DNA of 64,000 bases from an uncultured Methylophaga sp. (GTDB taxonomy: Bacteria; Pseudomonadota; Gammaproteobacteria; Nitrosococcales; Methylophagaceae): assembly GCF_947259025.1 (NCBI RefSeq), contig NZ_CAMYKO010000001.1, forward strand, positions 124,001 to 188,000. The letters are read 5' to 3'. A model generated the notes under the pieces. The model worked only from the letters and a program-made list of their open reading frames with translations. It ran no database searches and was not told the DNA's origin. Positions 1 through 64,000 of this stretch are shown piece after piece (position 1 is the stretch's first letter; every line of letters starts with the position of its first letter). Both the position numbers and the translations under genes were made by a program.

Positions 1-384
1 CCCGGTTACGGTTATGCCAAAGTCCCGGAAAAAATGAAGCAAAAGTGGCAATTTACGCTGGCCAAATACCTGGAAACGCGGCAATCCTTGCGCGGTCTGA
101 TGCTGATGATGGATATTCGTCACCCGCTTAAGGATTTCGATATGCAAATGCTGTCGTGGGCGAACCAGGCCGAGTTGCCGGTCCATATCCTTCTAACCAA
201 GGCCGACAAACTCAAAAACAGTGCTGCCCGCCACACCCAGCTGCAGGTGGAAAAAGCACTGAAAGAAGCCAGCCTGGCGGCATCGGTGCAGTTATTCTCC
301 TCACTGAAAAAAAACGGCCGTGACAAGGCAATCGAAAAGCTTGATCACTGGTTTGAAGTCGAAACTTTAAACAGCACCGAGTAA
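1..384 (+). CDS. engB: Ribosome biogenesis GTPase EngB (YsxC/YihA), 3' part
   Basis: Only the C-terminal part of this GTPase is present, because the reading frame enters from the left edge. It opens with PGYGYA, the segment that follows the DxPG (G3) switch, and continues with the G4 motif TKADK and a G5-like SS(L)K. EngB is a cytosolic TRAFAC-class GTPase needed for large ribosomal subunit assembly. The stop lies 5 bases before soxC. An internal ATG at base 34 cannot be the real start, since conserved family sequence precedes it in frame. Confidence 0.93.
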
Positions 385-389
385 ACGCC

Positions 390-1649
390 ATGGCCCGCTC
401 ACCGCTTCACAGTCGTCGTCAGTTTTTGCAGTACACGGCTTTGGGTGGTGCTTTTGCCGGCTTCAGCCTGCCTGTGTTGGCGGCACAAACTGCGCCCGAT
501 TTCCGCGAGATTCTGCCAGGGTCGATGACCCGCGCCGGGGCCGACTTTTCTAATTACGGCCAACCCTCGGCCTATGAAAAAAAGGTGATCCGCTGGATTT
601 CAGCCAACAGTGAGATGACTGGCAATGGCGTCTCCTGGAGTCCACTCCACGAATTGCAGGGCACGATTACCCCCAACGGCTTGCACTTTGAACGTCACCA
701 TAATGGCGTACCTGACATTGACCCGGCACAACACGAGTTGTTGATTGACGGTCTGGTGGAACGGCCGCTCAAATTCACTATCGATGCCCTTAAACGCTAT
801 CCCCAGCAATCACGGATTAGCTTTATTGAGTGTGGCGGTAACAGCAACAGCAGTTTTCGCAGCAAACCGATTCAGACACCCGCCGGCTATGCCCATGGCC
901 TGGTATCCAATGCCGAATGGACCGGCGTAGCGGTGAAACTGCTGTTGGAGGAAGCCGGCCTCAAGCCTGCAGCCAAATGGGCAATCGCCGAAGCGGCTGA
1001 CGGTGCCTCTCTCAATGTCAGTATTCCGGTCGATAAGTTACTGGATGATGCGATGCTGGCGCTGTATCAAAACGGTGAACGGCTGCGCCCTGAAAACGGC
1101 TATCCTGTGCGGCTGCTGCTCCCGGGCTGGGAAGGCATTGTCAACGTCAAATGGTTGCGCCAGTTGAGGCTGCAGCAGACGCCGGCAATGACCCGCGATG
1201 AAACGTCGCAATATACCGATTTAATGCCGGATGGCACTGCCCGCCAATTCAGTTTTGAAATGGCGGCGAAATCGCTGATTACCTCGCCTTCTCAGGGCAT
1301 GACCCTGCCCGATAACCCGGGTATATATCAAGTCACCGGATTGGCCTGGTCCGGACGGGGCAAGATTACGCGGGTTGAAGTCTCTGCTGATGGCGGAGAG
1401 AGTTGGGTCGATGCAGATTTGCAAGCCCCCATATTGGACAAGGCCTTCACCCGCTTCAGCCTGCCCTGGCAATGGCAGGGGCAGTATGCTGTGCTGCAGA
1501 GTCGGGCAACCGATGACTCTGGCTATGTGCAGCCCAGTCGTGAACAACTCATCGCTAATCGGGGTCGCCATGGCTATTACCATTTCAATGCGATCATCAG
1601 TTGGGAAGTCTATGAAGATGGATATATCAGCCATATCTATCCGGATTAG
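390..1649 (+). CDS. soxC: SoxC-type molybdopterin sulfite/sulfane dehydrogenase subunit
   Basis: This is a periplasmic molybdoenzyme of the sulfite oxidase family, 419 aa. The N-terminus has a twin-arginine signal (SRRQFLQ at residues 8-14, then a hydrophobic segment), as expected for a protein exported folded with its cofactor. The cofactor domain includes FIECGGNS, whose Cys148 is the expected molybdenum ligand. A C-terminal Mo-co dimerisation domain follows (around residues 290-400). The GLHFERHHNGVPDIDP stretch resembles SoxC more than SorA. A cytochrome c gene overlaps its 3' end, which matches the SoxCD or SorAB layout. The likely role is oxidation of sulfite or of sulfane sulfur; soxXYZAB are not in the window. 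Confidence 0.85.
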   Translation: MARSPLHSRRQFLQYTALGGAFAGFSLPVLAAQTAPDFREILPGSMTRAGADFSNYGQPSAYEKKVIRWISANSEMTGNGVSWSPLHELQGTITPNGLHFERHHNGVPDIDPAQHELLIDGLVERPLKFTIDALKRYPQQSRISFIECGGNSNSSFRSKPIQTPAGYAHGLVSNAEWTGVAVKLLLEEAGLKPAAKWAIAEAADGASLNVSIPVDKLLDDAMLALYQNGERLRPENGYPVRLLLPGWEGIVNVKWLRQLRLQQTPAMTRDETSQYTDLMPDGTARQFSFEMAAKSLITSPSQGMTLPDNPGIYQVTGLAWSGRGKITRVEVSADGGESWVDADLQAPILDKAFTRFSLPWQWQGQYAVLQSRATDDSGYVQPSREQLIANRGRHGYYHFNAIISWEVYEDGYISHIYPD

Positions 1650-2163
1650 CCTGTTGCTGGTGCTGTTTTGGTGTAGCGCTGCGCTGCTGGCCGAACCACA
1701 GTACCAAGCCCTGGGCCAGTCAGCCTCTGAACTGACTGAACAGCCACAGTGGAATCTGACGATCAGTCCGGATGGAACAGGTCTGCCACCAGGCTCAGGC
1801 GATGCAAAAGTGGGCCAGCAGATTTTTGAACAGCGCTGCGCCGGTTGTCATGGTTTTGATGCCATTGGCGCCAGTGCTATGCCGCTGGTCGGAGAATTAG
1901 GCTCGCTCCGCAGTGAATACCCGGAAAAAACGGTCAATAGCTACTGGCCTTATGCGACCACGCTGTTTGACTATATTCGCCGGGCGATGCCGCCTGCTGC
2001 GCCCTATTCGCTGAGTAGTCATGAAATCTACGCACTTTGTGCTTATATTCTAAGTCAGGATGGTATAATTGAAGCCAATGTGGAACTCAACGAAGTGACA
2101 CTACCCCAGGTAAAGATGCCTAATCGGGATGGCTTTTCTGCCGTCTATCCAAACAACCGCTGA
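1618..2163 (+). CDS. SoxD/SorB-like monoheme cytochrome c
   Basis: This 181-aa protein has an N-terminal signal (about residues 1-25 ending ALLAEP) and a single CAGCH heme-binding motif at residues 74-78 in a class I cytochrome c domain. It is the likely electron acceptor for the preceding molybdoenzyme. The frame is open far upstream, but the signal peptide fixes the start at ATG 1618, with ATG 1612 as an alternative. GGGAAG lies about 9 bases before 1618. The gene therefore overlaps the end of soxC by about 32 bases, which suggests translational coupling. It is much shorter than classical SoxD with its two cytochrome domains, so SorB-like function is possible. Confidence 0.8.
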   Translation: MDISAISIRISLLLVLFWCSAALLAEPQYQALGQSASELTEQPQWNLTISPDGTGLPPGSGDAKVGQQIFEQRCAGCHGFDAIGASAMPLVGELGSLRSEYPEKTVNSYWPYATTLFDYIRRAMPPAAPYSLSSHEIYALCAYILSQDGIIEANVELNEVTLPQVKMPNRDGFSAVYPNNR

Positions 2164-2180
2164 ATTTGAAGGATCCGTCT

Positions 2181-4682
2181 ATGAGCCCACGCTATGCTTG
2201 TACTGCTACGCCTGCGCCGGCGTTATATGAAACCCCGAAACTGGGGATGAATAGCAGCGATCTGATTAACGATTTCAAACGTTATTACGGTACCTACCTG
2301 GCCCAGGACAAAGGCTATATCTCCAGTCATTATTTCTATACCGCGCTGGCCATGACCTTGCGCGACCGCCTGTTCAACCGAATGAAGCACACCAAGCACA
2401 CCTATGCCGAGGCCAAATGCAAACAGGCCTACTACCTGTCGATGGAGTTTCTGATGGGGCGTGCCATGGGGAATGCTGCGCTCAACCTGGGACTGGAAAA
2501 GGAAACAACACAGGCCCTCAATGAACTGGGACTCAACTTTGAAGAGTTGATTGAAATGGAACACGATGCCGGCCTGGGTAATGGTGGCCTGGGTCGTCTG
2601 GCAGCCTGCTTTATCGACAGTTGTGCCACCTTGCAATTACCCGTTACCGGTTACGGCCTGCGCTACGAATACGGCATGTTCAAACAGAAGATCGATAATG
2701 GCTTTCAGGTAGAAAAGCCCGATCACTGGCTGCGTGACGGCAATCCCTGGGAACTGGAACGGCCCGAGTTCACTCAACGCGTCAAGTTCGGCGGCCACAC
2801 TGAATTCCACCAGGACCATGACGGTCAGATGCGCGCCTACTGGGTGGCTACCAATGATGTGCTGGCCGTACCCTATGATCTGCCGGTGCCCGGCTATCAG
2901 AACGGCACGGTCAACAAACTCCGCCTCTGGAAGGCCACCGCCACTGATGAGTTCAACCTGGAAGACTTCAATGCCGGTTCCTATACCGACGCAGTGGCTG
3001 CCAAAAACGAAGCCGAAAATATCAGCATGGTGCTCTACCCCAACGATGCCAGTGAAAACGGTAAGGAACTGCGCCTGCGTCAGCAATACTTCCTGGCCTC
3101 TGCCAGCCTGCAGGACATTCTCGATTACTGGGTCACCAACAACGGTGAGCATTTTGACGACTTTGCCGATAAAAACTGCTTCCAACTCAACGACACCCAC
3201 CCGACTGTTGCCGTCGCTGAACTGATGCGCCTGTTGATGGACGAGCACAACCTGACCTGGGATAAGGCCTGGGAAATCACCACCCAAACCATGGCCTATA
3301 CCAACCATACACTGCTGCCAGAAGCGCTTGAGCGCTGGCCGGTGCCGATGTTCGGTCGCCTGCTGCCACGGATCCTGGAAATCATTTACGAAATTAATGC
3401 CCGCTTCCTGCGTGAAGTGGCCAATCACTGGCCCGGCGACAAGCAGAAGCTGGCGCAAATGTCGATCATCGAAGAAGGTCACGAACAACAAGTCCGCATG
3501 GCTCATCTGGCGATTGTCGGCAGCTATTCAATCAATGGCGTCGCTGCTTTGCACTCGGAGCTGCTGAAAAAAGGCCTGTTCCATGACTTTTATCAACTGT
3601 GGCCACACAAGTTTAACAACAAAACCAACGGGGTCACGCAGCGCCGCTGGCTGGCCTGGTGCAACCCGGATCTGAGTCAATTGCTCAACGAGACTATCGG
3701 CGAAAACTGGATCACCAACCTCACGGAGCTGAAGAAGCTGGCACCGCTGGCGCATGACAAACCGTTTCAACAGAAATGGCACCAAGCCAAACTGGAAAAC
3801 AAGAAAAGACTGGCAGCGCTGGTCAAACAGAGCTGTGGTGTTGAGTTCAATCCTGAGGCGCTGTTTGATATTCAGGTCAAACGTATCCATGAATACAAAC
3901 GTCAATTGCTCAATGTGCTACATGTCATCCACCTCTATGATCGCATAAAACGTGGTGACACCGAGGGTATGACTGAGCGCTGCGTCTTGTTTGGCGGCAA
4001 GGCCGCGCCGGGTTATGTGATGGCCAAACAAATCGTTAAGCTGATCAACAATGTCGCCAATGTGGTTAACAATGACCCGGATGTCGGCGACTGGCTCAAA
4101 GTGGTATTCCTGCCCAATTATCAGGTCTCAGCGATGGAAGTTATCTGCCCCGCCGCCGACCTGTCGGAACAGATCTCCACCGCGGGCAAGGAAGCCTCGG
4201 GGACCGGCAATATGAAGTTCATGATGAACGGTGCCATCACCATTGGCACGCTTGACGGTGCCAATATAGAGATCCGTGAAGAAGCCGGTGAGGAAAACTT
4301 CTTCCTCTTCGGCCTCACCGAGGAAGAGGTGGATGCAGCCCGGCAAGACTATAATCCTCGCGCTATCATCCACAATGATAGCGACCTGCGGCGGGTCGTC
4401 GATTTACTGGAGTGTGGGCACTTCAACCAGTTTGAACCGGGCTGTTTCGATGATGTTGTTACCGCCTTCACCAGTCCCGGTGATCCATGGATGACCGTCG
4501 CTGACTTCCGCAGCTATGTGGATGCCCAGCAGCAAGCCAGCGAAGCCTATCGGGATCGCGACCGCTGGCTGGCAATGAGCATTATCAACAGCGCCAATAG
4601 CGGCAAGTTCTCTACCGATCGCACCATGGAAGAGTACAACCAGGAAATCTGGAAGCTGGAAAAAATCAACCCGCAATACTAA
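2181..4682 (+). CDS. glgP: Glycogen/starch/alpha-glucan phosphorylase
   Basis: Glycogen phosphorylase (833 aa, normal length) releases glucose-1-phosphate from storage glucan. The PLP-binding segment EASGTGNMKFMMNGA is present, with the Schiff-base lysine at about residue 679. Other conserved blocks include GNGGLGRLAACF, LNDTHPT and IHEYKRQLLN. I chose ATG 2181 because GAAGGA sits 7 bases upstream; an in-frame TTG at 2166 is less likely. No other glycogen genes are adjacent. The preceding cytochrome gene ends 17 bases upstream. In a methylotroph the enzyme would mobilise stored carbon made through the RuMP cycle. Confidence 0.96.
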   Translation: MSPRYACTATPAPALYETPKLGMNSSDLINDFKRYYGTYLAQDKGYISSHYFYTALAMTLRDRLFNRMKHTKHTYAEAKCKQAYYLSMEFLMGRAMGNAALNLGLEKETTQALNELGLNFEELIEMEHDAGLGNGGLGRLAACFIDSCATLQLPVTGYGLRYEYGMFKQKIDNGFQVEKPDHWLRDGNPWELERPEFTQRVKFGGHTEFHQDHDGQMRAYWVATNDVLAVPYDLPVPGYQNGTVNKLRLWKATATDEFNLEDFNAGSYTDAVAAKNEAENISMVLYPNDASENGKELRLRQQYFLASASLQDILDYWVTNNGEHFDDFADKNCFQLNDTHPTVAVAELMRLLMDEHNLTWDKAWEITTQTMAYTNHTLLPEALERWPVPMFGRLLPRILEIIYEINARFLREVANHWPGDKQKLAQMSIIEEGHEQQVRMAHLAIVGSYSINGVAALHSELLKKGLFHDFYQLWPHKFNNKTNGVTQRRWLAWCNPDLSQLLNETIGENWITNLTELKKLAPLAHDKPFQQKWHQAKLENKKRLAALVKQSCGVEFNPEALFDIQVKRIHEYKRQLLNVLHVIHLYDRIKRGDTEGMTERCVLFGGKAAPGYVMAKQIVKLINNVANVVNNDPDVGDWLKVVFLPNYQVSAMEVICPAADLSEQISTAGKEASGTGNMKFMMNGAITIGTLDGANIEIREEAGEENFFLFGLTEEEVDAARQDYNPRAIIHNDSDLRRVVDLLECGHFNQFEPGCFDDVVTAFTSPGDPWMTVADFRSYVDAQQQASEAYRDRDRWLAMSIINSANSGKFSTDRTMEEYNQEIWKLEKINPQY

Positions 4683-4687
4683 AGCCT

Positions 4688-4719
4688 GGTCGGGCGTATT
4701 CAGCCGGATACGCCCGGCC
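4688..4719 (+). terminator. GC-rich hairpin after glgP, possible terminator
   Basis: A 9-bp perfect stem (CGGGCGTAT with ATACGCCCG, extendable by three further pairs) closes an 8-base loop just after the glgP stop. There is no clean T-tract, only GTTTTAAT about 8 bases later. It may act as a weak terminator or as an mRNA 3' stabiliser. Confidence 0.4.
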
Positions 4720-4782
4720 CTGCCATGTTTTAATGCAGAGCCACTGTAAAATCCGTATAATCTGGCATCCTTAAGCTTATAT

Positions 4783-4859
4783 GCGCCCGTAGCTCAGCTG
4801 GATAGAGTATCGGTTTCCGAAGCCGAGGGTCACAGGTTCAAGTCCTGTCGGGCGCGCCA
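4783..4859 (+). tRNA. tRNA-Arg (anticodon CCG)
   Basis: The sequence folds as a cloverleaf: acceptor GCGCCCG pairs with CGGGCGC, the anticodon loop is TTCCGAA giving CCG (reads CGG), and the T-loop is TTCAAGT. The CCA end is encoded (4857-4859). A TATAAT at 4756-4761 lies about 22 bases upstream and is a plausible -10 element. Confidence 0.95.
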
Positions 4860-5029
4860 TTTTCCTGTCTGAATTGCTAACATAAAAAAACCGCCACGGA
4901 AGACCGCAGCGGTATAGAGGAAAACTCATTTAGCTAGAGCTTGATTACAGCGTATGAAATCAGCACAGCGGACGATATAGGAGTAATTCCTTTTTTGCCC
5001 AGGTCAGTCTCAGGGCATACACTGGGCAA

Positions 5030-5836
5030 ATGATTCGATCACCCTTTTTCAGCCCCTTAGCAGCCGGTCTGCTGTCTCTCAGCCTGTCTCCGATGGCTTT
5101 CGCCACAGAGCTTTTACACTGGCAACAAACGGCTTACATTCAGGACAGTTTCTATACCATCGCACTGCAACGCGAGCATGGCTCAAAGCCGGAAACTACG
5201 CTCAGCAAGTGGCATAGCCCCATCCGCTTTTATATTGATGATCGAACTGCCGATAGAGCCTTGCATGAGCGCATGGTCAAGCAGCATATGCAGCATCTGG
5301 CGGCGATTACCGGTTTGTCGGTGACGCCGACCGCGCGGATTGATAAAGCCAACCTGCACATTATTTTCAGCAGCGAAACAGCCCTGGCCGGAGACCTGCA
5401 ACAAGATCTGGGCATCAATAAGCCCAGCCTTCATCAACAGTTGCTGACCGACAGCGTTTGCCTGGGCCGCATTAGCGTGGCTGACAATGGACAGATTAAA
5501 AACGCAGCGGTATTGATCCCAGTAGATCGGGCAAGGGCACATGGCAAACTGATGGCTTGCGTGGTGGAAGAACTAACGCAGGTGTTGGGGCTGGTCAATG
5601 ATTCAACCGCGGTCTATCCCTCGATCTTTAATGACCGCTCTTTCAATGACTTTCTGAGCGGCCTCGACTATCTGCTTTTGAAACTACTCTACCATCCTGA
5701 TATGAAGGCTGGTATGAACAGGGAGAAACTACAGCCCCTGGTGGCAGATATCGTGTCAGCTGAAGCCTTTCAGTCGCTTATTCACGATGCTCAGCGTCAT
5801 GTTCAAAACGGTAGCCTGGAGAACTGGCTGGACTGA
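5030..5836 (+). CDS. DUF2927 family secreted protein
   Basis: This 268-aa protein begins with a signal peptide (about residues 1-26, cleavage near AFA-TE). Its C-terminal half carries the recognisable DUF2927 pattern CVVEELTQVLGL, then SIFNDRSFNDFLS and LLYHPDMKAGM. The function of the family is unknown; some members look like degenerate zinc-dependent peptidases, but no HExxH is present here. The gene stands alone, between tRNA-Arg and a convergent OmpA-like lipoprotein gene. Confidence 0.75.
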   Translation: MIRSPFFSPLAAGLLSLSLSPMAFATELLHWQQTAYIQDSFYTIALQREHGSKPETTLSKWHSPIRFYIDDRTADRALHERMVKQHMQHLAAITGLSVTPTARIDKANLHIIFSSETALAGDLQQDLGINKPSLHQQLLTDSVCLGRISVADNGQIKNAAVLIPVDRARAHGKLMACVVEELTQVLGLVNDSTAVYPSIFNDRSFNDFLSGLDYLLLKLLYHPDMKAGMNREKLQPLVADIVSAEAFQSLIHDAQRHVQNGSLENWLD

Positions 5837-5874
5837 CACCTCAGCGATCATCCCAAAAAACCTTAACGGCAGGC

Positions 5875-5905
5875 AAAAAAAAGGGCTCTGCAAGCAGAGC
5901 CCTTT
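5875..5905 (-). terminator. Rho-independent terminator of the OmpA-like gene
   Basis: An 11-bp perfect stem (AAAGGGCTCTG with CAGAGCCCTTT) has a CAAG loop. Read leftward it is followed by a run of T. It lies between two convergent genes and mainly serves the leftward lipoprotein gene; a shorter T-run exists for the rightward gene. Confidence 0.85.
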
Positions 5906-5925
5906 CAACAAATTTATTATTGTTG

Positions 5926-6771
5926 TTATTGATTGACCACGAAGTCAACGCGGCGATTCATCGCACGGCCAGCTTCGGTGTCGTTGCGGGCGACCGGTGA
6001 ACTCTCACCCAGACCAACTGGCATCAGGTTACTACCAGAAATACCACGTGAAGTCAGGTAGTCAACGACTGACTCAGCACGGCGTTGTGACAGGTCTTGG
6101 TTATAGGCTTCAGGACCGATATTGTCAGTGTGACCTTCAACTCGGACTTCAACCACTTCATCGGTTTCTTTGAGCAGGGTAACCGCTTCTTCCAGAATGT
6201 CCTGAGCTTCTGGTGTCAGTGTGGCTTTATCAAACTCAAAATTAACACCAGTCAGCGACAGCAGGTTTTCACCTGGCAGCGGACAACCATCTTGGTCGAC
6301 AATCACACCTTCTGGTGTACCAGGACACAGATCCAGGTAATCTGCCACTGCGTCATTATCGGAGTCCAGTGGACAACCGACACGGTCTACGGTGACACCT
6401 TCCGGTGTATTACGGCACAGGTCGATACCGTCATAAACGCCATCGCCATCTGTGTCATAGGCACAACCGTTTTGATCCAGCAGGGCACCCGGTGGTGGCT
6501 CTACCGGACAAACCGGCTCTTCAACCATCGGCTCTTCAGCTTCAGCCTCTTGCGGGCAGAGCAACAATGCCAGAGCCGCACCGGCTACAGCACCACCAGC
6601 ACCAGCACCACTTGCACCACTGGTTGCAGCTGAAGCGGCACCACCACCAACCAGCGCGCCACCAAGGGCACAGAAGAGGTTGTTAGTCGATTGGCGTTGA
6701 TTAGGGCCAGCACAACCGGCCATCAAAGCTGCCAAAAACAGGACAGCTAATAACTTGCCTGATAGTCTCAT
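5926..6771 (-). CDS. OmpA-family outer-membrane lipoprotein with thrombospondin type 3 repeats
   Basis: The 281-aa product starts with a lipoprotein signal whose lipobox LMAGC places the lipidated cysteine at residue 20. A Gly/Ala-rich segment follows (residues 35-70), then calcium-binding type 3 repeats of the DTDGDGVYDGIDLC kind (about 105-165). The C-terminal OmpA domain includes FEFDKATL and VEGHTDNIG, and binds peptidoglycan. The protein probably links the outer membrane to the cell wall. It is transcribed alone, with its own terminator and a candidate promoter upstream. Confidence 0.88.
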   Translation of the reverse strand: MRLSGKLLAVLFLAALMAGCAGPNQRQSTNNLFCALGGALVGGGAASAATSGASGAGAGGAVAGAALALLLCPQEAEAEEPMVEEPVCPVEPPPGALLDQNGCAYDTDGDGVYDGIDLCRNTPEGVTVDRVGCPLDSDNDAVADYLDLCPGTPEGVIVDQDGCPLPGENLLSLTGVNFEFDKATLTPEAQDILEEAVTLLKETDEVVEVRVEGHTDNIGPEAYNQDLSQRRAESVVDYLTSRGISGSNLMPVGLGESSPVARNDTEAGRAMNRRVDFVVNQ

Positions 6772-6872
6772 TTTGCCTTCCTTTTCTTTTCCCTAGAGTT
6801 AAACATAAACCTAACAGGGATATCGCAAAGGCTACCAGCCCCACCGACATCACACTGTTGTAGTTTGGCTAC

Positions 6873-6902
6873 ATCATAGCCCGTATTTCAAGTAACGTCT
6901 AA
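6873..6902 (-). promoter_or_regulatory. Candidate sigma70 promoter for the OmpA-like gene
   Basis: Read on the minus strand, TTAGAC is followed after 18 bases by TATGAT. This would start transcription about 100 bases before the lipoprotein start codon. It is a match to consensus by eye only. Confidence 0.4.
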
Positions 6903-6947
6903 TTAATTGCAGCGATTAATTTATTTTTTGTGTCAAAAATACAACAC

Positions 6948-8090
6948 CTAAAACCGGCTCAGCATGCCTTCATCTTCAGGCTCCAGTGACAAGCTATCAA
7001 CACTGTCATCAGCAGGCAGTTCACCCGACTCAGTACCCAGCTTGATCATCAGCCGGACCTCGTTGGCTGAGTCGGCATTTTTCAGTGCATCTTCGTAGCT
7101 GATTTCACCCGCTTTATAGAGATCATAAACAGCTTGGTCAAAAGTCTGCATGCCCAGTTCGCGGGAGCGTTTCATGACATCTTTGATTTCACCGACCCGA
7201 CCTTTTTCAATCATATCCCCCACCAGCGGCGTATTGAGCAGGACCTCAACCGCTACCGTGCGGCCATTGCCATTTTTTCTGGGGATAAGACGCTGGGCGA
7301 CCACCGCCTTGAGGTTGAGAGACAGATCCAGAAACAGTTGTTTATGCCGCTCTTCCGGGAAGAAGTTAATCACCCGATCCATGGCCTGGTTCGCATTATT
7401 GGCATGTAGCGTCGATAGACACAGGTGACCCGTTTCAGCAAAAGCGATACCGTAATCCATAGTGTCGCGGGAGCGGATTTCACCAATCATGATGACGTCC
7501 GGCGCTTGGCGCAGCGAGTTTTTCAGCGCGATTTCATAGGAATCCGTATCAATGCCGACTTCACGCTGGGTGACGACACAGCCGGCGTGCTGGTGATTGA
7601 ACTCGATAGGATCTTCAATACTGAGAATATGGCCAGTGCTGTTATGGTTACGATAACCAATCATCGCCGCCAGCGTGGTCGACTTACCACTACCCGTCGC
7701 ACCGACAAAAATCACCAGTCCGCGCTTGGTCATCGACAGTTCCTTGATGATCTCGGGCACATGCAGTTCTTCTATGGTGGGAATTTCATCCTTGATCCGG
7801 CGCAGCACCATCGCGACACGATTACGCTGGAACAGCGCACTGACCCGGAAACGACCGGCGCCTTTGGTTTCCAGTGCGTAATTACATTCCTTGTCACGCT
7901 CAAAAATTTTCTTTTGCTCATCCGACATGGTGCCCAACACCAGATCCCGGGCGTCATCATCGGACAGGGCATCCTGTGACAGCGTCGCCATACGGCCACT
8001 GACCTTCAGCGTGACCGGGCGGCCGGCAGTAATGAAAATATCCGAGGCATCATGCTTCACCGCGGCTTTCAAAATGGTGACAATATCCAT
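6948..8090 (-). CDS. pilU: PilT/PilU family type IV pilus retraction ATPase PilU
   Basis: This 380-aa cytoplasmic hexameric ATPase works with PilT in retraction of type IV pili (twitching). It has Walker A GATGSGKST, the Asp box EDPIEFNHQ, Walker B and the His box STLHANN. The C-terminal tail of about 30 residues beyond the PilT core is acidic (LSLEPEDEGM), which is common in PilU. It lies 11 bases downstream of pilT on the same strand, so the two are almost certainly cotranscribed. Confidence 0.93.
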   Translation of the reverse strand: MDIVTILKAAVKHDASDIFITAGRPVTLKVSGRMATLSQDALSDDDARDLVLGTMSDEQKKIFERDKECNYALETKGAGRFRVSALFQRNRVAMVLRRIKDEIPTIEELHVPEIIKELSMTKRGLVIFVGATGSGKSTTLAAMIGYRNHNSTGHILSIEDPIEFNHQHAGCVVTQREVGIDTDSYEIALKNSLRQAPDVIMIGEIRSRDTMDYGIAFAETGHLCLSTLHANNANQAMDRVINFFPEERHKQLFLDLSLNLKAVVAQRLIPRKNGNGRTVAVEVLLNTPLVGDMIEKGRVGEIKDVMKRSRELGMQTFDQAVYDLYKAGEISYEDALKNADSANEVRLMIKLGTESGELPADDSVDSLSLEPEDEGMLSRF

Positions 8091-8101
8091 GGTGCAGCCT
8101 C

Positions 8102-9139
8102 CTATCGGAATAGATCTTTGTTCACAGCGCGCGGCAAGGCTTCATTCTTGGTGACCTGTTGACGTCTGACCATATCCTGCAGGCATTGATCCAGCGTCTG
8201 CATGCCCACGGCCCCCCCGGTCTGAATCGCCGAGTACATCTGTGGCACCTTGTCTTCGCGGATGAGATTACGAATCGCGGGCGTACCTATCATAATTTCG
8301 TGAGCAGCGATTCGGCCACCACCGACTTTTTTCATCAGGGTTTGCGATATCACCGCGCGTAAAGACTCAGACAACATGGACCGCACCATGTCTTTTTCAG
8401 CAGCCGGGAACACGTCGATAATCCGGTCGATGGTTTTAGCCGCCGAAGAGGTATGCAGGGTGCCGAATACCAGGTGACCGGTTTCCGCCGCTGTCAGAGC
8501 GAGTCGAATCGTTTCCAGATCACGCAGCTCACCCACCAGGATAATATCCGGATCCTCACGCAGCGCACTGCGTAAGGCTTCGCTGAAACCCAGCGTATCG
8601 CGGTGGACTTCACGCTGGTTAACCAGACATTTCTTGCTCTGGTGCACAAACTCGATGGGATCCTCAATGGTCAGGATATGCTCATTGTCTTTTTCATTGA
8701 GGTAATTGATCATCGCCGCCAGTGTGGTGGACTTACCGGAACCGGTGGGACCGGTGACCAGCACGATACCGCGGTGATTATCGGCAATGGCACGGAATAT
8801 ATCCGGTGCCCCCAGATCTTCAAGTGTCAGCACCTCGGACGGGATGGTCCTGAATACCGCTGCCGCCCCCCGGTTCTGGTTGAAGGCGTTGACACGAAAG
8901 CGTGCCATGTTGGGCACTTCAAATGAGAAGTCAGCCTCAAGGAACTCTTCGTAGTCCTTGCGCTGCTTGTCATTCATGATGTCATACACCATGGCATGGA
9001 CTTCTTTGTGTTCCATGGGCGGCAGGTTGATACGCTTCACATCGCCGTCAACGCGGATCATTGGTGGTTCGCCTGCAGAGACGTGTAAATCGGAAGCCTT
9101 GTTCTTGACACTGAAGGCGAGCAATTCAGTAATATCCAT
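8102..9139 (-). CDS. pilT: Type IV pilus twitching motility ATPase PilT
   Basis: PilT (345 aa, standard length) powers pilus retraction. Seen in the sequence are Walker A GPTGSGKSTT (Lys136), the Asp box EDPIEFVHQ, Walker B GELRDLETI, and FGTLHTSSA (His box). It is divergent from yggS with about 90 bases between start codons. pilT-pilU next to yggS-proC-yggT is a classic gammaproteobacterial arrangement. Confidence 0.96.
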   Translation of the reverse strand: MDITELLAFSVKNKASDLHVSAGEPPMIRVDGDVKRINLPPMEHKEVHAMVYDIMNDKQRKDYEEFLEADFSFEVPNMARFRVNAFNQNRGAAAVFRTIPSEVLTLEDLGAPDIFRAIADNHRGIVLVTGPTGSGKSTTLAAMINYLNEKDNEHILTIEDPIEFVHQSKKCLVNQREVHRDTLGFSEALRSALREDPDIILVGELRDLETIRLALTAAETGHLVFGTLHTSSAAKTIDRIIDVFPAAEKDMVRSMLSESLRAVISQTLMKKVGGGRIAAHEIMIGTPAIRNLIREDKVPQMYSAIQTGGAVGMQTLDQCLQDMVRRQQVTKNEALPRAVNKDLFR

Positions 9140-9229
9140 CCACGTTCCTTTTACTGATTTGGTGTAATGTGTGCTTTTTAAAAATATTCGAATGCCTATA
9201 AAGTAGCGCGCTCACCACGGGCTTGCAAC

Positions 9230-9928
9230 ATGACTGAGATAAAAAACAGATTCAACTTCATCCAGCAGGCTATCCACGAAGCCGCAAAGCAGTCAGGACG
9301 TGCCCCTGACAGCATCCGCTTACTGGCCGTCAGCAAGACTTGGCCCGCCGATAAACTAAGGCAAATGGCCGTCCTGGGACAAGCTTGCTTTGGTGAAAAT
9401 TACCTGCAGGAAGCGCTGGAAAAAATCGAGGCGCTGGCCGATCTGGAACTGGAATGGCATTTCATCGGCCCGATACAGTCCAACAAAACCCGAGACATTG
9501 CCGCGCATTTTGACTGGGCGCAGAGTATCGACCGCTTTAAAATCGCCCGCCGGCTTGACCAGCAACGAACCGATGAGCAAGCGCCGCTGAATATCTGCAT
9601 ACAGGTCAATATCGACAATGAGGACAGCAAGTCCGGTGTCAATGCTGATGAGGTGCTGTCGCTGGCTGAACAAATTGTTCAACTGGACAAGCTCCAACTG
9701 CGGGGCCTGATGGTCATCCCCTCACGCCAGACCGATGAAGCCGCCCAGCGAGCGAGCTTCCGCCGCGCCCATCACCTGTTTCAACAGTTACAACATCAAT
9801 ACCCTCAAGTGGATACACTGTCTATGGGTATGACCGCTGATTTAAGCGCAGCCATTGCCGAGGGTAGCACCATGGTGCGCATCGGCACTGCCCTGTTTGG
9901 GCAGCGTGATACAAGTCAGCGCCAATAA
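9230..9928 (+). CDS. yggS: PLP homeostasis protein (YggS/PLPBP family)
   Basis: This 232-aa alanine-racemase-fold protein binds pyridoxal phosphate through Lys36 in LLAVSKTWP. It helps keep free PLP and amino-acid pools balanced; it has no known enzymatic reaction. Family blocks FGENYLQEA, WHFIGPIQSNKT, LRGLMVIPS and LSMGMTADLSAAI are all present. It is the first gene of a rightward yggS-proC-yggT group. Confidence 0.94.
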   Translation: MTEIKNRFNFIQQAIHEAAKQSGRAPDSIRLLAVSKTWPADKLRQMAVLGQACFGENYLQEALEKIEALADLELEWHFIGPIQSNKTRDIAAHFDWAQSIDRFKIARRLDQQRTDEQAPLNICIQVNIDNEDSKSGVNADEVLSLAEQIVQLDKLQLRGLMVIPSRQTDEAAQRASFRRAHHLFQQLQHQYPQVDTLSMGMTADLSAAIAEGSTMVRIGTALFGQRDTSQRQ

Positions 9929-9972
9929 GCTTTACACTGAAAGCAACACACATCGCTAACAAAGGTTATTTA

Positions 9973-10806
9973 ATGAAAGACTGTACGCTTGCTTTTATCG
10001 GTGCCGGCAATATGGCCCGCAGCCTGATTGGCGGACTGGTCAATAACGGCTTCCCGGCTCAGTCCATCCATGTGGCTGACCACAACACCGAAGCCCTGCA
10101 AAGCCTGACCGCACTGTATCCGGTGCAGACCTTCACTGACAACAATGCCGCTATCGCCGATGCCGATGTCGTGGTATTGGCCGTCAAACCCCAGCAATTA
10201 CAGAAAGTGGTGCGTGATATAGCAGCCAACTGGCATCGCGCTAAACTGATGGTCTCGATTGCCGCTGGGATTCGTCTGGATGATATTGGCCGCTGGCTGG
10301 GCTTCGAGAATGCCGCCATTGTCCGTGCCATGCCCAACACCCCCTCTTTGGTTCAGGCTGGCGCTACTGCGCTGTGTGGCAATGCGCAGGTGACCAACGA
10401 GCAACATGAACTGGCAGAATCGATTTTACGCGCCGTGGGCCTGGCTCTGTGGGTTAAAGATGAACAGCAGATGGATGCCGTGACCGCCCTTTCCGGCAGT
10501 GGTCCCGCCTACTTTTTCCTGGTAATCGAAGCCATGCAGAGTGCCGGGATGGAACTCGGCCTGCCGGAAGACACTGCCCGGCTGCTGGCGCTGGAAACCG
10601 CCTTCGGTGCTGCCAAGATGGCGCTGGAAAGTAATGAGTCGGCCTGTGTATTACGTCAGCGGGTAACCTCACCGGGGGGCACGACTGAACGGGCGCTGGA
10701 AGAGTTTGAACAGGGCGACCTGCGTGGCCTGTTCAACAAAGCACTGGAAGCGGCAGCCGGCCGGGCTGCTGAACTCGCAGATCAACTGGGACAGGATTAT
10801 GACTAA
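9973..10806 (+). CDS. proC: Pyrroline-5-carboxylate reductase
   Basis: ProC (277 aa) carries out the last step of proline synthesis, reducing pyrroline-5-carboxylate with NAD(P)H. The Rossmann motif IGAGNMARSLIGG is at residues 9-21, and the signature segment ALSGSGPAYFF is followed by the C-terminal dimerisation domain with VTSPGGTTERAL. An AAAGG lies just upstream of the ATG. The 3' end overlaps yggT by 8 bases. Confidence 0.96.
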   Translation: MKDCTLAFIGAGNMARSLIGGLVNNGFPAQSIHVADHNTEALQSLTALYPVQTFTDNNAAIADADVVVLAVKPQQLQKVVRDIAANWHRAKLMVSIAAGIRLDDIGRWLGFENAAIVRAMPNTPSLVQAGATALCGNAQVTNEQHELAESILRAVGLALWVKDEQQMDAVTALSGSGPAYFFLVIEAMQSAGMELGLPEDTARLLALETAFGAAKMALESNESACVLRQRVTSPGGTTERALEEFEQGDLRGLFNKALEAAAGRAAELADQLGQDYD

Positions 10807-11365
10807 CGGATATTTTGCCAACCCGCTGATTTTCATCGTTGAGACCTTATTTTATCTCTACATGGTCGTTGTGGCACTGAGGCTGGTGATGCAGTGGGCC
10901 AACTGGGACTATCACAACCCGCTGGCTCAGTTCATCATCAAAGCTACTCAGGTACCGGTTAAATTTCTGCGCCAATTCATTCCGGCGATGGGACGCTGGG
11001 ATAGTGCCACCATCGTGCTGCTGATTGGTGTCACACTACTCAAACTACTGATAGTAGGCCTGATTGCCGGCGCATTGCCCGGCGGCCTGATGTGGCTGAA
11101 GCTGATCGCGGCCGAAATCTTTTCTTTATTTATCAGCATCTATACGGTCAGCATCATTGTTGAGGTCATCCTCAGCTGGGTGACCCCGGCGGGCAGTTAT
11201 AATCCGGTCGCACCGCTGGTCTACCGAATGAATGCCCCGCTGTTGCGGCCGGTGCGAAATACCATTCCACCACTGGGTGGCATCGACCTCTCACCATTGT
11301 TTGTTTTGCTGGGCCTGCAGGTTCTGTCGATGCTGGTGATGCCGCTTTTGCTGGGGCGTGTCTGA
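10799..11365 (+). CDS. yggT: YggT family integral membrane protein
   Basis: This 188-aa protein has two YGGT domains, each with paired hydrophobic segments (about residues 8-32 and 65-90, then 100-125 and 155-185). Family members are implicated in osmotic tolerance or membrane protein assembly; the exact role is unknown. ATG 10799 lies inside the proC stop region and gives a normal N-terminus (MTNGYFANPL). The longer open frame upstream is proC read in another frame. Confidence 0.9.
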   Translation: MTNGYFANPLIFIVETLFYLYMVVVALRLVMQWANWDYHNPLAQFIIKATQVPVKFLRQFIPAMGRWDSATIVLLIGVTLLKLLIVGLIAGALPGGLMWLKLIAAEIFSLFISIYTVSIIVEVILSWVTPAGSYNPVAPLVYRMNAPLLRPVRNTIPPLGGIDLSPLFVLLGLQVLSMLVMPLLLGRV

Positions 11366-11409
11366 ACGCCCGGCAATAGAGATTCGCGACTCGCTGACAG
11401 CCGCTGATC

Positions 11410-11437
11410 CGCAATGCCAAGCTATGCCGGCATTGCG
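11410..11437 (+). other. Hairpin between yggT and metX
   Basis: A 9-bp perfect inverted repeat (CGCAATGCC with GGCATTGCG) encloses 10 bases, 45 bases after yggT and 53 bases before metX. No T-tract follows, so it is not a standard terminator. It could be an mRNA processing or leader structure. I could not match it to a known SAM riboswitch. Confidence 0.4.
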
Positions 11438-11490
11438 CTCAGCCCGCGCTCTGATTAGACTTAACGCTTTTTCAAAGGAATCAACCGTTT

Positions 11491-12639
11491 ATGCCGGAGA
11501 CGATACCAGCCGACTCTGTTGGCCTGGTCAATCCCACCACCTTGCATATTGATACGCCGCTGGAGTTGGACTGCGGTCGTACGCTGGCGAGCTACGATCT
11601 GGTTTATGAGACCTATGGCGAACTCAATGCCGATCACAGCAACGCCGTACTCATCTGCCATGCCCTGTCCGGCGATCATCATGCCGCGGGCTACCATTCC
11701 ATGGAGGATCGCAAGCCCGGCTGGTGGGAAACCGCAATCGGTCCCGGCAAAGCGATTGATACCAACCGTTTCTTTGTGGTCAGCGTCAACAACCTGGGCG
11801 GCTGTAAAGGTTCGACCGGCCCCAATACGGTGAATCCTGAAACCGGCAAACTGTTTGGCCCTGATTTTCCTATTGTCACAGTGCCCGACTGGATCCGCAG
11901 TCAGGCAGTGCTGGCCGATAAGCTGGGCATTGAGATCTGGGCGGCGGTGATAGGTGGCAGCCTGGGCGGTATGCAGGCCCTGCAGTGGGCCATCAGCCTG
12001 CCCGAGCGGGTTCGTCATGCCGTCGTCATCGCTGCAGCGCCCAAACTGTCAGCCCAGAATATTGCCTTTAACGAAGTAGCGCGCACCGCCATCAAGTCGG
12101 ATCCTGACTTTCATGACGGCCACTATATGGAGCTTAATACCCTGCCCAGACAAGGGCTGGGCCTGGCGCGTATGCTCGGTCATATTACCTATCTGTCTGA
12201 CGAGGCGATGGGTCAGAAATTCGGCCGTGAACTGCGTAGTGGCAGTATCCAGTACGGCTATGATGTGGAATTCCAAATCGAGAGTTACCTGCGCTATCAG
12301 AGCACCAGCTTTGTCGGCCGCTTTGACGCCAACACTTATCTCTTAATGACCAAGGCGCTTGATTACTTCGATCCGGCCAAGGAGTTTGATGACGATCTGA
12401 CGGCCACCTTGTCAGGCATCAAAGCCAAATCATTGGTGGTTTCCTTTACCAGTGACTGGCGCTTTTCACCGCTACGGTCGCGCGAAATCGTCAATGCACT
12501 GCTGGCTGCCGGCAAACCGGTGACTTATGCCGAAATTGAAGCCCATCAGGGGCACGATGCCTTCCTAATGCCGATTCCGCGTTATCTGGAAATCTTTGCA
12601 ACCTACATGCAGAGCGTCGCTGAGGAGGTGGGCTCATGA
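11491..12639 (+). CDS. metX: Homoserine O-acyltransferase MetX
   Basis: MetX (382 aa) acylates homoserine in the methionine pathway. It has the alpha/beta-hydrolase fold with nucleophile Ser157 in [13 protein letters not shown], the acid in SDWRFSP and the catalytic His in QGHDAFL. Gammaproteobacterial MetX enzymes coupled to MetW may use succinyl-CoA rather than acetyl-CoA; the sequence alone does not settle this for me. It overlaps metW by four bases (ATGA). Confidence 0.94.
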
Positions 12640-13241
12640 ACCTGCGTATCGATCAGCAGATCATCAGTGACTGGATTCCGGATGGTGCCAGTGTGCTCGA
12701 TCTCGGCTGTGGCAATGGCGCTTTGCTCAACCATCTGCAACAGCGTCGCATTACCGGCTACGGCCTGGAAATCGATAACAGCAAGATTGCTGATTGCATC
12801 AAAGCCGGTATTAACGTTATTCAGGCCGATCTGGATGAAGGCCTGTCACAGTTTGCCGATCAGAGTTTTGATTTTGTGATCCTGTCACAAACACTGCAGG
12901 CCCTGAAACAGCCCGACTTTCTGTTGCGAGAAATCGTACGTGTAGGCAAAAAAGGCATTATCGGCTTTCCCAATTTCGGTCACTGGCAATGCCGCTTTCA
13001 ACTGGCATTAGGTGGCCGCATGCCGGTCTCTAAAACCCTGCCGGCGGCCTGGTATGAAACCCCCAACATTCACCTGTGCACTATTCAGGATTTCGAGCGC
13101 CTGTGCGACTCGCATCATCTGGATGTGCTCAATCACAGCATCGTCAACCACGAACACAAAGACAGCCTGGGTATACGCCTGCTGCCTAACCTGTTCGGTC
13201 AGATCGCCGTTTACCTGGTACAACAACAAAACAGACCATGA
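12636..13241 (+). CDS. metW: Methionine biosynthesis protein MetW
   Basis: MetW (201 aa) has a class I methyltransferase fold with the glycine-rich SAM-type loop [12 protein letters not shown] near residues 20-31. It is nearly always encoded directly after metX and is needed for that enzyme to work in some bacteria. Other family blocks are [12 protein letters not shown] and [12 protein letters not shown]. It overlaps both neighbours by ATGA, so metX-metW-pyrE is one translationally coupled unit. Confidence 0.94.
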
Positions 13242-13879
13242 AAGATTATCAACGCGAGTTTATTGAATTTGCCCTCGACACCGGGGTACTGAAATTTGGC
13301 AGCTTCACCCTCAAGTCCGGCCGTCAGAGTCCCTACTTTTTTAACAGCGGCCTGTTCAACAGTGGTGCCAGCCTGGCCAAACTGGGTCGTTTTTATGCCC
13401 GCACTATCGCTGAATCCGGCCTCGACTTTGATGTCTTGTTTGGCCCGGCTTATAAAGGCATTCCACTCGCTTCGACCACCGTTGTCGCGCTCGCAGACCA
13501 GCATGATCGGGATATGCCCTATGTGTTCAATCGCAAAGAAGTCAAAGATCATGGTGAAGGCGGCCAACTGGTCGGCGCTGAGCTCAAGGGTAAAGTGCTG
13601 ATTATCGATGATGTGATTTCCGCCGGCACTTCAGTGCGCGAATCGGTAGAGATCATCCGCGCCGCCGGCGCAGAACCTGCTGGCGTTATTATTGCGCTGG
13701 ATCGACAGGAACGCGGACAGGGCGAATTGTCAGCCATCCAGGAAGTAAAGGCCGAACACGATATCCCAGTCCTCAACATCATCTCACTCAATGATTTGCT
13801 GGGCTTTCTCCAGGACAGCCCGGAACTGGGTGAACACCTGCCTGCCGTTGAGGCCTACCGCGATCAGTACGGGGTTTAA
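13238..13879 (+). CDS. pyrE: Orotate phosphoribosyltransferase
   Basis: PyrE (213 aa) joins orotate to PRPP to form OMP in pyrimidine synthesis. The type I PRTase PRPP loop [13 protein letters not shown] is present, along with [11 protein letters not shown] and the N-terminal [12 protein letters not shown]. The stop codon interlocks with the convergent exporter gene through TTAA at 13876-13879. Confidence 0.96.
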
Positions 13880-14664
13880 CCCAGGATCAGCTTGACGGAC
13901 ACCAGCAAGGTCACGATTTCAAAGACGCGTTTGATCCAGCGGTTGCCATGACGGATGGCGAGATGCGAGCCCAAGTAACCGCCCAATAACGAGCCGAGCA
14001 GTAAAGCCGGCAGCCAGTCCCAGCGGATATCGCCAAGCAGGCCAAGCGTGACCGCACCCGAGCCATTCCAGAACAGGCCCACCATAATCAGGGTATAGGC
14101 GACAGCGCGCTGGTAATCCATGCCAAACCACATTACCAGCCAGATAGTCACGAACAGGCCCGTACCCGACGTCAATGAGCCATTGAGAAAGCCCAGGAAG
14201 AACAGCATCAGGCCGCCCAGAACATAACCGCGCCGATCGCGATGTACCGGGGCATAATGTTGCCCCAGCTCCGATTTCATCATTGAATAAACGCCTAGGC
14301 CGCCGGTGAGCAGACCCAAAGCGATTTCAGCCCAGCGATCCGGCACCTGCAGGATCAGGCTGCCACCCAGCACCACGCCCGGCACCCCCGCCATCAGCAT
14401 CAGCAATACAAACTGCCGCTCCAGACTGCTGCTGCGCAAATAGCGCAAAACCGCGCCCAGTCCCAGCGCTACACTGGCGACCTTATGAGTAGCCAGGGCC
14501 ACGCCAAAACTCAGGCCAAGGAAAATCAATACCGGAAACTGCAGCAAACCGGCACCACCACCACTAAAGGCGGAAAATGTATTGGCTACCAATGACACCA
14601 GAAACAGGATAAATTGCTCAAGCAGGTTCAACTTTTCGCGAGGCCACTTTAGAATAAAGCCCAT
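13876..14664 (-). CDS. TauE/SafE family sulfite/anion exporter
   Basis: This 263-aa membrane protein has about eight hydrophobic segments arranged as two similar halves, and the glycine-rich first helix region ([16 protein letters not shown]) of the TauE/SafE (DUF81) family. Members export sulfite, sulfoacetate or other small anions. Export of sulfite would fit the SoxC-type enzyme at the left of the window, but this link is inference. I use the ATG at 14664 ([11 protein letters not shown]); the open frame runs 26 codons further with poor homology. No strong ribosome-binding site is visible. Confidence 0.82.
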
Positions 14665-15334
14665 GATGATACGTAAAATCCTTTTTCGCAGCATCTTCTG
14701 CCTGCCGCTTGTCCTGCTCAGTGTCTCGGTCATAGCCGGCAACCTGTATCGTTTTGAAAACGAGGATGGCGTGAAAACACTGAGCCGCAGCCTGCCACCA
14801 GAAGCCGCTCAGCAAGGCTACGATATTCTGGACGGCAACACTATGCGGCTGATTGAGCGGGTACCACCGGCACCCACCGAAGCGGAAATCGCTGAAATGA
14901 AAGCCCGTGAAGCTGAAGAAAAAGAACGCCAGCGACAGCAGGCTGAAGCCGAAAAGCAAGCGCAGATGCAGCGCGAAAAACAGCGCCGTTATGACCGCAC
15001 GCTGCTGACCACCTACCCCACCGAGGCGGATCTGATGGCCGCCCGTGACAAGGACATCAACTATCGTCAGGAGCAGATCCGCTTACTGAATGATAAGTTA
15101 CCCAAACTGCAGCAAAGACTGGAGCACGTGCAGCAACAAGCCGCTAAAAAAGAGTTAAGCGGCGGCCAAATCACCAAAAATATGCAGAAAAGGCTGGACG
15201 CTGCACAACAGGAAATCACCGTGAGCCGTGATGCTATCGCTCAATACCGCGCTGAGATTGAAGAACTGAGCGAGCAATATCGCCAGGATTTGGAGCGCTT
15301 GCGACAGTTACGTGGCAGCAGCGCGCAGCGCTAG
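14663..15334 (+). CDS. Secreted coiled-coil protein with DUF4124-like N-terminus
   Basis: The protein (223 aa from ATG 14663; a second ATG follows directly) has a signal peptide of about 26 residues ending VIAG. A DUF4124-like start follows ([18 protein letters not shown]), then long charged, Gln-rich coiled-coil stretches (about residues 80-125 and 150-215). It is probably periplasmic. Function is unknown. The start codon overlaps that of the divergent exporter gene within a single CATG. The stop interlocks with hisC through CTAG. Confidence 0.75.
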
Positions 15335-16386
15335 ACCAGAGTATCAAGCAAGGACAGCAGTAGCTGATTCTCAGCTGGCGTGCCGATGGTAATGCGCAAG
15401 AACTGATCAATACGGCGTTTCTGGAAATGGCGCACGATCACGCCATCTTTTCGCAAGCCTGCAGCCAGTTCGGCAGCGTCATAGTCAGGATGGCGGGTAA
15501 ACACAAAATTGGTTGCAGAAGGCAATACCTCAAAACCCAGCTCTTCCAGGCCTTTAACCAATTCATCACGACTTTCAATAACTAGGTCACAGGTCTTTTT
15601 GAAATACACCCGATCACGGATAGCCGCCACCCCGGCCGCCTGCGCCAGGCTGTCCAGCGGGTAGGAATTGAAGCTATCCTTGATACGCACCAGCGCCTCG
15701 ATTAAGTCAGAATGACCAATCGCAAAGCCGATACGCATACCAGCCAGCGAGCGTGACTTGGAGAGAGTTTGGGTCACCAACAGGTTGGGATACTTCTGAG
15801 TCAGGGGAATAGCGCTCTCCCCCCCGAAGTCCACATAGGCTTCATCGATCACCACCACAGAATCAGTATTCTCCTGCAGCAGCTTTTCTATCTCGTCCAG
15901 CCCCAGCAGGCAACCAGTGGGCGCATTGGGGTTGGGGAAAATAATACCGCCGTTATCACGCAGATAATCATTGATATCAATCTGAAAATCAGTCGTCAGC
16001 GGAATTGTCTGGTAATCGATTTTATACAGCTGGCAGTAAACCGGATAAAAGCTATAGGTGATATCCGGGAACAGCAAAGGCGGTTCATGCTGGAACAGAG
16101 CATGAAATATATGTCCCAGCACCTCATCCGAGCCATTACCGATAAACACGTTGGCGGTATTGACCTTGTAGTAATCCGCGATCGACTGTTTCAGTTCCTG
16201 TGAGCCGGGGTCCGGATACAGTCTCAACCGGTCACTGACGCCCAGTTGTATGGCCTCCAGCACTTTTGGCGAGGGCCCATAAGGATTCTCGTTGGTGTTG
16301 AGCTTGACCAGGTTCGCCATCTTGGGCTGTTCACCGGGCACATAGGGCTGCAGATTATGAACAAAGTCGCTCCAGTAGCGGCTCAT
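15331..16386 (-). CDS. hisC: Histidinol-phosphate aminotransferase
   Basis: HisC (351 aa) transaminates imidazole-acetol phosphate in histidine synthesis. The PLP lysine lies in [16 protein letters not shown], and PNAPTG and IDEAYVDF mark the aminotransferase class I/II cofactor site. It is the last gene of the leftward mla-ibaG-murA-hisGDC cluster and begins 2 bases after hisD ends. Confidence 0.95.
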
Positions 16387-16388
16387 GA

Positions 16389-17690
16389 TTAATCCTTCAG
16401 TCGATATTCTGCACTGCGGGCGTGAGCGGTCAGACTCTCACCGCGGGCCAGCACTGAGGCCACTTTGCCCAATTCCTGGGCGCCCTGCTCTGAAACCTGG
16501 ATCAGGCTTGAACGTTTCTGGAAGTCATAAACGCCCAGTGGCGAGCTGAAACGCGCGGTGCGTGAAGTTGGCAACACGTGGTTAGGCCCGGCACAATAAT
16601 CACCCAGTGCCTCAGGGGTGTGGCGCCCCAGGAAAATCGCACCGGCGTGGCGGATCTTTTCAGCCATGGCCATCGGCTCATCGACCGACAACTCGAGGTG
16701 TTCGGCAGCGATAAAGTTAGCGACTTCCACCGCTTTATCCAGATCATCAACCTGGATCATGGCAGCCCGGTTACTCAGCGACGTGGTGATAATGTCTTTA
16801 CGTTCCATGGTTGGCAACAGCTTATCGATTGATGCCTTCACCTGTTGCAGAAATTCCGCATCCTGAGAGATCAATATCGACTGGGCATCTTCGTCATGCT
16901 CGGCCTGTGAGAACAGATCCATGGCAATCCAGTCTGGATCGGTCTTGCCATCACAAATCACCAGAATTTCAGATGGGCCGGCAATCATATCAATGCCGAC
17001 TGTGCCGAACACCATCCCTTTGGCGGTGGCAACAAAGATGTTACCCGGCCCCACAATCTTATCGACCTGGGGAATGGTTTCAGTGCCATAAGCCAGTGCG
17101 GCTACCGCCTGGGCACCACCAATCGCAAAAATCCGGTCAACACCCGCGACCGCCGCGGCCGCCAGCACCAGTTCATTGACTTCATCGTCCGGTGTCGGCA
17201 CCACCATAATCAGCTCACCCACACCAGCAACTTTGGCCGGAATTGCATTCATCAATACTGATGAGGGATAAGCGGCCTTGCCACCAGGGACATAGAGCCC
17301 GGCACGATCTAACGGTTTGACCTGCTGCCCGAGCACCGTGCCGTCTGCTTCGGTGTAGTGCCAAGAATCCTGTTTTTGATGCTCATGGTATTGTCTGACC
17401 CGTTCAGCGGCTGCTTCCAGTGCTTCGCGCTGTGGCTGAGGAATCTTGTCCAGGGCAGCTTTAGCACGATCCATGGAAATTTCCAGATCGGCCATCGTCC
17501 CTGCCTGAACCCGATCAAAACGACGGCTGTATTCAATCACTGCCGCATCGCCTCGGGTTTTCACTGCTTCCAGGATTTCACGGACGATTGTCGTGACCTT
17601 ATCGTCAGAGACGCCTTCCCAGTCCAGCAGCGTTTCCAACTGCGGCCAGAAGTCCGCTTGCGTCGCGTCTAACTGTTTAATATCAACCAT
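16389..17690 (-). CDS. hisD: Histidinol dehydrogenase
   Basis: HisD (433 aa) oxidises histidinol to histidine in two NAD-dependent steps with a bound zinc. Conserved blocks include [42 protein letters not shown] and [10 protein letters not shown] prefer ATG 17690 (MVDIKQLD), which has AGAGAAAAAGATA just upstream and overlaps hisG by 8 bases. An ATG 21 bases further upstream is possible. Confidence 0.95.
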
Positions 17691-18327
17691 TATCTTTTTC
17701 TCTAACTGCATCGCGGATCTGCTCGATAAATGTCTGGATCCGCTTGTGCTTCATTTTCATCGAGGCTTTATTAACCACCAGCCGCGAGCTGATATCGGCA
17801 ATATGCTCCATCGGCACCAGGCCGTTGGCTCGCAGGGTGTTGCCGGTATCGACCACATCCACAATGCGATCGGCCAGCCCTACCAGCGGTGCCAGTTCCA
17901 TCGAACCGTAAAGCTTGATGATTTCCACCTGCTCACCTTTTTCAGCATAAAAGCGACGGGTACTCTCAACAAACTTGGTCGCCACCTTCAACCGACCATT
18001 GCTGGGCGGGACATCAGGTTTACCGGCCGTCATCAGTTTGCAACAGGCAATCTGCAGATCCACAGGCTCATAAAGCTCGGCATGCGGATGCTCCATCAGC
18101 ACGTCTTTGCCGGCCACACCGATATCGGCACCACCATATTCGACATAGGTCGGTACATCGGAAGCGCGCACGATAATCAGTTTGACATCCGGCTGATTGG
18201 TATCGAGGATCAGCTTGCGACTGGTTTCAGGGTCATCCAGCGGTTCAATCCCTGCCGCTTTCAGCAGAGGAAGAGTCTCCTTGAAAATCCGCCCCTTTGA
18301 CAGTGCCAGCGTCAGTGAATCAGACAT
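17683..18327 (-). CDS. hisG: ATP phosphoribosyltransferase, short form
   Basis: HisG catalyses the first step of histidine synthesis. At 214 aa it is the short form, which lacks the C-terminal regulatory domain and normally works in a hetero-octamer with HisZ; hisZ is not in the window. Visible motifs are [31 protein letters not shown] and the PRPP loop [18 protein letters not shown]. It starts 3 bases after murA ends. Confidence 0.95.
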
Positions 18328-18330
18328 AGA

Positions 18331-19856
<1,526 letters not shown>

Positions 19857-19879
19857 AATTTGTCGTCAATTGGGGTTGG

Positions 19880-20185
19880 CTATTTCAAAGGTAAAATGGC
19901 ATCCAGACCACTGGCTTTGGCAATCGCCAGCATTTGTGCCGGCAGATGCGTAAAACTGATGGTTTTATCTGACTGCTTTGCCTGCCGCATCCATGTGATG
20001 AGCAAAGCAAGACCCGCGCTGTCGGCGCGGCTGACCTGTGCCAGGTCAATATCAAGCTGCGGCGCTTTATCAAACAGCGGCTCGGACTCGGCCAGCACAG
20101 CCGAAGCACTATCCAGAGTCAATTCACCACTGACAAGGTAGCGCTGATTGTCGGCATCAAACTGTATGTTGAATAAATCGCTCAT
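19880..20185 (-). CDS. mlaB: STAS-domain lipid asymmetry protein MlaB
   Basis: A 101-aa STAS-domain protein. The DLAQVSRADSAGLALLITW stretch carries the conserved Asp-Ser-Ala-Gly turn. In the Mla system MlaB binds the ATPase MlaF in the cytoplasm and stabilises the MlaFEDB transporter. It overlaps mlaC by four bases. Confidence 0.88.
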   Translation of the reverse strand: MSDLFNIQFDADNQRYLVSGELTLDSASAVLAESEPLFDKAPQLDIDLAQVSRADSAGLALLITWMRQAKQSDKTISFTHLPAQMLAIAKASGLDAILPLK

Positions 20186-20814
20186 GCTTTGATTTTGGCA
20201 TTGCGTTCAGACAAATCTTCAATCAGTTTATCCATGCCGCCTTTGCGGATCTCATTGGCAAAACTGGAACGGTAGTTGGTAACCAGGCTAATACCGTCAA
20301 TTTTGACGTCATAGACTTTCCAGTCGCCACCTTTGTTCTGATACAGAGACAGAGACATCGGAATCGACGGACCGGCAGGCTGTACCACTTCCATCGGCAC
20401 ACTGACACGTTTGCGACTCAGATCGTCACGAAACGGCAGAAAGCGGATTTCTTCATCAGTATATTCCAGCATTGCGGTTGAGTAGGTACGGATCAGCAGC
20501 AGTCTGAACTCATCTACAAAACGTGCCTGCTGCTTGTCATCAGCACTGCGCCAGTTTTTACCCAGCGCCAGTTTCGACATTTTCTCAAAGTCGAAATGTG
20601 GCATCAGAATATCTTCCACCAACTCGTAGATTTTATCGGGGTTGGTTTCCAGTTCTGTCTTGTTTTCTGCCAGCGCGGCCAGCATTTTGTCAGAAGCCTG
20701 CTTGACCTGAGCCTGTGGTGCTGGCATTTCCTCGGCACCGGCCGGGCTGAAACTCATCATCATGACTGACAAAGCCAGCATGATTGACTGCATTGTTTTA
20801 ACGAGCATGGTCAT
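20182..20814 (-). CDS. mlaC: Phospholipid-binding periplasmic protein MlaC
   Basis: MlaC (210 aa) ferries phospholipids across the periplasm between the outer-membrane MlaA complex and MlaFEDB. It has a signal peptide (about residues 1-27) and the Tol-Tol-Ttg2 domain, with LGKNWRSADDKQQARFVDEF and YDVKIDGISLVTNYRSSF. It is 2 bases after mlaD. Confidence 0.92.
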   Translation of the reverse strand: MTMLVKTMQSIMLALSVMMMSFSPAGAEEMPAPQAQVKQASDKMLAALAENKTELETNPDKIYELVEDILMPHFDFEKMSKLALGKNWRSADDKQQARFVDEFRLLLIRTYSTAMLEYTDEEIRFLPFRDDLSRKRVSVPMEVVQPAGPSIPMSLSLYQNKGGDWKVYDVKIDGISLVTNYRSSFANEIRKGGMDKLIEDLSERNAKIKA

Positions 20815-20816
20815 GA

Positions 20817-21281
20817 TTACTCACCTTCTGCTTTGCTGTAGAGGAACTGTCCGATTACCTGCTCCAGTACCAGGGCAGGTTGGGTGAGGTATATGACATC
20901 ACCACTCTGTAAAAATTCTTCCTCGGCCCCGGCTTCGAGACCGATGTATTGTTCACCCAGAAGGCCGGCAGTGTAGATACTGGCAGCGGTATCCAGCGGG
21001 ATATTATCGTACTGGGAATACATATCGATAGTGACTTCAGCATTGTAGCTTGTCGGATCGAGACTGATATCCGCAACGCGACCGACACGCACACCGGCCA
21101 TAGTTACCGGCGCCCGAACCTTGAGCCCACCAATATTCTGAAATTCCGCAGTGACCTGGTAACCGGCCTCATCGGCGTATTCGCCCAGATTGCTGACTTT
21201 CATGGCAAGCATGAAAAGCGCGGCAATGCCCACGGCAACAAACATCCCGACGATAATTTCGGTACTCTTATTCTGCATCAT
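20817..21281 (-). CDS. mlaD: MCE-domain lipid transporter subunit MlaD
   Basis: MlaD (154 aa) has one N-terminal membrane helix (IIVGMFVAVGIAALFMLAM) and an MCE domain (residues 40-118) that forms a hexameric lipid channel on the periplasmic side of MlaFE. GGLKVRAPVTMAGVRVG and YTAGLLGEQYIGLE are family signatures. The length is normal. Confidence 0.94.
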   Translation of the reverse strand: MMQNKSTEIIVGMFVAVGIAALFMLAMKVSNLGEYADEAGYQVTAEFQNIGGLKVRAPVTMAGVRVGRVADISLDPTSYNAEVTIDMYSQYDNIPLDTAASIYTAGLLGEQYIGLEAGAEEEFLQSGDVIYLTQPALVLEQVIGQFLYSKAEGE

Positions 21282-21283
21282 TT

Positions 21284-22066
21284 TTATTCATCTCCAAACA
21301 TCAACGCAGTCAGCACAAAGTCCAGCCCCAGGATAGCAAACGCGGAGTGCACCACTGTGCGCGTCGTTGCTCTGCCAACCCCTTCAGAGGTCGGTGTGGC
21401 ATCGTAACCTTCAAACAAAGCGATCCAGGTCACAACAAAACCGAAGACCACACTTTTGATAACACCATTCATAATGTCATCGTAAAAATCTGTTTTAGCC
21501 TGCATCTGTGACCAGAAGGCCCCATCATCCACGCCCAGCAAACCATGCCCCACGAGGAATGCCCCGATGATGCCCACAGCACTGAAAATCGCGGCCAGGA
21601 TAGGCATGGAAATCAGGCCGGCAAGAAAGCGTGGCGCAATAATACGGCGAATAGGATCCACAGCCATCATTTCCATGCCAGACAGTTGCTCGGTACTTTT
21701 CATAAGACCGATTTCTGCGGTCAGCGCCGAACCGGCCCGACCGGCAAATAACAGCGCGCTGACCACCGGTCCCAACTCACGTACCAGTGACAAGGAGACC
21801 AGCACGCCCAAAGATTCTTCGGCGCCGAAATCAACCAGCGTATTATACCCCTGCAGGCCCAGCACCATGCCTACGAACAGACCGGAGATCAGAATAATCA
21901 ACAGTGATAACACACCGACCGAAAATAACTGTTGAACCACCAGCGAAAAGCGCAGGAACAGACCGGGAATACCGGCCAGCATGTGCATCAGGAAAATATG
22001 ACCACGCCCCAGTCGCTCGAAGGCACTCAGGCCCCAGCGTCCCAGGCTCCGAATCAGGTTAATCAT
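21284..22066 (-). CDS. mlaE: ABC transporter permease MlaE
   Basis: MlaE (260 aa) is the membrane permease of the phospholipid ABC transporter, with about five or six hydrophobic segments. [22 protein letters not shown] and [19 protein letters not shown] form the conserved coupling region. It overlaps mlaF by four bases and precedes mlaD by 2 bases. Confidence 0.95.
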
Positions 22067-22881
22067 GCATATTCCTCGGGCTTGAGTAAGTCATCGGCGA
22101 ATTCCGGACCGGCGTAGTGGAAAGGTACCGGACCATCAGGCAGCCCCTGCATAAACTGCTGAACCCACTGGGAGCCTGAACGCTTGAGCTGCACCGGTGA
22201 GCCCTGTTCAATGACCTTACCGCCAGATAGTAAATAGATGTAGTCGGCAATCTCGGCGGTTTCACTGACATCATGAGAGACCACGATACTGCTCAGGCCC
22301 ATGGCATCGTTGATACGATGAATCAGATTCACCAGCGTGCCCATGGAAATCGGATCCTGACCGGTAAATGGCTCGTCATACATGATCATCATCGGCTCCA
22401 GTGCCATTGCCCGGGCCAGTGCGACGCGTCGCGCCATACCGCCGGATAATTCGCTGGGATGCAGGTTGCGGGCATTTCGCAGCCCAACTGCCTGCAGCTT
22501 CATCAGCACCAGATCACGAATCAGCGTTTCCGGCAGGTCGGTATGTTCTCTTAACGGGAAGGCGACATTGTCGTAAACGTTGATGTCAGTCAGCAGGGCA
22601 CCGCTCTGGAACAGCATGCCCATTCGTTTACGCAACTCGTAAAGTTCGGAACGGGACAGCTTGTGTACGTCCTGACCATCCACCTCGATAGTGCCTTTGT
22701 CTGGACGCAGCTGACCACCAATCAGTTTCAGCAAGGTGGTCTTGCCGGTACCACTCGGGCCCATGATAGCCGTGACTTTGCCGCGCTGAATATCAATGTT
22801 CACGCCTTCAAAAATGGCACGGTTACCACGATAAAAGTGCAAGTCCCTGATCTTTATCAGTGGCACGGGTTTCTCCAGCAT
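22063..22881 (-). CDS. mlaF: ABC transporter ATP-binding protein MlaF
   Basis: MlaF (272 aa) is the ATPase of the Mla transporter. It shows Walker [12 protein letters not shown], signature [14 protein letters not shown], Walker [11 protein letters not shown] and the switch histidine in IVVSHD. It is the first gene of the leftward mlaFEDCB-ibaG-murA-hisGDC series. About 200 bases separate it from the divergent mxaD-like gene. Confidence 0.95.
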
Positions 22882-23090
22882 CTATTTAGTCATCAATTAA
22901 AGGCCGTTAATTTTGGTGAATAAGCCAAACTAAGTCAAATCTCCGTATGGAAAAACGCGACCTTATCCGCTAGAGTGTGCACTCCAGTTTCTGGTGAACG
23001 GGAATAATTCACCTTGGAGTTTGTTCATATTCCGTTCAGACTTCCTGTGCTAATGTCCCTAACACATTCATAATAAATCGGAGAGATATA

Positions 23091-23654
23091 ATGAAGAAGT
23101 TGTTACAGTTCTTTGCTCTGGCCATGATGGTTGTCCCTATGCTGGCCACCGCTCACGGCCCGACCCGTCAGCAAGTCAAGGAAACCGTTTTCATCAATGC
23201 CAGCCCGGAAAAAGTCTGGGAAATGGTCGGTGATTTCAGTGGTCTTCACAACTGGCACCCGGCTGTTGCCAGCACCGAACTGAAAGGCGATAACATGCGT
23301 GTTTTGACCCTGAAAGCGGAAGGCAACCCAACCATCACTGAAGAGTTGGATAAGCTCAACGACGAAAAAATGATGATGATCTATAAGATCGAAGAAATGA
23401 GCGTTGTTAAAACCATCGAATTCAACAGCCAGGAAACACCTTATTACACCCTGCCTGTGACCAACTACAAATCATGGCTGTCAGTGAAAGCCAAAGACGG
23501 TGGCTCAGAAGTGATGTGGAAAGGTAAATTCTACCGTTCATTCATGGCCAACCCACCAGTGCCTGAAGGTCAAAGCGACCAGGACGCAGTGGATGCCATC
23601 ACCGGTGTTTACACTTCCGGCCTGAACAATCTGAAAGCCATTCTGGAAAAATAA
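23091..23654 (+). CDS. MxaD-like SRPBCC family periplasmic protein
   Basis: This 187-aa protein has a signal peptide (about residues 1-21, ending ATA-HGPT) and an SRPBCC/polyketide cyclase domain starting KETVFINASPEKVWEMVGDF with NWHPAV. The HGPT start and these motifs resemble MxaD, which promotes interaction of methanol dehydrogenase with its cytochrome c in methylotrophs. This fits the RuMP genes at the right end. The methanol dehydrogenase genes themselves are not in the window. A GGAGAGA lies 7 bases upstream of the ATG. Confidence 0.75.
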   Translation: MKKLLQFFALAMMVVPMLATAHGPTRQQVKETVFINASPEKVWEMVGDFSGLHNWHPAVASTELKGDNMRVLTLKAEGNPTITEELDKLNDEKMMMIYKIEEMSVVKTIEFNSQETPYYTLPVTNYKSWLSVKAKDGGSEVMWKGKFYRSFMANPPVPEGQSDQDAVDAITGVYTSGLNNLKAILEK

Positions 23655-24649
23655 TGCTTTCAGCATTGGTTCAATCAATCAAAAAGGCGACCCTGTTTCG
23701 GGTCGCCTTTTTTGTTATCAGCGCCTCGGTTCTCAGTGGCTGTTTTGGTGATGACAAGCAATATGCCTTTATCACCAATCAACTGGCGAATAATGTCAGC
23801 GTGATTGATACCACCAGCAACCAGGTGATCAAGCAAATCCCGGTGGGTGAGAGCCCGGCAGGTATTGCGCTCAGCCCCTCGGCCAGGATGGCTTTTGTCA
23901 CTAACCCTGACAGCCAGACGGTATCGGTCATTGACCTGGAGACGCTGGAGCAGACCAAAGAAATCAAAGCCGGTCCGGGTCCGGTGGGCATTGTGGCCAA
24001 TCAGCAAGGCAGCGAAGTCTATGTCGCCGACTGGTATGACAACAATATCAGTATCATCAACCCTGAGTCCGGTGAAATCAGTCAACGCATCAGCGTCGGT
24101 CAGTCACCGGCTGGCATGGTGCTGGATGAAGCGCGTCAACGGCTTTATGTGGCCAACCGTGATGATAATGCGGTGGCGTTTATCGACCTGGAAAGTCATC
24201 AGGTGGTACGCAGTGTTGAAACCGGTGAAGCTCCCTTCGGTCTGGCCCTCACCCCTGACGGTCAGTTTCTCTACAGCGTCAATGTGCAAAGCGGTGATGT
24301 CACTGTGATCGATACCCGGGAAGCAGAGGTAGTGACCACCATTCCGGTCGGCGAATGGCCTTATTGTGCGGCCGTCAGTCCCCACGGCAAAAAGCTCTAT
24401 GTCACCAATCAGGATGACAGCTCGCTGTCTGTGATCGATGTGGCCAGCAACAAAGTCACCAGCACCATTGCGGTGGAAGACACCCCCGAGGGCGTGGACA
24501 CCACCAAAGATGGAAGCCGGATATATGTGGCCAACTGGGGTAATGGCACCGTTTCAGTCATTGATGCTGCCACCGAGAAAACGCTGCAGGTGATTCAAGC
24601 CGCCAAGGGCAGTCGCGCCTTCGGCCGCTTTATCAGCGAACTTGACTGA
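23654..24649 (+). CDS. YVTN/PQQ-associated beta-propeller lipoprotein
   Basis: This 331-aa protein consists of seven or eight similar blades of about 42 residues, each like the YVTN family (AFITNQLANNVSVIDTTSNQ, VYVADWYDNNISIIN, LYVANRDDNAVAFID). It is related to beta-propellers linked to PQQ-dependent alcohol oxidation. The start carries basic residues, a hydrophobic stretch and the lipobox VLSGC (Cys29), so it is probably an outer-membrane or periplasmic lipoprotein. ATG 23654 overlaps the stop of the MxaD-like gene by one base. A canonical terminator lies inside its first 20 codons. Confidence 0.8.
   Translation: MLSALVQSIKKATLFRVAFFVISASVLSGCFGDDKQYAFITNQLANNVSVIDTTSNQVIKQIPVGESPAGIALSPSARMAFVTNPDSQTVSVIDLETLEQTKEIKAGPGPVGIVANQQGSEVYVADWYDNNISIINPESGEISQRISVGQSPAGMVLDEARQRLYVANRDDNAVAFIDLESHQVVRSVETGEAPFGLALTPDGQFLYSVNVQSGDVTVIDTREAEVVTTIPVGEWPYCAAVSPHGKKLYVTNQDDSSLSVIDVASNKVTSTIAVEDTPEGVDTTKDGSRIYVANWGNGTVSVIDAATEKTLQVIQAAKGSRAFGRFISELD
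23681..23713 (+). terminator. Intrinsic terminator inside the propeller gene's signal-peptide codons
   Basis: An 8-bp perfect GC-rich stem (GGCGACCC with GGGTCGCC) has a 6-base loop, is preceded by AAAAA and followed by TTTTTTG. This is a textbook terminator for the MxaD-like gene 30 bases upstream. Yet it lies within codons 10-20 of the next gene if that gene starts at 23654. It could attenuate propeller expression. Confidence 0.8.
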
Positions 24650-25391
24650 CTTGCTCGACTCCATTGCAGTGCTGGATGAACAGGCGCTGGCTGAAGCCCG
24701 GCGCCTGTCCCGGCAACTGGCCATTCCCATTAAAACTACTGATGACTCGCTGGCCCAGTTACGCCTCGGTGGTAGCCTCAGTCTGAATATTCCCGGTCTC
24801 GGCAAAACCTTTGAAATTGACTTTGCCAGTGGCAAATACGCGCACCGGCGTCGCTTCGGTGGCGGCCGTGGTCAGCCGCTGGCCAAGGCGATTGGCCTCA
24901 AGCAGGGCCAATCACCCAGAGTGATTGATGCGACCGCCGGTTTCGGCCGCGATGCCTTTGTACTCGCCAGCCTGGGCTGTGAAGTCACCATGCTGGAGCA
25001 GAACCCAGTAATGAGCCTGCTGCTGGCTGATGCCTTGAAACGAGCCCAAGCGACGGCCGAGATTGTCGATATTGCTGAGCGCATGAGGCTTGAGCAAACC
25101 GATGCGGTTGATTACCTGCAGCAAACAACTACCACAGCTGATGTCATTTATCTGGACCCCATGTATCCATCACGGGAAAAGTCGGCTTTGGTGAAAAAAG
25201 ACATGCAGTTGCTGCATCAACTGGTGGGGGCCGATACCAACAGTGCGGCATTACTCGCGGTGGCCAGGCAAAAAGCGCTCAAGCGGGTGGTGGTAAAGCG
25301 TCCCAAAGGCGCTGGGTATGTTGGTGAACAAAAGCCCGCTGCCAGTATCGAGAGCAAAAATACCCGCTACGATCTGTACCCGACCATCTAG
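24642..25391 (+). CDS. rsmJ: 16S rRNA (guanine1516-N2)-methyltransferase
   Basis: RsmJ (YhiQ; 249 aa) methylates G1516 of 16S rRNA with SAM. Its hallmark ASGKYAHRRRFGGGRGQPLAKA precedes the SAM-binding VIDATAGFGRDAFVLASLG and the catalytic DPMYP motif. The start is a TTG at 24642 overlapping the end of the propeller gene by 8 bases. The next ATG would remove conserved sequence. It converges on rarA with 3 bases between stop codons. Confidence 0.93.
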   Translation: MTDLLDSIAVLDEQALAEARRLSRQLAIPIKTTDDSLAQLRLGGSLSLNIPGLGKTFEIDFASGKYAHRRRFGGGRGQPLAKAIGLKQGQSPRVIDATAGFGRDAFVLASLGCEVTMLEQNPVMSLLLADALKRAQATAEIVDIAERMRLEQTDAVDYLQQTTTTADVIYLDPMYPSREKSALVKKDMQLLHQLVGADTNSAALLAVARQKALKRVVVKRPKGAGYVGEQKPAASIESKNTRYDLYPTI

Positions 25392-25394
25392 CGC

Positions 25395-26723
25395 TTATTT
25401 TTTGTACTGCTTATCCAACTCACGCAGCCGCGCCAGCTTTTCCGCCATCTTGATTTCCAGTCCACGGTTAACCGGCTGGTAATAGCTGCGATCCTGCATG
25501 GTATCGGGGAAATACTGTTCACCCGCCGCATAGGCATCAGGTTCATCGTGGGCATAGCGGTATTCCTTGCCGTAGCCCAGTTCTTTCATCAGTTTGGTCG
25601 GCGCATTACGCAGATGCACCGGCACTTCCGCACTGCCATGGCTCTTGGCATCGTTCATCGCCGCTTTGTAGGCGACATACACCGCATTACTCTTCGGTGC
25701 GCAGGCCAGATAAGCCACGGCCTGGGCAATCACCAACTCGCCCTCGGGGCTGCCCAGTTTGTCGAAACTCTCCCATGCATCCAAGGCAATGCGTAAGGCC
25801 CTGGGATCGGCATTACCGATATCTTCCGATGCCATACGCACCACCCGCCGCATCAGGTAGACCGGATCACAGCCGCCATCCAGCATCCGGCACAGCCAGT
25901 ACAAAGCCGCATCGGGCGCTGAACCACGCACGCATTTATGCAAGGCCGAAATCTGGTCGTAAAAGGCTTCGCCACCCTTATCGAAACGGCGAATAGTGCC
26001 GGATAGGACTTCAGCCAGATCATTATCATCAACTTCATTCTGGCCTTTACTGTCTGCCAGATCCACGGCAATTTCCAGCAGGTTGAGCACCCGCCGTCCA
26101 TCGCCATCGGCAGTCTGGGCCAGTTGATCACGTAGCGCATCCGACACCGAGATCCCGCGCTCTGCCAGCCCCAGTTCAGCATCCGCCATGGCGCGATCAA
26201 TGATCTGTCTGAGATCGTCGGCCTCCAAGGACTTCAGTACATAAACCCGAGCACGGGATAATAAGGCGTTATTAAGTTCAAACGAAGGATTTTCGGTGGT
26301 GGCTCCAATCAGGGTGAAGGTGCCGTCCTCAACATAGGGCAGAAAAGCATCCTGTTGGGATTTGTTGAAACGGTGTACCTCATCGACAAACAACATCGTG
26401 CGCCGGCCTTGCTCCTGTTGCAGTTGCTGGGCTCTGGCCACCGCGGCCCGGACATCTTTGACCCCGGCCAACACCGCTGAAATGGTGACAAACTCGGCAT
26501 CGCAATAGCCGGCAATTAGCTTGGCCAGCGTGGTTTTGCCGGTGCCGGGCGGCCCCCAGAAAATCATTGAGTGCGGGTGGCCCGAGGCAATGGCCTGGCG
26601 CAGGGGTTTGCCAGCACCTAACAGATGATGCTGGCCGATATACTCATCCAGGTTTTTGGGACGCATGCGATCAGCCAGTGGACGGCTGGCCAGATCATCC
26701 TCTACTTGGTCGAATAAGCTCAC
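25395..26723 (-). CDS. rarA: Replication-associated recombination protein A
   Basis: RarA (MgsA; 442 aa) is a clamp-loader-like AAA+ ATPase that acts at stalled replication forks. It has Walker [14 protein letters not shown], Walker [15 protein letters not shown], sensor 1 GATTENPSF, and the C-terminal tetramerisation domain with [19 protein letters not shown]. The gene follows lolA on the minus strand, as in many gammaproteobacteria. Confidence 0.95.
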
Positions 26724-26734
26724 TGTGTCTCAGA

Positions 26735-27370
26735 TTACTGTTGTTCTTCACCCACTACATCCACACCTTCGGGCGGAGTAAAACTGAAGGTATCTCTGGC
26801 GAATTCAGGGTTTTCCTCAACCTGGGTGAAGGTCAGGCGGGTACGCTGATCAAAGCTGTCACGCATAATCATTTGCGACAAGGCATCGCCATCAAAGGCC
26901 AGGGTCACTGCCTGAAAGCTGGCTTCACTGTCTTTAGGGCTCAGTTCTACCCAGGTCAGCCCATCATCCGAAGGCAAGTTCTGGATATGATACTGGTCAG
27001 CGGGCACCGACTGACCGGACAGCAGACTGGCCGGCGTTTCTGCCAATGCCTGTTGCTGCGGCTTCACCGTCACCTGTTCCAGATCTACATCGTAAAACCA
27101 GATTTGCTCACCATCAGCCACGATTTGCTGCGGATAGGGCTGGGCATAGTCCCAGCGGAACTTGCCAGGGCGCGCTAACTGGAACTCGCCCTCGGCCTGT
27201 TCCAGCACATTACCGTCGGTGTCGATCACGGTCTGTTCAAAGTGCGCAGAGAAGGTCTGGACCTGCGCGACGAACTGATTGAGCTTATCTTCACCGTGTT
27301 CAGCGGCGTTAACAGCAAAGGCCAGAAACTGGGACATTGCCAGCACCAGCAGGGCTTTAAAAAAGGTCAT
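26735..27370 (-). CDS. lolA: Outer membrane lipoprotein carrier LolA
   Basis: LolA (211 aa) carries lipoproteins through the periplasm from LolCDE to LolB. It has a signal peptide (residues 1-23, ending VNAAEH) and the family's N-terminal KLNQFVAQVQTFSAHFEQT and FRWDYAQPYPQQIVADG blocks. ATG 27370 gives a proper signal peptide; the open frame extends further but without homology. ftsK-lolA-rarA is a conserved leftward order. Confidence 0.93.
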   Translation of the reverse strand: MTFFKALLVLAMSQFLAFAVNAAEHGEDKLNQFVAQVQTFSAHFEQTVIDTDGNVLEQAEGEFQLARPGKFRWDYAQPYPQQIVADGEQIWFYDVDLEQVTVKPQQQALAETPASLLSGQSVPADQYHIQNLPSDDGLTWVELSPKDSEASFQAVTLAFDGDALSQMIMRDSFDQRTRLTFTQVEENPEFARDTFSFTPPEGVDVVGEEQQ

Positions 27371-27431
27371 TAAACGACTCCGTTGTCCTGTGTTATTTGA
27401 GCAGACTGCCGGGCTTGCAGCGGGGTTCCCG

Positions 27432-30797
<3,366 letters not shown>

Positions 30798-30810
30798 AGA
30801 CTTACAATGA

Positions 30811-30836
30811 AGGGGCAGTTAACTGCCCCTTTTTTG
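30811..30836 (+). terminator. Rho-independent terminator of trxB
   Basis: A 20-base perfect palindrome (AGGGGCAG, TTAA loop, CTGCCCCT) is followed by TTTTTTG. It separates trxB from the uspA-type gene, whose start codon is 15 bases later. Confidence 0.9.
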
Positions 30837-30850
30837 TTGGAGGATAGCGC

Positions 30851-31297
30851 ATGGACTCAGACTATCAACACATCCTGATCGCCGCCGACTTTTCCAGCCA
30901 CAGTGATGAAGTCTGCAGCAAGGCCCGGCAACTGGCGGAGCGCAATCATGCCCGGCTCAGTATCTGCCATATCGTCGAAGACTTCCCGCTCACCGATTTT
31001 GCCTACGAACCGATGATCAGCGTCGATATCGATATGCGCGATGCCTTGCTTGAAGCCGGCAAAAAGCAATTGACCAAACTGGCCGATACACTGGGCATTG
31101 CCGCCAGCCAGCAATGGGTGGAATGTGGCAGTCCGGGACATGACATCGTGCGCATCGCCGATGAACAGCAGGTCGATTTGATCGTGGTCGGCTCTCACGG
31201 CCGTCGTGGCATCAAAATGTTACTGGGCTCAACCGCCAATGCCGTTTTACACCATGCCCACTGTGATGTGCTTGCAGTCAGACTCAGGGACGACTAA
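30851..31297 (+). CDS. Universal stress protein (UspA family)
   Basis: A 148-aa single-domain cytosolic stress protein. The N-terminal HILIAADFS strand and the C-terminal nucleotide-binding loop VVGSHGRRGIKMLLGSTAN (G-2x-G-9x-G-S type) suggest an ATP-binding UspA member. GGAGGA lies upstream of the ATG. It starts directly after the trxB terminator, and the transporter gene follows 6 bases after its stop. Confidence 0.9.
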   Translation: MDSDYQHILIAADFSSHSDEVCSKARQLAERNHARLSICHIVEDFPLTDFAYEPMISVDIDMRDALLEAGKKQLTKLADTLGIAASQQWVECGSPGHDIVRIADEQQVDLIVVGSHGRRGIKMLLGSTANAVLHHAHCDVLAVRLRDD

Positions 31298-31303
31298 CTT
31301 TTC

Positions 31304-32581
31304 GTGAAACAATCCAGCCTGCTGGACACCGCCAGACTCCCCGGCTTTATGAGCTTTCTGGCGGTGGCCTTTATCAATGCCATGGTCGATCTCGGCCATA
31401 AAATCCTGATCCAGAACACCATCTTCAAGGTTTATGATGATGCCGCTCAGGTGGCACTGACCGCTGTCGTCAATGCGCTGATCCTGCTGCCATTTATTCT
31501 GTTATTCACCCCCGCCGGCTTTCTCTCAGATCGCTTTGCCAAGCCGCTGCTGATGCGCTGCACCGCTTTTGCCGCGATCCTGATTACCCTGCTGATAACG
31601 CTCGCCTATTACCAGGGCTGGTTTGTTTTTGCCTTTGGCATGACGCTGGTTCTTGCTGCACAAAGCGCGCTCTATTCTCCGGCCAAATACGGTTATATCC
31701 GAGAACTGGCGGGCAAGGATCGCCTGTCGTCCGCCAATGGATTTATTCAGGCCACCACGATTGTTGCCATACTCAGCAGTATTTTTCTGTTCAGCATTGT
31801 GTTTGAAAATCAGCTCAAGGGGCTGAGTTATAACAATGAGGCGCAGCTTATTCAGCATATCGCCCCGGTTGGCTGGCTGTTGGTGGCATTAAGCGTGATT
31901 GAATTTATTCTGGCCTGCCGACTGCCGCTCACGCGATCTGAGACTGCCGCGAAACGCTTTGACTGGCAACGTTATCGGCGCGGTCACATCCTGCGTGAAA
32001 ACCTGGGGCAGATTTATCGCAACCCGGTTATCTGGTACGCCATACTGGGCCTGTCTATGTTCTGGGGGATCTCGCAGACCTTCCTCGCCACCTTCCCGGC
32101 CTTTGCCAAAATTCGTCTGGCTGAGGACAACACCATTATCATCCAGGGCCTGCTGGCCTGCTCCGGCATCGGCATTATTATCGGCTCAATGATTGCTGGC
32201 AGTGGCCAAAAAGGTCATATCAAAACCCGCTTGATACCGCTGGGCGCTATCGGCATGTGTGCGGTGCTGTTTATGATTCCCCATCTTGCCTCGACCGCGG
32301 CGTTTGCGCTGGCTATTCTGGCTTTCGGTCTGTTTGGCGGGCTATTTATCATCCCCCTCAATGCTCTGATCCAGTTACACGCGCCGATACAGCAACTGGG
32401 CACCATCCTGGCTGGTAATAACTGGATTCAGAATATCGTTATGATCAGTTGTTTACTGATTACCCTGGCCGCGGCCACGGCTGCCATCGCCAGTCAAATC
32501 ATGATTCAATCTATTCCGGTGATAGCACTGGTCTTGGCACTGATCCTGGCGAGACGATCTGCTCGCGCACGACAGACTTGA
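31304..32581 (+). CDS. MFS transporter, LplT-like
   Basis: This 425-aa integral membrane protein has about twelve hydrophobic helices. The loop after helix 2 is FTPAGFLSDRFAKPLLMR, an MFS A-motif variant. The N-terminus (LPGFMSFLAVAFINAMVDLGHK) resembles the lysophospholipid transporter LplT and the transporter half of acyltransferase fusions. No acyltransferase gene is adjacent, so the lysophospholipid assignment is tentative. Translation starts at GTG 31304. Confidence 0.7.
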   Translation: MKQSSLLDTARLPGFMSFLAVAFINAMVDLGHKILIQNTIFKVYDDAAQVALTAVVNALILLPFILLFTPAGFLSDRFAKPLLMRCTAFAAILITLLITLAYYQGWFVFAFGMTLVLAAQSALYSPAKYGYIRELAGKDRLSSANGFIQATTIVAILSSIFLFSIVFENQLKGLSYNNEAQLIQHIAPVGWLLVALSVIEFILACRLPLTRSETAAKRFDWQRYRRGHILRENLGQIYRNPVIWYAILGLSMFWGISQTFLATFPAFAKIRLAEDNTIIIQGLLACSGIGIIIGSMIAGSGQKGHIKTRLIPLGAIGMCAVLFMIPHLASTAAFALAILAFGLFGGLFIIPLNALIQLHAPIQQLGTILAGNNWIQNIVMISCLLITLAAATAAIASQIMIQSIPVIALVLALILARRSARARQT

Positions 32582-32635
32582 TATTGCTCAGTAAATAAGT
32601 AATTCTTATTGCCATGCAATCTACTGAGGCGAGTA

Positions 32636-33676
32636 TTGAAAGTGACTAAAATATCGTCGTTCCCCCCGCTTTATGATCATGAATTTCAGCAAGCATCCGA
32701 AAATTTACGACGAACACTTCCACTCGTTAACCAGCACAAAACGCCGGTCAACCCCGTCAATTACGCAGTTTGGTACGAATATGTCTCCGGTGATAATGCC
32801 CAACTGAGCGAGGCCATTGACCGCCGTCTGCAGAAAAACGAACCCATCACTGCCGAGTTGACCCAGCAGCTTTATGAAAAATTTGTGCTGATGGATATGC
32901 CCGGCCGCCTCAGCCAGACCAATAATGGCCTCAAGCTGGTTGTCGATAACACGCTGGAAAACATCAACCGCGCCGAAGCCGCCGCCACCCAGTACAGCAG
33001 CGGACTCAACCAGAGCCAGTCACAACTGGAACAATGCAGTGATGTGCAGGAGTTAAAGACCTTGGTCGGTCAGATCCTCAGCAATACCCAACAGCTGAGT
33101 CAGAGCAGCAGTGAACTGCGCAGTGAACTGTCTCGTTCAACCGAAGAAATCATGAAACTGCGTGAAGAATTAGAGGCCGTCAAACACTCAGCCCGAACTG
33201 ACAGCCTGACCGGGCTACTCAACCGCGGCAGCTTTGATCAGGAACTGGCTGGCCTGTGCCGCGATCAGAACCTGAATTTCTCCCTGGCTTTGTTCGATTT
33301 GGATAACTTCAAACGCCTTAACGACACCTTTGGTCACCTGGTGGGTGACAAAGTGCTGCAGTATTTTGCCTCTGTGCTGAATCAGTTCCGTGATGATATT
33401 CATATCACCGCCCGTTTTGGCGGTGAGGAAATGGCGATGCTGTTTGTGCACAGTAGTCTGGAAGAATCTTTTATTATCGCTGAGACCATCCGCGAGAAGT
33501 TTGCTGCCAGCCGTCTCAAACGCAAGGACAGTGAGGAGTCCATCGGCCAGGTAACCGTCTCAGTCGGCATCAGCCAGATGCAGGCAGGTGACCAACCTCA
33601 CGACCTGATTGATCGTGCTGATAAGGCGCTCTACAAATCCAAGGCCGACGGCCGCAACAGGGTCAATTTCTTCTAA
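32636..33676 (+). CDS. Diguanylate cyclase (GGDEF domain)
   Basis: The protein (346 aa from TTG 32636) makes the second messenger c-di-GMP. Its C-terminal GGDEF domain (about residues 185-345) has the active-site signature RFGGEEMA and DLDNFKRLNDTFGH. No RxxD inhibitory site is seen in the usual place before GGEEM. The N-terminal half is alpha-helical with a coiled coil (about 110-185) and no membrane segment. The start is uncertain: GAGG at 32625 favours TTG 32636, with GTG 32642 an alternative. Its stop codon interlocks with the convergent cytochrome gene. Confidence 0.85.
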   Translation: MKVTKISSFPPLYDHEFQQASENLRRTLPLVNQHKTPVNPVNYAVWYEYVSGDNAQLSEAIDRRLQKNEPITAELTQQLYEKFVLMDMPGRLSQTNNGLKLVVDNTLENINRAEAAATQYSSGLNQSQSQLEQCSDVQELKTLVGQILSNTQQLSQSSSELRSELSRSTEEIMKLREELEAVKHSARTDSLTGLLNRGSFDQELAGLCRDQNLNFSLALFDLDNFKRLNDTFGHLVGDKVLQYFASVLNQFRDDIHITARFGGEEMAMLFVHSSLEESFIIAETIREKFAASRLKRKDSEESIGQVTVSVGISQMQAGDQPHDLIDRADKALYKSKADGRNRVNFF

Positions 33677-33948
33677 AAGTTATAGAAGCGTTGACGCAGG
33701 TAATCAACCACGGCCTGCTGTTGCGATTTATCCCAGCTCACATCGGCGGCTTTTGTGCAATAAGCCACCCGCTTTTTCAGGCCATCCAGGCTTTTCACCG
33801 TGCGATCTCCGCGTGTGTAGAGTTGATTGGGATCACCACCGCCCAGCGACGCATGGCACTGCAGGCAGGCTGAATCATGCAAAGCCTTGCCCTGTGCCAG
33901 CGTCACGCCACTGGAGGCTATCATCACTAACAGCAGCGCCAGTCGCAT
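33673..33948 (-). CDS. Small monoheme cytochrome c
   Basis: A 91-aa secreted cytochrome. The signal peptide covers residues 1-19 (MRLALLLVMIASSGVTLAQG) and the heme motif is CLQCH. The HDSACLQCHASL start and the C-terminal WDKSQQQAVVDYLRQRFY helix resemble cytochrome c5/c-555-type green-light proteins in methylotrophs and denitrifiers. The frame is open further upstream, but only ATG 33948 gives a signal peptide. It begins one base after the M48 protease gene ends and may be cotranscribed with it. Confidence 0.8.
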   Translation of the reverse strand: MRLALLLVMIASSGVTLAQGKALHDSACLQCHASLGGGDPNQLYTRGDRTVKSLDGLKKRVAYCTKAADVSWDKSQQQAVVDYLRQRFYNF

Positions 33949-33949
33949 A

Positions 33950-35194
33950 TCAGGCGGTATTCGACTGCAGGTGAGCGATGCGCAATGCCGCAGGCGGATG
34001 CGAATCATAGACTGCAGAAACCAGCGGGTCCGGCGTCAGCGTGCTGGCATTTTCCTGATACAAGGCCACCAGCGCGGCAATCAGATCATCAGCACTGGCG
34101 ACAGAGGCAGCGTAATCATCGGCCTCATACTCGTATTTGCGAGACAGCGACGTCATCAGCGGATGCAGAAAAAACAGGAACACCGGAATGACCAGCATGA
34201 AAAGCGCCAACGCCATGGCATTGGATTCCGTGCTGACACCCAGTCCCTGATAGAACCAGCTCTGGCCCGAAGCCCAGCCCAGCAATGCCAGGCCCAACAG
34301 ACTGATAGCGGCCATCACCAGCATGTTTTTAACCACATGCTTGCGGCGGAAATGCCCCAGTTCGTGGGCCAGCACGGCCTCAATTTGATCTTCATTGAGG
34401 GTATTAAGCAGCGTGTCAAAAAACACAATCCGCTTGTTACTGCCCAGGCCGGTGAAATAAGCATTACCGTGGCCACTGCGGCGCGAACCATCCATCACGA
34501 AAATGCCCTGGCTTTTGAAACCACAGCGGCTCAACAGGTTTTCGACCCGCTGTTGTAACTGGGCATCCTCCAGCGGGGTGAACTTGTTAAATAAGGGCGC
34601 AATAAACGCCGGGTAAGCCCACATCATCAGCAAAGCAAAGCCCATCCAGGCAGCCCAAAGATACAACCACCAGAGTTGACCGGCACTACCCATCATCCAC
34701 AACGCGACCCATACCAGCAGGCCGGCTACCACCAGCATCAAAATGGTTTGCTTGATAAAATCAGAGAAAAACAGGCCCGGCGTTTGCCGGTTAAAACCGA
34801 ACTTGTCCTCCAAAACAAAAGTTTTGTAATAAGACAGCGGCAGTTCCAGCAGCGAACCAATCAAAAGGAAACTCAAAAAGAACAGCACCCCACTCAGCAT
34901 CGGGCCCATGCCGAACGGCTGCCAGGCACCGAACAACAGTGCCAGGCCCCCACCCAAAGTCCAGATCAGCAGGATTGCTGAGCCGAATACGGTTTCTGTG
35001 CGCTTGAACTTGCCTTTGGCTACGGTGTAATCCGCCGCTTTCTGATGCGATGCCAGGCTGATTTGCTCTTTGAAGGCCTTGGGAACCTCATTGCGGTGCG
35101 CCGCGACATAACGGCCCTGCCTGAACGACAACCACAATTCCACCGCGGTCATCAAGGCCACGGCAGCCAGAAATATCCAACTGAATTCATTCAT
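33950..35194 (-). CDS. M48 family membrane metalloprotease (Ste24/CAAX protease-like)
   Basis: This 414-aa integral membrane zinc protease has HELGH in VLAHELGHFRRKH for zinc binding, and the third ligand in YEADDYA downstream. Several membrane helices surround the catalytic domain, and the N-terminal part (residues 30-190) matches the M48 N-terminal Ste24 domain. Bacterial members act in membrane protein quality control; the substrate here is unknown. Confidence 0.9.
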   Translation of the reverse strand: MNEFSWIFLAAVALMTAVELWLSFRQGRYVAAHRNEVPKAFKEQISLASHQKAADYTVAKGKFKRTETVFGSAILLIWTLGGGLALLFGAWQPFGMGPMLSGVLFFLSFLLIGSLLELPLSYYKTFVLEDKFGFNRQTPGLFFSDFIKQTILMLVVAGLLVWVALWMMGSAGQLWWLYLWAAWMGFALLMMWAYPAFIAPLFNKFTPLEDAQLQQRVENLLSRCGFKSQGIFVMDGSRRSGHGNAYFTGLGSNKRIVFFDTLLNTLNEDQIEAVLAHELGHFRRKHVVKNMLVMAAISLLGLALLGWASGQSWFYQGLGVSTESNAMALALFMLVIPVFLFFLHPLMTSLSRKYEYEADDYAASVASADDLIAALVALYQENASTLTPDPLVSAVYDSHPPAALRIAHLQSNTA

Positions 35195-35298
35195 ACTTTA
35201 AGCCCAAGTTTCCTCTATTAAATGTCATGCAGAGTAGCTTTTGATACACTCTGAGGCAAGTTAGTTCACTCACCGCCCTTAAAGCAAAGACGAAACCC

Positions 35299-35856
35299 AT
35301 GGCCAAAAGCAAAAATAACCTGATCTGGATTGACCTGGAAATGACCGGTCTTGATACCAACAATGACTACATCATTGAAATTGCCACGGTTGTCACCGAC
35401 AGCCAATTGAACGTGATTGCCGAAGGCCCGGTGTTCGCTATTCACCAGCAGGATGCCATACTTGAAAGCATGGATGAGTGGAACACCCGTCAACACGGTA
35501 AATCCGGCCTCACCGAGCGGGTTCGTAACAGCAACATGACTGAGTCACAGGCCGAGGCCGAGACCCTGGCGTTTTTGCGTGAGCATGTTCCGGCCGGGGT
35601 GTCCCCCATGTGTGGCAACAGTATCTGCCAGGATCGCCGCTTTCTGGCCCGTTGCATGCCGGAGCTGGAAGCCTTTTTCCACTATCGCAACCTGGATGTC
35701 AGCAGCTTCAAGGAGTTGGCACGGCGCTGGGCGCCCAAGGTGGAAAAAGCCTTCAAGAAAAATGCCTCTCACCTGGCCATGGATGACATCCGTGACTCCA
35801 TCCGTGAGCTGGAACACTATCGCGAACATATGATCAAAGTGCCGGAAAGCGTCTAA
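35299..35856 (+). CDS. orn: Oligoribonuclease
   Basis: Orn (185 aa) degrades 2-5 nt RNAs and linear pGpG, so it also completes c-di-GMP turnover. The DEDDh exonuclease motifs are visible: [10 protein letters not shown] (Exo I), [18 protein letters not shown] (Exo II) and [10 protein letters not shown] (Exo III). The length is normal and the gene is monocistronic or nearly so. Confidence 0.96.
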
Positions 35857-35876
35857 GCCTAATCATTGCCTTGTAG

Positions 35877-35892
35877 CTGTGACATAGCACAT
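35877..35892. promoter_or_regulatory. LexA-like dyad upstream of the repair operon
   Basis: CTGT-N8-ACAT lies 65 bases before the DUF2256 start. It matches the gammaproteobacterial LexA consensus CTGT-N8-ACAG at all but the last base, and its arms CTGTG/CACAT are nearly symmetric. SOS control of the downstream genes is therefore possible, not shown. Confidence 0.35.
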
Positions 35893-35956
35893 GTTCACCC
35901 GCTTTTCACAGCGGCAGATTCACATTAAGCGCAGATCTCAAGATACTTGTGAAATC

Positions 35957-36097
35957 GTGCACGCTAAAAGTCATCTCCCCAGCAAAATCTGTGTAGTTTG
36001 TCAGCGCCCCTTCAACTGGCGCAAAAAGTGGGCGCGTGACTGGCCACAGGTGAAATACTGCTCGCAGCGATGTCGCCGCAATGCGAGTCAGCAGTGA
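35957..36097 (+). CDS. DUF2256 small zinc-ribbon-like protein
   Basis: A 46-aa protein with the typical DUF2256 pattern: [20 protein letters not shown], then YCSQRCRR. The four cysteines (CxxC and CxxxC-like) suggest a metal-binding knuckle. The start GTG 35957 gives [10 protein letters not shown], matching the usual N-terminus of the family; an upstream ATG at 35891 would add unrelated residues. The stop overlaps the next start as GTGA. Small DUF2256 genes often lie next to photolyase/cryptochrome genes, as here. Confidence 0.8.
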
Positions 36098-37560
36098 GCG
36101 ATTTGTCTGCCTTTCCGGACAAGATGGTGTTGCTCGACTGCGAGACTACCGGCGGCCGCGCCAGCCGTGACCGACTCACCGAAATCGCCCTGATTGAGAT
36201 TGAAAATGGCGAGGTAGTCGATCGCTGGCAAACTCTGATCAATCCGCAGATTCCCATTCCGCCCTGGATCACCCGGCTGACCGGTATCCACCAGGGCATG
36301 CTGGAGAACGCCCCTGCTTTTGATGAGATTGCTGATGCGCTGTTCACACGCCTGCAGGGCAAGGTGATTGTTGCCCACAATGCCCGCTTCGACTTCAGTT
36401 TTCTCAAACAGTCTTTTGCCCGCTGCGGTCTGCAGTTGAGTAGTAAAACGCTGTGCTCAGTCAGGCTGAGCCGCAAGCTTTTTCCTCAGTATCGACGTCA
36501 TGGCCTGGATCGTATTATCGAAAGACTAGGGATCATTATTGATGACCGCCATCGCGCCATGGCTGATACCGAGGTCATCCTGGCTTTTTTCCGTTATATC
36601 AGCGAAAACATACCGGATGCGCAGATTACAGCAGCCTGCAATGAGTTACTGAGACGTCCCAGCCTGCCCAGTCACATCAGCCAGCAGCAGATAGATGCCC
36701 TGCCCGAAGCTGCCGGCATATACCGTTTCTATGACAGTGAAGGTGGCCTGCTTTACATCGGCAAGTCCGTCAATATCCGTGAACGGGTGTTGAGCCACTT
36801 CAGTCAGGATCATCAGAGCGCCAAAGAGCTGGATATCAGCAAGCAACTGCACCAGATTGAATTCCAGCAGACACCGTCTGACTTTGGTGCCCAGTTGCTG
36901 GAAAACAGTGAAATCAAAACCTTGTCGCCGCGCTACAACCGGCGTCAGACCAAAACCCGCAAGCTCTATCAACTGCTTCTGAAACCTGACAACCAGGGCT
37001 ATCACCAGCTGGAAACCGTGGCCACCGAGATGACGGCGCTGGCCGATATCAGCACCCGTTTCGGCCTGTTTCGCAGCCGCAAACAGGCGGAGAAAAAGCT
37101 GCTGGATCTGGCCCAGCAATTTCAGCTTTGTCAGAAACTCTGTGGCATCGAAAAACGCCAGCGCGGGGCCTGTTTCGGCTATCAGCTTAGTCAATGCAAA
37201 GGCGCCTGTTGCGGCAAAGAAGATGCCGCCCACTACAATCTGCGCCTGCAACTGGCGCTGCAGGGCCTGAAAAATGAACAGTGGCCGTGGCCGGGACCGG
37301 TCCTGGTGGAAGAACATCCGCTGAGCGAAGATTTTGATGGCGTCCACTATCACCTGATTGACCAGTGGTGTTATCTGGGTCAAGTACGGGATCAGGAAGA
37401 CTGTCATCAAATACTGGCCGAGCTTCGTCATAACCCGCCATTTTTTGATCTGGACAGTTACAAAATCCTGGTGCGTTTTCTGCTGACGCCCACCCGGCAA
37501 AAACATCAGCGACTCAGCATCAAACCTTTTTCATCCACTGATAGGGAGTCTGTGTCATGA
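36094..37560 (+). CDS. DnaQ-type 3'-5' exonuclease fused to a GIY-YIG (UvrC/Cho-like) domain
   Basis: This 488-aa fusion has an N-terminal DEDDh exonuclease (residues 5-170: [31 protein letters not shown]), like the proofreading epsilon subunit of DNA polymerase III. A GIY-YIG nuclease domain follows (about 205-285: [20 protein letters not shown] with NIRERVLSH), as in UvrC and Cho. The C-terminal part is Cys-containing ([19 protein letters not shown]). It probably processes damaged DNA. GTG 36094 overlaps the DUF2256 stop; ATG 36070 is an alternative start. Confidence 0.85.
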
Positions 37561-37952
37561 GCTCACAGCATCGATATCTTGGCTACGGCGGCCTGATTCC
37601 TTTCGTACTGCTGGCGCTGGCAAGCCTGTTCAATATCGATCATGCCACGCCGTTTTTGCTCAGCTATGCGGCGCTGATTTTCAGTTTTCTGGGCGGCATA
37701 CTGTGGGGACACAGCCTGCTGAGGGCTTTACCTGCCCATGTCAGTCTGGTTTCTGTCAGTTGCATGTTGTGGGCCTGGGTGTGGTTGTTGATGCCCGCTT
37801 ATAACTGGCTGTGGCTGGCTGCCCTGTCCTTCGTCGCGCTGTGGCTATACGAATGGCTGCTGTTACGGCCTTATATCAAGCCGGACTTTTTGAAAATGCG
37901 TGGTCAATTATCAATGATTGCCGCACTATCACTGCTTGTTGCCGGTTTCTGA
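37557..37952 (+). CDS. DUF3429 membrane protein
   Basis: A 131-aa protein with four hydrophobic helices (about residues 8-25, 35-55, 60-80 and 85-130) and the family's LGYGGLIPFVLLAL start and LSFLGGILWG-like block (FSFLGGILWGHSLL). Function is unknown. It overlaps the exonuclease gene by ATGA and the photolyase gene by one base, so it belongs to the repair operon. Confidence 0.8.
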   Translation: MSSQHRYLGYGGLIPFVLLALASLFNIDHATPFLLSYAALIFSFLGGILWGHSLLRALPAHVSLVSVSCMLWAWVWLLMPAYNWLWLAALSFVALWLYEWLLLRPYIKPDFLKMRGQLSMIAALSLLVAGF

Positions 37953-39499
37953 TGGCTTTGCGACTCAACCTTATCCTTGGCGATCAACTCAATGCCGAAA
38001 GCCTGATCTGGCAGGACTGTGATGCCAGTCAGGATCTTTTCCTGATGGCCGAAGTCAAAGCAGAATCGACGCAGACACCGTCAAGCAAACAACGCACGGC
38101 TTTGTTCTTATCGGCCATGCGGCATTTTGCCGACAACATTAAAGCCGACGGTTACAAGCTGATTTATTTCAGCATTGACCAAGGCATCAGCCGCTTTGCT
38201 GATGCGCTTGAACGCTGCTTTCAAAAACAGGATGTTGATGAGCTGCGCTGCGTGTTGCCCGGCGATGTAGCGGTAGTCAAAGAAATTGAACAAAGCTGTA
38301 AAAAGCATCAGGTGAGACTCTCCTGGCTGCCCGATAATCATTTTATCGCCCGCCGCGGTGAGTTCAGCGACTGGCTGGGCGAGCGTAAACAACCGCGGAT
38401 GGAACACTGGTACCGGCATTTACGGCGTGAACACCAGATTCTGATGGAAAAAGATGAACCTTTAGGCGGTCAGTGGAATTTTGATAAGGACAACCGCAAG
38501 AGTTTTGCCAAAGCCGGACCTGAGGCCGTGCCGGAAGACGTAATTTTCGAACCTGACAAACTCACCGAGCAGGTCATCGCTGATATTGAACGTTATCTGC
38601 CCGATCTGCCGGGGCGGCTGGACAGCTTTAACTGGCCAGTTACACGGGAGCAGGCCATGCAGCAACTGGATGACTTTATCCATCAGCGTCTGCCGCTGTT
38701 CGGTGACTTCCAGGATGCCATATGGACGGATGAGCCTTTTCTTTACCATGCGCGGCTGTCAGCCAGTCTCAACCTGAAACTGCTGGGGCCGATGGAAGTC
38801 ATTCAGGCTGCCGAACGGGCTTACCATGATGGTCAGGCTCCGCTCAATGCCGTGGAAGGGTTTATCCGCCAGATCCTGGGCTGGCGTGAGTACGTGCGCG
38901 GGCTCTACTGGAGTTATCGTGACAACTGGCTCGATTACAATGCTTTGGATGCTGACCAGGATTTGCCCTGGTTTTACTGGGATGGTGATACCTCAATGAC
39001 CTGCATGCAACAGAGTCTGTCACAGGTGCTGGAGAGCGGTTATGGCCATCACATCCAGCGACTGATGGTCACCGGCCTGTTTTCTCTACTCTGGGGCGTC
39101 AAACCGCAAGCCATTCACCGCTGGTACCTGGGCATGTACGTGGATGCTGTTGCCTGGGTGGAAATCCCCAACACCATTGGCATGAGCCAGTATGCTGATG
39201 GCGGTATCGTCGGCTCCAAGCCCTATATCGCCAGTGGTGCTTATATCAACCGCATGTCCAACTACTGCAGCCATTGTCAGTACCAGCCCAAACAGGCTGC
39301 CGGCGAGAAAGCCTGTCCTTTCACTACACTTTACTGGTCTTTTATCGACAAGCATCAGGACAGACTGTCGCGCAATCCACGGCTGGGCATGCAGGTGCGT
39401 AACTGGTACAACAAGGGCGAACAGGAGCAACAGCAGATCCGGGAACGCAGCGTGTGGCTGTATCGTAACCTGGATAAAAACAACAAGGAGCAAACATGA
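37952..39499 (+). CDS. Fe-S bacterial photolyase/cryptochrome (FeS-BCP, likely (6-4) photolyase)
   Basis: A 515-aa flavoprotein. The four cysteines expected to hold a [4Fe-4S] cluster are Cys351, Cys439, Cys442 and Cys455, with spacings (88, 3 and 13) that match Agrobacterium PhrB. It has the N-terminal antenna domain (LNLILGDQLN) and a C-terminal FAD domain (GFIRQILGWREYVRG, EIPNTIGMSQYADGG). Relatives repair (6-4) photoproducts with light and use a lumazine antenna. The long open frame upstream is DUF3429 in another frame. The start overlaps the DUF3429 stop as TGATG. Confidence 0.93.
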   Translation: MALRLNLILGDQLNAESLIWQDCDASQDLFLMAEVKAESTQTPSSKQRTALFLSAMRHFADNIKADGYKLIYFSIDQGISRFADALERCFQKQDVDELRCVLPGDVAVVKEIEQSCKKHQVRLSWLPDNHFIARRGEFSDWLGERKQPRMEHWYRHLRREHQILMEKDEPLGGQWNFDKDNRKSFAKAGPEAVPEDVIFEPDKLTEQVIADIERYLPDLPGRLDSFNWPVTREQAMQQLDDFIHQRLPLFGDFQDAIWTDEPFLYHARLSASLNLKLLGPMEVIQAAERAYHDGQAPLNAVEGFIRQILGWREYVRGLYWSYRDNWLDYNALDADQDLPWFYWDGDTSMTCMQQSLSQVLESGYGHHIQRLMVTGLFSLLWGVKPQAIHRWYLGMYVDAVAWVEIPNTIGMSQYADGGIVGSKPYIASGAYINRMSNYCSHCQYQPKQAAGEKACPFTTLYWSFIDKHQDRLSRNPRLGMQVRNWYNKGEQEQQQIRERSVWLYRNLDKNNKEQT

Positions 39500-40893
39500 G
39501 TGCCACCCAACTGGTCTGGCTGCGCAATGATTTGAGACTGGATGATAACCCGGCGCTGAACCTCGCCCAGCAACAGGGTGATATTGCGGTGGTGTTTGTC
39601 GCCAGCCCCGGTCAATGGCAACAGCATGATGACTCGCCTGCCAAACTGGGCCTCAAAGCAGCCAGCCTGAAAGATATCAGCGCACAACTGGCGCAAAAAG
39701 GCATCGATTTGCATCTTGTCGAGGCCGACTTTTTCAGCGATGTGCCCGGCAAACTGGAAACACTGTGCCGACAACAGGGCTATACCGCACTCTGGTTCAA
39801 CCAGGAAACACCACTGGATGAGCGCCGGCGGGATCAGGCGGTGTGCGAATTGTTGCAACAGGAAGGTCTGGAAACCCATGCCCTGGCCCCGGATCTGCTG
39901 GTATCGGCCCCGGTATTAACCCAGCAGGATGAGGCCTTTAAAGTCTTTACCCCTTATTACCGCCGCTGGCTGCAAATCCTGCAGGATCTACAACAGCCCC
40001 CCTATCCGGCACCGGAAAAGCAGGGCAAGAAGCTGACATTTGAATTTGATATTCCCGACTGGGCCGGCGACTACCGCGATGATCTGTGGCCTGCTGAAGA
40101 GGAGGCCGTGCTGGATAAGCTCAGCCGCTTCTGCGAAAAACGTCTTAAGGCCTACCCTGATGACCGTGATTTTCCGGCGCAACCGGCAACCAGTACCCTG
40201 TCGCCCTACCTGAGCATTGGCCGACTCGGCCCGCGTCGTCTGCTGCACAGTATTCAGTATCACTGTTTGCAGCAGGATCTGCACTGGCAGGACAATGACT
40301 GGCTGCGGGAACTGGCCTGGCGCGACTTTTACCGCCAATTAATGCTGCATTTCCCGCGACTGAGCATGGATAAACCATTCAAGCCGGAAACCGAGCAGGT
40401 GGTCTGGCGTGATGATGAAGCGGGCTTTCAGGCCTGGTGCGAAGGCCGCACCGGCTTCCCTATCGTTGATGCGGCGATGCGACAACTCAAGCAAACCGGC
40501 TGGATGCATAATCGCCTGCGCATGATCACGGCCAGCTTTCTGACCAAGCTGCTGTTGATTGACTGGCGCCGGGGCGAGCAGTTTTTTATGCAACATCTGG
40601 TGGATGGCGAATTCGGTGCCAATAATGGTGGCTGGCAATGGAGCGCTTCCACCGGCTGTGATGCTGCGCCCTACTTCCGGGTGTTCAACCCCACCCGCCA
40701 GTCCGAGCGTTTTGATCCCGACGGCGAGTTTATCCGCCGTTTTGTGCCGGAATTGTCATCGCTCAAAGGCAAAAAAATCCATGATCCTGACGATGAAACC
40801 CGCCAGGATCTGGACTATCCACTGCCGGTGGTGGACTACAAAATGGCCAGAAAACGGGCCATTGATACTTTTGCTGACCTTAAAAAGGACTAG
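39496..40893 (+). CDS. phrB: Class I CPD deoxyribodipyrimidine photolyase
   Basis: A 465-aa light-dependent DNA repair enzyme that splits cyclobutane pyrimidine dimers. The antenna-binding domain starts [16 protein letters not shown], and the FAD-binding and Trp-triad region includes [38 protein letters not shown] and [15 protein letters not shown]. It overlaps the Fe-S photolyase gene by ATGA, so the cell can repair both main UV lesions from one operon. The stop codon interlocks with the chemoreceptor gene through CTAG. Confidence 0.95.
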
Positions 40894-42833
40894 TCGGCTT
40901 GCTTTAATTGCCGCACTAGTTGGGCCAGTGTCTGACTGATCCGGGTCAGGCTGAGACCAGCCTGGTTGATGTCAGCAACATGCTGGTCCACCTGCTCCGA
41001 GTCAGTTTTGATTTGCTCGGTGGTGCGGGCAATCTCATCGACGGTAGTCGTTTGCTGCTGGGTGGCCGTAGCAATCGCGGCATTGATCTGGTTGATATTA
41101 TCCATGGCTGACACCACCGGCTCCATAGCTGAACTGGCTTCGGTGGTCTGTTTGGCACAATCTGCCGCAGCCTGGCTCTGGCGCGAGACAATGGCTGTTG
41201 CTTCAGATCCCGACTCGGTCAGTTGCTCAATAATCACGCGAATTTCCTCGGTGGACTGCGTCGTCCTCGAAGCCAGTTGCCTGACTTCATCGGCAACGAC
41301 GGCAAAACCACGGCCGTGCTCACCGGCACGGGCTGCCTCTATCGCCGCATTCAGGGCCAGTAAATTGGTTTGCTCGGCAACACCCTGAATCACTTCCAGC
41401 ACCGCCCGGATATTATGACCATTCTGTTCCAGTCGCCCCATCACCGTTTCCACATCCAGCAAATCGGCAGCCAGTTTATCGCTGGCCTGCGTCGCCTGCT
41501 TGAGCGTGGCTCGGGCCGTCAGTGTTGATTCATTCGCCTGGCTGGCTGACAAAGCCGCCTGACTGGCATTGTCCGCCACTTCCTTAAAGGAATACGACAA
41601 CTCGGTCACCGCCGTCGCGACCTGGTCGGTGGCAGCATTTTGCTGGCGGGTCAGTTCCGACGTTGAAGCGGACACGGCTTGCAGGGATTCACTGGCACCG
41701 GTCACTGTTTCCGCCTGCGTTTCCAGCTTGGCGATAAGCTCAGCCAGATAAGCCTGTAAATGATTGGCCGACTCGGCGACCGAGCGGGGTTCGGCGAAAC
41801 GCGTGGTCGTGGCCATCGGCTGACGGTAATCACCTTTGAGCATGGCGCGGAAAAAACGCTCGGTCTGCAGCAAAAAGGTAAGGGTTTGTTTTTGCATTAA
41901 TCCCTGTGCGGCCACGGCAATCACGATGAATAACAAGGCGACCAGCATGGCCCAGCGAACCTGGCGGGTAATATCGGCCTTGATACCGCTGATTTGCTGC
42001 TGAGCATTATCCAGCACTGACTGCAGGACCAGAATTTGCTGGTTCAGCGACTGACGGCTGGCATTGACCTGTTGCTGTAATTCGACGGTGTTAGCGATCT
42101 CTTTTTCATAGCGGCGGGTCAGAGTCTGCAGCGAGGAGATACTCAACTCACCGATTTCGTCGGGCTCCTCCGGGATCAGCGCTTCCTGATTGACCTCGGT
42201 ATAAATTTCAAAGCGCGGCATGGACTCCAGCGTAGAAACCAGTTCGCCGAACTGTTTATTCTCGCTCAGTAAAGCCTGCTGCTGGCCTTCGCTCTGCTGT
42301 TCAAAATAGGCCTGGCGTTGCTGCGACAGGCTATTGAGGCTTTGCCCCATTTCGGCCAGCGTGGCCAGAAACACCGTCTGCTCCTCACTGAACTGGAAGC
42401 CGGCCTGTTTAGCATAATCGACCAGCATGCCGATATCTCCGGCCCGTTCGCGCTCATTGTTAATCAGCAAAGCCTGCGGATTTGCCGCCAGCTTGCCGGC
42501 AGCACGAACCTGCTGCACCTGCTCCTGCAGCTTCACTATGGCGCTGTCTATTTGCTGATTATCCTGCTCGCTGAGCCAGTCAATGGATTGCTCCCGCAAG
42601 CCATTCAAGCGGGTCTCAGCCTGCTGCAGCAAATCGGCATTGCCTGATGCCAGGTAGCGTTCGAGCAGGTTTCTGACTTCAATATCAAAGGTGTTGCGGT
42701 ATTGCTGAAATGACTCGGCAATCTGGTAGGGTTTATCAAGCTGGCGCCAGCCCCAGACACCTATCACTGAGGAAATGATTAATAGCGCGACAATAGCCAG
42801 GGTCAGTGCGCGCGACACATGGGACAGTTTCAT
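40890..42833 (-). CDS. Methyl-accepting chemotaxis protein
   Basis: A 647-aa transmembrane chemoreceptor. The first membrane helix (residues 10-28) and the second (about 290-312) enclose an alpha-helical periplasmic sensor domain rich in Gln. The cytoplasmic signalling tip is the standard [19 protein letters not shown] with [15 protein letters not shown]. No classical CheB/CheR pentapeptide tail is seen. The ligand is unknown. No other chemotaxis genes are adjacent. Confidence 0.93.
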
Positions 42834-42893
42834 AAATTCGCCGGTAAGCTGAGTAAAAGCAACCTGCGAGCGTACCGCTTACCGATGACAGCT

Positions 42894-43964
42894 TTATGAC
42901 AGACCGTGCTGTTTCAGCGCCCAGTTGACGTGCTCACGAACCAGCGCTGATGGGTGATCCTGTCTCTGTTTTAACGCACTCACCACCGCTGTCGAGCTGT
43001 CGGCATTACCCAGCGCCACCGCAATATTACGCAGCCAGCATTCATAGCCAATGCGTCGTATCGGGCTGCCTTCCAGCTTCTGCAGAAAGTCCTGCTCGGT
43101 CCAGTTAAATAAATCCAACAGTTGCGGTGCATCCAGCCCCTCGCGGGGCAGATAGTCGGGTTCGACTGTGGATTGCGCATATTTATTCCACGGACAAATC
43201 AACTGGCAATCATCACAGCCATAGATGCGGTTCCCCATCAAAGGCCGGAACTCTTCCGGTATCGAACCCCGCAATTCAATAGTCAGATAGGATATACAGC
43301 GCCGCGCATCGACCTGATATGGCGCCACGATCGCCTGTGTCGGGCAAACATCGAGGCAGGCTGTGCAACTGCCACAATGGGCCGTGGTTGAATCGGTCAG
43401 GGGCAATGGCAGATCGGTGTAGATTTCCCCCAGGAAAAAATAGGAGCCGTGATCCCGGTTCAGCACGTTGCTGTGTTTGCCAATCCAGCCAATGCCGGCT
43501 TTTTCGGCAATCGCTTTTTCCATCACCGGGGCACTGTCGGTAAACACCCGGTAGCCCATGGGCCCGATTTCACGTTCAATTTTAGCGGCCAGCTTGGCCA
43601 GGCGTTTACGCATCAGTTTGTGATAGTCACGGCCCAGTGCATACCGCGATATAAAAGCCTTGTCGCCATCCGCCATCACTTTCCAGGGTTCGGCGGCTTC
43701 GCCCGGCCAGTAGTCCATTCGAACGCTGATGACCCGTAGCGTTCCCTCGATCAACTGTTCGGGACGCGTTCTTTTGCTGCCGTGCTTTTCCATGAAGCTC
43801 ATCTCCCCATGGAAACCTTTTGCCAGCCAGTCCTGCAGATGGCGCTCGGCATCAGACAGATCGATATCGCTCACACCCAGCGCCTGAAACCCGAAAGATC
43901 GGGCCCAGCGCTGCATGCGCGACAGTAAATCCTGCTCCGCGATGGCTGTTTTATTTTCTGTCAT
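42894..43964 (-). CDS. queG: Epoxyqueuosine reductase
   Basis: QueG (356 aa) carries out the last step of queuosine synthesis on tRNA, using cobalamin and two [4Fe-4S] clusters. The cluster motifs are CGSCTACLDVCPTQAI and CDDCQLICPWN. The MEKHGSKRTRPEQLIEGT and FTDSAPVMEKAIAEKAGIGW blocks are family-specific, and a HEAT-like segment closes the C-terminus. It is divergent from nnr with 46 bases between them, as in many gammaproteobacteria. Confidence 0.96.
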   Translation of the reverse strand: MTENKTAIAEQDLLSRMQRWARSFGFQALGVSDIDLSDAERHLQDWLAKGFHGEMSFMEKHGSKRTRPEQLIEGTLRVISVRMDYWPGEAAEPWKVMADGDKAFISRYALGRDYHKLMRKRLAKLAAKIEREIGPMGYRVFTDSAPVMEKAIAEKAGIGWIGKHSNVLNRDHGSYFFLGEIYTDLPLPLTDSTTAHCGSCTACLDVCPTQAIVAPYQVDARRCISYLTIELRGSIPEEFRPLMGNRIYGCDDCQLICPWNKYAQSTVEPDYLPREGLDAPQLLDLFNWTEQDFLQKLEGSPIRRIGYECWLRNIAVALGNADSSTAVVSALKQRQDHPSALVREHVNWALKQHGLS

Positions 43965-44010
43965 GCACGTTATTATAAAGCGGTATCCACTCTGATCCGG
44001 GATTAGCTCT

Positions 44011-45501
44011 ATGCGCCACCTGCCCCATGAACTTTACAGCGCCGCACAAACCCGTGAAATTGACCGAACCGTTATTGAACAGCACCATATCCCCGGTGCC
44101 CGGCTCATGGCAAATGCCGGGGCGTCTGCGCTGGCATTACTCAAGCAACTATGGCCACAGGCGAGGAAGCTTGTGGTGGTCTGCGGCGGCGGCAACAATG
44201 GCGGGGATGGCTATGAACTGGCCCGCCAGGCGCTGCTGGAAGACTACCAGGTAAGCCTGTTTGAACTCGGCAAGGCTGACAAAATGAGCGATGAAACCCG
44301 CGCTGCCCGTGAGGCGCTGCAGGCACTGGGAGATCATATTCAGCCTTTTACAGGATCGCTGCCCGGGGCTGATGTGCTGGTTGACGGACTGTTTGGTACC
44401 GGCCTGGATCGTCAGGTGGCCGGTCTTTATGCCGATGCCATCGCCGCTTTAAATCAACAGACTGATACGCCGGTGCTGTCACTGGATATTGCGTCGGGCA
44501 TTGATGCCAATACCGGCAATAAAATGGGCGTAGCGGTACAAGCCTCAGCCACCCTCAGTTTTATCGGACTCAATACTGGTTTGTTCACTGGCGACGGCCC
44601 CGCTTACAGCGGCGAGGTCTATTTTGAATCGCTACAAGTCCCGGCATCGGTCTATCAAAGCTTCACTCCCACCGCCCGGCGGATAGATCTGGATGACTTC
44701 ATAGCTTTACTGGGCCCACGTCAGCGAAATGCCCACAAAGGCCATTTCGGCCATCTACTGATGATCGGTGGCGATCTAGGCATGTCCGGTGCTGTGCGCA
44801 TTGCTGCCGAGGCCGGCGCCCGGGTTGGCGCGGGGCTCAACAGTGTGGCGACGCGCAGTGCACACAGCACAATCCTTAATCTGGCCCGGCCTGAACTGAT
44901 GTCTCACGGGGTAGAGGATGCTGATGCGCTAAAGCCTTTACTGAAAAAAGCCAGTGCGCTGGTACTGGGACCGGGATTGGGCCAAAGCCGCTGGAGTCAG
45001 CGCCTGTTTGATAAAGCGCTGGATAGCGATTTACCCATTGTGCTTGATGCTGATGGCCTCAATCTGCTCAGCCATAACCCGCATCAGCGCGATAACTGGG
45101 TGCTGACACCACATCCCGGTGAAGCCGCCCGGCTGCTCGGCTGCAGCACTGCCGAGGTTCAGACTGACCGCCTGCGTGCGGTCAATGCCATACAGACCCG
45201 CTATGGGGGCGTAGTGGTACTCAAAGGCGCCGGCACCCTGATTGCGGATGGCCAGCCATTGATTCACTTGTCAGACAGGGGTAATCCGGGCATGGCCAGT
45301 GGCGGCATGGGCGATGCATTGTCCGGCATCATCGGCGGCCTGCTGGCACAGCATTTCAGTCCCATTCAGGCAGCCTGCGCCGGCGTTATGCTGCATGGTA
45401 TGGCGGCTGACAAAGCTGCCGAACAGGACGGCGAACGTGGTATGCTCGCGATGGATTTAATGCCGCACCTGCGGCAACTGGTCAATCTTCGATATGAATA
45501 A
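44011..45501 (+). CDS. nnr: Bifunctional NAD(P)H-hydrate epimerase / dehydratase
   Basis: This 496-aa enzyme repairs hydrated NAD(P)H. The N-terminal epimerase (YjeF_N, residues 10-215) has VVCGGGNNGGDGYELAR. The C-terminal ADP-dependent dehydratase (about 225-490) has NAHKGHFGHLLMIGG, VLDADGLNLL, LTPHPGEAARLLG and GNPGMASGGMGDALSGI. It is followed by tsaE 11 bases later, in the common nnr-tsaE-amiC-mutL order. Confidence 0.95.
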   Translation: MRHLPHELYSAAQTREIDRTVIEQHHIPGARLMANAGASALALLKQLWPQARKLVVVCGGGNNGGDGYELARQALLEDYQVSLFELGKADKMSDETRAAREALQALGDHIQPFTGSLPGADVLVDGLFGTGLDRQVAGLYADAIAALNQQTDTPVLSLDIASGIDANTGNKMGVAVQASATLSFIGLNTGLFTGDGPAYSGEVYFESLQVPASVYQSFTPTARRIDLDDFIALLGPRQRNAHKGHFGHLLMIGGDLGMSGAVRIAAEAGARVGAGLNSVATRSAHSTILNLARPELMSHGVEDADALKPLLKKASALVLGPGLGQSRWSQRLFDKALDSDLPIVLDADGLNLLSHNPHQRDNWVLTPHPGEAARLLGCSTAEVQTDRLRAVNAIQTRYGGVVVLKGAGTLIADGQPLIHLSDRGNPGMASGGMGDALSGIIGGLLAQHFSPIQAACAGVMLHGMAADKAAEQDGERGMLAMDLMPHLRQLVNLRYE

Positions 45502-45512
45502 GCAGGACTGTT

Positions 45513-45968
45513 TTGCAACGATTTCTGGCAGATGAACAAGCCACACTGGCTCTGGGGGCGGAACTGGCAAAGGCCTGTCCCGATGCGCTGATTCAGCTTC
45601 ACCTGGAGGGAGAACTGGGCGCCGGTAAAACCACGCTGACACGCGGGTTTCTGCGTGCATTGGGGCATGAGGGCAAGGTCAAAAGTCCGACCTACACGCT
45701 GGTAGAGCATTATCAACTTCAGCAGAGGCCGCTTTATCATTTTGATCTATACCGCGTCAGTGATCCGGGTGAACTCGAGTTTCTGGGGCTCGATGATTAC
45801 CTTTGCGATAATGCCATCTGCCTGATTGAGTGGCCGCAACGCGGTAGTGAGTATTTACCAGAAGCAGACCTTGTGATTCGGCTCAGTTATCAAAAACAGG
45901 CCCGTCAAGCCGAGATCGTGCCCTTAACAGAACGGGGCAAACAGATTTGCGGAAAACTTCACAATTAG
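45513..45968 (+). CDS. tsaE: tRNA threonylcarbamoyladenosine biosynthesis ATPase TsaE
   Basis: TsaE (151 aa) is the P-loop ATPase that helps the TsaBD complex make the t6A37 modification. It has Walker A GELGAGKTTLTRG, SPTYTLVEHY and HFDLYRVSDPGELEFLGLDDY with the conserved IEWPQRG. The start is a TTG at 45513, with AGCAGGA upstream; no ATG fits the conserved N-terminus. Confidence 0.93.
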   Translation: MQRFLADEQATLALGAELAKACPDALIQLHLEGELGAGKTTLTRGFLRALGHEGKVKSPTYTLVEHYQLQQRPLYHFDLYRVSDPGELEFLGLDDYLCDNAICLIEWPQRGSEYLPEADLVIRLSYQKQARQAEIVPLTERGKQICGKLHN

Positions 45969-46066
45969 TTCAAGTTTTGACGCTATCTTGCTTATTTAAA
46001 AAGAAAACTTGATTTTTAACTACGGCATCGACAAAATATCAATCAAGTCGATTTAAGGATGATCAG

Positions 46067-47413
46067 ATGCTCCGTTTCCTGCTGAGTATTTTTCTTTTGC
46101 TAACCAGTGACCTGGCCTGGTCGGATTCCGTTCAGGGCATTCGTGTGTCACATGATGATACCAGCGCCCGTCTGGTATTCGATCTGGATGCCAATGCCCG
46201 CTACAACACATTTACGCTGGAAAACCCGCACCGTCTGGTCATCGATCTGAAAGACTTCACCCAGCACGACAAGCTGATTATTCCCTCGCTCATTAATACG
46301 CCGGTTAAGTCTGTCCGTTATGCCGCCTATGACCGTCAAACGCTGCGGATCGTGCTGGATCTGGCACATAAAGTGGAATACCAAACCCAGACACTGAGGC
46401 CCAATCAGGGCTACCCGCACCGGCTGGTTGTGGACCTGGACTACACCGCCAGCCAGGAAAAGCAGGCATTAATCGCCGCCAAACAGGAACAAAAGCAGGA
46501 AACTAAGCAGACGCCGGCCCAGCAACAGCAAGCCAAGGCCAGCGAGGTGAAGCAAAACAAGGTGCTGCCACGTCGGGATATCGTGATTGCGATTGACCCG
46601 GGCCACGGCGGCCAGGATCCCGGTGCTATCGGTCCGCGCGGCACTCAGGAAAAAGATATTGTGCTGTCAGTGGCAAAACGACTGGCCAAGCTGGTTGATC
46701 AGGAGCCGGGTATGCGCTCTTACCTGACCCGCGATAAGGACGTCTTTATCAGCCTGCGCCAGCGCATTCGCCGCGCCCATGAAAACGGCGCGGATATGTT
46801 TATTTCCATTCATGCGGACGCTTTCCACAAACGCAGTGCCCGAGGGTCTTCGGTCTATGTACTATCCGAACGTGGCGCCAGTAGTGAAGCAGCGCAAATC
46901 CTGGCTGACCGCGAAAACGCCGCCGATCTGGCCGGGGGCATCAGTCTGGAAGACAAAGATGACCTGCTGGCCTCGGTGTTACTGGATCTGTCGCAGACTG
47001 CCAGCCTGGAAGCCAGTCTGGAAGTTGCCAATACCGTGCTTTCCGGCCTTAAACGGGTCGGCCATGTACATAAAAAACAGGTCGAATCCGCTGCTTTTGT
47101 GGTGTTGAAATCACCCGATATTCCCTCGGTCCTGGTAGAAACGGCGTTTATCTCCAACCCAGATGAGGAAAAAAGACTGCGCACCTCTGCGCACCAGAGC
47201 AAACTGGCCCATGCGATGATGGTCGGCATTCGTAATTATTTCCAGCGTAACCCGCTGCCGGGTACAAGTGTGCCGCAACAGCACATTGTCAGTGCCGGCG
47301 ATACCCTGAGCATGATTGCCCAGCGCTATCAGGTCAGCATGGCTGATATCCGCAGCGTGAACGGCTTGTCGAACACCACGTTGCATATCGGTGATGTACT
47401 GAAAATCCCCTAG
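46067..47413 (+). CDS. N-acetylmuramoyl-L-alanine amidase (AmiC/AmiB type) with AMIN and LysM domains
   Basis: A 448-aa periplasmic amidase that cuts the peptide stem from septal peptidoglycan. It has a signal peptide (about residues 1-19), an AMIN localisation domain (24-125), a Gln/Lys-rich linker (130-165), an Amidase_3 zinc domain (DIVIAIDPGHGGQDPGAIG, FISIHADAF, VLVETAFISNPDEE) and a C-terminal LysM (HIVSAGDTLSMIAQRYQV). This layout is AmiB-like. The gene lies between tsaE and mutL, the usual amiB position. Confidence 0.93.
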   Translation: MLRFLLSIFLLLTSDLAWSDSVQGIRVSHDDTSARLVFDLDANARYNTFTLENPHRLVIDLKDFTQHDKLIIPSLINTPVKSVRYAAYDRQTLRIVLDLAHKVEYQTQTLRPNQGYPHRLVVDLDYTASQEKQALIAAKQEQKQETKQTPAQQQQAKASEVKQNKVLPRRDIVIAIDPGHGGQDPGAIGPRGTQEKDIVLSVAKRLAKLVDQEPGMRSYLTRDKDVFISLRQRIRRAHENGADMFISIHADAFHKRSARGSSVYVLSERGASSEAAQILADRENAADLAGGISLEDKDDLLASVLLDLSQTASLEASLEVANTVLSGLKRVGHVHKKQVESAAFVVLKSPDIPSVLVETAFISNPDEEKRLRTSAHQSKLAHAMMVGIRNYFQRNPLPGTSVPQQHIVSAGDTLSMIAQRYQVSMADIRSVNGLSNTTLHIGDVLKIP

Positions 47414-47435
47414 ACCTCAGTGGCTGATTTCATAC

Positions 47436-47693
47436 ACCACAGAGGCACAGAGGTCACAGCGTTTTTCTTCATGATTTGTTCAGTTCTTTATGGTTCCTTT
47501 TTTTGACCGGGCTGGATTGCCGCGTCTCTGCCGCTCCTCGCAATGACGGTTATCTTGGCATTTGTCTGGTGTAGCATCAGTCCTGATGGTCTCACCCCGT
47601 TTATAGCTGTGATTTTTAACAAGAGTGAACACTCACAAAACGCTGTGGGTATTTTTGGTGAAAATTTCTCTGTGTCCTCTGTGCCTCTGTGGC
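47436..47693. repeat. Inverted-repeat unit 1 (non-coding), between amiC and mutL
   Basis: The left arm 47436-47461 reads ACCACAGAGGCACAGAGG then TCACAG. The right arm 47667-47693 is its inverse (CTCTGTGTCC, then TCTGTGCCTCTGTGG). The arms share about 20 matching bases and flank 205 bases with no credible gene. The whole gap between amiC and mutL is 331 bases. The unit has the same ends as units 2-4. No target duplication is visible here. Confidence 0.75.
47514..47549. repeat. Imperfect palindrome, ATTGC...GCAAT type, inside unit 1
   Basis: GGATTGCCGCG at the left and CTCGCAATGACGG at the right form a short imperfect palindrome. It resembles a second widespread intergenic repeat type ending in GCAATGACG. 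It appears once in this window, nested inside inverted-repeat unit 1. Confidence 0.4.
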
Positions 47694-47744
47694 TAAAAAA
47701 TGCTCCAAACTGTCCATATTCCAAGTTACTGCTAAACTTGCAGC

Positions 47745-49394
47745 ATGACTAAACGTATCCATGCCCTGCCCCTGCAACTGGCCAACCAGATCGCCGCCGG
47801 TGAGGTGGTTGAGCGGCCGGCCTCGGTGCTCAAGGAACTGGTGGAAAACAGTATTGATGCCGGGGCCACGCAGATTGATATTCAGATAGAAGGGGCCGGC
47901 AGTCAGCTGATCAAGGTCACGGATAATGGCAGCGGCATTCACCCGCAGGACTTGCCGCTGGCGCTCAGCCGCCATGCCACCAGCAAGCTGGACAGTAAAG
48001 AACAACTCAGCCACATCAACAGTCTGGGTTTTCGCGGTGAGGCACTGCCCAGTATTGCCTCGGTCTCACGGCTAACGCTGGTGTCGAAACAGACCGATCA
48101 GGACTGCGCCTGGCAGCTCAGTGGTGATGACCAGGCGGTTGAACCGGCCGCCCATCCGGATGGCACCAGCATCAGCGTTGCCGAACTGTTTTTCAACCTG
48201 CCTGCCCGCCGCCACTTTCTGCGTAGTGACAAAACCGAGCTGCATCACTTGCAGACCTGTTTTAACCGGCTGGCATTAAGTCGCTTCGATATCGGCTTTG
48301 CTGTGCGTTTCGGTGACCAGAAAAATCGCCTGCCCGCCATCACTGAGCCTGCCGAGTATGCCCGTCGTATCGGCAAAATCTGTGGGCTAGGCTTTGTCCG
48401 TGATGCCCGTTATTTTGAACAGCAATTTGATGCCATCAGACTGCATGGCTGGGTCGGCAAACGCTCCGCACACCGGGCACAGACCGATGTGCAGTATTTC
48501 TTTATCAATGGCCGGGTGATTCGTGACCGGATTATCAATCACGCTATCCGTCAGGCGTACGGTGATGCGTTGCCGGCAGGAAGACAGCCGGCATATGTGT
48601 TGTATCTGGAACTGCCGCTGGATCGGGTTGATGTCAATGTCCATCCCACCAAGCATGAAGTGCGCTTCCGTGATGCCCGGTTGGTGCATGGCCTGATTAC
48701 CCGCGCTGTTGAAGAAGCGCTGGATGACACTGGCACATCCCCCCAGACACAGACCGAGTTACCACTGGCAACAACTCAACCCACTGAAGTCAGGGATGCT
48801 CAGCCGGTTTATCGAGACCATGGGGCAAAACCGTCTTTAGCAGCTACCCCCCTCAATAAAACTCAGCACAGCACCGACGCATTGTTAGTGCTGCACCAGC
48901 GCTTTGCCCTGATCACCGAGCCGGAACCGGCACTGATCGATTTACAACTAGCTGATTATCAACTGCGCCAACAACAACTGCAGCAGGCCATTGCCGAAAA
49001 CAGGCTGGCTTCACGGCCAATCCTGGTTCCCACCCCACTGACGCTGAGCAGCCAACAACTGGCTTTGCTGGATCAACACCGTCAGTTACTGGAACAAATG
49101 GCAATGGTCTATGACATCAGAGCCGAACAGGCTGCCATCAAACGTATTCCCTACCTGCTATCACAGGTGGATCTGCAACAGTTGACCTCGGCCGTTGTCG
49201 AATGTCTTGAAGTCAATGGTGATGATGAAGCAGCGCTCAGCCAGACGCTTCAGGCGCTGTTGCCAAAGTCTCCTATCCTGTCCCAGCAACAGGCACGTGA
49301 CATACTGGCACAAATCCAGGTCGAGCCCGCTCAAGACGCGAGCTGGAGGCAGAAACTTGATCCGGCGACATTGACTGGCTTATTCTCGAACTAA
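47745..49394 (+). CDS. mutL: DNA mismatch repair protein MutL
   Basis: MutL (549 aa) links mismatch recognition by MutS to strand incision. The GHKL ATPase motifs are LVENSIDAGATQIDI, DNGSGIHP and GFRGEALPSI. The C-terminal dimerisation domain (from about residue 365) lacks the DQHAx2Ex4E endonuclease signature, as in bacteria that use MutH, though DQHRQLLEQ is present. It is somewhat short because the linker after the ATPase is short. Confidence 0.94.
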   Translation: MTKRIHALPLQLANQIAAGEVVERPASVLKELVENSIDAGATQIDIQIEGAGSQLIKVTDNGSGIHPQDLPLALSRHATSKLDSKEQLSHINSLGFRGEALPSIASVSRLTLVSKQTDQDCAWQLSGDDQAVEPAAHPDGTSISVAELFFNLPARRHFLRSDKTELHHLQTCFNRLALSRFDIGFAVRFGDQKNRLPAITEPAEYARRIGKICGLGFVRDARYFEQQFDAIRLHGWVGKRSAHRAQTDVQYFFINGRVIRDRIINHAIRQAYGDALPAGRQPAYVLYLELPLDRVDVNVHPTKHEVRFRDARLVHGLITRAVEEALDDTGTSPQTQTELPLATTQPTEVRDAQPVYRDHGAKPSLAATPLNKTQHSTDALLVLHQRFALITEPEPALIDLQLADYQLRQQQLQQAIAENRLASRPILVPTPLTLSSQQLALLDQHRQLLEQMAMVYDIRAEQAAIKRIPYLLSQVDLQQLTSAVVECLEVNGDDEAALSQTLQALLPKSPILSQQQARDILAQIQVEPAQDASWRQKLDPATLTGLFSN

Positions 49395-49419
49395 ATTTTC
49401 TTTGCTTAAGCGAACCGAT

Positions 49420-50544
49420 ATGGCCAAGTCAGCCCGACCTACTCCCTCTCTCATTCCAGCCGTTCTGGCTCTGATCGTGCTGGTCATACTTGGCTATCTG
49501 TTGTTCGCCGATCTGCAACCCTCACGCACGGAACACACGGTGACGCCACCGATTGAAATCGAGGAAGCCGGTCAGGATGTGATTACCGAAGAAACCATCG
49601 ACATCGCCCCTGAGCAGCAACAGGTGATGGAGGAAGAAGCCTCTACTTTTGTTGACAATCTGGCTCCTGAACCCAGTGAAGAGAAAACCGTTACCATTAC
49701 CGAGCAACAGGGTGAGTTTGTTCGACATGACGGTACGATTGCTATTCCCAAGCTGGAACAGCGCGATACCACGATTGGCGAGCTGATGGAGGACAAAAGC
49801 CTGGAAGCCGACACCCCGCTGACATTGCAATACACTGAAACCCAAAAACAGACGACCACGCTGGACGATTTGGATGCGACAACTGAAGACAAAACCGAAG
49901 TTATCACCCTGGAGCAGGAGGATGGCAGCCGTCGTCAGGCACCATTGGCTGATTTGATGAATGATAAAAGTCTGGATAAATCAGCAGCGGTCACCGTTAT
50001 CACTGAAACCGAGCGTACCCGGCAGACTACTGCTGGTGAGCTGGCAGAGTCTGGCATTGAGCCTTCACAGCAAGTCACGGCCACCATTAACCGCGGGGTT
50101 GAAGAACTATCAGTTAAAGAAATAGTACAAAGCGGTGAATTACCCGATAACGCGCTGTTTTACCTGCACAGGGTCACAGAGCGCGACCGTCAGGGTTTAT
50201 GGGGGATTATTCAGAGCGGCCTGATTCAGCGTTTCCGCCAAGGGCTGACACTGGAAGGCATTGCCCCCAACAAAAACATGGTGCGGGTAACCATCCCTGC
50301 TGACGCTGACGAACCGCTGCCGACCGGACTCAGTTCATTTCTGGGAAAAGTCCTCAATAACAAGGTGGAGACAAGCTACATCTACAACTTCACCACCCGT
50401 GCCATGGGTCATAACCCCGACCTGATTCATCCCGGCCAGCAATTGATCCTGATTCATTTCAGTCCGGATGAGCTCAAAAAAATCTATCTGTTTTTCGCCG
50501 ATCAACGCAATGAGCGCGCCCAGAGCTTCGCCATTCAACCCTGA
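49420..50544 (+). CDS. Single-pass membrane protein with internal repeats and LysM-like C-terminus
   Basis: This 374-aa protein is not one I recognise. It has one N-terminal membrane helix (residues 11-32), so the rest is probably periplasmic. Residues 35-90 are very acidic. Two or three related repeats of about 60 residues follow (IGELMEDKSLEADTPLTL, LADLMNDKSLDKSAAVTV, and a weaker third). The C-terminus (about 265-355) has LWGIIQSGL and NPDLIHPGQQLILI, which resemble the two ends of a LysM peptidoglycan-binding domain with a long insertion. ATG 49420 is preferred over TTG 49402. Confidence 0.65.
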   Translation: MAKSARPTPSLIPAVLALIVLVILGYLLFADLQPSRTEHTVTPPIEIEEAGQDVITEETIDIAPEQQQVMEEEASTFVDNLAPEPSEEKTVTITEQQGEFVRHDGTIAIPKLEQRDTTIGELMEDKSLEADTPLTLQYTETQKQTTTLDDLDATTEDKTEVITLEQEDGSRRQAPLADLMNDKSLDKSAAVTVITETERTRQTTAGELAESGIEPSQQVTATINRGVEELSVKEIVQSGELPDNALFYLHRVTERDRQGLWGIIQSGLIQRFRQGLTLEGIAPNKNMVRVTIPADADEPLPTGLSSFLGKVLNNKVETSYIYNFTTRAMGHNPDLIHPGQQLILIHFSPDELKKIYLFFADQRNERAQSFAIQP

Positions 50545-50615
50545 TGCTGGACTTGTTACTGTTGCTGCTTGTGGCAGGCATTATTGCCCTTGCCTTCCTG
50601 ATGCCGCTGGATTGA
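50544..50615 (+). CDS. Possible 23-residue membrane microprotein
   Basis: The ORF starts at ATG 50544, overlapping the upstream stop as TGATG, and encodes 23 residues: an acidic-capped hydrophobic helix beginning MLDLLLLLLVAG and ending FLMPLD. It could be a single-helix membrane peptide translated by re-initiation. Nothing else supports it, and hydrophobic short ORFs arise by chance. Confidence 0.35.
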   Translation: MLDLLLLLLVAGIIALAFLMPLD

Positions 50616-50692
50616 TAAGGTTGGCTTATCAAGCACAGAAACCATTTATTTGATTCAAACGGCCGGACGTAATGTCAGAACTGGCCAAAAAA

Positions 50693-53600
50693 TCAGCCTT
50701 TGAAGCTTTTTTCCACGAGGCCAGACTCTTCCCTTTTCTCAAATTTCCCAAAGCGCAGCATCACGCTCGGCAAAACCAGCAGGTTGAGAATGGTCGAAGA
50801 CACCAGGCCGCCAATAATGATACTGGCCATCGGCCCCATGATCTCACGACCGGGATTGTCCGAATTAACCGCAATCGGCAGCATAGCCAGCGCGGTCACC
50901 AGCGCCGTGATCAGAATCGAAGGCAACCGCTCCTGCGCGCCACGAATCGCTGTCTCCAGGTCCCAGCGGGCGCCTTCTTCTGCGACCAGGTACTGGTAAT
51001 GCGAGACCAGCATGATCGAGTTGCGCAAAGTGATGCCAAAAAGCGTGACAAAGCCCACCATCGAGCCTATCGATAGCACACCATTTGTCATCAGCACCGC
51101 AATCACCCCGCCCACCAGTGAAAACGGCAGGTTAATCAACACCAGCGCCATATTACGCAGACTGCGTAAAGCCAGATAAAGCAGTAACAACACGGCAATG
51201 CCAGCCAGGCTGGAGTGCACAATCAAATCCTCACGTGACTGAGCTTGGGCTATCGCCGCACCGGTAAATTCAGGGTAAATATCAGCACTGAAGGAAACCT
51301 CATCCCGAACCCGTTGCCTCAGTTCATCAAAAAACGAGGTTAAATCACGCCCGCTGACATTACAGGTCACGGTCTGCAGCCGCTGGGCATCACGATGCAG
51401 GATTGCGTGGCGCCCGGACACCTGCTCTACCGTGGCAATATCCTGCAAGCTCAGCATAAAACCATCTGCCGCCCGGATCGGCAGCTCCCGCACATGTCGC
51501 ATTTGCTGGCGCAAGTTCTCAGGTACCACCACCACCACATCGTAGATCTGGTTACCCTGCTGAACCTGACCCACTGTGGTGCCGTCATAAGCCGTTTTCA
51601 GCGTATCCATCACCTGTTTGGGGCTGAGTCCCCAGAAAGCTAATCGATCCAAATCCAGCCGAATTTCCAGTTGTGGCTCACTGGGTGGTGCCCGTAATTG
51701 AATATCCGTGGCGCCGTCGATCTCTTGCATGACCTGCGCAATTTCGCGAGCTTTTTGATCCAGCGCGTCCAGATCCTGACCATAAACATTAACCACCACC
51801 GGCGAGGTATAACCGGAAATCGTTTCATCAATGCGTTCAGTCAGGAAGGAGTTCACTTCGGAATTAATGCCGGGAAACGCTTCCAGAATATCGCGGATCT
51901 CGTCCAGGACCCGCTGCTGGGATGTGCCGTCCATCGGTTCCAGATCCACTTCATATTCACTGTAATGAGTGCCAAAGGTATCCGCCCCACGCTCGGCACG
52001 GCCCGCCCATTGCGAAGTCGAGCGAACCCCGGGGATCGCCGCCACCCGTTTTTCTATTTCGCCGCCGATGCGTAAAGACTCACCAATAGAAGTGCCGGGA
52101 ATACTGGAGGTGTGAATGATGTAGTGACCCTCACGCAGTTCGGGCAGGAAACTGCCGCCGAGCAGCGGCAGGATGCCGATACCAGTCAAACACAAAAGTA
52201 ATACGCCAGATACCGTCAGGCCGGGCGCACGGCTGATGGCGCGCAGTGATTTGGCGTATAGCGGCTTGAGCCACCGGACCACCGGCGGCTCACGGTCACT
52301 GATATCCCCTTTATGGGTCAGCAACAGATGACACAGTGCCGGGGTGACAGTCAGCGCCACCAGCAGGGAAGCAAAAATCGACAGGATATAGGCTTCACCC
52401 AGCGGTTCGAACATGCGTCCGGCCACCCCGCTCAGGGTCAACAGCGGCACAAAGACCAGCATCACAATAAAGCTGGCATACACCACCGAACTTCTGACCT
52501 CCATGGAAGCCTGGTAGACCACTTCCATAGTGGGGCGCGGTGCTGGCAAGGCGGCATTCTGGCGCAATCGCCTGAAAATATTTTCAGTATCGATGATGGC
52601 ATCATCCACCACTTCACCCAGCGCTATCGCCAACCCGCCCAGGACCATGATATTGATGTTGATGCCCAGCTCCAGCAGTACAATCAGCGCTGCCATGATC
52701 GACAGTGGAATCGCCGTCAGCGAGATAATGGCAGTACGCAGGTTGAACAGAAACAGCACCAGTACCAGCATCACCAGACCACCACCCACAAACAGGTGTT
52801 CACGGATATTGTGCAGCGAGCTCTCTATATAATTAGCAGGCCGGAACAGATCGTCGTGCAAGGTGATGCCTTCGGCTTCAAACCCCGGTTTAAACTCGGC
52901 CAGCGCAGCTTCAATGCCTTCGGTTACAGCCAGGGTCTCGGCATCATACTGACCGATAACCATCAACACTACGCCGGGCACTGTGCCCACCGCAGCGCCG
53001 CCGATAGTCGGTGCCGGCGCGGTTTTGACCGTGGCCACATCCCCAAGGTGCAGAATATCCACGCCGGTCTTGCGAATCACCACCTTGGCCAGTTGTTCGG
53101 CATTAAGCGGCTGTCCGGTGACCTGCAATGCCATACGCTGGTTGGGGTTTTCAATAAAGCCCGTGCCCTGAATGCCGGTTGCCTGCCGGGCTGCAGCCGT
53201 CACCTCTTCGACTGAGAGATCAAACTGTGCCAGTTTGTTGGGATCAATCTGGATTTGCAGTTGGCGCTCGTGGCCGCCAAAGACATTGATATCCGCGACC
53301 CCTTCGACACTGAGCAAGCGGGGTGACAGCGTCCAGTCGACTAAAGAGCGGAGTTGCATCAGGTCGTGACTGTCTGAGGTCAGACCAATAGTCATCACTG
53401 TCCCGGAAGAGGATTCCAGTGGCACCATTAACGGCGTTTCCACACCAACAGGTAATTGATCCTTGAGCCCCAGCAGCCGCTCGGAGACCAATTGCCGGTC
53501 CAGGTAAATATCGGTGCTGTCCTTAAAGGTCAGAATCAATACAGACAAGCTGGGAATAGACTGTGAACGCACAGATTCCAGCCCCACCAGCCCGCGCAGT

Positions 53601-53815
53601 GCATTTTCCAGCGGCTGGGTGACCAGGATCTCGACCTGCTCGGCAGTCAGACCCTGGGCTTCGGTTTGGATAATGACCTGCTTGGGGGCAAATTCCGGGA
53701 AGATATCCAGACTGGCATTGGAGAGCTTATAGGCGCCATAACCGAGCATGAGCATGGCCAGCGCCACCACGACCCCGCGAAAGCGAACCGAGAAGGCGAC
53801 CAGCTTAGACAGCAT
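50693..53815 (-). CDS. Heavy-metal efflux type RND transporter (CusA/CzcA family)
   Basis: A 1040-aa inner-membrane proton-driven pump of normal RND length. It has the N-terminal helix plus porter domain (DIFPEFAPKQVIIQTEAQGL), helices 2-6 with GEVVDDAIIDTENIFRRLR in helix 4 (proton relay acids of the CzcA/CusA group), and a second porter half. The DIFPE start and VDDAIIDTEN motif place it among heavy-metal efflux pumps. The CusA methionine residues were not resolved by eye, so the substrate is unknown. The adaptor gene lies 68 bases upstream. Confidence 0.88.
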   Translation of the reverse strand: MLSKLVAFSVRFRGVVVALAMLMLGYGAYKLSNASLDIFPEFAPKQVIIQTEAQGLTAEQVEILVTQPLENALRGLVGLESVRSQSIPSLSVLILTFKDSTDIYLDRQLVSERLLGLKDQLPVGVETPLMVPLESSSGTVMTIGLTSDSHDLMQLRSLVDWTLSPRLLSVEGVADINVFGGHERQLQIQIDPNKLAQFDLSVEEVTAAARQATGIQGTGFIENPNQRMALQVTGQPLNAEQLAKVVIRKTGVDILHLGDVATVKTAPAPTIGGAAVGTVPGVVLMVIGQYDAETLAVTEGIEAALAEFKPGFEAEGITLHDDLFRPANYIESSLHNIREHLFVGGGLVMLVLVLFLFNLRTAIISLTAIPLSIMAALIVLLELGININIMVLGGLAIALGEVVDDAIIDTENIFRRLRQNAALPAPRPTMEVVYQASMEVRSSVVYASFIVMLVFVPLLTLSGVAGRMFEPLGEAYILSIFASLLVALTVTPALCHLLLTHKGDISDREPPVVRWLKPLYAKSLRAISRAPGLTVSGVLLLCLTGIGILPLLGGSFLPELREGHYIIHTSSIPGTSIGESLRIGGEIEKRVAAIPGVRSTSQWAGRAERGADTFGTHYSEYEVDLEPMDGTSQQRVLDEIRDILEAFPGINSEVNSFLTERIDETISGYTSPVVVNVYGQDLDALDQKAREIAQVMQEIDGATDIQLRAPPSEPQLEIRLDLDRLAFWGLSPKQVMDTLKTAYDGTTVGQVQQGNQIYDVVVVVPENLRQQMRHVRELPIRAADGFMLSLQDIATVEQVSGRHAILHRDAQRLQTVTCNVSGRDLTSFFDELRQRVRDEVSFSADIYPEFTGAAIAQAQSREDLIVHSSLAGIAVLLLLYLALRSLRNMALVLINLPFSLVGGVIAVLMTNGVLSIGSMVGFVTLFGITLRNSIMLVSHYQYLVAEEGARWDLETAIRGAQERLPSILITALVTALAMLPIAVNSDNPGREIMGPMASIIIGGLVSSTILNLLVLPSVMLRFGKFEKREESGLVEKSFKG

Positions 53816-53883
53816 TGATCACCTCAACAGTTGAGAACTCAGGCAGAACAACAGTCGCTGAATGATTCAGAAACGCCGGGCTA

Positions 53884-54990
53884 TCAATCATCATCTTCAT
53901 CCATGATTTGCCAGCTGAACTCTTCCGATAGCAACATCTGAGAACCCGCAACTATCAGTTTGTCTCCAGCTTCAAACTGAGACTGGATAAAGATCCCGCC
54001 GGTTATCGCTTGCCCCTGTTCCAGCGGTTTTCTGCGGTAGTTGTCATCAGCCTGTTGAATATAAGTCCAGGGCTTGCCGTCAACCCAGACAATCGCGCGC
54101 TCGGGAATGAAAAAGCCGTTTAAACCTTCTTCATTTTGCGGGATCCAGGCATGCAGGCGCATGCCCAGCCGCAATCTGCCGGTGTCCATACGGAAATAAT
54201 AGGTCTCCCCCTGCGCCGCATGACTGGAGATATAGGCCGGTGACACGAAGTAGGCTTTTCTGGCCGTGTCCCGGTTGCCCTGACGTGAGACCTGGATAAC
54301 GTTTACATCGGTGGGCAGGCTTAATGACACTGGCAAGGTGATCTGAATCAACGTCTCCTGGCGACTGACCAGGCGCTGGTAGGCTTTAGAATCCTCGTTG
54401 CTCAGCCAGTCGGCAATGACCGGGCCCCAGCCCTGGCTGACTTCGGTTCTGGCATCATCTAACGCTAATTGGGCCGATTCCTGCTTGAGTTGAGCCTGTC
54501 GCCAGCCGGACTCGGCATAGACCACTTTCTTATTAGCAATGCTACCCGTGCTGGCTGCCAGCTTTTTCAGTCGCTGAAACTCTTCATACTGGGCTCGCTC
54601 ATCCGAACGCGCCAGTTCCAGCGCCAGTGACAATTGCTTCAGCTTTGAGCGCCACTGGATCAGTTCACGGACATCAATGATGCGGGCATAGGCTCTGGAT
54701 TCAGGGAAATAAGTGTCCGGTTGCAGGCTGAGGGTCTGGATGCCTGCGGCATTGACGACCTCATCATCAAGCGTCACTAATCGAGAGGCGACCTGCTCCG
54801 ACGCTTCATCATCATCGTCGTCATCGTCATCCGACGCTTTTTCTGCCGCCTCCATGTAGCTGTCGATAGCGTTATCCACCATAAGTGGCCAGGACTTATC
54901 TGTGACCAGTGGCACAGCCACAGCGATTATTATCAGTATGGCCAGCGTTAGCCACCAGGAAATTCTTTTATCTGACGCCATCTTATTCAC
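53884..54990 (-). CDS. RND efflux periplasmic adaptor with poly-Asp tract
   Basis: A 368-aa membrane-fusion-type adaptor that would connect the pump to an outer-membrane channel. It has an N-terminal helix (residues 12-30), an unusual run of eight Asp at about 54-61, a coiled-coil hairpin (about 110-190), and beta-barrel and membrane-proximal domains (GMRLHAWIPQNEEGLNGFFI, ITGGIFIQSQFEAGDKLIVAG). It ends MDEDDD. The divergence from typical HlyD lipoyl motifs is strong. No outer-membrane TolC-type gene lies nearby. Confidence 0.78.
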   Translation of the reverse strand: MNKMASDKRISWWLTLAILIIIAVAVPLVTDKSWPLMVDNAIDSYMEAAEKASDDDDDDDDEASEQVASRLVTLDDEVVNAAGIQTLSLQPDTYFPESRAYARIIDVRELIQWRSKLKQLSLALELARSDERAQYEEFQRLKKLAASTGSIANKKVVYAESGWRQAQLKQESAQLALDDARTEVSQGWGPVIADWLSNEDSKAYQRLVSRQETLIQITLPVSLSLPTDVNVIQVSRQGNRDTARKAYFVSPAYISSHAAQGETYYFRMDTGRLRLGMRLHAWIPQNEEGLNGFFIPERAIVWVDGKPWTYIQQADDNYRRKPLEQGQAITGGIFIQSQFEAGDKLIVAGSQMLLSEEFSWQIMDEDDD

Positions 54991-55075
54991 TGCTTATATG
55001 GGACAAAATCATCGGTCATTAGAGCATGACCTCATGGCCGCGACAAGTTCAGCCACAATTAATCCTGCATTTCCC

Positions 55076-55105
55076 TTGACACGGCACCTGCCAAAAGGGT
55101 TTAAT
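55076..55105 (+). promoter_or_regulatory. Sigma70 promoter of tRNA-Phe
   Basis: A perfect -35 TTGACA is followed after 18 bases by TTTAAT, 13 bases before the mature tRNA end. The position and the strong -35 fit a stable-RNA promoter. Confidence 0.65.
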
Positions 55106-55118
55106 ACGCAGCCTTATC

Positions 55119-55194
55119 GGCTCGATAGCTCAGTTGGTAGAGCAAGGGATTGAAAATCCCTGTGTCCCTGGTTCGATTCCAGGTCGAGCCACCA
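55119..55194 (+). tRNA. tRNA-Phe (anticodon GAA)
   Basis: The cloverleaf is complete: acceptor GGCTCGA with TCGAGCC, anticodon loop TTGAAAA giving GAA, T-loop TTCGATT, discriminator A and an encoded CCA (55192-55194). A strong terminator follows after 10 bases, so the gene is monocistronic. Confidence 0.96.
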
Positions 55195-55204
55195 CGAACA
55201 TCAA

Positions 55205-55237
55205 AGCCCCGTCAGTTTTACTGGCGGGGCTTTTTTG
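55205..55237 (+). terminator. Rho-independent terminator of tRNA-Phe
   Basis: A 10-bp stem (GCCCCGTCAG with CTGGCGGGGC, one G-T pair) has a TTTTA loop and ends in TTTTTTG. Confidence 0.9.
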
Positions 55238-55255
55238 TTTCCGGTGTTCAGATAC

Positions 55256-55544
55256 TAACCACAGAGGCACAGAGGACACGGAGGTTTTTTGGGTTATCCG
55301 CAGATTGCACAGATTTTCGCGGATAAAAACATATCCCAGCGCTTGTAGCGCTTATACAGACACCTCTGCTTTAGGCGTTTTTTGCTTCATGTGGTGAAAA
55401 CAACCAAAAAAAACGCGGTGGCGTAAAAGTCTCGACCGTGCAAGTCAAAGCCAAGTTATTAATGATTCCCACTAATCTGTGTCCATCTGCGTAATCTGTG
55501 GATGAACCTAAACCGCCTCTGTGCCCTCCGTGCCTCTGTGGTTC
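55256..55544. repeat. Inverted-repeat unit 2 (non-coding), nested palindrome
   Basis: Outer arms are TAACCACAGAGGCACAGAGG (left, continuing to 55284) and its inverse ending CTGTGGTT (right, 55515-55543). Inside them is a second inverted pair: ATCCGCAGATTGCACAGAT at 55296 onward, and the complement of ATCCACAGATTACGCAGAT ending at 55503. The interior has no credible gene. GATAC occurs just outside both ends (55251-55255 and 55545-55549) and could be a target duplication. Bases 55550-55731 are the porin leader, AT-rich, with nothing else recognised. Confidence 0.75.
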
Positions 55545-55731
55545 GATACACTTTCTGTATGACCTTTGTGGTAAAAAAAACACAAATTTGTGAAATTTTT
55601 GTCATTTCCTGATTTTTTGTTGTAAAAGTGTTGCATTGCATTTTTTTCTGTGCAAAATAGCTAACAACCGCGATTCAATCCGGTTGCGAGAGAAATTAAA
55701 GTAATCTGTTAACAATAGAAGGTGAAACAGA

Positions 55732-56895
55732 ATGAAAAAACTAGCATTAGCCTCAATGGTTGCTGCAGCTGCAGCTGTTGCCGCTCCGGCACAAGCTGTC
55801 ACTGTCATGGCCGAAGATGGTTGGACACTGGGCGTTAGCGGCTCTGTCAACCAGTTCGCCGTGTTCACTGACAACGACGCTACTGGCAACGATACATCTG
55901 AAGTTCGTGATGGTCTGCTGCCATCATTCATCAACTTTGATATGACTGCACCAACCATGAACGGTCTGGACATCGCAGCGCATATCTCTTTCAGCCCATC
56001 AACCAATACTGACAGCTACGGTGCAACTGCTGGCGTCGGTGGTTCAGGCCTGGAACAACGTGAAGTTTACTTCACTGTTGACGGTTCTTTTGGTCAAATC
56101 CTGGCTGGTAAAGCACTGGGTCTGTATGGTTCACACAACATCCTGACTGACCAGACTCTGTTCGGTGTCGGTTACGGTACTGGTGGCAACCTGCAAACCA
56201 CTCTGGGTGGTATCGGTCTGGGTTATGACTACGCTTCATGGCGTTCACAAATCCGTTACACCACTCCTGACATGAACGGCTTCAAAGCGGCTTTCGCTAT
56301 TGTTGACCCAACCAGTGGTGCAACTTCTCTGAACACCAAACCAACCGGCCCAGTTATTACTGGCGGTCGTGACCAGGACGATCTGCGTTATGAAGCAGAC
56401 CTGTCTTACGCTGGTTCATTCGACGGCGGTTCTTACATGGGTTGGGTCAGTGGTGCATTCCAGAACAACGACGACCTGCCTGAAGATGCTCGCTACTGGA
56501 CTGTCGGTGGTACCTTGGCACTGGGCGGTTTTGAATTTATGGCTCAGTACTCTGACGCAGAAGATTCAATTGACCCTGTTGCAGCTTCTCTGACTATCAC
56601 TGGTGGCGTTCCAGCAGTAACTGCTGCTACTCCAGCTTCTGAAGCAGAGTGGAGCCAATACATCGTTCAAGCCGGTTACCGTTTTGCTGGTACCACTCTG
56701 GTATCTGCAAACTACGCAGAGCTTGAAGATGACAACGCTTCAACTGATGACACCATTGAAAAATGGACTGTCGGTGTTTACCACGACGTCAACGCTAACC
56801 TGAAACTCATTGCTGAGTACACCAGCGTTGAAGACGACAACGAAGATGCATTCGACCAAGATATCTTCGCTATCGGTGGTTTCGTATTCTTCTAA
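55732..56895 (+). CDS. Gram-negative porin
   Basis: A 387-aa outer-membrane beta-barrel. The signal peptide is about 22 residues (ending APAQA-VTV). The mature part has amphipathic beta strands and acidic loops and ends in a terminal phenylalanine (AIGGFVFF), required for barrel insertion. GEAKL-type codons are highly biased (CTG, GGT, AAC), matching the transaldolase and hps genes, so strong expression is likely. AAGGTGAAA precedes the ATG. A terminator follows. Confidence 0.92.
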   Translation: MKKLALASMVAAAAAVAAPAQAVTVMAEDGWTLGVSGSVNQFAVFTDNDATGNDTSEVRDGLLPSFINFDMTAPTMNGLDIAAHISFSPSTNTDSYGATAGVGGSGLEQREVYFTVDGSFGQILAGKALGLYGSHNILTDQTLFGVGYGTGGNLQTTLGGIGLGYDYASWRSQIRYTTPDMNGFKAAFAIVDPTSGATSLNTKPTGPVITGGRDQDDLRYEADLSYAGSFDGGSYMGWVSGAFQNNDDLPEDARYWTVGGTLALGGFEFMAQYSDAEDSIDPVAASLTITGGVPAVTAATPASEAEWSQYIVQAGYRFAGTTLVSANYAELEDDNASTDDTIEKWTVGVYHDVNANLKLIAEYTSVEDDNEDAFDQDIFAIGGFVFF

Positions 56896-56919
56896 TAGAG
56901 TACTTAAACACTTAAGCAA

Positions 56920-56933
56920 CAACCTTCGGGTTG
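56920..56933 (+). other. Small UUCG hairpin after the porin gene
   Basis: CAACC-TTCG-GGTTG forms a stable tetraloop 25 bases after the porin stop, in front of the main terminator. Such tandem hairpins often protect the 3' end of abundant mRNAs. Confidence 0.5.
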
Positions 56934-56946
56934 ATGCTGAAGAAAA

Positions 56947-56983
56947 TAAAAAGCCTCAACCTTCGGGTTGGGGCTTTTTTTTT
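56947..56983 (+). terminator. Rho-independent terminator of the porin gene
   Basis: GCCTCAACC-TTCG-GGTTGGGGC is a 9-bp stem with a TTCG tetraloop, preceded by A's and followed by nine T. The tetraloop core is the same as in the hairpin just upstream. Confidence 0.92.
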
Positions 56984-56994
56984 GAAATTTCAAT

Positions 56995-57201
56995 AACCAC
57001 AGAGGCACAGAGGTCACGGAGATTCTTTGGGCTGAACGACTGAGGCTTGTCATTGGCGAACACCCTCTTCTGACTGGCGATCCTCGCTTTTTATATAACC
57101 TTATCCAAGGAAGAAAATATTCGACTCGCTTGAGATATCCAACTGCCATCATTATCACTGGGAAGTTTCTTTTCTCTGTGCACTCTGTGCCTCTGTGGTT
57201 C
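56995..57201. repeat. Inverted-repeat unit 3 (non-coding), between porin and dhaL
   Basis: The left arm 56995-57022 begins AACCACAGAGGCACAGAGG and the right arm 57174-57201 is its inverse ending CTGTGGTT. About 150 bases between them hold no gene I recognise. The unit begins 12 bases after the porin terminator and ends 3 bases before the -35 of the dhaL promoter. Flanks are TCAAT/TCATT, not an exact duplication. Confidence 0.75.
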
Positions 57202-57204
57202 ATT

Positions 57205-57232
57205 TGATCCCACAAGCCAAGGCTTTATAATC
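57205..57232 (+). promoter_or_regulatory. Sigma70 promoter of dhaL
   Basis: TTGATC, a 16-base spacer and a perfect TATAAT lie 29 bases before the dhaL start. The -35 is 3 bases outside the right arm of inverted-repeat unit 3. Confidence 0.65.
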
Positions 57233-57260
57233 TGCTAAACGATCTGCACAAGGACACATC

Positions 57261-57890
57261 ATGAGTATCAGCCCCCAATCCATTCCCGCCTTCCTGGAAG
57301 CCATCAGTCAAGACATTGAAGCCAATGCCGAGGAAGTCACGGCACTGGATCAGGCGATTGGCGATGGTGACCATGTGACCAATTTACAACGTGGCTTGGC
57401 GGCTTTGCAGGAGCAGTCCGCTGAGTTAAGTGAAATGAACTGGTCAGCAGCGCTGATGAAAATCGGGATGACGCTGATGTCGACGATGGGCGGGGCTTCC
57501 GGTTCTCTCTATGGCAGCCTGTTTATGGCGATGGGTAAAAAAGCCAAAGAGACTGAAGTGAATAAAGAAAGTTTTGCCGCTGCTTTCCGGGCTGGTGTTG
57601 AGTCGGTGAAAGCACGGGGTAAAGCCGATCTCGGTGAAAAAACCATGCTGGATACCTTAATCCCGGCAGTAGAGAGTCTGGAACAGAACAACGCTAGCGA
57701 CTTGCCTGCTCAGTTGGATGCCCTCAAAAAAGCGGCTTACGACGGTATGTTGTCGACGAAGGACATGCTGGCAACCAAGGGCCGGGCTTCGTTTCTAGGC
57801 GAACGGGCACGCGGCCATATCGATGCCGGGGCACGCACCAGCCAATTAATGATTTGTGCAGTGGCTGAGGTGCTTCAGGAAACCGAATAA
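57261..57890 (+). CDS. dhaL: Dihydroxyacetone kinase subunit DhaL
   Basis: DhaL (209 aa) is the nucleotide-binding subunit of dihydroxyacetone kinase. The Mg-nucleotide ligands Asp30, Asp35 and Asp37 are in ALDQAIGDGDHVTNLQRG, and GGASGSLYGSLFMAM is the glycine-rich loop. It phosphorylates DHA together with DhaK. No phosphotransferase DhaM is in the window, so the phosphate donor is open. The gene converges on dhaK, with a repeat-flanked cassette inserted between the two. Confidence 0.92.
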   Translation: MSISPQSIPAFLEAISQDIEANAEEVTALDQAIGDGDHVTNLQRGLAALQEQSAELSEMNWSAALMKIGMTLMSTMGGASGSLYGSLFMAMGKKAKETEVNKESFAAAFRAGVESVKARGKADLGEKTMLDTLIPAVESLEQNNASDLPAQLDALKKAAYDGMLSTKDMLATKGRASFLGERARGHIDAGARTSQLMICAVAEVLQETE

Positions 57891-57894
57891 ATAT

Positions 57895-58371
57895 AACCAC
57901 AGAGGCACAGAGGACACAGAGTCTTAAGTTAGTTATTGAGCATTCTGACAATGCCCTGTCGCATTACTGACACATTGAAGTTGAGCAAAAGACCATATCT
58001 TAGTTTGGCTAATTTCAGATAGCTGAGTAACTGCGCTTTATGAACCGCGATTATGGCATCCACTGTTTTCAATTCAATGATGACAGTGCTCTCAACCAGT
58101 AAGTCACAACGGTAAAATGAATTGAGTCGTTTGCCTTTGTAGACGATAGGGAGTGGATGCTGACTGTCTAAGGCCAGCCCTCTTTGCCTTAACTCCTCAA
58201 TAAGGCATTCTTCGTATACGGCCTCCAAAAGGCCCGGCCCTAGCTCCCTGCGCACATCAATCGCTGTGCCAATAATCGAACGCGTTATCGAATTGCTCAT
58301 ACCTCCTCCTTGAGGTTACAAGTTCATGATCCTGCCTAATTTTTCTCTGTGCTCTCTGTGCTTCTGTGGTT
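57895..58371. mobile_element. Inverted-repeat unit 4: cassette carrying a GxxExxY gene
   Basis: The 477-bp unit has terminal inverted repeats of about 27 bases: left AACCACAGAGGCACAGAGG (57895-57922) and right the inverse ending CTGTGGTT (58344-58371). It is flanked by AATAT on both sides (57890-57894 and 58372-58376), a perfect 5-base duplication. It holds a single gene, 57929-58300 on the minus strand. Without the unit and one AATAT, the dhaL and dhaK stop codons would be 3 bases apart. No known transposase is encoded. Confidence 0.75.
57929..58300 (-). CDS. GxxExxY family protein (PDDEXK-like)
   Basis: This 123-aa protein has the family signature GPGLLEAVYEECLIEEL (G-x-x-E-x-x-Y). It also shows PD-(D/E)xK-like residues: YRCDLLVESTVIIELKTV, where Asp and Glu-x-Lys could form a nuclease centre. 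IHKAQLLSYLKL follows, as in the family (here VHKAQLLSYLKLAK). Its job is unknown; nuclease activity is inferred only from the fold family. It is the sole gene of the repeat-bounded cassette and has a leftward promoter probably within it. Confidence 0.85.
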   Translation of the reverse strand: MSNSITRSIIGTAIDVRRELGPGLLEAVYEECLIEELRQRGLALDSQHPLPIVYKGKRLNSFYRCDLLVESTVIIELKTVDAIIAVHKAQLLSYLKLAKLRYGLLLNFNVSVMRQGIVRMLNN

Positions 58372-58375
58372 AATA

Positions 58376-59365
58376 TCAATATCCCCAGCGAAGTGCAGCG
58401 GTATGAACCGGCGCATCCCAGTACTGAATCATTTCCTGATCCAGCTTGGTCACGGTGACAGAACATCCAGCCATATCTAATGAGGTGGTGAAATTGCCTA
58501 CCAAAGAGCGTTCCACCTCAACGCCGCGTTCGCTGAAGTATTGAGAAGCCAGGTCATACACCAGGTAAAGCTCCATCAGGGGCGTCGCACCAAAGCCATT
58601 CACATGCAGCAGGATTTTTTCGCCTTTGCCCGGAAACAGTTCTTTATCTATCGCAGCAACCAGGTGATCCACCATGTCACTGGCACTACTCAGATCCATC
58701 GGTTCACGACCACGCTCACCGTGAATACCCACTCCCATTTCCACTTCGTTTTCACCAATATCAAAAGTCGGTTTACCCAAAGCCGGCACGGTGCAACTGC
58801 TCAAAGCCACGCCCATTGAAGCGGTGGCATTGGCAACTTTGTCACCCAGGGCTTTACAGCTAGCCAGATCAGCCCCGGCCTCGGCAGCGGCGCCGACAAT
58901 TTTTTCTACAATCAGCGTACCTGCCACACCGCGACGACCGGTTGAGTGGTCTTTGGGGAGAGACACATCGTCGCTAACCAGGACCGTATCATGCGGGCAG
59001 TCGAGCATTTCTGCAGCGATTTCAAAATTCATCACATCACCGGCGTAATTCTTGACGATAAACAACACACCGGCGCCGTTTTCAGCCTGCTGGGCTGCCA
59101 TCATCATCTGGTCGGGTGTAGGAGAGGTGAAGATCTGTCCGGGACAGGCGGCGTCCAGCATGCCTCTGCCTACCAGACCGGTATGCAGCGGTTCATGGCC
59201 TGAGCCACCGCCGGAGATCAAGGCAACTTTAGGTGAGTCTGCAGCTATGTTGCGAGTCACAAAGTGAGGCTGGTGATTGAGGGTAATAATATCTTTATGT
59301 GCCTTGGCAAAGCCTTTCAGACTCTCTTCCAATACACTTTCAACGCCGTTGATCATCTTTTTCAT
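58376..59365 (-). CDS. dhaK: Dihydroxyacetone kinase subunit DhaK
   Basis: DhaK (329 aa) binds dihydroxyacetone covalently through a histidine, here His215 in GVGIHGERG, and works with DhaL. ISGGGSGHEPLHTG is the phosphate-binding N-terminal motif. In a RuMP methylotroph it would channel DHA into triose phosphates. It is convergent with dhaL. The HAD phosphatase gene lies 15 bases upstream on the same strand. Confidence 0.93.
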   Translation of the reverse strand: MKKMINGVESVLEESLKGFAKAHKDIITLNHQPHFVTRNIAADSPKVALISGGGSGHEPLHTGLVGRGMLDAACPGQIFTSPTPDQMMMAAQQAENGAGVLFIVKNYAGDVMNFEIAAEMLDCPHDTVLVSDDVSLPKDHSTGRRGVAGTLIVEKIVGAAAEAGADLASCKALGDKVANATASMGVALSSCTVPALGKPTFDIGENEVEMGVGIHGERGREPMDLSSASDMVDHLVAAIDKELFPGKGEKILLHVNGFGATPLMELYLVYDLASQYFSERGVEVERSLVGNFTTSLDMAGCSVTVTKLDQEMIQYWDAPVHTAALRWGY

Positions 59366-59380
59366 TATTCTCTCCCGTTC

Positions 59381-60232
59381 TTATAAAGCTTGCTGCAAAG
59401 CCTGGGTAACGTTTTCCAGATCCTGCATCACCCAGGTTGGCTGATAGTCTACGTCTTTGATATCGGCTTCTGATGACACGCCGGTGAGTACCATAATGCT
59501 GCGTATACCGGCATTGACCGCTCCCAGAATATCGGTATTCAGGCGGTCGCCAATCGCAATGGTGTTGTCTTCTTCAGTGCCCAGAATCTTCAAAGCCTGC
59601 TGATACAGAATGGGCTCAGGCTTGCCGATACAAGTAGGCTTGATACCGGTGGCGGCTTCCAGCGCCGCCAGTGTGCCGCCGTTCCCGATCACTTCGCCCA
59701 GTTCGGTAGGCAGAGTGGTATCGGCATTGGTGGCATAAAAGGCTGCACCGGCGCGGATATTAAGGGTGGCCGTCGCCAGTTTGTCCCAGCTCAAGGTGCG
59801 ATCAAGCCCGGAAACCACGATATCTGCGCCTTCACCGGTAATACCTTTATCAGGCTGATTGACCTGATAGAGACTGGTCAATTCGAACCCGGCTTGTTCC
59901 AGCGGCTGTTTAAGCCCGTCTTCACCGATAACAAACACACGTTTTTTATCGGCCGGCTGCCTATCCTTTAGATAGGTGGCCGTCGCCATGCTGGATGTCA
60001 GCACTTCTTCGGCACTGACCGTCACGCCCATATCGGCCAGTTTCTCTATATATTGTTGTTGGGTCAGGCTGGCGTTGTTAGTCGCCAGAATAAAGGGCAG
60101 TTGCTTGGCTCTGAGCAGCTCAAAAAAAGCCTGCAGTCCGGGCAGCGGTTGTTTGCCGTGCCAAAGCACCCCGTCCATATCGATAATAAGGCCGCCGATG
60201 TTGTTCAAAGCCACTGTTTCGTTTGTCGTCAA
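59381..60232 (-). CDS. HAD superfamily (IIA) hydrolase, NagD/phosphoglycolate phosphatase-like
   Basis: A HAD-IIA sugar-phosphate phosphatase with the nucleophile motif LIIDMDGVLWHGK near the N-terminus, a C2B cap and the C-terminal IAIGDRLNTDILGAVNAG (motif IV). Substrates of relatives include p-nitrophenyl phosphate, phosphoglycolate and glycerol phosphate. It precedes dhaK, so a role in triose or DHA phosphate balance is possible. TTG 60232 (284 aa) has GAGGG 6 bases upstream; ATG 60283 would give 300 aa with an unlikely N-terminus. Confidence 0.85.
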   Translation of the reverse strand: MTTNETVALNNIGGLIIDMDGVLWHGKQPLPGLQAFFELLRAKQLPFILATNNASLTQQQYIEKLADMGVTVSAEEVLTSSMATATYLKDRQPADKKRVFVIGEDGLKQPLEQAGFELTSLYQVNQPDKGITGEGADIVVSGLDRTLSWDKLATATLNIRAGAAFYATNADTTLPTELGEVIGNGGTLAALEAATGIKPTCIGKPEPILYQQALKILGTEEDNTIAIGDRLNTDILGAVNAGIRSIMVLTGVSSEADIKDVDYQPTWVMQDLENVTQALQQAL

Positions 60233-60393
60233 AACCTGCCCTCTGATTGCATTAATTGGGAAGCAAAGCGTCGCATACTTCAAATCAGCATGTCTAGCAT
60301 TGTTGCCTGCTGCAAACTGTGTGAGTATTCAGGCATACAAATCACTGCGCGCTGTCGGTAAAAACCCCGAAACGCTCTGATTCAGGGCAAAAA

Positions 60394-60423
60394 TTGACAT
60401 TTTCGATTAAACTGCTTTATAGT
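60394..60423 (+). promoter_or_regulatory. Sigma70 promoter of the first hexulose-6-phosphate synthase gene
   Basis: A perfect -35 TTGACA and a -10 TATAGT are separated by 18 bases. They lie about 60 bases upstream of the hps1 start codon. The same TTGAC...TATAGT design occurs before hps2. Confidence 0.7.
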
Positions 60424-60484
60424 CTGCGAGCGTATTTTTTAACGTATAACCTATAAACTGCAACCAAATTAGGAGCATGTCAGC

Positions 60485-61126
60485 ATGGCAAAAGCACTTA
60501 TTCAAATGGCACTGGATTCACTGGATTTCGATCAAACTATCGCACTTGCTGAGCAAGTTGCCCCTTACGTTGACATCCTGGAAGTGGGTACCCCTTGCAT
60601 CAAGTACAACGGTCTGGAAATTGTTACTGCACTGAAAAACAAATTCCCTAACAACCTGGTTCTGGTTGACCTGAAAACAATGGACGCTGGCGAATACGAA
60701 GCGACCCCATTCTATGAAGCAGGTGCTGACATTTGTACTGTTCTGGGTGTATCTGATAAAGCGACCATGGGCGGCGTCATCAAAGCTGCCAATGCTAACA
60801 ACTCAGAAGCGCAGATCGACCTGATCAGCGTTAAAGACAAAAAAGCAGTTGCGACTGAAGCAGCTCGCAACGGTGCGCAAATCATCGGTGTTCACACTGG
60901 TCTGGACGCACAAGCAGCCGGTCAAACACCTTTCGCTGACCTGCAAGAAATCGCTGGTCTGAACTTGGGTGTTCGTATCTCTGTTGCCGGTGGTCTCAAC
61001 AAAGACACCATCCAAGACACCGTTCGCGCTGGCGCAACCATCGTTGTTGTGGGTGCAGCAATCTATGGTGCTGACTCACCTGCAGAATCTGCTAAAGAAC
61101 TGCGTGCACTGGTTGACGCAGCCTAA
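60485..61126 (+). CDS. hxlA: 3-hexulose-6-phosphate synthase, copy 1
   Basis: HPS (213 aa) joins formaldehyde to ribulose-5-phosphate, the key step of the RuMP cycle. It is a TIM-barrel of the OMP decarboxylase family. The conserved metal-binding block is VLVDLKTMDAGEYEA, with VGTPCIKYNG and IGVHTGLDAQAAGQTPF. Codon use is strongly biased. Copy 2 at 63026 is about 75% identical in protein. It is followed directly by a terminator, and AGGAGCATG gives a strong ribosome site before the ATG. Confidence 0.96.
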   Translation: MAKALIQMALDSLDFDQTIALAEQVAPYVDILEVGTPCIKYNGLEIVTALKNKFPNNLVLVDLKTMDAGEYEATPFYEAGADICTVLGVSDKATMGGVIKAANANNSEAQIDLISVKDKKAVATEAARNGAQIIGVHTGLDAQAAGQTPFADLQEIAGLNLGVRISVAGGLNKDTIQDTVRAGATIVVVGAAIYGADSPAESAKELRALVDAA

Positions 61127-61159
61127 GCGGAAACCCAATTTGCACTGAGCAAAGAAAAG

Positions 61160-61189
61160 ACGAGTGGCCATTGGCCGCTCGTTTTTTTT
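61160..61189 (+). terminator. Rho-independent terminator of hps1
   Basis: A 10-bp stem (ACGAGTGGCC with GGCCGCTCGT) with a 3-base loop is followed by eight T. It lies 34 bases after the hps1 stop. Confidence 0.92.
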
Positions 61190-61436
61190 CATTGCTACTT
61201 CAGTGTTTAATCATTCCAAATGGGTTAATGTGTTGGTGCCAGTCATACAAGAACCTGTTGTCAAACAGGCGGACTGAAGCATGACATGCAGTGGCAACAC
61301 CCCGGGGCAGATTGACCAGGCGTCATCGGAATTAAGCTTCTGGCTTGCCACATAAAAACGAAAATAGTAATTTACCCGTTGCACCAACCTCGTTATGTTG
61401 GGCAGATGGGGTTAAAAATGTAACAGGGGTATAATC
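61190..61436. other. Gene-free stretch between hps1 terminator and repeat-protein gene
   Basis: The full gap from hps1 to the next gene is 310 bases. After the terminator I see no ORF and no clear RNA fold. An 8-bp inverse match GTTGGTGC/GCACCAAC lies at 61232 and 61381. A GGGG sits 8-11 bases before the next ATG as ribosome site. The promoter was not identified with confidence. Confidence 0.4.
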
Positions 61437-61730
61437 ATGAATGAAAATAAAGGTTTACTTGCTTCGATTTGTGGCTTTTTTAAAGGCCTGTTCTCTTCAA
61501 GCCCGGCTGCTGACAACAAACCAGCCGCTGCCAATGATGGCCTGACGGGTGTTGAACGTTACATCAGAAACCAGGCACAGGGTGGCGCCCAGTTGACCGG
61601 TGTAGAACAGTACATCAGAAATCAGGTTAGCAGTAACACGCCTGTAACTGGTGTAGAACAGTATGTTCGTAGCCAGTCTCAATCGAAACCAATGACGGGT
61701 GTTGAACGTTACATTCAAAATAAAGGCTAA
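61437..61730 (+). CDS. Small protein with four TGVE(R/Q)Y repeats
   Basis: I do not recognise this 97-aa protein. It has an N-terminal amphipathic or hydrophobic helix (GLLASICGFFKGLF, residues 6-19), a flexible Ala/Asn/Pro linker, then four repeats starting at Thr37, Thr54, Thr71 and Thr87: TGVERYIRNQ, TGVEQYIRNQ, TGVEQYVRSQ and TGVERYIQNK. The period is 17, 17 and 16 residues. The DNA also repeats (ACGGGTGTTGAACGTTACAT). It lies in the RuMP cluster between hps1 and transaldolase. A GGGG ribosome site precedes the ATG. Confidence 0.75.
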   Translation: MNENKGLLASICGFFKGLFSSSPAADNKPAAANDGLTGVERYIRNQAQGGAQLTGVEQYIRNQVSSNTPVTGVEQYVRSQSQSKPMTGVERYIQNKG

Positions 61731-61870
61731 TCAGCCTTTAACCCCATCCCGGTGATACGTGGCCGCTTTTAGGCGGTTAGCCCGACTTTTCGTGTCCCGA
61801 CATTCAATTGTTCAGTCTGCTTTTAATAAGCGATTGGCATTTTTATTTTTGCAAACTAAAGGTACATAAC

Positions 61871-62860
61871 ATGGCAAATTTACTTGATCAGCTTAAGGAA
61901 ATGACCGTTGTTGTTGCTGATACCGGTGATATTGAAGCAATCAAGAAATACACCCCGCGCGATGCGACAACTAATCCATCACTGATTACTGCCGCCGCGC
62001 AGATGCCTCAGTATCAAGGTATCGTTGACGATACTCTGGAAGCAGCGCGTGAAAGCCTGGGTTCAGATGCACCGGCATCTGAAGTTGTTTCGCTGGCTTT
62101 TGATCGTCTGGCTGTGTCTTTCGGTCTGAAAATCCTAGACATCATTCCAGGCCGCGTTTCTACTGAAGTTGACGCACGTCTGTCATACGACACTGAAGCG
62201 ACCATCGCTAAGGGTCGTGACCTGATCGCCCAATACGAAGCGGCCGGTGTGGATCGTAACCGCATCCTGATCAAAATCGCTTCAACCTGGGAAGGTATTC
62301 AGGCCGCTGCCGTTCTGGAAAAAGAAGGCATCCACTGTAACCTGACTCTGCTGTTCGGTCTGCACCAAGCCATCGCTTGTGCGGAAAACGGCATTACCCT
62401 GATTTCTCCATTCGTAGGTCGTATCCTGGACTGGTACAAGAAAGACACCGGTCGTGACTCTTACGAATCACATGAAGATCCGGGTGTACTGTCAGTGACT
62501 GCTGTTTACGAGTATTATAAGAAGTTCGGATACAACACCGAAGTCATGGGCGCTAGCTTCCGTAACATGGGTGAAATCACCGAACTGGCCGGCGTTGACC
62601 TGCTGACCATTTCACCTAAGCTGCTGGAAGAGCTGCAAAACAGCGAAGGCACACTGGAACGTAAACTGTCTCCGGAAATCTCTGCCAAGTCTGACATCGA
62701 AAAAATCTCGATGGACAAAGATACTTTCGAGAAAATGCATGCCGAGAACCCAATGGCACAGGAAAAACTGAGCGAAGGTATCGACGGTTTTGCCAAAGCG
62801 CTGGAAACATTGGAAGAATTGCTTGCTGATCGTCTGGCAAGCCTGGAAAGCGTCGCTTAA
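61871..62860 (+). CDS. tal: Transaldolase (TalB type)
   Basis: Transaldolase (329 aa) moves dihydroxyacetone units between sugar phosphates in the regeneration phase of the RuMP cycle. The Schiff-base lysine is Lys135 in [12 protein letters not shown], with Asp20 (ADTGD) and TTNPSLI near the N-terminus. The C-terminal half follows TalB closely. ATG 61871 is used; an upstream in-frame ATG at 61808 lacks support. Codon bias is strong. A T-poor hairpin follows. Confidence 0.96.
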
Positions 62861-62887
62861 TTCAAGCACAGCTTTCGAACGTATTCA

Positions 62888-62909
62888 GCCCGCTCCGCTG
62901 TGAGCGGGC
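62888..62909 (+). other. Hairpin after the transaldolase gene
   Basis: GCCCGCTC-CGCTGT-GAGCGGGC is an 8-bp perfect stem 28 bases after tal, without a T-tract. A second stem, AAAACGGC/GCCGTTTT (62923-62952), follows and has a short T-run. One of them may end tal transcription. Confidence 0.5.
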
Positions 62910-62934
62910 CGGAATGCAAATGAAAACGGCTACA

Positions 62935-62963
62935 TTGACTTGTGGCCGTTTTCTATCTATAGT
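62935..62963 (+). promoter_or_regulatory. Sigma70 promoter of the second hexulose-6-phosphate synthase gene
   Basis: TTGACT, a 17-base spacer and TATAGT lie 63 bases before the hps2 start. The -35 is in the loop of the AAAACGGC/GCCGTTTT stem. The design matches the hps1 promoter. Confidence 0.7.
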
Positions 62964-63025
62964 CCCGCTTCGCTCACAGAGAGAAGCGTGAACAATCATT
63001 TTTACTACACTTAGGAGTATGTAAC

Positions 63026-63661
63026 ATGGCTGAAATCCAAATGGCACTCGACTCACTGGACTTCGACGCAACTATGGCACTGGCTGAGCAAGTCGCGCCT
63101 TACGTCGATATCCTGGAAATTGGTACACCATGCATCAAGTACAACGGTCTGAAACTGGTTAAAGCCCTGAAAGCGGCTCACCCAGACAAGAAGATCCTGG
63201 TTGACCTGAAAACTATGGATGCGGGTGAATACGAAGCCTCTCCTTTCTTCGAAGCGGGTGGTGACATCACTACCGTTCTGGGTGCTTCTGATATGGCGAC
63301 CATCAAAGGCGTTATCAAAGCAGCCAACGCTAACAACGCAGAAGCTCAAATCGACCTGATCGGTGTTGAAGATAAAACTGCCGTTGCTAAAGAAGCAGCT
63401 CAAAACGGTGCACACATCATCGGTGTTCACACTGGTCTGGACGCACAAGCAGCTGGCCAAACTCCATTCGAAGACCTGAAAACCATCACTGGTCTGGGTA
63501 TGGACGTTAAAGTTTCTGTTGCCGGTGGTATCAACAAAGACACCATCCAAAGCTGTGTACAAGCTGGTGCAGCAATCGTTGTTGTTGGTGCTGCTATCTA
63601 CGGTGCGCCTTCTCCAGCAGACTCTGCTAAAGAACTGCGTGCACTGGTTGACGCAGCCTAA
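63026..63661 (+). CDS. hxlA: 3-hexulose-6-phosphate synthase, copy 2
   Basis: This second HPS (211 aa) has the same catalytic block ILVDLKTMDAGEYEA and the same C-terminal SAKELRALVDAA as copy 1. It is the one followed directly by the phosphohexuloisomerase gene, 17 bases downstream, so hps2-phi is the canonical RuMP operon. AGGAG lies upstream of the ATG. The last 42 bases (63623-63664, including three bases after the stop) are identical to copy 1. Confidence 0.96.
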   Translation: MAEIQMALDSLDFDATMALAEQVAPYVDILEIGTPCIKYNGLKLVKALKAAHPDKKILVDLKTMDAGEYEASPFFEAGGDITTVLGASDMATIKGVIKAANANNAEAQIDLIGVEDKTAVAKEAAQNGAHIIGVHTGLDAQAAGQTPFEDLKTITGLGMDVKVSVAGGINKDTIQSCVQAGAAIVVVGAAIYGAPSPADSAKELRALVDAA

Positions 63662-63678
63662 GCGAGAGGAATTTTATA

Positions 63679-64000
63679 ATGCATCGAGATCTACTCTTAA
63701 ATAAAATCACCGATATCCTCGGCGCGACTGATGAATCACTTGAAGCCACACTGGTTTCCATGTGTGATTCAGCCAAACGTATCTTCATTACAGGTGCGGG
63801 TCGCTCCAGGCTGGTAGGTAACTTCTTAGGCATGAGATTGATGCATAGTGGTTATGAAACCTATGTTCAAGGTGAAGTTGCGACACCAAGCATCCGTGAG
63901 GGCGATCTGCTGATCGTTATCTCCGGCTCTGGTGAAACAACCCAGCTTGTTTCATTTGCCAATAAAGCCAAGTCTGAAGGCGCGAACGTCGTGCTGATCT
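63679..64000 (+). CDS. hxlB: 6-phospho-3-hexuloisomerase, 5' part
   Basis: The first 107 codons of a SIS-domain isomerase are present; the gene runs off the right edge. It converts hexulose-6-phosphate to fructose-6-phosphate. The N-terminal helix MHRDLLLNKI and the sugar-phosphate loops ITGAGRSRLVGNFLGMRL and IVISGSGETTQLV are typical of PHI. GAGAGGA lies 8 bases before the ATG, and the gene directly follows hps2. Confidence 0.93.
   Translation, partial: MHRDLLLNKITDILGATDESLEATLVSMCDSAKRIFITGAGRSRLVGNFLGMRLMHSGYETYVQGEVATPSIREGDLLIVISGSGETTQLVSFANKAKSEGANVVLI

Follow-up and report, generated by a model that had tools for sequence, protein, structure and literature searches.

The window, i.e. 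the whole 64,000-nucleotide stretch analyzed here from a genome of 2.7 Mb, ends in a RuMP cluster whose Pfam assignments comprise HUMPS, TAL_FSA, DAK1 and DAK2. The gene under study, its motifs and its neighbors are located as follows (basis of each assignment in parentheses):

60485..61126, + strand: hps1, 3-hexulose-6-phosphate synthase (PF00215; TIGR03128 above cut-off)
61153..61189, + strand: hairpin resembling a terminator, 3' of hps1 and 5' of the repeat gene (RNA folding: -24.3 kcal/mol, z -7.7)
61437..61730, + strand: TGVE-repeat protein of 97 aa, the finding reported here (ORF list, homologues, alignment, shuffles)
61449..61499, + strand: hydrophobic N-terminal segment, residues 5-21, KGLLASICGFFKGLFSS (hydrophobicity, moment, invariant columns)
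61545..61574, + strand: motif 1, TGVERYIRNQ (motif regex, alignment)
61596..61625, + strand: motif 2, TGVEQYIRNQ (motif regex, alignment)
61647..61676, + strand: motif 3, TGVEQYVRSQ (motif regex, alignment)
61695..61724, + strand: motif 4, TGVERYIQNK (motif regex, alignment)
61874..62860, + strand: transaldolase, tal (PF00923)
63026..63661, + strand: hps2 (PF00215, TIGR03128)
63679..64000, + strand: phi, 6-phospho-3-hexuloisomerase, cut by the window end (ORF; same position in relatives)

The initial annotation had described a 97-aa ORF between hps1 and transaldolase, and its coordinates, length and neighbors were all correct. The hairpin, which carries a T-run directly 3' of hps1, is strong and makes simple co-transcription of the repeat gene with hps1 improbable; it is absent from the list of a consensus terminator scanner. 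Adjoining the cluster, DAK2 (57261-57890, +) and DAK1 (58376-59365, -) are separate genes on opposite strands, a split arrangement that is seen again in Methylophagaceae and Methylococcales loci. Similar intergenic ORF translations (HRGTEDTE, TTEAQRAQR) at window positions ~55150-55600, 56900-57200 and 57930-58470 suggest a dispersed repeat that adjoins a 123-aa protein at 57929-58300.

The TGVE[RQ]Y motifs of the 97-aa protein start at residues 37, 54, 71 and 87. Their number is thus four, as had been noted, but the spacing is 17, 17 and 16 residues instead of the uniform 17 initially given. In 100,000 shuffles of the protein at least two motifs never occurred and a single motif occurred three times, which rules out a chance origin of the repeats. 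The comparison with two relatives (dN/dS 0.115/0.916 and 0.123/1.057, i.e. ~0.12) documents that the repeat protein is under purifying selection. Elsewhere in the window, the pattern [TS][GSA]V..Y[LIVM] has no match in any of the six frames. The pattern search of the own genome returned 13 matches, namely, four in the repeat gene, four in a ChpA-type kinase and five isolated ones (L014-L018), compared with 11 for the control patterns. A separate search pattern, restricted to AAR/AGR codons, misses the window's own motifs. The N-terminus had been described as hydrophobic or amphipathic, and residues ~5-21 are indeed hydrophobic and weakly amphipathic on the Eisenberg scale (over 16 residues, the mean reaches 0.53 and the moment 0.38). 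This segment forms a helix, at low confidence, in an AlphaFold model of HPS with the repeat protein of a relative, and residues 5-21 are a probable membrane-associating helix.

The small repeat protein is widely distributed in the Methylophagaceae. A single-sequence search of the family gave matches at E 1 or less in 51 of the 57 genomes, ChpA matches included, and a 30-row profile (E 0.001 or less) matched 52 of the 63 genomes of the order, i.e. 52 of 57 Methylophagaceae and none of the six genomes of the order's other family. According to our own counts, which consider only short-frame matches and disregard a contaminant in G011, the small protein is present in 45 of the 48 family genomes with HPS and in none of the nine without an HPS match; eight of these nine are incomplete (seven at 69-88%, one at 89%), so that missing contigs may explain part of its absence. 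The three HPS genomes without the small protein are G046, which is 55% complete, G055, whose contig stops just after hps (L335), and G011, where HPS is partial. The disregarded G011 hit is located on a 3-kb contig (C210, L336) that exhibits the methanotroph-type order tkt-repeat-tal-fba inside a Methylophagaceae bin and is probably contamination.

The gene order hps-repeat-tal is conserved in all 29 loci from three genera that represent the best matches besides the window's own. In a scan of named genomes, the repeat gene has tal directly downstream in all 31 loci and hps upstream in 30, the remaining locus beginning at the gene itself. These 31 loci (21 titled Methylophaga, two Methylophagaceae bins and eight unclassified, the latter comprising seven Gammaproteobacteria and one Pseudomonadota) probably overlap in species with the 29-locus set. 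A minimal version of 59 aa with two repeats is located between phi and tal in G056 (L138). Across 30 aligned rows, the window's own included, the N-terminal columns G6, C12, F14 and L18 are invariant, and so is T-x-V-E-x-Y in each repeat. Alignment A4 excludes eight repeat-only rows that were misaligned in A3.

The motif, in the form [LV]T[GS]V[AE][KR]Y[LI]xxQ, recurs in two more protein types within the RuMP operons of Methylococcales methanotrophs. The TM type has a signal peptide, a transmembrane helix and mostly three to five motifs on the predicted cytoplasmic side, and the many-repeat type is mostly 200-540 aa long with usually 7-22 motifs. The class-wide profile search revealed a single further case with motifs outside the Methylophagaceae, G309, taken here as a member of the Methylococcales. 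It encodes a 458-aa protein with 15-16 motifs twice and, in addition, a 223-aa protein that carries four; the gene order is hps-phi-tkt-repeat twice, followed by hps-phi-tkt-TM repeat protein-tal-fba. A search with the 458-aa protein matched 176 of 251 Methylococcales genomes at E 1e-4 or less. We inspected 70 of these loci (the 30 top-scoring and 40 chosen for diversity, with two genomes represented twice), and 63 of them contain RuMP genes within 6 kb (TKT in 59, HPS in 37, PHI in 34, TAL in 33 and FBA in 24 loci). In the remaining seven, the available stretch leaves under 500 bases on one flank of the repeat gene; the other flank measures just ~1.5 kb in six of them and 6.8 kb, free of RuMP genes, in L181. 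Wherever tal is present (33 of 33 loci among L141-L210), a repeat gene is the next recognized gene upstream on the same strand.

Twenty chosen genomes, several with more than one locus, revealed RuMP genes in 26 of 29 loci. Eleven of these genomes belong to the Methylomagnum family, and in nine of them the TM-type gene is located directly upstream of hps-phi; of the two exceptions, G197 has no match and G495 carries its motif protein elsewhere. Motif proteins without a visible RuMP gene are found in L289, L290 and L291 (Methylococcaceae, 16-kb stretches) and in L130 (G309, 9-kb stretch). The protein in L130 (3481-4374, -; 298 aa) combines TGV motifs with a Cys/His stretch (CHATTSRGKRC...CPQH) at its C-terminus. 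L290, together with L098, represents the Methylomagnum ishizawai plasmid NZ_AP019784.1, where a 129-aa TGV-repeat protein adjoins a SulP transporter a few kb from monooxygenase genes annotated as amoB/amoC. In L289, from a Methylococcaceae-family genome, the motif protein is adjoined by an 844-aa protein with DUF937 and collagen-like repeats (9111-11642, +). A TM repeat gene copy in L293 (2675-3381, -) spans two frames and looks frameshifted; the genome is Methylococcus-like and its RuMP cluster is duplicated.

The restriction of the repeat to HPS-bearing genomes is apparent in a class-wide sample, in which TIGR03128 identified HPS in six of 369 genomes. The repeat is present in five of these six and in none of the 363 HPS-less genomes (Fisher p 1e-10), a p-value that overstates the evidence because four of the five positives belong to the window's family and only two independent lineages are represented. 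A general gammaproteobacterial motif is thereby ruled out for this sample; a profile match in G090 contained no motif and was dropped before the count. When the class was searched with the 458-aa protein of methanotrophs, just G309 and G022 were recovered, and G000, G050 and G028 escaped detection, which indicates that this query misses Methylophagaceae and is less sensitive than the profile. The sixth HPS genome, G197, encodes an HPS-PHI fusion and has no repeat match at E 0.01, and no repeat gene is near either of the two natural fusion loci examined (L256, L257), as expected if scaffold and fusion serve the same job. The search for TGVE[RQ]Y[IV]-repeat relatives and their gene neighbors that the initial annotation had proposed thus documents a real tie to RuMP genes that is specific and present in both lineages, within the Methylophagaceae, Methylococcales and class-wide genomes sampled. 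The family members are located beside RuMP-cycle genes, with the exceptions of L130 and L289-L291. In the available genomes, the homologues do not show the distribution that had been named as a refutation, namely, a majority in non-methylotrophs at a distance from sugar phosphate genes. The genomic link between the TGV-repeat family and the RuMP cycle is well supported, and the family exceeds the size initially assumed.

Altogether, 1,328 motifs were collected from 170 proteins (43 small, 4 ChpA, 48 TM and 75 many-repeat) with the regex [TS][GSAKR]V..[YF][LIVMT], in which the T/S, V and Y/F positions and the final hydrophobic one are fixed. Repeated matches to this pattern characterize the TGV-repeat family, usually with Lys/Arg before the Tyr and often with Gln four residues past it; at this position 9, which lies outside the regex, Gln occurs in 63% of the small, 62% of the many-repeat, 54% of the ChpA and 32% of the TM motifs. 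The commonest spacing is 16-17 residues in the small and 20 residues in the many-repeat type. As helices, the motifs are amphipathic (moment 0.45-0.63), and in the HPS+repeat model a helix starts, at low confidence, right after the motif Thr in four of four motifs.

All 43 small proteins have an N-terminus that exceeds the repeats in hydrophobicity, but only 40 of 74 many-repeat proteins do, so that an anchor is not general for the latter type. The TM set was picked by a hydrophobic run or YPA/YPP, and its anchor statistics are therefore partly selected: 47 of 48 proteins carry a predicted periplasmic YPxxFxPxV motif, and among these 47 the N-terminus is hydrophobic in 46, a TM helix separates YPxxFxPxV from the repeats in all, and positive charge is higher on the repeat side in 46. 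Each of them (L128:19048-19716 and 46 similar proteins) has one to three YPxxFxPxV motifs as possible binding sites for a partner in the periplasm. The membrane attachment that had been suggested for the window's protein gains from these methanotroph relatives, for which a signal peptide, one TM helix and cytoplasmic-side motifs are predicted.

Two AlphaFold read-through models addressed the binding of partners. The enzymes were mostly well folded both in HPS+repeat and in repeat+HPS+PHI, with a motif pLDDT of ~51-62 and ~36-45, respectively, and neither model docked the motifs on monomeric HPS or PHI. The proposal that the protein tethers RuMP enzymes gains from the genomic tie, but docking on HPS or PHI is unsupported by these models, which cover monomers; binding sites may form on the oligomers. 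The best Pfam match of the 97-aa protein (PF12411) scored 15.2 bits against a cut-off of 27, NCBIfam gave no match, and the many-repeat, TM and 298-aa proteins of methanotrophs have no Pfam or NCBIfam match above cut-off. A sequence search of the PDB yielded no match covering the repeats. The initial annotation knew of no description of such a protein, and our literature search, in which most subscription papers were out of reach, likewise found none for the repeat proteins or the motif. In their accessible parts, two accounts of RuMP genes in Methylococcus enumerate the enzymes encoded near tal, and no repeat protein is mentioned there (PMC8527097, PMC517821).

The best reading of the repeat protein, and in our judgment a somewhat probable one, is that of a multivalent scaffold attached to the membrane on which RuMP enzymes dock. 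The N-terminal hydrophobic helix of the small protein would sit on the cytoplasmic membrane and a flexible chain would display four copies of a short helical motif, in which the Thr may cap the helix while Val, Tyr and Ile/Leu form its sticky face. We infer that the motif binds protein and that each copy would engage a single partner molecule, most likely one of the RuMP-cycle enzymes encoded alongside, whereby formaldehyde would be fixed near its site of production at the membrane. Methanotrophs would fill the same role with a true transmembrane version and a long many-repeat version. The membrane topology and the motif helices of this scheme are predicted. Several observations weaken the scaffold reading, namely, the lack of docking in the AlphaFold read-through models (monomeric HPS; HPS + PHI), the motif proteins of L289-L291 and L130 without a visible RuMP gene, the HPS genome G197 without a repeat match, the strong terminator-like hairpin that sets the gene apart from hps1 and the many-repeat N-termini, which are not generally anchor-like (40/74). 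The presence of the motif in the ChpA of the same family also weakens it, hinting at a partner other than a RuMP enzyme.

This kinase, 2,004 aa in length and composed of Hpt, HATPase, CheW and REC domains, is the only other protein with repeated motifs found in the window's genome. It is encoded in a pil-chp-like cluster, where its gene adjoins REC, CheW and MCP genes. A ChpA-type kinase with six TGVxxY[LI] motifs is located at G000:C4, L135:3790-9801 (+). All four Methylophagaceae ChpA sequences that were read contain four to six motifs, and none occurs in six ChpA from other families (five full-length, one partial); most simply, this would reflect a gain of the motif by ChpA within the methylotroph family or in an ancestor of it. 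Such a distribution would not be expected of a pure enzyme tether and is the main reason to keep the principal rival, a signaling link in which the motif docks a signaling or polar hub protein. The small protein and ChpA would then have a common partner in Methylophagaceae, and the former would compete for the pil-chp chemosensory system or recruit it to where C1 metabolism takes place, so that surface motility would be coupled to C1 flux. In favor are also 30 of the 57 family genomes, in which profile matches are located in frames of at least 700 aa (only the four sequences were read as ChpA), and five HPS-less genomes, all 69-89% complete, that keep long-frame matches and not the small protein. 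We nevertheless consider the signaling link unlikely, given that no shared partner gene was identified, that the Methylococcales motif proteins are found mostly at RuMP genes and that the ChpA-core matches listed in 18 Methylococcales genomes are frames of 689-1,187 aa, with one of 1,584 aa and no giant ChpA.

Two further explanations were considered. In the first, the motif helices would associate with the membrane or among themselves, not with an enzyme, and would form or label a membrane zone, such as the intracytoplasmic membranes of methanotrophs, with RuMP genes nearby only for matched expression. The amphipathic character of the helices, the predicted membrane anchors and the many-repeat proteins without a clear anchor would fit such a membrane organizer, but it appears decidedly unlikely: we know of no intracytoplasmic membranes in Methylophagaceae, which carry the family all the same, the motifs also occur in a ChpA linker, and the invariant Thr, Val, Glu and Tyr would seem to exceed the needs of lipid binding. 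The position of the gene directly before tal (31/31 loci of the named scan, 33/33 in Methylococcales) rather evokes an assembly or regulatory factor that would assist transaldolase or transketolase like a chaperone, or inhibit it, and would influence activity and not location. This explanation is very improbable, since the TM-type gene precedes hps-phi in nine of 11 Methylococcaceae-family genomes, tal is not seen or lies on the opposite strand in L295-L297, and up to 22 repeats are hard to square with a simple inhibitor.

The docking scaffold can be extended to a dedicated formaldehyde membrane metabolon in gammaproteobacterial methylotrophs, an interpretation covering both lineages and the uptake of the motif by ChpA that we regard as quite unlikely as a whole. 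In methanotrophs, a one-pass protein would hold periplasmic methanol oxidation via its YPxxFxPxVxYxD motifs and gather HPS, PHI, transketolase and transaldolase on its cytoplasmic TGVxKYL repeats. The small membrane-bound version of Methylophagaceae would perform the cytoplasmic half, and the pil-chp kinase may have taken up the docking motif to sense C1 flux and steer surface motility.

The leak-free transfer of toxic formaldehyde to cytoplasmic fixation in RuMP bacteria is, in our view, an open problem. The HPS of Methylococcus capsulatus was reportedly found by Ferenci, Strom and Quayle in 1974 to be largely particulate and released by high salt, an observation for which the candidate scaffold may account. 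A native and widely conserved candidate in model methanotrophs makes the question of formaldehyde transfer directly testable. MDH-HPS-PHI fusion enzymes have been engineered to bring the steps together, as described in the accessible part of PMC8879981. The motif common to ChpA hints, in addition, at a link between C1 metabolism and motility.

Among known systems, CsoS2, the scaffold of the carboxysome, resembles the repeat protein in its disordered chain, its short repeated motifs and a gene beside an enzyme of one-carbon fixation. The differences are the absence of a Pfam match at the curated cut-off, the hydrophobic or TM anchor found instead, and the identified gene neighbors, which are hps, tal, dak and HAD. 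A carboxysome-like scaffold by descent is not supported, because there is no family match and no shell gene among the identified neighbors. EPYC1, the Rubisco linker of algal pyrenoids, is similar by description only, in that regularly spaced short helical motifs could bind one enzyme repeatedly, whereas the repeat proteins reported here are bacterial, have a spacing of 16-17 or 20 residues and are predicted to be membrane-anchored. The ChpA of the pil-chp system carries the same motif four to six times in four Methylophagaceae sequences, but it belongs to the histidine kinases and contains Hpt, CheW and REC domains, and the six ChpA from other families are devoid of the motif. Natural HPS-PHI fusions, although covalent, without repeats and, in the two fusion genes, without a repeat gene nearby, are comparable to the proposed scaffold in that they hold two steps of formaldehyde fixation together.
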